The position numbers and the translations under genes were made by a program. A stretch of 40,829 nucleotides of DNA. Origin: Lachnospiraceae bacterium. Lineage in GTDB: Bacteria; Bacillota; Clostridia; Lachnospirales; Lachnospiraceae. Below, piece after piece: positions 1 through 40,829 of the stretch. The first letter of the stretch is position 1. Each line of letters starts with the position of its first letter. Location of the stretch: positions 1-40,829 of the forward strand of contig JAILCW010000087.1 of the NCBI GenBank assembly GCA_024690265.1, given 5' to 3'. The notes beneath the pieces are model-generated. The model did not search any database. It was not told the DNA's origin and worked only from the letters and a program-made list of their open reading frames with translations.

Positions 1-1
1 G

Positions 2-1393
2 TTTTATCTGTTATGCTATTGCATTAAGAATAAGGATGTTGCGTTGGTGCTCCTTAGTGTGTTTGCCCTTGCTATCATCCGTTATGCGTTCTTTACGGGT
101 CATGATCCAACCAGCCAGAATGCTACCTGGTTCCGAGGAGAATGGTGGTACAACGCAACCATCATGTTTGTAGTGGGACTGTGGTATGCAAGGTTACGAG
201 ACAGGATAGATGAACTGTTGGAACGGGGGTACAAGGTAATCTTTCCGCTGGTAGCTGTACTAACGGTAGCTTCGATGTACACCTCACGCTATGTGTTAGG
301 ACGCTATGGATACTATCATGAACAGCTAGCCTTTGGCCATCGTGATGCACTGATTACACTATTGGTACAAGGCATCTCATGCGTGATTTTTACGTTGATG
401 ATTGTGCTGCTAAATATGCGAATAACCATCGGAAATCCGATACTTCGATACTTGAGCAAGATTTCCGTGACGTTGTTCTTAGTTCATGGGTTCTTCGTGC
501 ATCGGGTGTTTGCCGAGGTGCATATGAGCGATTTTCTTCGTTATGCAGTGATTCTTGCAACTGGCATTGCATGTGCATCTATCGTTGCACCTGTCACACG
601 ATTCTTATCAAAACAGGCAATTGAATATCTAACTTATGAAAAGCCTAAGAATGATACCCTGGAGGCTGCCATACTAGAAAAGAAAGTGGCTAAACGGAAG
701 CGGCAGAAGAAGGTGGCCCTTGCAACTGTACTTGTAGTGCTGGCGGTATACGTTGGATATCTGACCTTATTCCGGGATATGATTCGTCAGAGAGAGTATC
801 GGGAAGAATCTGAGATGATTGCAACGGCCCAGGTGGGCGACGTGGTGACCTTTGGCCGATTTGACCAGACCTATCGATGGCCGGGCAAGGAGCGTATGCA
901 CTGGATTGTGTTGCAGGATGGTGGCGATAAGCTGTGTCTCATAAGTGAACAGGGCATCGAAGGCAGTTCCTACCATAGGAAGCACGAGGTAGTGAGCTGG
1001 AAGAAATCCGACCTACATGCCAGATTGAATTCCGATGAATTTACCACCATGTTCAGTGCTTATGAGTTGGAACGTCTGGAAATGGTGGATGGAGATCTAA
1101 TCACGCTTTTGACACCGACTCAGGCGGAGAAGCTTTTTGATAGCCCAGAGACACGCGAGCTTGTGATTACAGCAGTAGCCATCCAGCATCGCACCAATAT
1201 CAATGAACTGAGCAAGGACAACAACTGGGATATGAAGGGTTATCGCTCTTCCTGGTGGTGGCTACGTTCCGATACCGGAGTCGAGAGCCTCTATGCACCA
1301 ATCGTAACCGTAGACGGCGAAATCAGCCTCGAAGAGAAAGAGGTCAATCGGCCGAGAGGCGCAATTCGACCGGTGATATGGGTGAAGAAGTAA
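2..1393 (+). CDS. Acyltransferase-3-like multi-TM membrane protein with C-terminal DUF6273-like domain (5' end outside window)
   Basis: Frame is open from base 2; several TM segments, a basic linker, one more TM, then 'VGDVVTFGRFDQ...HWIVLQ...SWWWLRSDTG...RGAIRPVIWVKK', typical of DUF6273. Confidence 0.75.
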   Translation, partial: FYLLCYCIKNKDVALVLLSVFALAIIRYAFFTGHDPTSQNATWFRGEWWYNATIMFVVGLWYARLRDRIDELLERGYKVIFPLVAVLTVASMYTSRYVLGRYGYYHEQLAFGHRDALITLLVQGISCVIFTLMIVLLNMRITIGNPILRYLSKISVTLFLVHGFFVHRVFAEVHMSDFLRYAVILATGIACASIVAPVTRFLSKQAIEYLTYEKPKNDTLEAAILEKKVAKRKRQKKVALATVLVVLAVYVGYLTLFRDMIRQREYREESEMIATAQVGDVVTFGRFDQTYRWPGKERMHWIVLQDGGDKLCLISEQGIEGSSYHRKHEVVSWKKSDLHARLNSDEFTTMFSAYELERLEMVDGDLITLLTPTQAEKLFDSPETRELVITAVAIQHRTNINELSKDNNWDMKGYRSSWWWLRSDTGVESLYAPIVTVDGEISLEEKEVNRPRGAIRPVIWVKK

Positions 1394-1496
1394 GTATTGG
1401 TGATTCGTTGACGCATAGGATAGAACGTGTTAATATAATGATCCAAAAAGTGCTACCGATAGACGGTTAGCCGTTGCAAAAGAATTTGTTAAAAGG

Positions 1497-1537
1497 AATA
1501 ACCGCTTCAGTTTGCTAGGCCGGGGCGGTTATTGTTC
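1497..1537 (+). terminator. Stem-loop terminator downstream of the acyltransferase/DUF6273 gene
   Basis: AATAACCGC (1497-1505) pairs perfectly with GCGGTTATT (1525-1533), followed by TGTTCT. Confidence 0.5.
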
Positions 1538-1561
1538 TGAAAGTCAATATAAAATGAACTG

Positions 1562-1597
1562 AAACGTCCGGTATTTACCGGGCGTTTTAATTTTGGA
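1562..1597 (+). terminator. Second (tandem) intrinsic terminator
   Basis: AAACGTCCGGTA / TACCGGGCGTTT (one G-U pair) followed by TAATTTT. Confidence 0.65.
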
Positions 1598-1767
1598 ATT
1601 TTGACATGTGTCCAAAGATTGATAAATTCTTGACGAGGGGGGAGACGTGGTAAAATCCTACGGCTAAAAGGAAAAGCTTAAAACCAAACGAGACGAAATA
1701 TCGTCTTATAAACAGAAACAAATATTATGTACCGGGAAACAGATTCCGACAGGAAGGAGTAAATAAT

Positions 1768-2817
1768 ATGAAAAGAAAGATGGTAACGAAATTATTAGCA
1801 CTAATGGTATTTGCATTTGTTGGAGCAGGTGCAATGTCACCGATGATGGTGCATGCGGAAGGATTAGAAGAAGCGCCAATTCGAGCTGAGTATGATGCTA
1901 TTGCTTCGGATGGTTCAACAGTACATGTTATTGATCAAACTACGGAAGGTGGTCCGCAGGTGATATCAGATCAGGGACATGGGATGACTTATGAAGAGGC
2001 AGAGGCATTGGATCGACTACTTCATCCGGAAAATTATCCTGAAGTGAATCAAGAGCAGGGGGCTACGATAGAAGATCCAGAAGGATTAGTTAGATTTGTG
2101 TCGCGAATGTATTCCGTGGTGCTTGGTCGTAAAGCAGACCAAGAGGGATTAAATGATTGGGTTACAAAACTAGCTTCCGGACAGGCTCAGGCAGTAGACA
2201 TCGTACAAGGATTTATGTGCTCTGAAGAGTACGTGAATAAGTGTAAGTCCAATGTTGAAATTGTAAATGATTGCTATCATGCAATGCTTGATCGTGATGC
2301 AGATGTGGACGGATATAATGATTGGGTATCAAAGCTAGATACCGGTATGTCTGTTAATGCAATTCTGGCGGGATTTGTAGGCAGTCAGGAGTTTGGAAAT
2401 CTGTGCCAGACTTATGGTATTGAGCCGGGCTCATACACTAGTGGTGAAGCACGTGACCAGAATGCAGGCGTGACTTCTTATGTGGCACGCTTGTATACCC
2501 AGGCATTAGGACGTAATTATGATGCTGAAGGATTAAATAGTTGGTGTGGAGTAATTGTTGCTGATACTAGTCGTGATAATATTATCCAAGTTGCGGCTGA
2601 CGGATTCTTTCACTCTCAGGAATTTGTGAACAAGAACTTAGATGATACCGAGTATGTTAAGGTTCTGTATCGTACGTTCCTTGGACGTGAGTGCGACGAA
2701 GAAGGTCTTGGTCACTGGATTGGTCAGTTAGATGCAGGCGCAAGCCGTGATGATATCTTACCAGGATTTGCAAACTCTCAGGAGTTCAGCGATATCATGG
2801 CACAATATGGTCTATAA
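1768..2817 (+). CDS. Secreted protein with multiple DUF4214 modules
   Basis: RBS aggaag/ggag upstream; signal peptide MKRKMVTKLLALMVFAFVGAGA; repeated 'RLYTQALGRNYDAEGLNSW' / 'MYSVVLGRKADQEGLNDW' / 'LYRTFLGRECDEEGLGHW' modules. Confidence 0.85.
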   Translation: MKRKMVTKLLALMVFAFVGAGAMSPMMVHAEGLEEAPIRAEYDAIASDGSTVHVIDQTTEGGPQVISDQGHGMTYEEAEALDRLLHPENYPEVNQEQGATIEDPEGLVRFVSRMYSVVLGRKADQEGLNDWVTKLASGQAQAVDIVQGFMCSEEYVNKCKSNVEIVNDCYHAMLDRDADVDGYNDWVSKLDTGMSVNAILAGFVGSQEFGNLCQTYGIEPGSYTSGEARDQNAGVTSYVARLYTQALGRNYDAEGLNSWCGVIVADTSRDNIIQVAADGFFHSQEFVNKNLDDTEYVKVLYRTFLGRECDEEGLGHWIGQLDAGASRDDILPGFANSQEFSDIMAQYGL

Positions 2818-2823
2818 AAAGTA

Positions 2824-2866
2824 AAACTAAGGGCTCCATGTATTGTACATGGAGCCCGTCTAGTTT
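2824..2866. terminator. Symmetrical hairpin between convergent genes
   Basis: AAACTA-a-GGGCTCCATGTA-ttg-TACATGGAGCCC-gtc-TAGTTT, nearly perfect inverted repeat between the ends of the DUF4214 gene (+) and the LacI gene (-). Confidence 0.6.
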
Positions 2867-2869
2867 ACT

Positions 2870-3883
2870 CTACAGACTCTCCTTAATCTTGATATTGATG
2901 TCTGTATAGTTCGTCGCCTCATCGGGCAACTTCCCCAAAACGAGAACATCTGCCAGCAAAGAGAGGGCACGAGACCCTTGCGAGACAGGATCCTGACAGA
3001 TGGTAGCTGTAATAATATCAGAGCGAATATATTCTCTGGTGGTTTCGATGTCGTCAAAGGTGATGACCTTGTAATCACCCTCAGCAGCCGCAATGGCTTT
3101 GCAACCGCCGTACACACCGCCGGCAGTAAAGAAAAATGCGGTAATATCCGGATCATCGGATAACATCTTCTGAACAATCTCATAGGAACGATAATCATCG
3201 TCCTTGCATTCCTCAATATCAGAAATGACAAGTCCAGGGAACTTGCGACCAAGAATCTCAGTAAAGCCCTGGACTCTGGCTTCGTGGCCCTGAAGCTCGT
3301 GAGAACCGGTAATGATGCCGACGCGGCCGCTACCTCCGGTAATCATACCCATCAGACCACCGGCAACCTGCCCGCATTTGAAGGGGTTCGAACCCACATA
3401 AGCCAGACGATGGGAATCGTTGATGTCGGTGTTAACCGTGATGACCGGAATGCCATCAGCCTCCAGCTGCAATAGCTCCTTTTTCACTGATTCGTGGTTG
3501 CATGGAGCAATGATTAACCCGTTGATGCCAGACTCAACAAGCTCGCGAATGCCTGCCACTTGGGCCTTCTCATCGAAATCTGTCTGTCGGTATAAAAGCG
3601 AGATGCCGTAGACAGAAAGCTCTTCATTCTTCTCGGCGAGTCCTTTCTTGATGTCCTCAAAAAACAAGCCGGACTGCTCGAAAAGCAGAACACCAATCTT
3701 GAGGTTACGCTTCTGAACCGCCAAGGCAATGCCGGCCTTGTTGGGCTCGTAGTTGGACATCTCGGCAATCTCTAATATTTTCTTTTTGGTTTCTTCGCTG
3801 ACTCCGCCGCGGTTATTCAGCACACGGTCCACAGTTCCTCGGGACACACCGGCGAGAGCAGCAATTTCTTGCATAGTTGGCAT
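2870..3883 (-). CDS. LacI-family transcriptional regulator (periplasmic-binding-like sensor domain)
   Basis: MPTMQEIAALAGVSRGTVDRVLNNRGGVSEETKKKI HTH; start at 3883 has RBS cccaaaggag. The longer listed ORF start (4045) runs through the operator region and is unlikely. Confidence 0.9.
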   Translation of the reverse strand: MPTMQEIAALAGVSRGTVDRVLNNRGGVSEETKKKILEIAEMSNYEPNKAGIALAVQKRNLKIGVLLFEQSGLFFEDIKKGLAEKNEELSVYGISLLYRQTDFDEKAQVAGIRELVESGINGLIIAPCNHESVKKELLQLEADGIPVITVNTDINDSHRLAYVGSNPFKCGQVAGGLMGMITGGSGRVGIITGSHELQGHEARVQGFTEILGRKFPGLVISDIEECKDDDYRSYEIVQKMLSDDPDITAFFFTAGGVYGGCKAIAAAEGDYKVITFDDIETTREYIRSDIITATICQDPVSQGSRALSLLADVLVLGKLPDEATNYTDINIKIKESL

Positions 3884-3967
3884 ATTTATACTCCTTTGGG
3901 CTCCCTGCGGGATCACCCGGATGCGATAAATCAGTGTAATGGTAACATATATACAAGTGTAAAAAAA

Positions 3968-3979
3968 GTGCACGTGCAC
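3968..3979. promoter_or_regulatory. Palindromic operator O1 GTGCACGTGCAC
   Basis: Perfect 12-bp palindrome identical to the copy at 4085-4096, in the lacI/xylB divergent intergenic region. Confidence 0.8.
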
Positions 3980-4044
3980 GGAATAACATTTTTTTTGTGA
4001 AAATGCTCCAAAAAGTCGCCTCATATTTCTTATATTTTGATTCA

Positions 4045-4074
4045 TTGCAATTCATTTTTTTACAAGCTATATTT
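4045..4074 (+). promoter_or_regulatory. Candidate xylB promoter
   Basis: TTGCAA (4045-4050), 18 nt, TATATT (4069-4074); operator O2 would lie at the transcription start. Confidence 0.45.
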
Positions 4075-4084
4075 AGATTGTAAC

Positions 4085-4096
4085 GTGCACGTGCAC
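4085..4096. promoter_or_regulatory. Palindromic operator O2 GTGCACGTGCAC
   Basis: Identical to 3968-3979, between the putative -10 and the xylB start. Confidence 0.8.
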
Positions 4097-4126
4097 GAAT
4101 GATGTGATTCGGGGGAAGGAGATGCT

Positions 4127-5596
4127 ATGTTATACGTAGGAATTGACCTTGGTACCTCTTCCGTCAAGCTGTTATTGATGGATGAGAAGGGGGATATCAA
4201 GAAAATTGTAACAAGAGAATATGACTGCCAGTTCCCACATCCAGGCTGGTCCGAGCAGGATCCATACGTCTGGTATGAAGAGTCCATGAAGGGCTTGAAA
4301 GAACTTGTGGCAGATTGTGATAAGAGCCAGGTAGCAGGCATCAGTTTTGGCGGACAGATGCATGGCTTGGTAATCTTAGATGAGAATGATGCTGTGATTC
4401 GTCCGGCGATTCTATGGAATGACAGCCGTACTACAGAAGAGAATGACTATTTGAATAATGAGATTGGCAAGGACAAGTTGTCTAAGTATACCGCCAATAT
4501 TTCATTTACCGGATTTACCGCATCCAAGATTCTGTGGGTGCGCAACAAGGAACCAGAGAATTTTGCAAGAATTAAGAAGATTATGCTTCCGAAGGACTAC
4601 CTGGCATACCGCCTGACCGGTGTGAACTGCACTGATTATTCTGATGCATCAGGTATGTTACTTCTGGATGTTGCCAACAAGAAATGGTCCAAGGAGATGT
4701 GTGAGATTTGTCACATCACAGAGGATATGCTTCCAACTCTTTATGAGAGTTATGACAAAGTCGGGACCCTCCTTCCTCACGTTGCCACGGAGCTTGGTCT
4801 TAGTGATCAGGTTATCGTGGCAGCTGGTGCCGGCGATAATGCAGCAGCAGCTGTTGCTACCGGAACAGTAGGCGAGGGCAATTGTAACATTTCTATGGGT
4901 ACCAGCGGTACCGTATTTATTTCATCCGAGAAGTTCGGAGTAGATGAGCACAATGCGCTGCATTCCTTTGATGCTGCTGATGGTGGTTATCATTTGATGG
5001 GATGTATGCTTTCCGCTGCCAGCTGCAATAAGTGGTGGATGGATGAAATCATTGGAACTAAGGATTACGCCGCTGAACAGAAAGACATCACCAAGTTGGG
5101 TGAGAATCACGTGTATTTCCTGCCATACCTGATGGGGGAGCGCTCTCCTTATAATGACCCCTACGCCAGAGGCACCTTCATCGGTATGACAATGGATACA
5201 ACCCGTGCAGATATGACCCAGGCTGTATTAGAGGGCGTTGCTTTTGCATTCCGTGATTCCATTGAAGTTGCCAGAAGTCTTGGAATCAAAATTGAAGCAT
5301 CCAAGATTTGCGGTGGTGGTGCCAAGAGCCCATTGTGGAAGACCATTATGGCTAATGTATTGAACATCCGACTGGATGTGCTTAAGACCGAAGAAGGTCC
5401 ATCCATGGGCGGTGCAATGCTTGCGGCAGTCGCCAATGGTGAATATGCCTCCGTTGCAGAAGCAGCCCAAGCTATCGTTGAGGTTGTAGACCATGTGGAT
5501 CCAACTCCAGAACTGGCTGCCAAGTATGAGGCTCGTTATCAGCAGTTCCGTCAGGTATATCCAACGGTTAAGGAATTGTTTCCAAAGTTGCATTAA
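4127..5596 (+). CDS. xylB: Xylulokinase-like FGGY carbohydrate kinase
   Basis: MLYVGIDLGTSSVKLLLMD, FGGQMHGLV, ILWNDSRT, MGTSGTVF, ICGGGAKSPLW motifs. Confidence 0.85.
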   Translation: MLYVGIDLGTSSVKLLLMDEKGDIKKIVTREYDCQFPHPGWSEQDPYVWYEESMKGLKELVADCDKSQVAGISFGGQMHGLVILDENDAVIRPAILWNDSRTTEENDYLNNEIGKDKLSKYTANISFTGFTASKILWVRNKEPENFARIKKIMLPKDYLAYRLTGVNCTDYSDASGMLLLDVANKKWSKEMCEICHITEDMLPTLYESYDKVGTLLPHVATELGLSDQVIVAAGAGDNAAAAVATGTVGEGNCNISMGTSGTVFISSEKFGVDEHNALHSFDAADGGYHLMGCMLSAASCNKWWMDEIIGTKDYAAEQKDITKLGENHVYFLPYLMGERSPYNDPYARGTFIGMTMDTTRADMTQAVLEGVAFAFRDSIEVARSLGIKIEASKICGGGAKSPLWKTIMANVLNIRLDVLKTEEGPSMGGAMLAAVANGEYASVAEAAQAIVEVVDHVDPTPELAAKYEARYQQFRQVYPTVKELFPKLH

Positions 5597-5597
5597 G

Positions 5598-5621
5598 CGC
5601 CAGGGGGCAATCCCCGGCGTC
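5598..5621 (+). other. Intercistronic hairpin between kinase and isomerase genes
   Basis: CGCC-a-GGGG-gcaat-CCCC-GGCG with no U-tract; possible mRNA stabiliser or processing site. Confidence 0.4.
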
Positions 5622-5662
5622 AAGATATGAAAATGAAGTATGTATGTTAGGAGGAAAACAAC

Positions 5663-7147
5663 ATGAACAACATTCCAAAAGTTAAAATCGGTTTGGTTGC
5701 AGTCAGCCGTGACTGTTTCCCGGAAAGTCTTTCCGTTAATCGCCGCAAGGCATTGGTAGAGGCTTACAAGGCTAAGTATGATGCAGCAGACATCTATGAA
5801 TGCCCAATCTGCATCGTAGAGAGCGAGATTCATATGGTACAGGCTCTTGAGGATATCAAGAAGGCTGGATGTAACGCACTGTGCGTATATCTTGGTAACT
5901 TTGGACCTGAGATTTCCGAGACCTTGCTTGCTAAGCACTTTGATGGACCTAAGATGTTCTGTGCCGCTGCAGAGGAGAGCCAGAACGACTTGATTCAGGG
6001 CCGTGGTGATGCATACTGTGGTATGTTAAATGCAAGCTACAACTTGAAGCTTCGTAACACCAAGGCTTACATCCCGGATTATCCGGTAGGTGATGCTGAG
6101 GATTGTGCAGACATGATTCATGAGTTCTTACCAATCGCTCGTGCAGTTATCGGCCTTACCAACCTTAAGATTATTTCCTTTGGACCACGTCCAATGAACT
6201 TCCTTGCATGTAACGCTCCAATTCAGCAGCTTTACAACTTGGGTGTTGAAATCGAAGAGAACTCTGAGTTGGATCTTTTCGAAGCATTCAACAAGCATGC
6301 TGGAGATGCTCGTATTGCTGACGTTGTTAAGGATATGGAAGCAGAGCTTGGTGCTGGCAACAAGAAGCCGGAAGTACTTGAGAAGTTAGCTCAGTATGAG
6401 TTGACCTTGTTAGATTGGGTTGAGGAGCACAGAGGCTATCGTGAGTACGTATGTATCGCTGGTAAGTGTTGGCCTGCATTCCAGACTCAGTTTGGCTTTG
6501 TTCCATGCTATGTTAACAGCCGCTTGACCGGTCGTGGCATTCCTGTATCCTGTGAAGTTGATATCTACGGTGCATTGTCCGAGTACATTGGTACTTGCAT
6601 CAGTGATGACATCGTTACCCTCCTTGATATCAACAACTCCGTACCTAAGGATATGTACAAGGAATCCATCGAGGGCAAGTTCCCATATACGCATACTGAT
6701 ACCTTCATGGGCTTCCATTGTGGTAATACCTGCTCTAAGAAGCTTGCAGCTTGTGAGATGAAGAATCAGCTCATCATGGCTCGTTCTCTTCCGGTTGAGG
6801 TTACCAACGGAACACTTGAGGGAGACATTGCTCCTGGAGATATCACCTTCTATCGTTTGCAGTCTACATCTGACAACAAGCTTCGTGCTTATGTTGCAGA
6901 GGGTGAAGTCCTTCCGGTTGCAACCAAGTCCTTCGGTGGCATCGGTGTATTCGCTATCCACGAGATGGGACGATTCTATCGCAACGTATTAATCGAGAAG
7001 AACTACCCACATCATGGTGCAGTAGCATTTGGACATTACGGCAAGGCATTGTTTGATACCTTCAAGTACATTGGAGTTCCAATGGAAGACATCAACTACA
7101 ATCAGCCAAAGTCTGTTCCATATCCAACAGAGAATCCGTTCTCATAA
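5663..7147 (+). CDS. L-fucose/L-arabinose isomerase family protein
   Basis: About 494 aa cytosolic protein with FucI/AraA-like features ('ALCVYLGNFGPE', 'CWPAFQTQFGFVPCYVNSRLTGRGIPVSCEVDIYGALSEYIG', 'TFMGFHCGNT', 'GGIGVFAIHEMGRFYRNVLIEKNYPHHGAVAFGHYG'); RBS aggagg. Confidence 0.8.
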   Translation: MNNIPKVKIGLVAVSRDCFPESLSVNRRKALVEAYKAKYDAADIYECPICIVESEIHMVQALEDIKKAGCNALCVYLGNFGPEISETLLAKHFDGPKMFCAAAEESQNDLIQGRGDAYCGMLNASYNLKLRNTKAYIPDYPVGDAEDCADMIHEFLPIARAVIGLTNLKIISFGPRPMNFLACNAPIQQLYNLGVEIEENSELDLFEAFNKHAGDARIADVVKDMEAELGAGNKKPEVLEKLAQYELTLLDWVEEHRGYREYVCIAGKCWPAFQTQFGFVPCYVNSRLTGRGIPVSCEVDIYGALSEYIGTCISDDIVTLLDINNSVPKDMYKESIEGKFPYTHTDTFMGFHCGNTCSKKLAACEMKNQLIMARSLPVEVTNGTLEGDIAPGDITFYRLQSTSDNKLRAYVAEGEVLPVATKSFGGIGVFAIHEMGRFYRNVLIEKNYPHHGAVAFGHYGKALFDTFKYIGVPMEDINYNQPKSVPYPTENPFS

Positions 7148-7170
7148 AGAAAGATTGAATTAGGACCAAG

Positions 7171-7203
7171 AGGCCTCCGTGCTAGTACGGGGGCCTTTTT
7201 TTA
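7171..7203 (+). terminator. Intrinsic terminator after the isomerase gene
   Basis: AGGCCTCCGTgctagtACGGGGGCCTTTTTTT. Confidence 0.85.
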
Positions 7204-7336
7204 CAAAATAATCCTAGTCTTTTCTTAAAATAGGCGATTGTACGTTGGTGAGAACTACAGTAAAATATTAGTGGGGAAAGCTATGTACATACTTTACATA
7301 AGCTAATAAATATGACTGGAGGAAACTAGAGAGGAA

Positions 7337-9094
7337 ATGACAAAAGCAAAGAAAAGAAACTTTTTTCAAACCGTTCTGTTCCAGAACGTTGGAATTAACG
7401 TTGCCATTTTAGTGTCTTTTATGGTGACGATTTCCATTGTTACCCTATCTATTAATTCAATGATTGCCAAGGCGAATCAGACCACGAACCAGGTAGTACA
7501 GCTCCTTAGCGCAGAAAAGGAACTTCGTGAGGATGTGGTATCCATTCGTGGTAACATTTCCTACATTATGGGTTTGTGCCTGGGTGGTAAGAACTATGAT
7601 TATGGTGATGCAGTCGTAAGCATTCAAGAGAAGACTGCTGATATCAACGAAAAGTACGATTACATCGCCAATAAGAGTATTGTGGCAGGCTCCCAGGAGA
7701 CAGCGCAGTTAGGTGAAGCCATTAGCGTTGCCAATGCACAGTTTGACAAGATGGGGAAGGCTGCAGAACTGAAGAATTTTTTGGTATTTACTTCTGAGTA
7801 CAATCAGAATACCTATGATGACAACGGCGAGGCTTTGTTTGAAGCATTAGATGCCATGGATAACAAGGTAGATGCGATTGTTGCTTCCAACGAGAAGAAT
7901 ATGTTGAAGCTACGTCGTGAAACCACTGTGAAGATTTCTATTTGCTTTATTGCAGTGATGGCAATTGTTATTATTGGAATCATTTTGAATTATCTTCGTA
8001 TCAACAAGAAGGTGAATGCTATCACCAAAGAAATCCGCGGAATCATTACGAAGATTCAGGCCGGTGAGGGAGATTTAACATCTCGTATCAAGACCAGAAC
8101 TAACTCAGAAATTGGTGAAATCGTTGATGGATTCAACCTCTTTGTAGAGACCCTTCAAATGATTATCGCAGATGTTAAGCAGGGAAGTACCGTATTGGAT
8201 CACACCACAGAATCTATGTCCGGCAAGCTTTCCATTGCCAGTGATAGTGTTACCAATACTTCTGCGGCATTACAGGAATTGACGGCAAGTATGGATACAT
8301 TAGAAGAGACCGCACAGCGCATGCAGGAGAAGTTAGATGATGTTCGCCGTGCAGCAGATGAGATTTTAGAGAATGCTTCTGCCGGTGAGATGACAGCTCA
8401 GGAAGTTAAGAGCCAGGCAAGATCCATGAAGCAGACAGCCATCGAGAAGAAGGAACACACCGGTGATCGCATTGCTGAGATGAGTGCTGTTTTGGAAGTA
8501 TCCGTTAAGGAAAGTGCTAAGGTATCTCAGATTGATGAATTGACCAATGACATCTTAAGCATTGCAAGCCAGACCAACCTCTTGGCATTGAATGCTTCCA
8601 TTGAGGCTGCTCGTGCAGGTGAGGCAGGACGTGGATTTGCGGTCGTAGCGGATGAGATTGGTAACTTGGCTTCCAACAGTAAGAACACAGCAAGCCGTAT
8701 TCAGGAGATTAGTAGTGAGGTTACGGAAGCAGTCAATGCTTTGGCAGCCAATGCCAGTGAGATGGTAACCTTTATCAATGAGACTGTATTAACGGATTAT
8801 GATGCATTCGTTTCTTCCGGTGAGAACTATGACTTGACTGCAGATATCATGGATGATTTGTTACGCGAGTTTACCAAGCGAGCAGACCACTTACATGAGA
8901 TTATGAAGGATATGGGTATCGCAGTAGAGGCCATCAATTCTTCCGTAAGCACAAGTACCAAGGCGATTAACGAATCTGCCAATAATGCAACTGAGATTGT
9001 AGAGCAGATTAATGGAATCACAGAGCATATGGGCGTTACCCGTCAGGTAAGTGAAACCTTGAATGAAACCTCTGCAGTCTTTGCAATCGTATAA
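7337..9094 (+). CDS. Methyl-accepting chemotaxis protein
   Basis: Two TM segments, HAMP-like region, and signalling hairpin '[37 protein letters not shown]'. Confidence 0.93.
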
Positions 9095-9119
9095 TATATA
9101 TTGTTTGAAATCCAACACA

Positions 9120-9150
9120 GAGCCACACCCTTGCGGTGTGGCTTTTGTTT
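9120..9150 (+). terminator. Intrinsic terminator after the MCP gene
   Basis: AGCCACACCcttgcGGTGTGGCTTTTGTTT. Confidence 0.75.
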
Positions 9151-9158
9151 GCTATAAT
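9131..9158 (+). promoter_or_regulatory. Candidate promoter for the DUF1275 gene
   Basis: TTGCGG (9131-9136), 16 nt, consensus TATAAT (9153-9158); overlaps the MCP terminator. Confidence 0.5.
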
Positions 9159-9164
9159 GGGGTC

Positions 9165-9830
9165 ATGAAAACGAAACGAGTACAAACATCAGAAACATTT
9201 CTTGTTGGAGCCATTCTTTCTTTGTCCGGTGGCTTTCAAGATGCATATACGTACTGCTTGCGCGATCATGTTTTTGCCAATGCTCAGACCGGCAATATCG
9301 TCCTTATGAGCCAGCATTTTATGTTGGGTGAATTTGTGGAGGGACTCAAGTATTTATTGCCGGTATTCTTTTTTGCACTGGGAATATTGATTGCAGAACA
9401 GTTGGGCGCTCGTCGCAAGAAGCTATCGGTGCATTGGCGCCAGATTATTGTTGTGGCAGAGATTATAATCCTAGGCGTTGTTGGCTTTGTACCGCAACAG
9501 TACAACATCATTGCCAACGTGTTGGTGTCCTTTTCCTGCGCTATGCAGGTACAGACCTTCCGTAAATTAAATGGATATGGATATGCCACTACCATGTGCA
9601 TCGGCAATTTGCGTAGCGGAACAGAAAGCTTGTCAGAGTATCTACGGAACCATGATCGAGGTGCACTGGTTAAGGCAATGCATTATTATGGTATTATCTT
9701 TGTATTTGCCATAGGTGCAGGCATTGGAGGCTTAGTGTCCATGCAATATGGATATGGCGCCATCTGGATTTCTTGTGGGTTATTGATTGTGGCATGCATT
9801 TTGATGAATCGTAAATACTTGGAACCGTAA
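9165..9830 (+). CDS. YoaK family (DUF1275) membrane protein
   Basis: MKTKRVQTSETFLVGAILSLSGGFQDAYTYCLRDHVFANAQTGNIVLMSQ is typical of DUF1275; the listed upstream start (9063) would overlap the MCP gene and its terminator. Confidence 0.85.
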   Translation: MKTKRVQTSETFLVGAILSLSGGFQDAYTYCLRDHVFANAQTGNIVLMSQHFMLGEFVEGLKYLLPVFFFALGILIAEQLGARRKKLSVHWRQIIVVAEIIILGVVGFVPQQYNIIANVLVSFSCAMQVQTFRKLNGYGYATTMCIGNLRSGTESLSEYLRNHDRGALVKAMHYYGIIFVFAIGAGIGGLVSMQYGYGAIWISCGLLIVACILMNRKYLEP

Positions 9831-9831
9831 A

Positions 9832-9860
9832 AGGGCGTCACCACTGGGTGACGCCTTTTT
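9832..9860. terminator. Bidirectional terminator between convergent genes
   Basis: GGCGTCACCactGGGTGACGCC flanked by an A-tract (left) and TTTTT (right). Confidence 0.8.
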
Positions 9861-11552
9861 CTAATCTTGTTTGTAATATGCAAGGATTTCCAAACTTAAA
9901 TCACTGAGCTGGTATGCATCGTCTTTGGCGATGCTATTGGAAAGCTCATCCTGAGCCAAACGGAACTCTATGATTTCTTCCGGAATGGCCTCTAGCTGTT
10001 CTATCCATTTGTTGGCTACGGTTTCGTTCCCGTCGGCCAATGCGCTTTCAATTCCTCGACCATAGAAAAGAATCAGATTGTCATAATTGGCAAAGTCATA
10101 TCTATGGTACTTTACAGCATTTTTGGCACGGTCAATGGCAAAGGTGTAATTGTTTTGCTTGTCATAATAAATGCTTAACGCGTTGTAGGCGGTGGGGTTC
10201 CATGGATTCTGTTTCAGCAATTCCTCCGCACGGGCGGGAATCGTCTCTAGCGTCATGTCGGAACTAAGGTCATACATTCGAACCTGCCAATTCCAAGGAT
10301 ACATGGCCATGGAAGTCTTATAGTGTCCCGTTAGAGACGCAAGGTCTGCAACTGCAAGCCAACCTAGGCCAAGACAGCAAATGGAGGTTGCAACCACTAT
10401 GCCAATTGGCTTGCGAGGCAATGGAACTGTGACAGCGGGGCTTTGCTCCGTCTCCCAGGGAATCAGAAGTAGGAATACCAGAACTATACTTTCGTACTGC
10501 ATATTAAAATCAACAAACATGATGATGCCGATGGTAATCAAAAGCCACCGTTTCATGCTGCGTTGTTTCCACAGACACATAAGTATAAATGTTGTAAAAC
10601 CAACAAAACCTATAATGCCATGATCTAATGCGATTTGTAACCAATCGTTATGAACGAACTGGACGGAGTAGGGGCCTGTTTGTATAGCGTTTTCCATCAT
10701 GGTAAATCCCTTATATCCCAAGCCCAGAGGGTTTGCTAATAGTACAGTCCATCCATCTCGCCAACAAATGATTCGTTCAATGAGGGTGCCGGAATGGAGC
10801 GACGTGGTGACGAATCGCCCAAAGCTTGTGGTATTGCCTGTGAGAAATACGTAGCAGACAAAGGATAATAGTATCGCAATGGAAAATAGTAACAGAAAAA
10901 TCCGTTGTTTGGTCATACGTGCAGCGATGAAGCAGATGCTTGGAACCAACAACATAAAGGCGCTACGGCTGCCGGTCCAAAAGATACCGCAGAGCAGACA
11001 AACAAATTGGAGATAAAACAAAACTTTAGGATATTGCTCGCGGTACTGAAATACCAGAATGACCCAGCCTATTAGCAGATATAGGCCCAATGCATTGGCA
11101 TAGAAGAAGTGTCCACCCAATCGTTGCAACACAAAGAACTCCCGTTGCAGAGCCGGAATGAAAAAGGTGATACATCCGGTAATCACGATACCGCAACCAA
11201 TGGCCGGAATCAGCTCTAGTACGTGGTCTCGTTCTTCTGAAGAAACTTGCAACAGGAATAACACAAAGAGTCCATCACAAACAAGACGCAGGATTCCAAG
11301 AATTGCCATGCCATGGGAAGGTGTGGAAATGACGGCAATGATACTTCCAATCAATAGAACCAAGGGGCCAATTACCATCTCCCGGGAACATAGCACAATC
11401 TTGCTTTGTCTCCAGATAAGAAGCAGGAAACCAGTGGCAGATAGAATACCCAGGAAATACATGACAGAAAGCTGATTGCTGCGCTGCAAAAGGACAGAAA
11501 GCAATAGCAATCCGCCCAATAGAATACGCGAAATAGAAGTGTTTGTATGCAT
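9861..11552 (-). CDS. O-antigen ligase/polymerase (Wzy/WaaL-like) membrane protein with TPR-like C-terminus
   Basis: About 10 TM segments, 'GTLIERIICWRDGWTVLLANPLGLGYKGF...QFVHNDWLQIALDHGIIGFVGF' typical of the Wzy_C/O-antigen ligase family; start at 11552 with RBS ggggagag. Confidence 0.8.
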   Translation of the reverse strand: MHTNTSISRILLGGLLLLSVLLQRSNQLSVMYFLGILSATGFLLLIWRQSKIVLCSREMVIGPLVLLIGSIIAVISTPSHGMAILGILRLVCDGLFVLFLLQVSSEERDHVLELIPAIGCGIVITGCITFFIPALQREFFVLQRLGGHFFYANALGLYLLIGWVILVFQYREQYPKVLFYLQFVCLLCGIFWTGSRSAFMLLVPSICFIAARMTKQRIFLLLFSIAILLSFVCYVFLTGNTTSFGRFVTTSLHSGTLIERIICWRDGWTVLLANPLGLGYKGFTMMENAIQTGPYSVQFVHNDWLQIALDHGIIGFVGFTTFILMCLWKQRSMKRWLLITIGIIMFVDFNMQYESIVLVFLLLIPWETEQSPAVTVPLPRKPIGIVVATSICCLGLGWLAVADLASLTGHYKTSMAMYPWNWQVRMYDLSSDMTLETIPARAEELLKQNPWNPTAYNALSIYYDKQNNYTFAIDRAKNAVKYHRYDFANYDNLILFYGRGIESALADGNETVANKWIEQLEAIPEEIIEFRLAQDELSNSIAKDDAYQLSDLSLEILAYYKQD

Positions 11553-11708
11553 GAATTCTCTCCCCAATACGATATGCGGCCGATTGCCGCTTCTCACATA
11601 GATGTTCTTATTATATATCATAATGAACAAAATATGTCGAATTGTTTGAAAATACTAGCCGAAAAGTGTAAAATATTGGTGAATATATATCTTGAGAGGG
11701 GAGTCATT

Positions 11709-14078
11709 ATGCAAGAAAAGAAGCTAAAGGGGAAAGCTATACTTGCAATTGTAATTGCGGCACTCGCGATTGTAGCGGTAATTCTGGCCGTAGTTCTCAT
11801 GAATCAAAACAAATTAACAGCCATGGTAATGCGTCTAATCCGCCAGGATGGTACGGTTGCGTTGCTGGACGAAAGTGGACAGAGCGTAACCATTATGGAC
11901 AATATGAAGCTATATTCCGGTAATGCATTAGAGACCGGTGGTGACGGATTGGTGGATTTGTCCTTGGATGAAAGCAAGTACCTGACGGTTGGAAATGATA
12001 GTAAAGTCGGCTTTGAGAAAAACGGTAAAGCTTTGAAACTGAATGTTGAAGAAGGCCGTCTGTTTTTCAATGTAGCTGAAAAGCTGGAAGCAGATGAAAC
12101 CATGGATATTAGTACATCCACTATGGTGGTTGGCATTCGTGGTACCAGTGGTGAAGTGGATATCATAACCGGCAATTTGTATGTGGGTGACGGAACATTG
12201 CATGTTACAGGTTATGATGAGGCGACCGGTGACACCGTCGAAGGGGACTTTACGGCGGGACAGGTGATCCATGTCTATGTTGGAAAACAGGTCAATGGTA
12301 AGAATGTTGCATTTGAATGGTCTAATTATACCGAGAAGGAAATGCCGGATGAAATGGTTCGGAACATGGTATTGAATCCGGAATACTTTGAGACCGTGTT
12401 AAGTGAAACGGATTTCTCTGCAAAGGAAATCATTAAGGAAGCAATTAAGCGTGAGATTCTTCCTCCGGAACAAATGGTGCTGTCCGAGGCAAATCAAAAG
12501 TTAGTTGAGGAAGCCAAGGCGGAAATAGAGGAAGAGAATAACAAGACCACGCAGACAACAGAGACCACCACTACAGAGCAAACCACAGAGACTGAGGAAG
12601 AAGAGGACGATACGACTACAACGCAGACCACGAGACGTCGTACCACCACTCAGCCTCAGACCCAGGAAGAAGCCCCAGCCCCAGCCCCGGCTCCGGCACC
12701 GGCTCCAGCCCCGGCCCCAGCACCGGATCCGGCACCGGCACAGTCCGATAGTAGTGATACACAGCAGACCACAGAAGAGCAGCAGGAAGAAACGACCTAT
12801 TCCATCACCATTGGAAGTGCTACCGGTGGAAGCGCATCTGCCAGTGCAACAACCGCTGCAGCAGGTACACAGATTACTCTGACCGCTTCTCCGTCCGAAG
12901 GATATGAGTTTGATAGTTGGAACGTAACAAGCGGTGGTGTCACCATTGAAAACAATGCATTTACCATGCCGGAAAGTGATGTATCTATTACACCGGTATT
13001 TAAGGAAACAGAGAAGCCTACCTACAGCGTAACCATTGGTTCTGCAACGGGAGGTAGTGCATCCGCAAGTGTTACCAGTGCAATCGCAGGAACAGAGGTA
13101 ACCCTTACCGCAACACCGGATACGGGCTATGTATTCGATAGTTGGAGCGTCACAAGCGGTGGCGTAACCATTACGGATAATGCATTTACCATGCCGGAGA
13201 GTGATGTTTCCATTACACCGGTATTTAAGCAAAATGTATTTAGCATTACCGTGAACCAGGCTGAGGGTGGAACCGTAACCGCCAGCGCAACGGAGGCAGA
13301 AGCCGGTACACAGATTTCACTTACCATTACACCGGATACCGGATATCGATTTGAGCGTTGGGCAGGAGTATCTCCGGAAGACGTTCTCATCGAGGATAGT
13401 TCCTTTATCATGCCGGAAAGCGACGTTACTATTTCACCTGCATTTATTGTAAAGAGTCCACATAATGTAACAGTTTCCTGGTTCGTTGGTGCAGATGAAA
13501 ACCCGCTTGATACATGGGGTACTGCTTCTGTTTCACCGGAAACCGATAGAACCACAGAAGGTCCATCTACAGGAAATGCTTACCGTTCATCTATTACGAT
13601 TACAGCATACGAAGGTGATGAGATAACTATTACGGCAACGCCGGAGGATTGGTATATCTTTAATGGTTGGACAATTGAAGGTAATGCAGAAGGATTGGAT
13701 AGTGGACAGGCAACCAATACCTTTATCATGCCGGATGAGGATGTTGTAGCCAAGGCAGACTTTATCGAAAAGACGTATCATATAACGCTTATATATGACG
13801 AAGTTATGTTAGGTGTATATTATTCGGATGATGAAGAACATGAAAATGTGATAACAAGCGGTACCGTCATTGATTGGGTTGGTGGTGTTGATGTGTCGGG
13901 ACTGAACTTTGACGTAGATATTCATGAAACAGGCGGCAATTCAAGCTACATGATTAATTCTATAACGACAAGCACCGGACAAACCATAGAGGTAGATGAC
14001 AATATGTTCTACTTCCATCCGAATGCGGATGATCCTGTTGACATAACCATTACCATCTCTTCAGCAGAAGTACATTAA
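11709..14078 (+). CDS. FecR-domain membrane-anchored extracellular protein with Pro-rich linker and InlB-B/bacterial-repeat-like modules
   Basis: N-terminal TM (KGKAILAIVIAALAIVAVILAVVL), FecR-like region 'SKYLTVGNDSKVGFEKNGKALKLNVEEGRLFFNV...TMVVGIRGTSGEVDI', APAPAPAP linker, then repeats ending 'FTMPESDVSITPVFK'; RBS gagagggga. Confidence 0.82.
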   Translation: MQEKKLKGKAILAIVIAALAIVAVILAVVLMNQNKLTAMVMRLIRQDGTVALLDESGQSVTIMDNMKLYSGNALETGGDGLVDLSLDESKYLTVGNDSKVGFEKNGKALKLNVEEGRLFFNVAEKLEADETMDISTSTMVVGIRGTSGEVDIITGNLYVGDGTLHVTGYDEATGDTVEGDFTAGQVIHVYVGKQVNGKNVAFEWSNYTEKEMPDEMVRNMVLNPEYFETVLSETDFSAKEIIKEAIKREILPPEQMVLSEANQKLVEEAKAEIEEENNKTTQTTETTTTEQTTETEEEEDDTTTTQTTRRRTTTQPQTQEEAPAPAPAPAPAPAPAPAPDPAPAQSDSSDTQQTTEEQQEETTYSITIGSATGGSASASATTAAAGTQITLTASPSEGYEFDSWNVTSGGVTIENNAFTMPESDVSITPVFKETEKPTYSVTIGSATGGSASASVTSAIAGTEVTLTATPDTGYVFDSWSVTSGGVTITDNAFTMPESDVSITPVFKQNVFSITVNQAEGGTVTASATEAEAGTQISLTITPDTGYRFERWAGVSPEDVLIEDSSFIMPESDVTISPAFIVKSPHNVTVSWFVGADENPLDTWGTASVSPETDRTTEGPSTGNAYRSSITITAYEGDEITITATPEDWYIFNGWTIEGNAEGLDSGQATNTFIMPDEDVVAKADFIEKTYHITLIYDEVMLGVYYSDDEEHENVITSGTVIDWVGGVDVSGLNFDVDIHETGGNSSYMINSITTSTGQTIEVDDNMFYFHPNADDPVDITITISSAEVH
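12673..12745 (+). repeat. Low-complexity Ala-Pro coding repeat
   Basis: Tandem ccagcc/ccggct codons encoding APAPAPAPAPAPAPAPDPAPA. Confidence 0.85.
12798..13452 (+). repeat. Three tandem ~71-aa extracellular repeats within the FecR protein (first two nearly identical), followed by a diverged fourth
   Basis: 'YSITIGSATGGSASASATTAAAGTQITLTASPSEGYEFDSWNVTSGGVTIENNAFTMPESDVSITPVFK' vs 'YSVTIGSATGGSASASVTSAIAGTEVTLTATPDTGYVFDSWSVTSGGVTITDNAFTMPESDVSITPVFK' vs 'FSITVNQAEGGTVTASATEAEAGTQISLTITPDTGYRFERWAG...FIMPESDVTISPAF'. Boundaries approximate. Confidence 0.8.
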
Positions 14079-14098
14079 TCGTTTATAGGGGAGAATAC

Positions 14099-14908
14099 AT
14101 GAAACTTACCGTACGCGGAGCCAGAGGCTCCGTGCCGGTAGCTGGAGCAGCCTTTGCTACCTATGGAGGGCAGACCTCCTGCTACCAGCTTGATATTGGA
14201 GGAAAACAGATTTATTTGGATGCCGGAAGTGGAATTATTCCGGCATCCTTCGACGTGGCGAAGAGTACCTACATTCTGTTGAGCCACCTACACTTGGATC
14301 ATATTCAGGGACTTCCATTTTTCTCTGGATTGACTCACGGGGAATCTCGTATTCATATCTATGGCAACGTTGGAGATGGGGCAGAGTATTCCGGTATCCA
14401 GGAGGCAATTAACACCGCATTTGGCAAGCCTTTCTGGCCACTGACTATTGATGAGTACCCTGCTACCGTAGATTGGCAGGATATTCGTGTAGGGGATTGT
14501 CTCACCTTTGAACCCAATGTAGAGGTGACTACCATGGCATCCAATCATCCTGGCGGAAGTATCATCTATGGTATCCGTGCAGAGGGATATTATGTTGTAT
14601 ATGCAACGGATTTTGAACATGGAAGTGCCAAGGATGAGGAACTGATTGAGTTTGCCAGAGATTGCGATGTGCTCATTTATGATGGTCAGTACACCCGGGA
14701 GGAATACAAGAAGTTTCAGGGGTATGGTCATTCTACCAAGGAACGGGGACTAGAGATACTAGAGGCCTGCGGGGGCAGGCAGATTCTGTTTAGTCACTAT
14801 CACACCACCCATACCGATGCTTTTCTTGCAGAGGAGGAAAAGCGCTTAGTAGCTATGGATGGACGTGTTCGTTTTGCAAAAGTGGGAGAAGTCATCGATT
14901 TTCCGTAA
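14099..14908 (+). CDS. MBL-fold metallo-hydrolase (RNase Z/PhnP-like phosphodiesterase superfamily)
   Basis: SHLHLDHIQGLPFF (HxHxDH), NHPGG, YATDFEH, FSHYH motifs. Confidence 0.88.
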   Translation: MKLTVRGARGSVPVAGAAFATYGGQTSCYQLDIGGKQIYLDAGSGIIPASFDVAKSTYILLSHLHLDHIQGLPFFSGLTHGESRIHIYGNVGDGAEYSGIQEAINTAFGKPFWPLTIDEYPATVDWQDIRVGDCLTFEPNVEVTTMASNHPGGSIIYGIRAEGYYVVYATDFEHGSAKDEELIEFARDCDVLIYDGQYTREEYKKFQGYGHSTKERGLEILEACGGRQILFSHYHTTHTDAFLAEEEKRLVAMDGRVRFAKVGEVIDFP

Positions 14909-14926
14909 CGACGAGGGGGTACAACC

Positions 14927-16381
14927 ATGAAGGAAATGACCAAAGAACGCCTGATGCAAATTGCAATTGCAATTACAGCGGAAAAAGACATCAATGTCGT
15001 ATTAGAGAATATTTTGACCGAAGCCATGGACTTCGTGAATTGTGATGGAGGGACAATCTATGTGGTGAAACCGGATTGTCTTGCGTTCCATACTGCAATC
15101 ACGAGGTCCAAAAACTTTTTTATGGGCAAAAATCAGGGAAACATGACCCTGCCACCGGTTCCTTTTTCCAAGAACCATGTATGTGCAGTATGTGCCATGG
15201 ATGATCGGCGTATCAATATCCCAGACGTATATGAAGCAGAGGGGTTCGATTTTAGCGGAGCCAAAAAGTACGATGAAATGAACAATTATCGTACCAAGTC
15301 CATGATGGTACTACCCATGGAGGATGATCGCGGCAAAGTAATTGGTGTGCTGCAGCTTATCAACGCCATGGATGATCATGGCGAGATTGTTCCATTTCCA
15401 ACAGAAGCAGAGAAAACGGTATATGCCCTTAACTCCCTTGCCGGCGTTAGCCTGCGGAACAAGAAACTGACGGAACAGGTTAAGGATTTGCTTCACAGCT
15501 TCGTGGGAGTTATGGCTACAGCCATTGATACCCGAAGCCCTTATAATGCCAACCATACCAAGAATATGGCCCGTTACGGCGAGCGTTTTATCACTTGGCT
15601 CAATGCCCAGGATTACGATTGGAAGTTCCCACAGGAGGAGATTGATCCTTATATCATGAGCATCTGGCTGCATGATGTGGGCAAACTGGTTATTCCGCTG
15701 GAAATCATGGACAAGCCGGATCGTATGGGAGACCGCATGGATGCGTGGCTCCACAAGATGGATATCGCTGCATTGATGAATCGTGTGGCAATCTTAGAAC
15801 ACCCGGAGTCTGCTGCTGAGGTGGAAGCCCTTCAGAAAAAGATGGATGAGGCCAAAGAGCTGATTCTTAAGTCCAATACGGCGGGATTTTTACCTAATGA
15901 AACACTAGAGGCTATTCGAGAGGCCGCAACCATTATGGTGACTACGGCAGAGAATGAGCAGGTACCGCTGCTGAATGCTGACGAATTGCATGCCATGCAG
16001 ATTCAAAAGGGAACACTGACGGCGGAAGAACGTGACATCATCCAGAGCCACGTGGTACATACCCATCGCCTATTGAATGAAGTGCACTTCGAAGGAGATT
16101 ATGAGATGGTTCCGGCCTGGGCCAGTGCCCATCATGAGTTCCTGGATGGAAGCGGATATCCGAATCATGAGACGGCAGATACCATCCCAAAGGAAGTACG
16201 CCTTTTGACCATTCTGGATGTTTACGATGCATTAACGGCGGAGGATCGACCCTACAAGCCACCAATGCCGATTGAAAAGGCATTTGGAATCTTAGATGCC
16301 ATGGTTGGTGAGGGCAAGTTGGACGGAGAGATTCTTCAGATGTTTAAGGATAGTGAGGCCTGGAAAAAGGAGGGTGTATGA
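14927..16381 (+). CDS. GAF domain plus HD-GYP phosphohydrolase
   Basis: N-terminal GAF-like region ('NYRTKSMMVLPMEDDRGKVIGVLQLIN'), 'IWLHDVGKLVIP', 'HHEFLDGSGYP', 'RLLTILDVYDALTAEDRPYK'. Confidence 0.87.
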   Translation: MKEMTKERLMQIAIAITAEKDINVVLENILTEAMDFVNCDGGTIYVVKPDCLAFHTAITRSKNFFMGKNQGNMTLPPVPFSKNHVCAVCAMDDRRINIPDVYEAEGFDFSGAKKYDEMNNYRTKSMMVLPMEDDRGKVIGVLQLINAMDDHGEIVPFPTEAEKTVYALNSLAGVSLRNKKLTEQVKDLLHSFVGVMATAIDTRSPYNANHTKNMARYGERFITWLNAQDYDWKFPQEEIDPYIMSIWLHDVGKLVIPLEIMDKPDRMGDRMDAWLHKMDIAALMNRVAILEHPESAAEVEALQKKMDEAKELILKSNTAGFLPNETLEAIREAATIMVTTAENEQVPLLNADELHAMQIQKGTLTAEERDIIQSHVVHTHRLLNEVHFEGDYEMVPAWASAHHEFLDGSGYPNHETADTIPKEVRLLTILDVYDALTAEDRPYKPPMPIEKAFGILDAMVGEGKLDGEILQMFKDSEAWKKEGV

Positions 16382-18189
16382 ATTTTATAACCCATAGCAG
16401 ATTGGTAAAACTTGGTGTGGCTGCCATTACGGCAGTAGTGATTACGCTGTTGGCGGGCCTGGGTGTATTTCGCTGGTTGGATAATCGCGTGGCAGATATG
16501 GTTTATCAGAAGCAGGAACTTACCTCCGGTAAAGTGCTGGTTATCGGTATTGATGAGAAGGCATTGCAGCAGTATGGCCCATTCCAATCCTGGGACCGCA
16601 GCATTATGGCCAAGGCCTTGGAACAGTTGGCTTCGGATACAGAGCGTCAACCGGCTGTAGTGGCTATTGATACCCTCTACAGTGGACTGCGACAAGATGC
16701 CAGTGATGATATGTTGGCTGCGGCAGCAGGCAAGTTGCCATGTGTGGTAACCGGTGCGTCTGCTGCCTTTGGAACTACCAGACAGTTTGATGAATCCGGC
16801 AAGGTCATCATCAACGATTATGCCATTACCGCATACGAGGAATCCTATGATGCGCTAAAGGCGGTTTCGAATATCGGCCACATCAACGCTATGTATGATG
16901 GGGACGGTGTGTTACGTCATAGCATCCTATACATCGACACTCCAAACGGAGAACGAATCTATTCCATGGCAGCGGTTGCTGCCGAGGAATATCTGAAACA
17001 GCAGGGCGAGTCCGTTGTATATCCAACAACAGATAGTCGCGGAAGATATTATGTGGCATACACGGGAGCGCCGGGAGACTTCTATGATGGCGTATCCATC
17101 TATGACCTTATTGAGGGCAACGTAGATCCTTCATACTATGCGGACAAAATCGTATATATCGGACCTTATGCGGCAGGCCTTGCAGATAATGTGATTACGC
17201 CGATTGATCGTTCCCGCAACATGTTTGGTGTGGAGTATCAGGCCAATGTGGTAGAACAGCTCCTGGCAGAAAATTACAAACAGGAAGCGCAGGATGGAAT
17301 TCAGTTGTTGCTTCTGTTTGTTATAACGTTTTGCACCATGGCGCTGTTTATTAAGTTAAAACTGGCACCATCCAGTGCTCTCGCATTTGTGCTCATTGGC
17401 GCTAGCCTGGGTATTGCAATCCTTTTGTATGGACGGGGATTGGTGGTACATCCGCTGTGGATTCCGCTTGGAATCTTTATCGTGTACATTCTTGTTATTA
17501 TCTGGGAATTCCTGCGACAGCGCGAAGCCAGAAAACAGATTACCAAGACCTTCGAGCGATACGTGGACTCCTCCATCGTAGCAGAGCTGTTAAAGGAAGG
17601 AACCGATGCCTTAGGACTGAATGGTAAGTCCTGCGAGATTGCCGTTTTATTCGTTGATATTCGTGGGTTTACCACTATGTCAGAACATATGACGGCGGAG
17701 CAGGTCGTATCTATTTTGGATGAATATCTTGGTATGTGTAGCGATTGCGTTCACAAGAATCACGGTACCCTGGATAAGTTTGTGGGTGACTGTACCATGG
17801 CTTTTTGGGGGGCACCTCTTCCTATGGAGAATCCGATGTTGCATGCGGTAAAATGTGCCCAGGACATCATTGATGGTGCAGCCCGAATCTCGGCAAGCTT
17901 GCAGGAGCGCATGGGTGTGCCGTTGAATGTGGGAGTTGGTGTTAACTATGGACATGCCGTTGTTGGTAATATCGGTGCGCCGGACCGTATGGACTACACC
18001 GCCATCGGAGATACCGTCAATACCGCTGCTCGATTAGAGGCCAACGCACCGGCTGGTCACATTTATATCAGCCGCGTGGTTGCTGATCAACTGAAGGATG
18101 ACATTTCTGTGGAGTCGCTGGGCGCCACCATCAAGCTCAAAGGTAAGGCTGAGGGCTTTGAAGTGCTCGACGTCACAGGGTGGAAGTAA
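16378..18189 (+). CDS. CHASE2-domain class III adenylate cyclase
   Basis: N-terminal TM, extracytoplasmic CHASE2-like domain, three TMs, then 'AVLFVDIRGFTTMSEHM', 'GTLDKFVGDCTMAFWGAP', 'YTAIGDTVNTAARLE' (metal Asp, adenine-specifying Lys/Asp, and Asn/Arg all present). ATGA overlap with the preceding gene. Confidence 0.92.
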   Translation: MNFITHSRLVKLGVAAITAVVITLLAGLGVFRWLDNRVADMVYQKQELTSGKVLVIGIDEKALQQYGPFQSWDRSIMAKALEQLASDTERQPAVVAIDTLYSGLRQDASDDMLAAAAGKLPCVVTGASAAFGTTRQFDESGKVIINDYAITAYEESYDALKAVSNIGHINAMYDGDGVLRHSILYIDTPNGERIYSMAAVAAEEYLKQQGESVVYPTTDSRGRYYVAYTGAPGDFYDGVSIYDLIEGNVDPSYYADKIVYIGPYAAGLADNVITPIDRSRNMFGVEYQANVVEQLLAENYKQEAQDGIQLLLLFVITFCTMALFIKLKLAPSSALAFVLIGASLGIAILLYGRGLVVHPLWIPLGIFIVYILVIIWEFLRQREARKQITKTFERYVDSSIVAELLKEGTDALGLNGKSCEIAVLFVDIRGFTTMSEHMTAEQVVSILDEYLGMCSDCVHKNHGTLDKFVGDCTMAFWGAPLPMENPMLHAVKCAQDIIDGAARISASLQERMGVPLNVGVGVNYGHAVVGNIGAPDRMDYTAIGDTVNTAARLEANAPAGHIYISRVVADQLKDDISVESLGATIKLKGKAEGFEVLDVTGWK

Positions 18190-18231
18190 TATAATTACAT
18201 ATAGTTAGACATCAAAACCTAGGAGGGGAAC

Positions 18232-18639
18232 ATGGAGAAATATAAGAGAGATAGTATTTGGCGTGATCGCAAGCGTACATTTTTAGGATTGCCTTGGAGT
18301 TTTACGGTTTATGAGTTGACGGAGGATCGCCTCTTTGTGAAGACCGGATTCTTCACAATTAATGAGGAAGAAATTCGCTTATACCGCGTAATGGATGTTC
18401 AGTACAAGGCGACCTTTGGTCAGCGCTTGTTTGGAGTGGGCTCCATTTATTTGACTACATCGGATAAGAGTGCACATGATCTGGAAATCCGAAGCGTAAA
18501 GCGTCCACGTGATGTAAAAGAGCTTTTATCCAGCAAGGTTGAAGAGCAACGCTTGAAGAATCGTGTGGTTGGACGAGAGATGATGGGCATGGCTGACGGT
18601 GACAACGATGACCTAGATGATGAAGTAACGGAGAATTAG
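18232..18639 (+). CDS. PH-domain (bPH2/YdbT-like) protein
   Basis: 'YELTEDRLFVKTGFFTINEEEIRLYRVMDVQYKATFGQRLFGVGSIYLTTSD...IRSVKRPRDVKELL'; RBS aggagggg. Confidence 0.75.
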   Translation: MEKYKRDSIWRDRKRTFLGLPWSFTVYELTEDRLFVKTGFFTINEEEIRLYRVMDVQYKATFGQRLFGVGSIYLTTSDKSAHDLEIRSVKRPRDVKELLSSKVEEQRLKNRVVGREMMGMADGDNDDLDDEVTEN

Positions 18640-18722
18640 TCAGGAATATTCAGGCGATAAGTGAATCTACCTACTTTTTGGGCGAAAAAGCTGAAAAAAA
18701 TGCAAATTAGGCGATTTTTTTG

Positions 18723-18751
18723 TTTAATTTGTTCAGAAAGTGCGTTATAAT
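18723..18751 (+). promoter_or_regulatory. Candidate DAHP synthase promoter
   Basis: TTTAAT (18723-18728), 17 nt, TATAAT (18746-18751). Confidence 0.45.
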
Positions 18752-18823
18752 AACATTGTGATGAAGTAGTAATGAAATAGAAGTTTATCGTTTACCTTTT
18801 TTCCTTTCAATCCTTTCTTTTTT

Positions 18824-18883
18824 GAGAACGGGGTATCCTTTAGTACTTTTCCTTTGAAAAGTGTTGAAGGATGCCTCGTTTTC
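18824..18883 (+). promoter_or_regulatory. Long leader stem-loop upstream of the DAHP synthase gene (candidate attenuator or transcript-regulating hairpin)
   Basis: GAGAACGGGGTATCCTT (18824-18840) pairs with AAGGATGCCTCGTTTTC (18867-18883) over 17 positions with three G-U pairs; inner ACTTTTC/GAAAAGT stem; followed by GTTTATTCT. Confidence 0.55.
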
Positions 18884-18937
18884 GTTTATTCTACTTGTTA
18901 GGAAAAGGACGAAAAGGAAGATAAGGAGTTTACTAAC

Positions 18938-19975
18938 ATGGATATGGATATGGAATTTATACGGAAGCTGCCGACTCCTAAGGAGTTGAAGGAGCAGCAT
19001 CCGGTGAGCAAAGAGATTCAGCAGTTGAAGGAATCTCGTGATGCGGTGATTCGCAATATCATGGAGGGCAAGGATGATCGATTGATGTTGATTATCGGAC
19101 CTTGTTCTGCGGACCATGAGGATCCGGTCATCGAGTATATTTCTCGTCTGGCGAAGGTTCAGGAGAAGGTGGCGGATAAGATTTTTATTGTGCCACGTAT
19201 TTATACGAATAAGCCTCGTACCATTGGTAAGGGCTACAAGGGTATGTTCTCTCAACCGGATCCGGAGAAGAAGGAAGACTTGCTGAAGGGTATCATAGCA
19301 ATCCGTGCCCTTCATATGCGTGCAGCCACTGAGTGTGGATTTACCTGTGCGGATGAGATGTTGTATCCGGAGAATCACAGATACCTGTCGGATTTATTAT
19401 CTTATGTAGCCGTTGGTGCTCGTTCTGTAGAGAATCAGCAGCATCGACTGACCGCCAGTGGTGTTGGTATTCCGGTTGGTATGAAGAATCCAACAGGTGG
19501 AGACTTAACCGTCCTTATGAACTCTGTAGAGGCTGCTCAGAGTGGTCATATGTTCAACTATCGTGGATGGGAAGTATCTACCCCAGGCAACCCGTTAACA
19601 CATGTGATTTTACGTGGTTGGGTAGATAAGTATGGACGTAACGTAGCCAATTATCACTACGAGGATTTGCGTGAGGTCCAGGCGCTCTATGCCAATCGTG
19701 AGTTGGCCAATCCAGGTGTTATCGTAGATTGTAACCACTCCAACTCCGGCAAGAAGTACAAGGAACAGATTCGTATCAGCAAGGATGTTCTTCATTCTTG
19801 TCATGTATCCGATGATATTCACAAGCTGGTGAAGGGGCTTATGATTGAGAGTTATCTGGAGGATGGCGCACAGAAGTTAGACGAGCACATCTATGGTAAG
19901 TCCATTACCGATCCTTGTCTTGGATGGAAGAAGACCGAGAAGCTGATTTTAGAGTTGGCTGACTTGTGGGATTAA
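18938..19975 (+). CDS. 3-deoxy-7-phosphoheptulonate (DAHP) synthase, type I
   Basis: 'LMLIIGPCSADHEDPVIEY', 'RIYTNKPRTIGKGYKGMF', 'ASGVGIPVGMKNPTGGD', 'VDCNHSNSGKKYKEQ'. Confidence 0.95.
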   Translation: MDMDMEFIRKLPTPKELKEQHPVSKEIQQLKESRDAVIRNIMEGKDDRLMLIIGPCSADHEDPVIEYISRLAKVQEKVADKIFIVPRIYTNKPRTIGKGYKGMFSQPDPEKKEDLLKGIIAIRALHMRAATECGFTCADEMLYPENHRYLSDLLSYVAVGARSVENQQHRLTASGVGIPVGMKNPTGGDLTVLMNSVEAAQSGHMFNYRGWEVSTPGNPLTHVILRGWVDKYGRNVANYHYEDLREVQALYANRELANPGVIVDCNHSNSGKKYKEQIRISKDVLHSCHVSDDIHKLVKGLMIESYLEDGAQKLDEHIYGKSITDPCLGWKKTEKLILELADLWD

Positions 19976-19987
19976 TAAGAATAGTAG

Positions 19988-20015
19988 AAGCCCAGGGCAT
20001 TATGCTCTGGGCTTT
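19988..20015. terminator. Bidirectional terminator, copy 1 of an identical 28-nt repeat
   Basis: AAGCCCAGGGCATTATGCTCTGGGCTTT between convergent genes; identical at 24348-24375. Confidence 0.85.
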
Positions 20016-20024
20016 TATCATGGA

Positions 20025-21380
20025 TTAACCTAAGAATTCCAAAATCTGAACGGAACGTTCCAGGCGGATGAGTTCGGAGATATTCTCCAGATTCACCCCA
20101 GTTAGTTCCGTTATTTTTTTGAGACGATAGGTTAGGGTGTTGCGGTGTACAAACAGTGCTGCAGCGGTGTCCTTGACGCTAAGACCACACTTGATGTAGC
20201 TGGTAAGGGTCTCTAGTAATTGTCCGTCCTTGGTTGTATCATATTCCATCAAACGAAAGATGGCAGGATGAACATAGCTCTCCAATAAATCCCGGTTCTT
20301 GCATTCATTCAAAATATGGAAGAATTCATAGTCCCTCCAATCGTGAAAGATTTCCTGGCGTCCGAGCTTGGCAGCAATGGAAAAGGTTGCTCTGGTAAGG
20401 CGGTATTGCCGTGGAATCTCGTCGATGTAATGGAAGACGTTGCTGCTGGCTGCATCGTATATCTGCTCTTTGAGATTCGAGGCACGGAATTGCTCATCAA
20501 GAGAGGCTTCGTCCTCTTCTTTGATAAATGCCACAATGTAATTATGGTACACAAATACATGCAACAATTGTGGAAACGCATGAAACTGGTTACGAAGATA
20601 GGACACGTCATGCAGGGTGTTTAAGCGCCCGCGAATCAGGTACATCTTGAGATTACATGGGGCCATTAATGTCTTGGCCAAAAGCTGAGTCTCGCCCTCT
20701 TCGATGGGATTGCCATTAAGCAGGTTCGTAAGAATCTCTGAGGAGGCACTGATGAACATATCGCTGTACTCTACGTGAAAACGCAGTGCCTTAGCCAACT
20801 TCTTGCTGATACGAGGCAAGAATTGCTGGTGATAAGGCTCGATTCCCTTCTTGTTATCTAACAGAATCACATAACCGATGGGATGCTTCTTATAATACAA
20901 CAAACTGCAAAGCTTCAACTCATCAGAAATCGGGCAGGTGACGAAAAAGGCATCGGAATTCTTGGGAAGACGCTCACTCGGAAGCATCTCTGTGATGGCT
21001 TCGATGAATTCATAGGTACAGCTTCCGCGACGGATATTGGCGGTCCACAGTGTATCGGTGACCTTGGGGTTACGTGAATAATCAATCACATGAAATCCTA
21101 AGTCAATGATGACAATGGAACGTTCCAAGAACTTGGCGGTACGCTCCACCAATGTGTGAAAATCTTCATTCTCAAACAATGGCGGGAATACGTTGCGATA
21201 ACCGGTCTCATAGGCTGTTGGGGCAGAGGGGTCCTCCTTCTTGTTCTCTGCTAATCGTTGTGCCATATCCAGCACATAGCTCTCCAATTGGTCCGGTGAA
21301 ATCTGTATCTGGTTTTCCTTGATGGTTGCGTCATATCTGGTGGTTAGGAGATCACGCAAATCTAAATTTTGAATATCCAT
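20025..21380 (-). CDS. PucR/CdaR-family transcriptional regulator
   Basis: C-terminal 'LLETLTSYIKCGLSVKDTAAALFVHRNTLTYRLKKITELTG' (HTH_30). Start chosen at MDIQNLDL (21380). Confidence 0.87.
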   Translation of the reverse strand: MDIQNLDLRDLLTTRYDATIKENQIQISPDQLESYVLDMAQRLAENKKEDPSAPTAYETGYRNVFPPLFENEDFHTLVERTAKFLERSIVIIDLGFHVIDYSRNPKVTDTLWTANIRRGSCTYEFIEAITEMLPSERLPKNSDAFFVTCPISDELKLCSLLYYKKHPIGYVILLDNKKGIEPYHQQFLPRISKKLAKALRFHVEYSDMFISASSEILTNLLNGNPIEEGETQLLAKTLMAPCNLKMYLIRGRLNTLHDVSYLRNQFHAFPQLLHVFVYHNYIVAFIKEEDEASLDEQFRASNLKEQIYDAASSNVFHYIDEIPRQYRLTRATFSIAAKLGRQEIFHDWRDYEFFHILNECKNRDLLESYVHPAIFRLMEYDTTKDGQLLETLTSYIKCGLSVKDTAAALFVHRNTLTYRLKKITELTGVNLENISELIRLERSVQILEFLG

Positions 21381-21397
21381 ATATTCATTATACATAT

Positions 21398-21414
21398 TTG
21401 TGCACGGCGCACAA
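21398..21414. promoter_or_regulatory. Candidate operator TTGTGC-n5-GCACAA in the divergent pucR/OYE region
   Basis: 17-bp inverted repeat overlapping the predicted pucR -35 region. Confidence 0.5.
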
Positions 21415-21446
21415 TACACACCTGTGTTTTTTATGCTCCAAGTCTG

Positions 21447-21475
21447 TTTAAAATTTCACAATCCTTCTCTATAAT
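21447..21475 (+). promoter_or_regulatory. Candidate promoter of the OYE/SDR operon
   Basis: TTTAAA (21447-21452), 17 nt, TATAAT (21470-21475); RBS aggaggt before ATG 21501. Confidence 0.5.
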
Positions 21476-21500
21476 TTTCTTAAAAGTATGTAGAGGAGGT

Positions 21501-23456
21501 ATGAAAATGTCATACGAGAAACTATTCGAGAGAGGCAGAATTGGCTCTTTGAACTTAAAGAACCGCGTTGTCATGCCAGCTATGGGTGTGTCTCTTGCAC
21601 AACAGAATGGTGAAGCAAATGAGCACATCATTCGTTACTATGAAGAGCGTGCTAAGGGCGGCGTTGGTTTGATTATCACTGAGATTTGTAGAGTGGAGCC
21701 GGTATATGGTACCGCTATTCCAAATCAGCTCGGTGCTTATGAGTTGGGCCAGGTGCCTCATTTGGAGAGACTTGCAGAGCGCGTTCATAAGTATGGAACG
21801 AAGATTTTCCTTCAGTTACAGCATCCGGGACGCGAGAATAAGTCTGCCATGATTGGTGGAAGACAGATTGTTGCTCCAAGTGCTGTTATGTGTAAGGCAA
21901 CACAGGAGATGCCAAGAGAGCTTACCACAGAGGAAGTTCAGGACTTGGTAAAAGCATTTATTCGCGGCGCTGTTTTTGCAAAGATTGCTGGGTTTGACGG
22001 TGTCGAGTTACATGCAGCTCATGGATACTTATTAAATGAGTTCTTGTCTCCATATACCAATAAGAGAACCGACCGTTACGGCGGAAGCTTTGAGAATCGC
22101 ATCCGTATTTTAGAGGAGATGATTACCGGTATCCGCTTTATGTGTGGTCCGCAGTTCGCTATCTCTGTTCGTATCAGTGCTGATGAGTTCGTAGAAGGTG
22201 GCTTGAAGTTAGAAGACGGTGTCAAGATTGCTCGCACATTAGAGAGCTTTGGCATCGATGTTATCAATGTCAGCAGCGGTATCTATGAGAGTTCTACTAC
22301 CATCGTTGAGCCTGCAAGCTTTGCACAGGGCTGGAGAAGACACTTGGGAACTGCTGTTAAGAAGGCAGTTAAGATTCCTGTAATTGCTGCAAACAATATC
22401 AAGGATCCGGATGTGGCTGAAGAGTTGTTAGAGACAGATGTATGCGATTATGTTGCTATTGGTCGTGCAAACCTTGCTGATCCGGAATGGGTGAAGAAAA
22501 CCAAGGAAGGCCGCGCTGACGAAATCAATAAGTGTATTGGATGTCTGTACTGCTTTGGTAGCCTGAGTGAAGGCGGTCATATTAAGTGTGCAGTAAACCC
22601 TCGCTGTGGTCGTGAAGTAGAGTATTCAAACGTTGTTAAGAACGGAAACGGAAGAAAGGTTGCAATCATCGGTGGTGGTCCTGGCGGAATGCAGGCTGCA
22701 CTTACCTTAAGTGAGCGTGGATTTGCACCGGTCTTATTTGAAAAAGAAGATCACTTGGGTGGTCAGTTGAACGTTGCTGAGAAGCCGTTGTTAAAGGAGA
22801 AGCTGGGAGCTTACAAAGATTCCTTGATTGCCCGAATTAATAAAGATTCCAACATTGAAGTTCGATTATCCTGCGCAGCTACCGTAGAGAATGTAAAAGA
22901 ATTGAACCCGGTAGGTGTATTTATTGCAACCGGTGGAACACCAATCATCCCGAATATTCCTGGTATTGATGGTGCCAATGTTATGACTGCAGAAGATGTA
23001 TTACTTGGCAAGAAAACTCCTACCGGCAAAGTAGCTGTTATCGGTGGAGGAATCACCGGTCTTGAGACAGCAGAAACCTTAGGTGATAAGGGTTGCCAGG
23101 TAACATTGGTTGAGATGATGAAGGATGTCGGAAGAGGTCTTTACAAGTCTGTATTGGTGGATGTCATGATGCGTTACAAGAAGATGGGCATTGAAGTGAA
23201 GACTTGCGAGCGTTTGATGAATATCGGTGAAAAGGACATTACCCTTATGAACACCGTAACAACACAGTTGTCCAAGGTAGAAGCAGATTCTGTAGTTGTT
23301 GCATTGGGTGTTCGTCCGGTAAATCAGTTGGTAGACCCATTCTATGACAACTTTGAAAATGTATTTGTTATTGGCGATGCAGATCGCTCCGGTAGAATCG
23401 TGGATGCTACTTTTGCAGCGAACGGCCTTGGCTCTACATTTTTAGCAGATGAATAA
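21501..23456 (+). CDS. Old-yellow-enzyme-type NADH:flavin oxidoreductase with Fe-S and FAD/NAD(P) domains (2,4-dienoyl-CoA reductase / BaiCD-like superfamily)
   Basis: 'LFERGRIGSLNLKNRVVMPAMG', 'FDGVELHAAHGYLLNEFLSPYTNKRTDRYGGSFENR', Cys cluster 'CIGCLYC...CAVNPRCG', two Rossmann motifs 'VAIIGGGPGGMQAAL' and 'VAVIGGGITGLETAE'. Confidence 0.9.
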   Translation: MKMSYEKLFERGRIGSLNLKNRVVMPAMGVSLAQQNGEANEHIIRYYEERAKGGVGLIITEICRVEPVYGTAIPNQLGAYELGQVPHLERLAERVHKYGTKIFLQLQHPGRENKSAMIGGRQIVAPSAVMCKATQEMPRELTTEEVQDLVKAFIRGAVFAKIAGFDGVELHAAHGYLLNEFLSPYTNKRTDRYGGSFENRIRILEEMITGIRFMCGPQFAISVRISADEFVEGGLKLEDGVKIARTLESFGIDVINVSSGIYESSTTIVEPASFAQGWRRHLGTAVKKAVKIPVIAANNIKDPDVAEELLETDVCDYVAIGRANLADPEWVKKTKEGRADEINKCIGCLYCFGSLSEGGHIKCAVNPRCGREVEYSNVVKNGNGRKVAIIGGGPGGMQAALTLSERGFAPVLFEKEDHLGGQLNVAEKPLLKEKLGAYKDSLIARINKDSNIEVRLSCAATVENVKELNPVGVFIATGGTPIIPNIPGIDGANVMTAEDVLLGKKTPTGKVAVIGGGITGLETAETLGDKGCQVTLVEMMKDVGRGLYKSVLVDVMMRYKKMGIEVKTCERLMNIGEKDITLMNTVTTQLSKVEADSVVVALGVRPVNQLVDPFYDNFENVFVIGDADRSGRIVDATFAANGLGSTFLADE

Positions 23457-23472
23457 AGGAGGATTATCATAG

Positions 23473-24330
23473 ATGAAAGAGTTCGAAAACAAGGTAGCGC
23501 TGATTACCGGTGCAGCCAACGGATTTGGTAAAGAATTTGTAAAAGAAGCTTGCATGCGCAAGATGCGAATTGCAGCAGTTGATATCGAGGGTGCAGAGCT
23601 TGACGCTGTAGTAAATGATGCAAAGGCTGCTGGCGCAGAGATCATTGGTATCACTGCAGATTTGACAAAGTTTGAGGAAGTTGAGAAGGTTGTAGCTAAG
23701 GTTATGGATACCTATGGCCAGATTGACTTGTTGATGAATAATGCGGGAATTGCTCTTCCTGGTGAAGTATGGAAGTTGCCGGTACGCGATTGGGAGTGGA
23801 TTTTCCACATCAATGTCATGAGCCATGTTTACTTCATGAAGCTGGTTATTCCAATTATGATGGAGCAGAAGACCCATTGTCATATCGTTAATACGGCTTC
23901 TGTTGCAGGCTTGTTGACTTCTAATGGTATGCCTGCTTATCACACAACCAAGCACGCTGCAGTTGCATTGGCTGAGAGTACTTCTTATGACTTGCAGGCA
24001 GCAGGTGCAGATATTGTGGTTAGCGTATATTGTCCAGGCTTCGTACAGACAGACTTACATCACTGCGAGAGACATAGACCGGAACAGTATCGTGATGATT
24101 CTGATCCATACTACACCAGCCCTGATTTCTATGCAGGACAGAAGCGTGCTGAGAACGTAATTGTAACCGGTATGCCAATTGATTCTGTTGGTATGCGTGT
24201 ATTTACCGCCATTGAGGACGAGGATTTCTATATTCTGACTCACCCAATCTACACCACCATTATCAAGGATCGTGTTGCAGATATGCTTGGCGGCAAGGGT
24301 CCGGACTTGGTGAAGTTAAGAAAACGCTAG
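23473..24330 (+). CDS. SDR-family NAD(P)-dependent oxidoreductase
   Basis: 'VALITGAANGFGKEF', 'NNAG', 'YHTTK' active site; starts 17 nt after the OYE gene. Confidence 0.9.
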   Translation: MKEFENKVALITGAANGFGKEFVKEACMRKMRIAAVDIEGAELDAVVNDAKAAGAEIIGITADLTKFEEVEKVVAKVMDTYGQIDLLMNNAGIALPGEVWKLPVRDWEWIFHINVMSHVYFMKLVIPIMMEQKTHCHIVNTASVAGLLTSNGMPAYHTTKHAAVALAESTSYDLQAAGADIVVSVYCPGFVQTDLHHCERHRPEQYRDDSDPYYTSPDFYAGQKRAENVIVTGMPIDSVGMRVFTAIEDEDFYILTHPIYTTIIKDRVADMLGGKGPDLVKLRKR

Positions 24331-24347
24331 GATTTTTCCCATAATAA

Positions 24348-24375
24348 AAGCCCAGGGCATTATGCTCTGGGCTTT
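24348..24375. terminator. Bidirectional terminator, copy 2 of an identical 28-nt repeat
   Basis: AAGCCCAGGGCATTATGCTCTGGGCTTT, identical to 19988-20015. Confidence 0.85.
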
Positions 24376-24379
24376 GTTT

Positions 24380-25459
24380 TTAGATTCCTAAGCGGTCCGG
24401 ATTCACTGCAAAGGTAAGTGCAGTCTCCTTGGTAATACGACCTCTCTGGTACAGGGACTTGATACTGTTGTCCATGGAAATCATGTTGTCGTTACCGGAA
24501 GTGGAGTAGATTACACCATCAATCTGGTAAATCTTGTTATCACGAATCATATTACGAATCGCCGGCGTGATGGTCATAATCTCGAAGGCAGGAACAATAC
24601 CACCATCAACGGTAGGTAGCAACTGCTGTGAAACAACGGCATTCAAAACGCAGGATAACTGTACTGCAATCTGATGCTGCTGGTTGGCCGGGAATACGTC
24701 CACGATACGGTTAATGGTGTTACTAGCACCAATGGTATGCAAGGTGGATAAGAGCAAGTGTCCGGTCTCTGCAGCGGTCATAGCAACGGAGATGGTCTCA
24801 AAGTCACGCATCTCACCAAGAAGGATAACATCCGGGCTCTGACGAAGGGCTGCACGAAGTGCGGAAACAAAACTCTCGGTGTCAACGTTTAACTCACGCT
24901 GAGAAACAATACTCTGATTGTGACGATGCAGATACTCAATTGGGTCCTCCAAGGTAATGATGTGAGAATTCTGTGTCTGATTGATGTGATCAATCATGCA
25001 GGCAAGGGTGGTAGACTTACCACTGCCGGCAGGACCGGTTACAAGAACCATGCCGTTGGTATCATTGCCCATCTCAATAATCTGAGGCGGAATGCCAAGC
25101 TCGTTCGGATCAGGCAACTGGAATGCGATGATACGAAGAACAGCGGACATAGAACCACGCTGCTTGTAAGCGCTGACACGGAAACGTGCAATACCGGGAA
25201 GTGCAATAGAGAAGTCGTCATCACCACACTCTAACAGGTTAATGTCTCGATTGTTTGCCAAGCGATATAAAGATTCTACAAATGCGTTGGTGGCATCCGG
25301 CATAAGACGATCATCATTCAACGCACAAATCGAACCGTGTTTACGATAGGAAATAGGACGGCCTGCAACAATAAAGATATCTGACGCATGGGCGTCAACG
25401 GTAGCTTGCAAGGTGTCCATTGTTTTTTTGTCAAATTGTTCCATTTCTTCCGGTGTCAT
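24380..25459 (-). CDS. pilT: PilT-type type IV pilus retraction ATPase
   Basis: 'VTGPAGSGKSTTLACMID' Walker A, 'ALRQSPDVILLGEMRD' Walker B, 'HLLLSTLHT', and PilT-like 'PAIRNMIRDNK'. Confidence 0.88.
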   Translation of the reverse strand: MTPEEMEQFDKKTMDTLQATVDAHASDIFIVAGRPISYRKHGSICALNDDRLMPDATNAFVESLYRLANNRDINLLECGDDDFSIALPGIARFRVSAYKQRGSMSAVLRIIAFQLPDPNELGIPPQIIEMGNDTNGMVLVTGPAGSGKSTTLACMIDHINQTQNSHIITLEDPIEYLHRHNQSIVSQRELNVDTESFVSALRAALRQSPDVILLGEMRDFETISVAMTAAETGHLLLSTLHTIGASNTINRIVDVFPANQQHQIAVQLSCVLNAVVSQQLLPTVDGGIVPAFEIMTITPAIRNMIRDNKIYQIDGVIYSTSGNDNMISMDNSIKSLYQRGRITKETALTFAVNPDRLGI

Positions 25460-25476
25460 ATGATCCCTCCCTCTAT

Positions 25477-25911
25477 TTATTGAATCAATGTTACCTGGTC
25501 AACAGCTTCCCACTCTACAGTGTCTACTGTTTTCCAACCAATGATGCGATAATCATGTCCGTTATCTGCAGGCTCTACAGTGACCTGTAATTCTTGGGTG
25601 TCACTCATTGGAAAATGCAGGGTCTGGGTGATGCTCAAAATAGAGGCACCACTATCTAATTCAACGCTTAAATCCCGAAGACTGACTTCAGCCTGATTGC
25701 AAGCGTTGTAATAGGCTTCTTTGCGGGCAATAAAGTCTGTGGCCTGTTTGGATTCGTTCAGTGCCGAAGACAGGGCAATGGCAGCAAATGTAAACAGGCA
25801 CAAAGCTAAGAATACCACAAGTAACAGGGAAATACCCATATTTACCGGCGGTAGTTGCCGTGTGTTTTTGCTATGTTTAATTTTGGTAAAACCTTGTTGT
25901 TCATTGTACAT
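25477..25911 (-). CDS. Pilin-like small membrane protein (minor pilin candidate)
   Basis: Basic N-terminus, 'NMGISLLLVVFLALCLFTFAAIAL' TM, then extracytoplasmic domain; within the pil operon. Confidence 0.6.
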   Translation of the reverse strand: MYNEQQGFTKIKHSKNTRQLPPVNMGISLLLVVFLALCLFTFAAIALSSALNESKQATDFIARKEAYYNACNQAEVSLRDLSVELDSGASILSITQTLHFPMSDTQELQVTVEPADNGHDYRIIGWKTVDTVEWEAVDQVTLIQ

Positions 25912-25913
25912 AA

Positions 25914-26426
25914 TTATTCTCCGGCCATATTATGGAAAAAGTGTTCAATGGTTAAATCATATACATGGGCAGTATTTCCACCGATGCGTACGCCAATATC
26001 GGCGGTTAACAGGCGGCTGTCCATGCCAAGTGTTACTTCTGCACAATAAGCAGCATCACTGTGTGCACATGGATGAAATGCATCATCATAGTAAATGTGA
26101 AGGATTGCCGGCAGGTCCGTCTCTTTTATTTTGGCTTTGGAAAGAGCAACTTCTTCTGTGCCGTCTCCCACAAGTATTACTGCGTCCGGATAGTAAGTCC
26201 CGAAACTGGAAATGGTATCTTCTACCGTCTCTCCGGAGCGAATAATCTCTGCAATGTTGCTGGCAATGGTTACATAATGTGTTTGTAAACTAGCATCGCG
26301 ACTAAGTGTGTGTGACTTAACGAATCCCACGATACAGATGGTTGCGATAATGGTAAATAGTAGGATGGAAAAAATCAGTTCCATCAGGAAAAGGCTTCCG
26401 TGAGAGGCCCGATGTCGTTGTGCCAT
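25914..26426 (-). CDS. Pilin-like small membrane protein
   Basis: 'MAQRHRASHGSLFLMELIFSILLFTIIATICIVGFV' resembles a prepilin N-terminus with a Glu near the start of the hydrophobic segment. Confidence 0.65.
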   Translation of the reverse strand: MAQRHRASHGSLFLMELIFSILLFTIIATICIVGFVKSHTLSRDASLQTHYVTIASNIAEIIRSGETVEDTISSFGTYYPDAVILVGDGTEEVALSKAKIKETDLPAILHIYYDDAFHPCAHSDAAYCAEVTLGMDSRLLTADIGVRIGGNTAHVYDLTIEHFFHNMAGE

Positions 26427-26439
26427 GTTACCCTCCCAA

Positions 26440-26928
26440 TTATTCTGTACAAACAGCTACCATAGCATCTGAGGTGTTGCCGGAGGAATCCGTGCAATGG
26501 AATGAGATTAGGTGAGCTGCATCTTCTTGAATGGTAAAATCAACCAGGTCGAGGATTGCGGTACCGCTACCGATGGCCATGTCACTGACACGAGAGGCAT
26601 CTGCGGTCATCTCGTAGAGCTTGCCGTCTGCAAAGTAGATGTACGTAATATAATCGACGTCGTTGATGTTGTTATGCAATAAAAGGGCGTCAGCATCATG
26701 GAACTTGCCTACTTCTATGCCGTCTGAATCATCTGCCTGACGAACCTTTTCGGTAACGTAGGCCAGGGCGGTGTTAGCACTGTAGTTCCGTGAGGAATTG
26801 TCTACAATCTTTTGATAGATCTGCGCTGCAAACAAAATGATAAACAGCGCTGACAAGGTAAAAATCAGAAACAGTAAGATTGGAAACACATATTCCATTG
26901 GCCCGGATTTCTTTTTGTCATTTCGCAT
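26440..26928 (-). CDS. Pilin-like small membrane protein (possibly DUF4860-like)
   Basis: 'MRNDKKKSGPMEYVFPILLFLIFTLSALFIILFAAQIYQ' followed by a ~115-aa domain. Confidence 0.6.
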   Translation of the reverse strand: MRNDKKKSGPMEYVFPILLFLIFTLSALFIILFAAQIYQKIVDNSSRNYSANTALAYVTEKVRQADDSDGIEVGKFHDADALLLHNNINDVDYITYIYFADGKLYEMTADASRVSDMAIGSGTAILDLVDFTIQEDAAHLISFHCTDSSGNTSDAMVAVCTE

Positions 26929-26939
26929 GTCTGTGACTC

Positions 26940-27281
26940 CTAATTTGTTTTCCGCTCGAGAATCGTTACGTCAGGATAGACGTTGGTTCCCTGAACATGA
27001 TAATCAATGAAAAACAAGTCCTCATCATAGGTCAGGCCGTACTCGGATTTGATGAAATCCAAATCTGTAGGATAACGACCGGTGGTTGCGTAGCAATAAA
27101 TGATGTCGTTCTTGAGCGCATTCTCTAAGCTTTCACGCTGACGTGAAGTGGTACCACTGGATAGGATATTGGTTGCAAACGCAAACAATCCGATGATACC
27201 GGCAAACGCCAACAGTGGAAGAAACATCATAAACCCTTTGCTACGGCTCCGATGGGAATCGTTGTACTCAAATCGTGCCAT
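26940..27281 (-). CDS. Pilin-like small membrane protein
   Basis: 'RSKGFMMFLPLLAFAGIIGLFAFATNIL' TM, then 'SLENALKNDIIYCYATTGRYPTDLDFI', resembling the helix and first strand of type IV pilin-like proteins. Confidence 0.65.
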   Translation of the reverse strand: MARFEYNDSHRSRSKGFMMFLPLLAFAGIIGLFAFATNILSSGTTSRQRESLENALKNDIIYCYATTGRYPTDLDFIKSEYGLTYDEDLFFIDYHVQGTNVYPDVTILERKTN

Positions 27282-27296
27282 AGTGCATCACCTCTT

Positions 27297-28352
27297 TTAC
27301 AAGCTGGCCATGATGCCCAACAGTGGGAACATAACGGATAGCAAAATAATACCTACAATAACGGACAGAACAATGATTAATGCCGGCTCTAATACCGCCA
27401 GACGATTGTTAATCTTGTTATCGATGTCTTCCTGATACAAATCGGAAATCTGGCTCATTACCTGGTCTAAGGCACCGGTCTTGTTACCGATGGAAGTCAT
27501 ACGGGAGTATACGCCACCGAAGATACCAACTTCCTTTAGGGCATCTGCCATGGTAAGACCTTCCATCATCTTGGTGTTACATTCTGTAAGCTCCTTTTTG
27601 AATGTCGGGTCTTCACTTAATTCACTAACCAGCTCAAAGCACTGGTCCGGAGTTAGACCACTTCGAAGCGTGATGGCCATACCACCTGCAAAGTGGCAAG
27701 CGTTGATGCGATTGTTCAGCTCACGGAAGAACTTGAACTTGTTCAGGAAGCTGTGGCTCATCTGTCGACCCTTTTCGGTGCGGGCACCAAGGAATGCAAT
27801 TACCAACAAAACAGCCAGAATCAGAATCAATGCCATGGAATAACGACCAATGGCGGTTCCTACATTCAACAAGCCTGCTGCAAAACCGGTCATCTCGGTA
27901 CCTAACTGCTGGAATACCTGATTGAAGATAGGCATAACCTTGACCAATAGAATGAGGATAACGATGATAATCATGCCGGCCATAATGAACGGATAAATCA
28001 AAGCATTTTGAATGGAAACACGAATGCTTTCTTCACGCTCATAGTGCTCCTGCAGAGATACCATAACTTCGTCTAAGTTACCGGTCTGCTCACCGATGCG
28101 AACCATGTGCAACATGTAATTCGGGAAAAGTCCGGTGTTTTGCATGGATTCGAACAGGCTGCCGTTTTGTAACATATCGTTTTTGATGGCATCTAAGATA
28201 GCCCGATCCTCTTCAGTGGAGTTGTCATCCTTCATCATATCGATACCTTCCAGAGAGGAGATACCGGACTTAAGGATGAGGGCCATTTGTCCACAGAAGT
28301 AGGACAGTTCATTATTGTCGAGTTTTCTTCCGATTTTCTTTTCTTGTTCCAT
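27297..28352 (-). CDS. pilC: PilC/GspF-type platform protein
   Basis: 'MVRIGEQTGNLDEVMVSLQEHYEREESIR', 'SIGNKTGALDQVMSQISDLYQEDIDNKINNRLAVLEPALIIVLSVIVGIILLSVMFPLL' typical of T2SSF. Confidence 0.92.
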   Translation of the reverse strand: MEQEKKIGRKLDNNELSYFCGQMALILKSGISSLEGIDMMKDDNSTEEDRAILDAIKNDMLQNGSLFESMQNTGLFPNYMLHMVRIGEQTGNLDEVMVSLQEHYEREESIRVSIQNALIYPFIMAGMIIIVILILLVKVMPIFNQVFQQLGTEMTGFAAGLLNVGTAIGRYSMALILILAVLLVIAFLGARTEKGRQMSHSFLNKFKFFRELNNRINACHFAGGMAITLRSGLTPDQCFELVSELSEDPTFKKELTECNTKMMEGLTMADALKEVGIFGGVYSRMTSIGNKTGALDQVMSQISDLYQEDIDNKINNRLAVLEPALIIVLSVIVGIILLSVMFPLLGIMASL

Positions 28353-28390
28353 ATATAACTCCCTTTAGTTATGCTTGAAATCCAACAGAA

Positions 28391-29398
28391 TTAGTAATTA
28401 TATTTTACGGTGTAATTGCTACCGTCGCCAACGTATTCCTTAATGGCGGAACTGCTGTTGGCTTTATTGGCGGCAAGAGTAGGATCCATCAGGGACCAGG
28501 TGCTGCCGTCAAATTGAATAATGTTATCAACCCAACCAATTTCATCCAGGTAAACGCTAATCCATGCATGGTAGGCTGTTCCGGAGTATCCAACTACTAG
28601 CTTGGTAGGAACACCTTGGGAACGAAGCAGGGCACTCATCAGAGATGCATAGTCAAAACAGATGCCCTTTTTGGAAGCCAACGTTGATGCAGGATCCGGA
28701 ATGTAATTGGTTCCGATATTAGCGGCCAATTCCTCGTCATAAGTTACGTTATCAATTACGTAATTGTAGACGTTGGTGACATAGCCCAAATCATCTGCAG
28801 ACTTGTCGGATAACTGTACACCCAAGGTTGTAGTACTGGAGGATGCAGTATAGTCCACGTATTGGTTCGGATACAAAAACGGTCGAAACTCATCGTTGAT
28901 GGATACGGAAATGTTGTCGGAGTATCCCAGCGAATACATATTGTCGGATACATGCTCTAACACATCCACCTTGTAGGAACCGCTACCGCCGGTCAGAGGA
29001 AATACACGAGGTGCTCCGAGATTCAGCGGATACGGATACATGGTGCCATCCGGGTAAGTGATTTGAACCTGAACCTTGTCTGCACCGCCGGTATAAGTCA
29101 GTGTCAGATAACCCTCCGAGGTATTGGAAATATCCAAGGAAATGGTTTCGTTCCCGAGGACTTCCTGGCCTGGTGCTTCCGGCATGAGAAAGTCATGTAC
29201 TGTGGCTCGCCCGCCTTCTTCTACAACGGCAGAAGATGTGGAGGAAGTAGATGCAGAGCTGTTTTCGGAACTACTGCTGCTGGGAAGAGGGAAACCTCCG
29301 CCACCACCATCATCGGAACCGCAGCCTCCCAGGATTAATCCCGCACTCAGGAGACATACCGCCATGAGTTTTTGCATAAGAATGGTTTGTTTTTTCAT
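28391..29398 (-). CDS. Transglutaminase-like lipoprotein
   Basis: Lipobox LILGGC; Cys-His-Asp triad 'KGICFDYASLMSALLRSQGVPTKLVVG...YHAWISV...WSLMDPTLA'. Confidence 0.88.
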   Translation of the reverse strand: MKKQTILMQKLMAVCLLSAGLILGGCGSDDGGGGGFPLPSSSSSENSSASTSSTSSAVVEEGGRATVHDFLMPEAPGQEVLGNETISLDISNTSEGYLTLTYTGGADKVQVQITYPDGTMYPYPLNLGAPRVFPLTGGSGSYKVDVLEHVSDNMYSLGYSDNISVSINDEFRPFLYPNQYVDYTASSSTTTLGVQLSDKSADDLGYVTNVYNYVIDNVTYDEELAANIGTNYIPDPASTLASKKGICFDYASLMSALLRSQGVPTKLVVGYSGTAYHAWISVYLDEIGWVDNIIQFDGSTWSLMDPTLAANKANSSSAIKEYVGDGSNYTVKYNY

Positions 29399-29412
29399 AA
29401 TCTAGTTCTCTC

Positions 29413-30456
29413 TTAATCGTGGGATAGCAGCAGGTGTAAACGATTGCCTGCCATATCCGGAATAACAATATCAATATTGCCACCGGGATAATCAAAGGAA
29501 AATGATTCCTGGTCCTCGGTAATATTCGTCGTAATGGAAAGTCGCTCCCCAGTCAGGGTCATAATGCTGACGTTATCGTAGTCCACACCACTGCCTGCAT
29601 CGTCGACCACCAGGGTTACCACGCCGGAGCGCAGATGGGATTCCGTTACCTGCGGTGCTTCACGGTCCACTTCGGTTACGGTTAGCTGCTGCTGTCTGGT
29701 GGTGTTATTAAAATAGGTGACGCACACATCCATTTCACCGTTGGTTGTGGGCTTGATGTCAAAAAGACTTCGACTGTCCTGAGTCACCGGCATCATCTGG
29801 CTATCTATTTGGGCAACTACGGACTTGACCCGAATCAGGCTGCTGACATTGACATGGTAGGTCACGATCCCATGCTCCACTTCCTCGGATATATGGAAGT
29901 TGGGCGAAATAAACCATAGTGGGGATGCACAAATAAATGCAATCACCACAATCAATGCCAATCGCTGTACATGCAACTGGTTCAGTCGGTATTCATGGAA
30001 CTCAGCCAGCGAATCCAGCGGAAGGGTGTTGGGCTCTTTTCCAATTTCAAAAAACAGGTATTCCAACATTTGGCCGGCAATGTCCATCTTCATGCGAGGT
30101 GCTTTATGCCCAAAAATCTTACGACGCATCCGCGGTGTATTTGTCGGCAGGGCAACTACAGAGTTCCACTTGTCCGGATCTTGCTTACGAAGGGACAACA
30201 GCAGGTGCTTTTCTTCGATGTTGCGCAACCAAGCATGAAAACTACGTGGTGACAGCATCTGATCCAATGTGGTAAATGCCTCGGCATAGGTGTCGGTCAC
30301 AATGTCCTGGGTTAGATATTCACTTTGTGTGTAGTAGTATGCCCGCTGATAAAGCTTCTGGTAAGTGGCAACGTAGAGAATCGCGTATGCGTTGGAATCT
30401 CCACCGAGGGCTTCCTCTATCAGACGCTTATAGTAGGCGGCTCTGCCTCTATCCAT
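29413..30456 (-). CDS. Sigma-70 region-2-like domain fused to a TM segment and extracytoplasmic domain
   Basis: N-terminus 'DSNAYAILYVATYQKLYQRAYYYTQSEYLTQDIVTDTYAEAFTTLDQM...SFHAWLRNI' resembles ECF sigma region 2; TM 'LALIVVIAFICASPLWFI'; Ig-like C-terminus. No recognisable region 4. Confidence 0.6.
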   Translation of the reverse strand: MDRGRAAYYKRLIEEALGGDSNAYAILYVATYQKLYQRAYYYTQSEYLTQDIVTDTYAEAFTTLDQMLSPRSFHAWLRNIEEKHLLLSLRKQDPDKWNSVVALPTNTPRMRRKIFGHKAPRMKMDIAGQMLEYLFFEIGKEPNTLPLDSLAEFHEYRLNQLHVQRLALIVVIAFICASPLWFISPNFHISEEVEHGIVTYHVNVSSLIRVKSVVAQIDSQMMPVTQDSRSLFDIKPTTNGEMDVCVTYFNNTTRQQQLTVTEVDREAPQVTESHLRSGVVTLVVDDAGSGVDYDNVSIMTLTGERLSITTNITEDQESFSFDYPGGNIDIVIPDMAGNRLHLLLSHD

Positions 30457-30457
30457 G

Positions 30458-31195
30458 CTACGTCTCCTCTAATGTTGAAGCCTCCGTTGTTTCATCATCA
30501 CGATACAGAGACTTTACCATCTCCAAACGACGATTGGAGAGAGCAACCAGCTCTGTAATCTGTTTCACGTGCTGCTCATGAAAAGCCATGCCATAGGAAT
30601 AGGTCATACGAGGATTCTGTGGGTCACCATTGTGATCCATGACTTTTTGGTCAATGCGTGCCAGAAACTCATCCATAATTTCCCGGCTGGAATCCTCGAA
30701 GATTGCCAGAAATCGATTACCTCCGTTACGTCCAACGAAACAGGTATTTACGGATGCCATTTTAAGAATGATGGAAAAATTGCGAATCTGACGATTACCC
30801 GCCATACGGTTATAGTTGCGGTTGGTCTCTTCTAAGCTGGTCAATTCAAACATAATGCATCCCATATCCGGTGGTAACGGTTGGTCGATGTACTGCTCAA
30901 TCAATTCGTCACAGCCATTGCGGTTGGCAATCTTGGCCAGAGGATCGGAGTGAGCGGCATAATCCAAAGCGCGATAGTCACGCTTCTGGGTAATGTACAT
31001 AGAAAAATCGATAAAGATAAATAAAAATGAGAAAAACAGGCATATCCATAGAAGGACAGAAAACAGACGGACAGAATGACTGATGGCGATGGATGGTGCA
31101 ACGTCATCATCGGTTACAATTAAAAGAAAGCAAACGATGGCCAGTGCTGTAAAGATAAACAATTGAACCGTCTTAAGAATGTCCAACTTTTTCAT
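30458..31195 (-). CDS. Two-TM degenerate GGDEF-like protein
   Basis: 'DYAAHSDPLAKIANRNGCDELI' (cf. D.LT...NR), but the active-site loop is 'RNGGNRFLAIF' rather than GG[DE]EF. Confidence 0.75.
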   Translation of the reverse strand: MKKLDILKTVQLFIFTALAIVCFLLIVTDDDVAPSIAISHSVRLFSVLLWICLFFSFLFIFIDFSMYITQKRDYRALDYAAHSDPLAKIANRNGCDELIEQYIDQPLPPDMGCIMFELTSLEETNRNYNRMAGNRQIRNFSIILKMASVNTCFVGRNGGNRFLAIFEDSSREIMDEFLARIDQKVMDHNGDPQNPRMTYSYGMAFHEQHVKQITELVALSNRRLEMVKSLYRDDETTEASTLEET

Positions 31196-31227
31196 AAAAA
31201 CCTCCCCGTCAATATGAAAAACGATGT

Positions 31228-31938
31228 CTACTTGTGACTGCGATAATCCTGTATCTTTTGGCTAATCTGTGATAACTCACGAATCTTCACCGGGAACTGC
31301 TGTCCATCCGTAAGGATGCACACCCCGTCCTCGATGCGGTCAATATAGTCCATGTTAACGACGACTCCCTTGTTGATGGCAAGGAAACGTTCGTCCTGTT
31401 CCAACTCATCCATAAACTGAACCAGGGTATTGCGGGATTGAAACTCCTCGTCGTCCATATTCGTAATAATCAGATAGTGGCCCTGAGTCGTAATGGAAGT
31501 GATGTCACTGCGCTTCAAGGTATACTTCTGACGATTCACAGAAATGGTGACATAGTGTTCTACCTCTGGCAACACACGGGTGGCGTCAGATAATAATTGA
31601 TTGATTCGATCGGGCTTGGGAGGCTTGACGATGTAATCGAAGGCGTGCAATGTAAATGCCTGTGGCATGTTGTCTACACTGGTGGTGCAGAAGATAATCA
31701 TGACCTCCGGCTCCTTGACACGGATGGCTTCTGCAACCTCGATTCCGGTGATATCCCCCATGTAGATGTCGAGAAAGACGATGGTATATCGGCCGGGCTG
31801 GAATTCACGAATGAATGCCTGCGAATCGGTATAATAACTGGTGGCAATCTCTACGTTGTGTTCTGTGGCATAGCCACGAATCAACGCCTGCAACTGCATG
31901 CAGCTAATCTTTTCGTCGTCAACAATTACGATGTTCAT
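31228..31938 (-). CDS. LytTR-family response regulator
   Basis: Receiver 'MNIVIVDDEKIS...IVFLDIYMGDITGIEVA' plus LytTR 'RSDITSITTQGHYLIITNMDDEEF...RFLAINKGVVVNMDYIDRIE'. Confidence 0.92.
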   Translation of the reverse strand: MNIVIVDDEKISCMQLQALIRGYATEHNVEIATSYYTDSQAFIREFQPGRYTIVFLDIYMGDITGIEVAEAIRVKEPEVMIIFCTTSVDNMPQAFTLHAFDYIVKPPKPDRINQLLSDATRVLPEVEHYVTISVNRQKYTLKRSDITSITTQGHYLIITNMDDEEFQSRNTLVQFMDELEQDERFLAINKGVVVNMDYIDRIEDGVCILTDGQQFPVKIRELSQISQKIQDYRSHK

Positions 31939-32129
31939 AAGTCCCCATTACTCCGTTTCGAGTCTTATAATAAGTATATCCTTCTCCAAATTATACCTCT
32001 ATTTTATTAAAGTGCCCTATGGAAGTCAACGCATTCATCCCATTGGACAGGTGGATAAAAACATGGATATTGCAATCTTTTTCACATAGGGGGATAATTA
32101 GAAAAAGAGATTACTATGAGGGAACACTT

Positions 32130-32645
32130 ATGCCGTTGACATCACATCGTAAGGATCCAATTTATCAAAAATACAAGTCCGGAGAGCAGAACCTATTTAC
32201 GCTGGTACTTTTGTTGGTAGCGGTGTTACTTGTTCTGTTTTTTTTGTTGCAATTCGTATTTGGCAGTTCCAGGGTAGAAGGACAGTCCATGGACCCTACC
32301 CTAGTGGACGGACAGACCATCTTTTTTACCAGAATTCATCCTTCCTACCGTGTGGGAGATATTGTCTGCATCAGCATGCCGAATGGCGACAATTACGTAA
32401 AACGTGTGGTGGCGGTTCCGGAAAATGTGGTAGAATTAAAGGATGGAACGCTCTATGTCAATGGAGAAGCACAGACTTCCTATGGTCACGGTTCGACGGC
32501 AGCCCAAGAGGCTAGCATTACCTATCCTTATACCGTAGAGAAGAATAAGTATTTTGTATTAGGAGATAATCGAGAACATTCCGTAGATTCTCGTAGTTTT
32601 GGTGCAGTATACCGAGGCCAGATTCTCGGACGAGTGATACATTGA
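32130..32645 (+). CDS. lepB: Signal peptidase I
   Basis: 'VEGQSMDPTLVDGQTIFFTR', 'GDIVCISMPNGDNYVKRVVAVPENVVELKDGTLYVNG', 'YFVLGDNREHSVDSRSFG'. Confidence 0.92.
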   Translation: MPLTSHRKDPIYQKYKSGEQNLFTLVLLLVAVLLVLFFLLQFVFGSSRVEGQSMDPTLVDGQTIFFTRIHPSYRVGDIVCISMPNGDNYVKRVVAVPENVVELKDGTLYVNGEAQTSYGHGSTAAQEASITYPYTVEKNKYFVLGDNREHSVDSRSFGAVYRGQILGRVIH

Positions 32646-32662
32646 CCCTGCGGAGGGAATTT

Positions 32663-35278
32663 ATGAAGGCGATAGCACTAAGAACCGACAATCGAATAGA
32701 CCCTATGGGTATCGATAATACGCGACCGGTGTTTCGCTGGGCGTGTGAGGGCGGTATCTATCAGAAGTCTTATCAGGTCACGGTATGGGATGAGGACAAT
32801 GGCGATGCCTTGATCTTTGATTCCGGTTGTGTTGTGACCAGGGACTCTTTTTGTGCTTTTGAGGGGACGCTTCAGTCCTTACATCGTTATCGCTGGGTGG
32901 TTACGCTGACGGATGAGCAGGACCGACAGATGTCCTCGGATGCAGCTCATTTTGAAATGGGAATTTTGATGCCGACTGAGTGGAAGGCTCGCTGGATTTC
33001 CGGTGTGGGGACTTCAACCTTGGATCGACTTCCGGCAGATTATTATCGTGCTCATTTTTCGTTGCACGGCAAGGTGGTTCGTGCGCGGCTCTACGCGTCT
33101 GCCCTTGGCGTCTATTATGTTCGAATCAATGACAAACGTTTATCAGGAACTTTATCCCCCGGATTTACCAACTACAATAAGCGTGTATATTATCAGACCT
33201 ATGATATTTCCAAGTTCCTTTTAGATGAGAATGATTGGGAAATCGTGGTAGGTGATGGCTGGTACAAAGGCAAAATCGGTCGTCATAACAGCGAGGGATT
33301 CTTTGGTGGCCAAACCATGACCATTGGAGAAATTGTGCTGACCTATGAGGATGGCTCAAAGGAAATCCTGGGCACCGGTGCACATTTTGACTGGTGCAAT
33401 GATGGCCCAATTCGCTATAACGATATGAAGGATGGCCAGTTGTTTGATGCACGTATGATTCCTACTTATGGTATGAAGGCGATTGAACAGAAGCCGGATG
33501 TGGAATTGTATGCTCAGGTGGGGCCTATGGTTACGGAGCATGAGGCCTTTGCGCCTCAGATTACCCAGAGTAACCTCGAGAAAACCATTCTGGATTTTGG
33601 CCAGAATATGGCGGGATATATTCGCTTCCGTATTCGTGGGGAGTTTGGACAGGAAGTATCCTTCCGGATGTGCGAGACTCTGGATGAGAATGGCGACTAC
33701 AGTGACAGTACCTTTTCCTTTGAACAGCCCAATCACCAGAAGCTGGATTATATCTGCAGCGGTATTGAAGAAGATTATCAACCGGAGTTTTACTACTGCG
33801 GATTCCGTTATGTCGTGGTGGAAGGCTGGCGTGATATCAAGCCGGAGAATATTCGCGCCATTGCGGTGTACTCCGATTTGGATTATTCCGGGCTGTATTT
33901 TAACACCTCGGACAAGCGGTTGAATCAATGGTTCTATAACGCCAGATGGACCATGAAGAGCAATTTTGTCAGCGTGCCGACGGACAATGCGGCAGGCAGC
34001 AGAAGTGCTCGTACCGGTGATGCCTATGTATTTTTGGAGGCCGCCAGCTTATTGGCGGATACGGCTCCTTTTTACGATAAGTGGATGCGAGATATTGCAG
34101 ACGAACAGCGCAATGACGGTCGTATCAATAATTTCTGTCCGAATGATTGCAACCAGGAGGACCGTGAGGCAATTAACGGTGCCGTTGGATGGGCAGATGT
34201 GGCAGTAGCTATTTGCTATCGGATGTGGCAGGTATATGGTAATCCATGCCTAGCAGATAAGTATCGTGATGTTCTTCACCGTTGGAAAGATTATGTGGTA
34301 AAGTGCGGATTGGACAAGGCGATTTATCATTTGCCCAAGAATCACCCATTACAGCGCAAGGTCATGACCTGTTTGCTTCGCCCCTCACCATTCAATCAGT
34401 ATATTGTGGAATCCGGTATGCAGTGGGGTGAATGGTCCGATCCGGAGGGTGAGGATGCACTGGGTGAGGATGCAGTTGTGATTCGCCCAAGGCAGGAATT
34501 GAATGCGGCCATTACCACCAATTCCATGAATCAAATGGGTGAACTTATGGAAGAACTGGAAGAATACGATGATTCCGACGAATGTTATGAGGTGGCCTAT
34601 GGTGCCAGTAGGGCTTATCGTTACCATTATTTGAGTGAAAATCATCACCACATGGAACAGAAGCGTCAGGCGCCGCTGATTCGTGCGTTGAAGTATGGAT
34701 TGGCAGAGCAAGCTGCAGAACGTGCAATTATCGCCAGAGACCTAAATAACATGCTGTCAGAGAACCAGTATCGCGTTGGTACCGGCTTTTATTCAACGCC
34801 TTATGTATTGCAGGTTTTGGCAGAGTTTGGCTTTGAAGACACGGCTTACAAGGTCTTGTTGAATGATGCATCACCAGGCTGGATGCGGCAAATCTCTCAG
34901 GGAGCAACCACCGCCTGGGAACGGTTTGTGGGCTATGATGACATGGGCAAACCATTGAATCGTTCCATGAACCATTGTGGATCGGCAGCAGCTATCCTGT
35001 TTGCTATTGAGGATATTGCAGGAGTGCATGTGGTATCTCCCCAAATGTTTCGGATTGCTCCGATTCCAGGCGGACCTTTGGAATTCTGTGATTTGGAGTA
35101 TAACAGCCCTTATGGCATGGTGAAGGTTCATTGGGAAAAGACCGCCCATGGCTATGCCTTTGAATTTGAAATTCCATCCAACACAGAGGCAATGATTGAA
35201 CTATTGGATGGACAGCAATATCACGTGACTGCTGGGATACATAAGTATTCTTATGATTTGGATAAGAAACTCTACTAA
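32663..35278 (+). CDS. GH78 alpha-L-rhamnosidase-family protein
   Basis: GH78-like modular layout; 'WNARWTMKSNFVSVPTDNAAGSRSARTGDAYVFLEAASLL', 'GATTAWERF', 'SMNHCGSAAAILFAIEDIAGV'; RBS cggaggg. Confidence 0.8.
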   Translation: MKAIALRTDNRIDPMGIDNTRPVFRWACEGGIYQKSYQVTVWDEDNGDALIFDSGCVVTRDSFCAFEGTLQSLHRYRWVVTLTDEQDRQMSSDAAHFEMGILMPTEWKARWISGVGTSTLDRLPADYYRAHFSLHGKVVRARLYASALGVYYVRINDKRLSGTLSPGFTNYNKRVYYQTYDISKFLLDENDWEIVVGDGWYKGKIGRHNSEGFFGGQTMTIGEIVLTYEDGSKEILGTGAHFDWCNDGPIRYNDMKDGQLFDARMIPTYGMKAIEQKPDVELYAQVGPMVTEHEAFAPQITQSNLEKTILDFGQNMAGYIRFRIRGEFGQEVSFRMCETLDENGDYSDSTFSFEQPNHQKLDYICSGIEEDYQPEFYYCGFRYVVVEGWRDIKPENIRAIAVYSDLDYSGLYFNTSDKRLNQWFYNARWTMKSNFVSVPTDNAAGSRSARTGDAYVFLEAASLLADTAPFYDKWMRDIADEQRNDGRINNFCPNDCNQEDREAINGAVGWADVAVAICYRMWQVYGNPCLADKYRDVLHRWKDYVVKCGLDKAIYHLPKNHPLQRKVMTCLLRPSPFNQYIVESGMQWGEWSDPEGEDALGEDAVVIRPRQELNAAITTNSMNQMGELMEELEEYDDSDECYEVAYGASRAYRYHYLSENHHHMEQKRQAPLIRALKYGLAEQAAERAIIARDLNNMLSENQYRVGTGFYSTPYVLQVLAEFGFEDTAYKVLLNDASPGWMRQISQGATTAWERFVGYDDMGKPLNRSMNHCGSAAAILFAIEDIAGVHVVSPQMFRIAPIPGGPLEFCDLEYNSPYGMVKVHWEKTAHGYAFEFEIPSNTEAMIELLDGQQYHVTAGIHKYSYDLDKKLY

Positions 35279-35324
35279 TTTTTTTCTTGCCAATCTCGGG
35301 AGACTTCCTTACAATTACATTCGT

Positions 35325-35357
35325 GGGGAGAATGATGAGTGCATTCTCCCTGTTTTA
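35325..35357 (+). terminator. Intrinsic terminator after the GH78 gene
   Basis: GGGAGAATG-atgagtg-CATTCTCCC followed by TGTTTT. Confidence 0.75.
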
Positions 35358-35389
35358 CTATTTATTATTTATGTTGGAGGCGGACTTGC

Positions 35390-35881
35390 ATGGACTTGCG
35401 TAAGGCGATGGTCAATGATTTGCCGGAGATGTTGGATATTTATAATTATGAGGTTGAGAATACGAATGTAACCTTTACCTTGATTCCCATGAGCATGGAG
35501 GATGGTAAGCGCTGGTTGTTTGACCACAATATTCGTAATCATCCCATGATTGTTGCAGAAGAGGGCGGCGTGGTAATTGGCTATGGTAGTTTATCTGCTT
35601 ATCGCAGCCACGAAGCTTATGATTCTACGGTTGAGCTTAGTGTGTATGTTCATCGTGACCATCGTAAGGACGGCGTTGGACGCAAGATTATGGAAGAGTT
35701 GATTCGCCTTGCCAAGGCAGATGACAAGACTCATGCCATTGTTTCTGTGATTACCGCAGACAACGAAGTGAGTATCCGGCTTCACGAGAAACTGGGATTT
35801 TCCTGCAGTGGTACCTTGCATGAATGTGGGCTCAAGTTTGGAAAGTATCACAGTGTTGTGAACTATGAGATGATTGTTTAA
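35390..35881 (+). CDS. GNAT-family N-acetyltransferase (phosphinothricin acetyltransferase-like)
   Basis: 'MDLRKAMVNDLPEMLDIYNYEVENTNVTF', 'VELSVYVHRDHRKDGVGRKIMEELI', 'LHEKLGFSCSGTLHECG'. Confidence 0.88.
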   Translation: MDLRKAMVNDLPEMLDIYNYEVENTNVTFTLIPMSMEDGKRWLFDHNIRNHPMIVAEEGGVVIGYGSLSAYRSHEAYDSTVELSVYVHRDHRKDGVGRKIMEELIRLAKADDKTHAIVSVITADNEVSIRLHEKLGFSCSGTLHECGLKFGKYHSVVNYEMIV

Positions 35882-35899
35882 AATTGGTGAAAATGTTGA

Positions 35900-35934
35900 A
35901 AACCCCGACGAAACTGTTTCGTCGGGGTTTCTTT
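35900..35934 (+). terminator. Intrinsic terminator
   Basis: AACCCCGACGAAAC-tg-TTTCGTCGGGGTTTCTTT. Confidence 0.85.
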
Positions 35935-35985
35935 ATGTACGAATTGCACGAATACAATTTATGGGTTTTGTATATTTTAAAATAC

Positions 35986-36003
35986 ATGATAATTTTTTAA
36001 CAA
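35986..36003. promoter_or_regulatory. Candidate Rex (NADH/NAD+ redox repressor) operator upstream of pflB
   Basis: ATGATAATTTTTTAACAA agrees at 12 of 14 specified positions with the Rex consensus TTGTTAANNNNTTAACAA. Confidence 0.5.
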
Positions 36004-36010
36004 AATGACG

Positions 36011-36040
36011 TTGACACCTATTGGGATTGTCACGTATACT
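36011..36040 (+). promoter_or_regulatory. pflB promoter
   Basis: TTGACA (36011-36016), 18 nt, TATACT (36035-36040). Confidence 0.65.
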
Positions 36041-36100
36041 ATTTGACGTAGAGTTAGATTAGGCTAACGTATATTGTATACCAATTTTTAGGAGGATATT

Positions 36101-38368
36101 ATGTCTAGAGAAGAATGGCGTGGATTTGAGAACGGACATTGGAATGACGATGTCAACGTTCGCGACTTTATCCAGAGAAACTACACCCAGTATGACGGTA
36201 ATGAGGACTTCTTAGTTGGACCTACTGAGGCTACTGACAAGCTTTGGGGTGAATTACAGAAATTGCAGGCTGCAGAGCGTGCGAACAAGGGTGTCCTTGA
36301 TATGGAGACTGAGATTGTTTCCAGCATCACTGCTTATGGCCCTGGATATATCAACGAAGAGATGAAGGATCTTGAGAAGGTAGTTGGTCTTCAGACTGAT
36401 AAGCCTCTGAAGAGAGCATTCATGCCATTCGGTGGAATTAAGATGGCTGAGGAGGCTTGCACCACTTATGGTTACACTCCAAATCCTCGTTTCCACGAGA
36501 TTTTTACTAAATATCACAAGACTCACAATCAGGCAGTATTCGATGCTTATACTCCTGAGATGAGAGCTGCTCGTCACAGCCACATCGTAACTGGTCTTCC
36601 AGATACTTATGGTCGTGGACGTATCGTCGGCGATTATCGTCGTGTTGCTTTGTATGGTATTGACTTCTTGATCGAGAAGAAGGAAGAGGACAAGGCTAAC
36701 TGTGGATGTGGCGTTATGACTGACGCTGTTATCCGTCAGCGTGAGGAGATTTCTGAGCAGATTCGTGCACTTCGTGCAATGAAGGAAATGGCTGAGATCT
36801 ATGGTTTCGATATTTCCAAGCCTGCTAAGAACGCTCGTGAGGCTGTTCAGTGGTTATACTTCGGTTACCTTGCAGCTATCAAGTCCCAGAACGGTGCGGC
36901 TATGTCCGTAGGACGTATCTCCACTTTCTTGGATATCTATATTGAGAGAGATATGAAGGAAGGTACTTTGACTGAGTCTGAGGCTCAGGAGCTTATTGAT
37001 CATATGGTTATGAAGTTCCGTATGGTTAAGTTCGCTCGTATTCCTTCTTACAACGAGCTCTTCACCGGTGATCCGGTATGGGCTACTTTGGAAGTTGCTG
37101 GTCTTGGTATGGACGGACGTCACATGGTTACCAAGAACGATTATCGTTTCTTACATACCTTGGAGAACATGGGACCATCTCCAGAGCCGAACCTTACTGT
37201 ACTTTACACCAGCCAGTTGCCTGAGAACTTCAAGCTTTACGCTTCCAAGATCTCTGTTACAACAAGCTCTATTCAGTACGAGAACGATGATGTTATGCGT
37301 CCAATCTGGGGCGATGACTACAGCATCTGCTGCTGTGTATCCGCTACACAGACCGGTAAGGAGATGCAGTTCTTCGGTGCTCGTGCAAACCTTGCTAAGT
37401 GCTTGCTTTATGCAATCAACGGTGGTAAGGATGAGAAGTTTATGACTAAGGACGGCAAGCACATGCAGGTTGGTCCTGAATATGCACCAATCACCGGTGA
37501 TGTTCTTGACTTCGATGAAGTTATGCATAAGTATGACATGATGTTAGATTGGTTAGCAGGTTTGTATGTTAATATCTTGAACCTCATCCACTACATGCAT
37601 GATAAGTATTACTATGAGGCTGCTGAGTTAGCATTGATCGATACTGACGTACGTCGTACCTTCGCTACCGGTATTGCTGGTTTCTCTCACGTAGTAGATT
37701 CTCTTTGTGCTATCAAGTACGCTAAGGTTTCTGTAGTTCGTGATGAGGAAGGTGTTGCTGTTGATTACAAGATCGACGGAGACTTCCCTAAGTATGGTAA
37801 TGATGATGAGCGTGCGGATGAGATCGCTGTTTGGTTGCTTAAGACCTTCATGAGCAAGATTGAGAAGTACGATACCTATCGTGATTCCGAGCCTACAACC
37901 TCTATCCTTACTATTACTTCTAACGTTGTTTACGGTAAGGCTACTGGTGCACTTCCTGACGGACGTGAGGCTTACAAGCCATTCGCTCCTGGTGCAAACC
38001 CAGCTTACGGCGCAGAGAAGAACGGACTGCTTGCTTCCTTGAACTCTGTAGCTAAGCTTCCTTACGAGTATGCATTAGATGGTATTTCTAATACTCAGAC
38101 CATCAACCCAGGTGCTCTTGGACATGATGATGACGAGCGCAAGGCTAACCTTGCTAACGTTCTTGATGGATACTTCGATCGTGGAGCTCATCACTTGAAC
38201 GTTAACGTATTCGGTGTTGAGAAGTTGAAGGACGCTATGGAGCATCCTGAGAAGCCTGAGTACGCTAACTTCACTATCCGTGTATCCGGATATGCTGTTA
38301 AGTTCATCGACTTGACTCGCGAGCAGCAGTTAGACGTTATTAACCGTACCTGCCACGAGAGAATGTAA
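36101..38368 (+). CDS. pflB: Formate C-acetyltransferase (pyruvate formate-lyase)
   Basis: '[26 protein letters not shown]' (active-site Cys pair), C-terminal glycyl-radical '[31 protein letters not shown]'; RBS taggagg. Confidence 0.97.
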
Positions 38369-38404
38369 TTCGATTTTTTCAAGCTACGAATATACTTTTC
38401 ATAG

Positions 38405-38435
38405 AAGGTCGGGGTTTTATACCCCGACCTTTTCT
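38405..38435 (+). terminator. Intrinsic terminator between pflB and pflA
   Basis: AAGGTCGGGGT-tttat-ACCCCGACCTTTTCT. Confidence 0.85.
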
Positions 38436-38479
38436 ACTATAATGATGTTGTTTCTATTGATTTGAGAATGGAGATTTTT

Positions 38480-39205
38480 ATGATCAAAGGATATATTCAT
38501 TCCACAGAGAGTTTTGGTTCTGTTGACGGCCCTGGCGTTCGTTTTCTTATCTTTTTAAAGGGATGCGATATGCGCTGTAAGTATTGCCACAACCCGGATA
38601 CCTGGGAGAAGAATTGCGGCGAAGAGATGACAGCGGATGAGCTGCTTGAGAAGGCTCTGCGTTACAAGTCCTACTGGCGCAAGGAAGGCGGCATTACCGT
38701 TAGCGGCGGCGAGGCACTGCTTCAGATTGATTTCTTGATTGAATTGTTTGAGAAAGCCAAGGAGAGAGGCATTAACACTTGCCTGGATACCTGCGCACAG
38801 CCGTTTACCAGAGAGGGTGAATTCTTCGAGAAGTTTGAACGTTTGATGAAGAGTACGGACCTGGTTTTGTTGGATATCAAACATATCGATTCTGCAGAGC
38901 ACAAAGAGTTAACGGGCCATGGTAATGAGAATATCCTGGACTGTGCCCGTTACTTGGATGAGATTGGCAAGCCAGTCTGGATTCGCCACGTGTTGGTTCC
39001 GGGTATTACGGATAACGATGACTATTTGAAGCAGACCCGTGCTTTTATCGATACATTATCCAACGTACAGAAGGTAGAAGTGTTGCCTTATCACACGTTG
39101 GGAACCTTTAAGTATGAAGAGATGGGCATTCCTTATCGCTTGGAAGGCGTGGAGCCGCCAAGTGCCGAGCGAATTGCCAATGCAAAAGAGATTTTAACAA
39201 AATAG
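38480..39205 (+). CDS. pflA: Pyruvate formate-lyase activating enzyme (radical SAM)
   Basis: 'FGSVDGPGVRFLIFLKGCDMRCKYCHNPDTW' with CX3CX2C. Confidence 0.95.
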   Translation: MIKGYIHSTESFGSVDGPGVRFLIFLKGCDMRCKYCHNPDTWEKNCGEEMTADELLEKALRYKSYWRKEGGITVSGGEALLQIDFLIELFEKAKERGINTCLDTCAQPFTREGEFFEKFERLMKSTDLVLLDIKHIDSAEHKELTGHGNENILDCARYLDEIGKPVWIRHVLVPGITDNDDYLKQTRAFIDTLSNVQKVEVLPYHTLGTFKYEEMGIPYRLEGVEPPSAERIANAKEILTK

Positions 39206-39234
39206 CAATTGTACGGATTAAAGGGGGACATTGG

Positions 39235-39999
39235 ATGCATCATAAGATTGCATTAATCACCGGCGCCAGTTCCGGTATGGGTCGTGAATGCGTGTTACAG
39301 ATTGCTGCTAAGTATCCGGAGCTGGAAGAACTCTGGGTCATTGCCCGCAGAGCGGATCGTTTAGAGGCTCTGGAGGAGATGGTTGGTAACATGGTTGTGC
39401 GTGCATTACCCTTGGACTTAACCCAAAAGAAGGATCTCCAAAAGTTGGAAAAACAACTGGCGGAGGAACAGCCGGATGTTTGCATTGCGGTGATTGCTGC
39501 AGGCCGCGGTAATTATGGCAATTTTGCGGACCTGGACTTTGAGGATATTCGTACCATGGTGCGCCTCAACGATGAGAGTTATGCGTTGACGACGCATCTG
39601 GTATTGCCTTACCTGTCACAGGGGAGTCAGTTGATTCTGTTTGCCAGTTCGGCGGCGTTTTTGCCACAGCCCGGGTTTGGAGTTTATGCGGCCAGCAAGT
39701 CCTTTGCACTGTCTTTGGCACGGACGCTGCACTATGAGCTTCGCTGCCAGGGGATTCATGTGACGGCGGTTTGCCCGGGACCGGTTCGGACGGAGTTTTT
39801 TGACATTGCCTGCGAGGGGATGGAAAGGCCGGCCTACAAGGACCGCTTTATGGTGGAGGCTCGCGATGTTGTGGCGCTGGCGCTCAAAGATGCCGCTCGC
39901 AACAAGCAGTTGTCAATCTACTCGGCGGCCATGAAAGGGCTTTACTTTGCTAGCAAAGTGATACCACATAGGTGGATACTCAGTTTTATGTGTCGCTAA
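39235..39999 (+). CDS. SDR-family NAD(P)-dependent oxidoreductase
   Basis: 'IALITGASSGMGREC', 'LFASSAAFLPQPGFGVYAASKSF', 'CPGPVRTEFF'. Confidence 0.9.
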   Translation: MHHKIALITGASSGMGRECVLQIAAKYPELEELWVIARRADRLEALEEMVGNMVVRALPLDLTQKKDLQKLEKQLAEEQPDVCIAVIAAGRGNYGNFADLDFEDIRTMVRLNDESYALTTHLVLPYLSQGSQLILFASSAAFLPQPGFGVYAASKSFALSLARTLHYELRCQGIHVTAVCPGPVRTEFFDIACEGMERPAYKDRFMVEARDVVALALKDAARNKQLSIYSAAMKGLYFASKVIPHRWILSFMCR

Positions 40000-40006
40000 C
40001 TTAGGG

Positions 40007-40086
40007 CGCGCCTGCGATCCCGTCAACATTTTTCCCGCGTGCGTAGAAGGCACGCTACAGAAAAACGTTGACACGTTCTCGGCGCG
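40007..40086. other. Nested inverted-repeat structure between the SDR and GH31 genes
   Basis: CGCGCC...GGCGCG outer arms; GTCAAC-a-TTTTT...AAAAA-c-GTTGAC; inner GCGTGC-gtagaag-GCACGC. Confidence 0.55.
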
Positions 40087-40096
40087 AGAAATTATG
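40068..40096 (+). promoter_or_regulatory. Candidate GH31 promoter with an operator palindrome in the spacer
   Basis: TTGACA (40068-40073), 17-nt spacer containing the perfect palindrome TTCTCG-gcg-CGAGAA (40076-40090), weak -10 ATTATG (40091-40096). Confidence 0.45.
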
Positions 40097-40118
40097 GAAC
40101 AATAAAGGGGAATTGGAA

Positions 40119-40829
40119 ATGAAGAGATATGTTTTTGGACAGCCTATTGATACGGAAGCGGTGCTTAGCAAGCCACAGGCAGAGGTGGGGGACATTGTAG
40201 GAATTAGTGTCCTTGAGGACGAGCGCTTTCCATTGAGTTTTGGTTTGGACCTAAGTGACGAGGATATCGTCTATGGTTTGGGTGAGAATGTCCGTGGCAT
40301 CAACAAGCGCGGTTGGATTTATACCAGCAAGAATGCGGATGATCCGGTGCATGATGAAGGCAAGCACAGTTTATATGCCTCGCATAACTTTATTTTGTTG
40401 AGTGGCGAGAAACATGTGGGCTTCTTCTTTGACACACCGGGGGAAGTGATTTTTGATATTGGTTACAGTCACTATGACAAGTTGGTGGTTTCCTTGGTGG
40501 ATCCGGATGTTGAGGTTTACGTTATCGAGGGTGATAGTGACTTAGATGTGATTCACGAGTTTCGTAAGCTCATTGGTAAGAGTTAGTGTGCTCCGAAGTG
40601 GGCCTTTGGCTATGGCCAGTGTCGTTGGAGTTATATGACTTCCGATGAAGTGCGTGATGTGGTTCGCAAGCATCGCGAGGCTGGTATTCCGCTGGATATG
40701 TTATATCTGGATATCGACTACATGGATGCTTACAAGGACTTCACCCTGAATCCGCAGACCTTCGCAGATTTTGATCAGTTGGTGTCGGAGATGAAGGCCC
40801 AGAAGATTCATCTGGTTCCAATCATTGAT
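40119..40829 (+). pseudogene. GH31 family glycosidase, interrupted by in-frame TAG at 40584-40586 and running off the window end
   Basis: Translation '...DVIHEFRKLIGKS*CAPKWAFGYGQCRWSYMTSDEVRDVVRKHREAGIPLDMLYLDIDYMDAYKDFTLNPQTFADFDQ...': GH31 homology continues in the same frame for 81 codons after the stop, to the window edge. Confidence 0.7.

Follow-up and report, generated by a model that had tools for sequence, protein, structure and literature searches.

A conserved PilT-PilC gene block with atypical pilin-like proteins in Lachnospiraceae: a possible new variant of the type IV filament superfamily

Gene organization of the locus

The analyzed window, a DNA stretch of 40,829 nt, is one contig (JAILCW010000087.1) of a Lachnospiraceae MAG (GCA_024690265.1; 77% complete, 189 contigs). 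Its positions 24380–31938 harbor ten ORFs arranged head to tail on the minus strand with intergenic gaps of 1–38 nt, which bears out the layout and coordinates of the original prediction (ten minus-strand genes with gaps below approximately 40 nt). The first gene of the operon (31228–31938) encodes a LytTR response regulator with response regulator and LytTR domains, followed by a membrane protein with a degenerate GGDEF domain (30458–31195; PF00990, motif GGNRF) and by a product in which an ECF-sigma region 2, without region 4, is fused to a TM protein with an extracellular domain (29413–30456). Family models identified the next two genes as a secreted lipoprotein with a transglutaminase-fold domain (tgl, 28391–29398; transglutaminase core PF01841) and a PilC/GspF platform with two T2SSF domains (27297–28352; PF00482).

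Four genes for pilin-like proteins come next: p113 (26940–27281), a small protein with a long N-terminal helix in the predicted structure and no prepilin motif; a GspJ/PilW-like DUF4860 protein (26440–26928; PF16152); p170 (25914–26426), a GspI/PilV-like protein with Glu16 in the place of Glu5; and p144 (25477–25911), a single-TM protein with a GspK/PilX-like N-terminus. The family-model search matched no family for p113, p170 and p144 of the window. The last gene (24380–25459) encodes a hexameric ATPase of 359 aa, assigned to a PilT clade by its motifs and its position in the tree, which would be the sole motor of the system. On its upstream side, the operon borders on a signal peptidase I gene (32019–32645) in divergent orientation, and on its downstream side on an SDR gene in convergent orientation. 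A promoter-like site upstream of the operon (TTGACT-17-TAAAAT; 32001–32029, minus strand) and a terminator-like 13-pair stem-loop between the operon and the SDR gene (24347–24375, scored on the plus strand) were both recognized by consensus match only.

Conservation of the block

Among the loci examined, the full ten genes in the same order were found only in one further genome of the same genus (G049; 91% complete), whose PilT is 97% identical to that of the window. The broadly conserved part is a core unit of seven genes, tgl-pilC-p113-DUF4860-p170-p144-pilT. The order from pilC to pilT was almost invariant in 80 loci found via PilT, mostly from Lachnospiraceae, Oscillospiraceae and other Clostridia, and also from Erysipelotrichaceae, Pseudoramibacter and Christensenella. 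Of the 74 DUF4860 loci whose upstream sequence was long enough, all had pilC, p113, p170 and p144, 67 had pilT and 64 had tgl, the latter being missing from the block in a rumen group. Seven well-covered loci lacked pilT within the block; genomes G031, G037, G041, G080 and G128 have such a block and a PilT encoded elsewhere, and the distant PilTs of two pilT-less-block genomes placed in the tree grouped near the PilB-linked PilTs. DUF4860 was detected in 52 of 150 genomes sampled across the family and in 14 of 399 sampled across the phylum, the latter belonging to several families.

The proposed coupling to three regulators stands locally, but not across the family: a LytTR gene directly heading the block was encountered in the genus of the window alone, and the GGDEF-like, ECF sigma and membrane-protein set is located upstream in a minority of blocks (15, 15 and 11 of 74, respectively). 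What had been described as a sigma-region-2-like membrane protein does contain a region 2 (with a weak sigma-70 region 2 match) and a TM part, and can now be refined to a fusion, with loss of region 4, of two genes that are separate in the relatives; the fusion suggests that the sigma and membrane-protein products act jointly. The GGNxF motif, present in eight of nine GGDEF-like proteins inspected, makes diguanylate cyclase activity of this group doubtful.

The PilT-type ATPase, the PilC platform and the transglutaminase-fold protein

The window ATPase matched TIGR01420 at 410 bits, above the cut-off, and its AIRNxIR motif, on which the PilT assignment had originally been based, is intact, together with Walker A, the Asp box, Walker B and the His box, all of which are conserved across the clade. 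In a quick tree with midpoint root, the DUF4860-linked PilTs formed one supported clade (89 rows, SH-aLRT 97) apart from the PilB-linked PilTs, with two divergent extra PilTs (L042 and L060) falling outside. The clade is marked by Phe29, where PilT and PilB have His; by Gln207, which is Glu in PilT and Gln in PilB; by Ser/Ala208 (Ser208 in the window), where both PilT and PilB have Asp; and by the replacement, mostly by Leu/Val, of the Arg that both have at position 288 and that the window protein lacks as well. The intact motifs combined with these clade-specific changes make the protein look like an active ATPase under constraints unlike those of an ordinary PilT.

In the block PilC, the FxxQ anchor is preceded by a median of 16 residues, compared to 61–95 in the PilB-linked PilC of the family, and about 50 N-terminal residues found in the latter are lacking. 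ComGB is similarly short at its N-terminus and the ComGB model matches the window PilC; the short N-terminus is therefore consistent with PilB independence but does not prove it. In P. aeruginosa, the N-terminal domain of PilC binds PilB (PMC4527729).

The transglutaminase-fold lipoprotein has a lipobox Cys26 and the triad Cys247/His277/Asp305, which is conserved in nearly all relatives (Cys in 64/64, His in 65/65 and Asp in 64/65). Its gene neighborhood points to this protein as a partner of the machine.

Pilin-like subunits

The class III signal (Gly at -1 plus Glu5) was absent in the window proteins and in nearly all of their relatives, being present in locus L114 and in the PilB loci. As a control, the clear prepilins of the PilB loci from the same family have Gly at -1; the remaining matches of the control scan were unrelated reading frames and were set aside. 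Individual subunits differed in what they had retained. In p170, the equivalent of Glu5 (Glu16) was found in 76 of 78 sequences and Gly/Ala at -1 in just 17 of 78. In p144, Gly26 was invariant in 77 rows with no Glu5 present, a pattern as in the GspK-type tip subunits. Neither of the two residues was found in p113 and DUF4860, the exceptions being the DUF4860 protein of L114 and the canonical locus L119, organized as pilB-pilT-pilC-pilin-pilD-minor pilins-pilMNO-like.

Within the DUF4860-linked clade, the most basal row is L114, which has canonical motifs in DUF4860 (NGYSLIEMM) and p170 (KGISLVELI). Profiles of DUF4860 and p170 built without L114 and L119 found both proteins in L114 (2.3e-29 and 2.7e-18, respectively) and the pilins of L119 in the GspJ position with DUF4860 (2.7e-7) and in the GspI position with p170 (2.6e-5). 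Judged by this homology and by the motifs kept in the basal L114, DUF4860 and p170 are descendants of ordinary prepilins that have lost the cleavage glycine. The p113 protein is predicted by AlphaFold (pLDDT 88.7) to consist of a 53-residue N-terminal helix, a short helix and two strands forming a tiny head, and has a conserved C-Y-A-x-x-G-x-Y-P motif, while the DUF4860 model (pLDDT 92.8) has a TM helix and an eight-strand beta head. Foldseek comparison of p113 and DUF4860 with the PDB gave nothing significant, PilA4 appearing only as an insignificant match for p113; profile searches against the PDB also produced no significant match, and the p113 profile gave no link to pilins. Pfam scans of the p170 and p144 members resulted in weak single matches only (T2SSI, PilX_N). 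The original designation of all four proteins as pilin-like is thus upheld by homology for p170 and DUF4860, and applies to p113 and p144 by architecture only, since no significant PDB fold match was obtained. None of the four resembles a canonical major pilin.

PilB, PilD and other motors in the genomes

TIGR02538 was used as a discriminator, with PilB scoring above about 300 bits and PilT at or below about 150 bits. No PilB was found in the window or elsewhere in its MAG, as predicted for the locus itself, nor in the same-genus genome G049, which makes a PilB acting in trans very unlikely for the strain of the window. PilB was present in 70 of the 150 family genomes, and its distribution was independent of that of DUF4860 (23/29/47/51, odds ratio 0.86, Fisher p=0.73): 23 of the 52 DUF4860 genomes had a PilB and 29 had none. 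At least 90% completeness was reached by 23 of these 29, including G085 (about one contig), G102 (five contigs) and G138 (seven contigs), which rules out that PilB was hidden by MAG incompleteness. A T2SSE search in 14 PilB-less genomes, 11 of them of high quality, gave strong matches only to PilT and CpaF-type ATPases, the rest being weak or sub-threshold, and revealed no ComGA-type or other PilB-like ATPase. In the MAG itself, T2SSE picked up the block PilT, one CpaF, one ATPase resembling CpaF and a single match below the threshold; a second motor might, in theory, be provided by CpaF. The MAG also carries a Tad locus, separate from the block, on another contig (C23).

The PilD N-terminal domain PF06750 was found in 17 of the 23 DUF4860 genomes with PilB and in none of the 29 without it, which also speaks against a PilD-type peptidase borrowed from another system. 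A24 peptidases of TadV size are encoded in almost every genome, so that the presence of a peptidase as such is uninformative, and p144 might be cleaved at the invariant Gly, or other subunits at odd sites; the MAG of the window has only short A24 peptidases, both on the Tad contig. Two further candidates for a substitute peptidase were considered. The neighboring signal peptidase I gene was dropped after related loci had been searched by motif for a gene of this kind and none was found. The transglutaminase-fold protein is unlikely in this role, since it is a lipoprotein that is secreted and prepilins are cleaved on the cytoplasmic side. In the PilB-less genomes, PilM_2 gave only weak or partial matches, which were interpreted as noise caused by related ATPase folds. 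Of the two options left by the original prediction, action in trans with PilB and PilD encoded elsewhere is rejected for the family, and a variant apparatus powered by the PilT-like ATPase finds support in the distinct PilT clade, the N-terminally short PilC and the pilins with lost processing signals, which also extend this option.

Discussion

As read from the gene content, the block combines a PilC platform and four pilin-like subunits tethered to the membrane with a single dedicated motor, a PilT whose catalytic motifs are intact. Given the homology of its platform, its motor ATPase and the pilins p170 and DUF4860, with p113 and p144 added on architecture alone, the block belongs to the type IV filament superfamily in the broad sense. 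With the type IVa pilus it shares clear homologues of PilT and PilC, as well as a likeness of p170 to the GspI-position pilin and of DUF4860 to the GspJ-position pilin of L119; however, block genomes can lack PilB, a PilD-type peptidase and a convincing PilM, and the block itself has no canonical major pilin, has lost the prepilin sites and misses the PilC N-terminus. The ComG pseudopilus of Bacillota is similar in having one operon with one ATPase, a short PilC/ComGB and small plus larger pilin-like subunits, but the block ATPase belongs to the PilT clade rather than to ComGA, the prepilin sites are lost and the partner is a transglutaminase. Filament-type operons without a recognizable prepilin have been described as Tad-like loci of Clostridia (Imam et al., 2011; PMC3244431). 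Those loci, however, use TadA/TadC and TadV, and the Tad pilus has CpaF/TadA with TadB plus TadC, in contrast to the PilT with a single two-domain PilC and no peptidase gene in the block. A PilT-family ATPase operating without PilB is also known in type IVB secretion (DotB/TraJ), yet the window ATPase matched the respective NCBIfam models at 146–172 bits, below the cut-off and far from its PilT score, and no type IVB secretion genes were recognized near the block. Since defining features of each of the type IVa, Com and Tad systems were examined and found lacking, the block is filed as a new variant within the superfamily and not as any of these three. The available part of a superfamily survey requires an ATPase, a platform and a major pilin, and lists no PilT-only class (PMC6668835).

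The product of the block probably differs from an ordinary, hair-like pilus. Between adjacent subunits of type IV filaments, Glu5 of one is paired with the free N-terminus of the other. Most subunits of the block would keep a hydrophilic N-terminus and have no Glu5, leaving this usual salt bridge unavailable; unprocessed N-termini with Glu5 in one subunit only make a long polymer unlikely and a short four-subunit complex the simplest reading. Instead of a long pilus, the four proteins may form a short fixed assembly similar to the GspHIJK/PilHIJK tip complex, and a minor-pilin tip complex capped by a subunit without Glu5 has been described (PMC10191384). PilT turning on ATP against PilC would then push or rotate the stub through the wall, where, together with the secreted transglutaminase-fold lipoprotein, it might act on the cell wall or on a surface substrate. 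We give about an even chance to such a stand-alone, PilT-driven envelope machine derived from type IV filaments, with a short non-elongating pilin complex and a wall-side transglutaminase-fold protein. That it constitutes a distinct class of the superfamily, a PilT-only piston or rotor with unprocessed pilin-like subunits independent of PilB and of prepilin peptidase, is proposed a shade more tentatively.

The main rival to the short-stub reading is a true filament both extended and retracted by the single PilT-clade ATPase, with p113 as the major subunit that polymerizes either without Glu5 or cleavage, or after cleavage of the TadV type. Precedents exist in CpaF, in the available text a single bidirectional motor of Tad pili (PMC11300603), and in the PilT of V. 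cholerae, which is also required for MSHA extension (PMC9815625); the PilB-like Gln207, the long pilin-type helix and small head of p113 and the TadV-size peptidases in the genomes would fit as well. The lack of Glu5 in three of the four subunits, of the conserved -1 Gly in three, and of anything resembling a canonical major pilin makes such a filament rather unlikely, although it deserves serious attention. A clearly lower probability is assigned to a competence-type pseudopilus pulling DNA through the wall with PilT in the place of ComGA. The comG-like economy of the block (an ATPase, a ComGB-like short PilC, three larger pilin-like subunits besides a small one, and no secretin) and the absence of a ComGA-type ATPase in the 14 genomes checked speak in its favor, but the pilins of Com are cleaved and its ATPase is of the PilB type, none of the conserved neighbors was recognized as a com gene and the constant partner is the transglutaminase-fold protein.

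Two other explanations have very little left to commend them. One takes the block for the retraction and minor-pilin portion of a canonical type IV pilus with its other genes elsewhere, in favor of which stands the co-occurrence with PilB in 23 genomes; the 29 genomes without PilB, near-complete ones included, and the independent distribution of the two lead us to reject it, and the PilB loci are mostly equipped with their own pilT and pilC. Still less credible is a functionless, decaying pilus operon: the processing signals are indeed lost and the sigma gene is fused and truncated, but the key catalytic residues of PilT and the transglutaminase triad are conserved at 94–100% and the gene order is maintained across several Bacillota families.

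Type IV filament machines have been described as requiring an extension ATPase and cleaved pilins, with PilT acting chiefly in retraction. A conserved lineage without PilB and PilD allows one to test whether a PilT-clade ATPase alone can drive work via PilC, and whether Glu5 and N-terminal cleavage are required for long polymers only. Such systems are easily overlooked or misannotated, as searches demand a prepilin motif and databases call the ATPase a twitching-motility protein; in the open-licence literature, we found no paper naming DUF4860 or dealing with PilT-only clusters in Lachnospiraceae. With the block present in about a third of the sampled Lachnospiraceae genomes, a surface machine that has escaped study would be widespread among gut commensals.

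Gene Fusion and Neighbors of the Operon

As judged from related loci (L053:4862-6177 and L143:12539-13874), the sigma-like membrane protein of the minus-strand operon (29413-30456) is a fusion of two products encoded separately in relatives: its residues 8-80 correspond to a full ECF sigma factor, and residues 120-344 to a distinct membrane protein, whose gene adjoins the ECF sigma gene there. Divergently from the operon lies a signal peptidase I gene (32019-32645), for which a motif search found no counterpart in the related loci examined. The plus-strand group at 11547-18189, read from translations only, putatively encodes a FecR-like protein with repeat domains, a metallo-hydrolase, a GAF/HD-GYP-like protein and a CHASE2-type adenylate cyclase-like protein.

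Variation Around pilT and Tad-Type ATPases

In two loci, a second, very divergent PilT-like gene was located on the minus strand (L042:4388; L060:5804), tail to tail with the pilT of the conserved block and followed by a gene for a large GGDEF protein. In genome G102, a 636-aa ORF intervened between pilT and the pilin-like gene p144 (L144:9612-11520).

A second, distant CpaF-like ATPase was encoded in genome G000 (locus L003; contig C182:4036-4668) next to a large membrane protein and with no recognizable pilin, an arrangement that may resemble the tad-like loci without prepilins (Imam et al., 2011; PMC3244431). CpaF itself appeared split in the 100%-complete genome G138, into two pieces approximately 18 kb apart (C1:1452389-1471229), and in G057, over contigs C52 and C3, suggesting insertion of a mobile element in their Tad ATPase gene.
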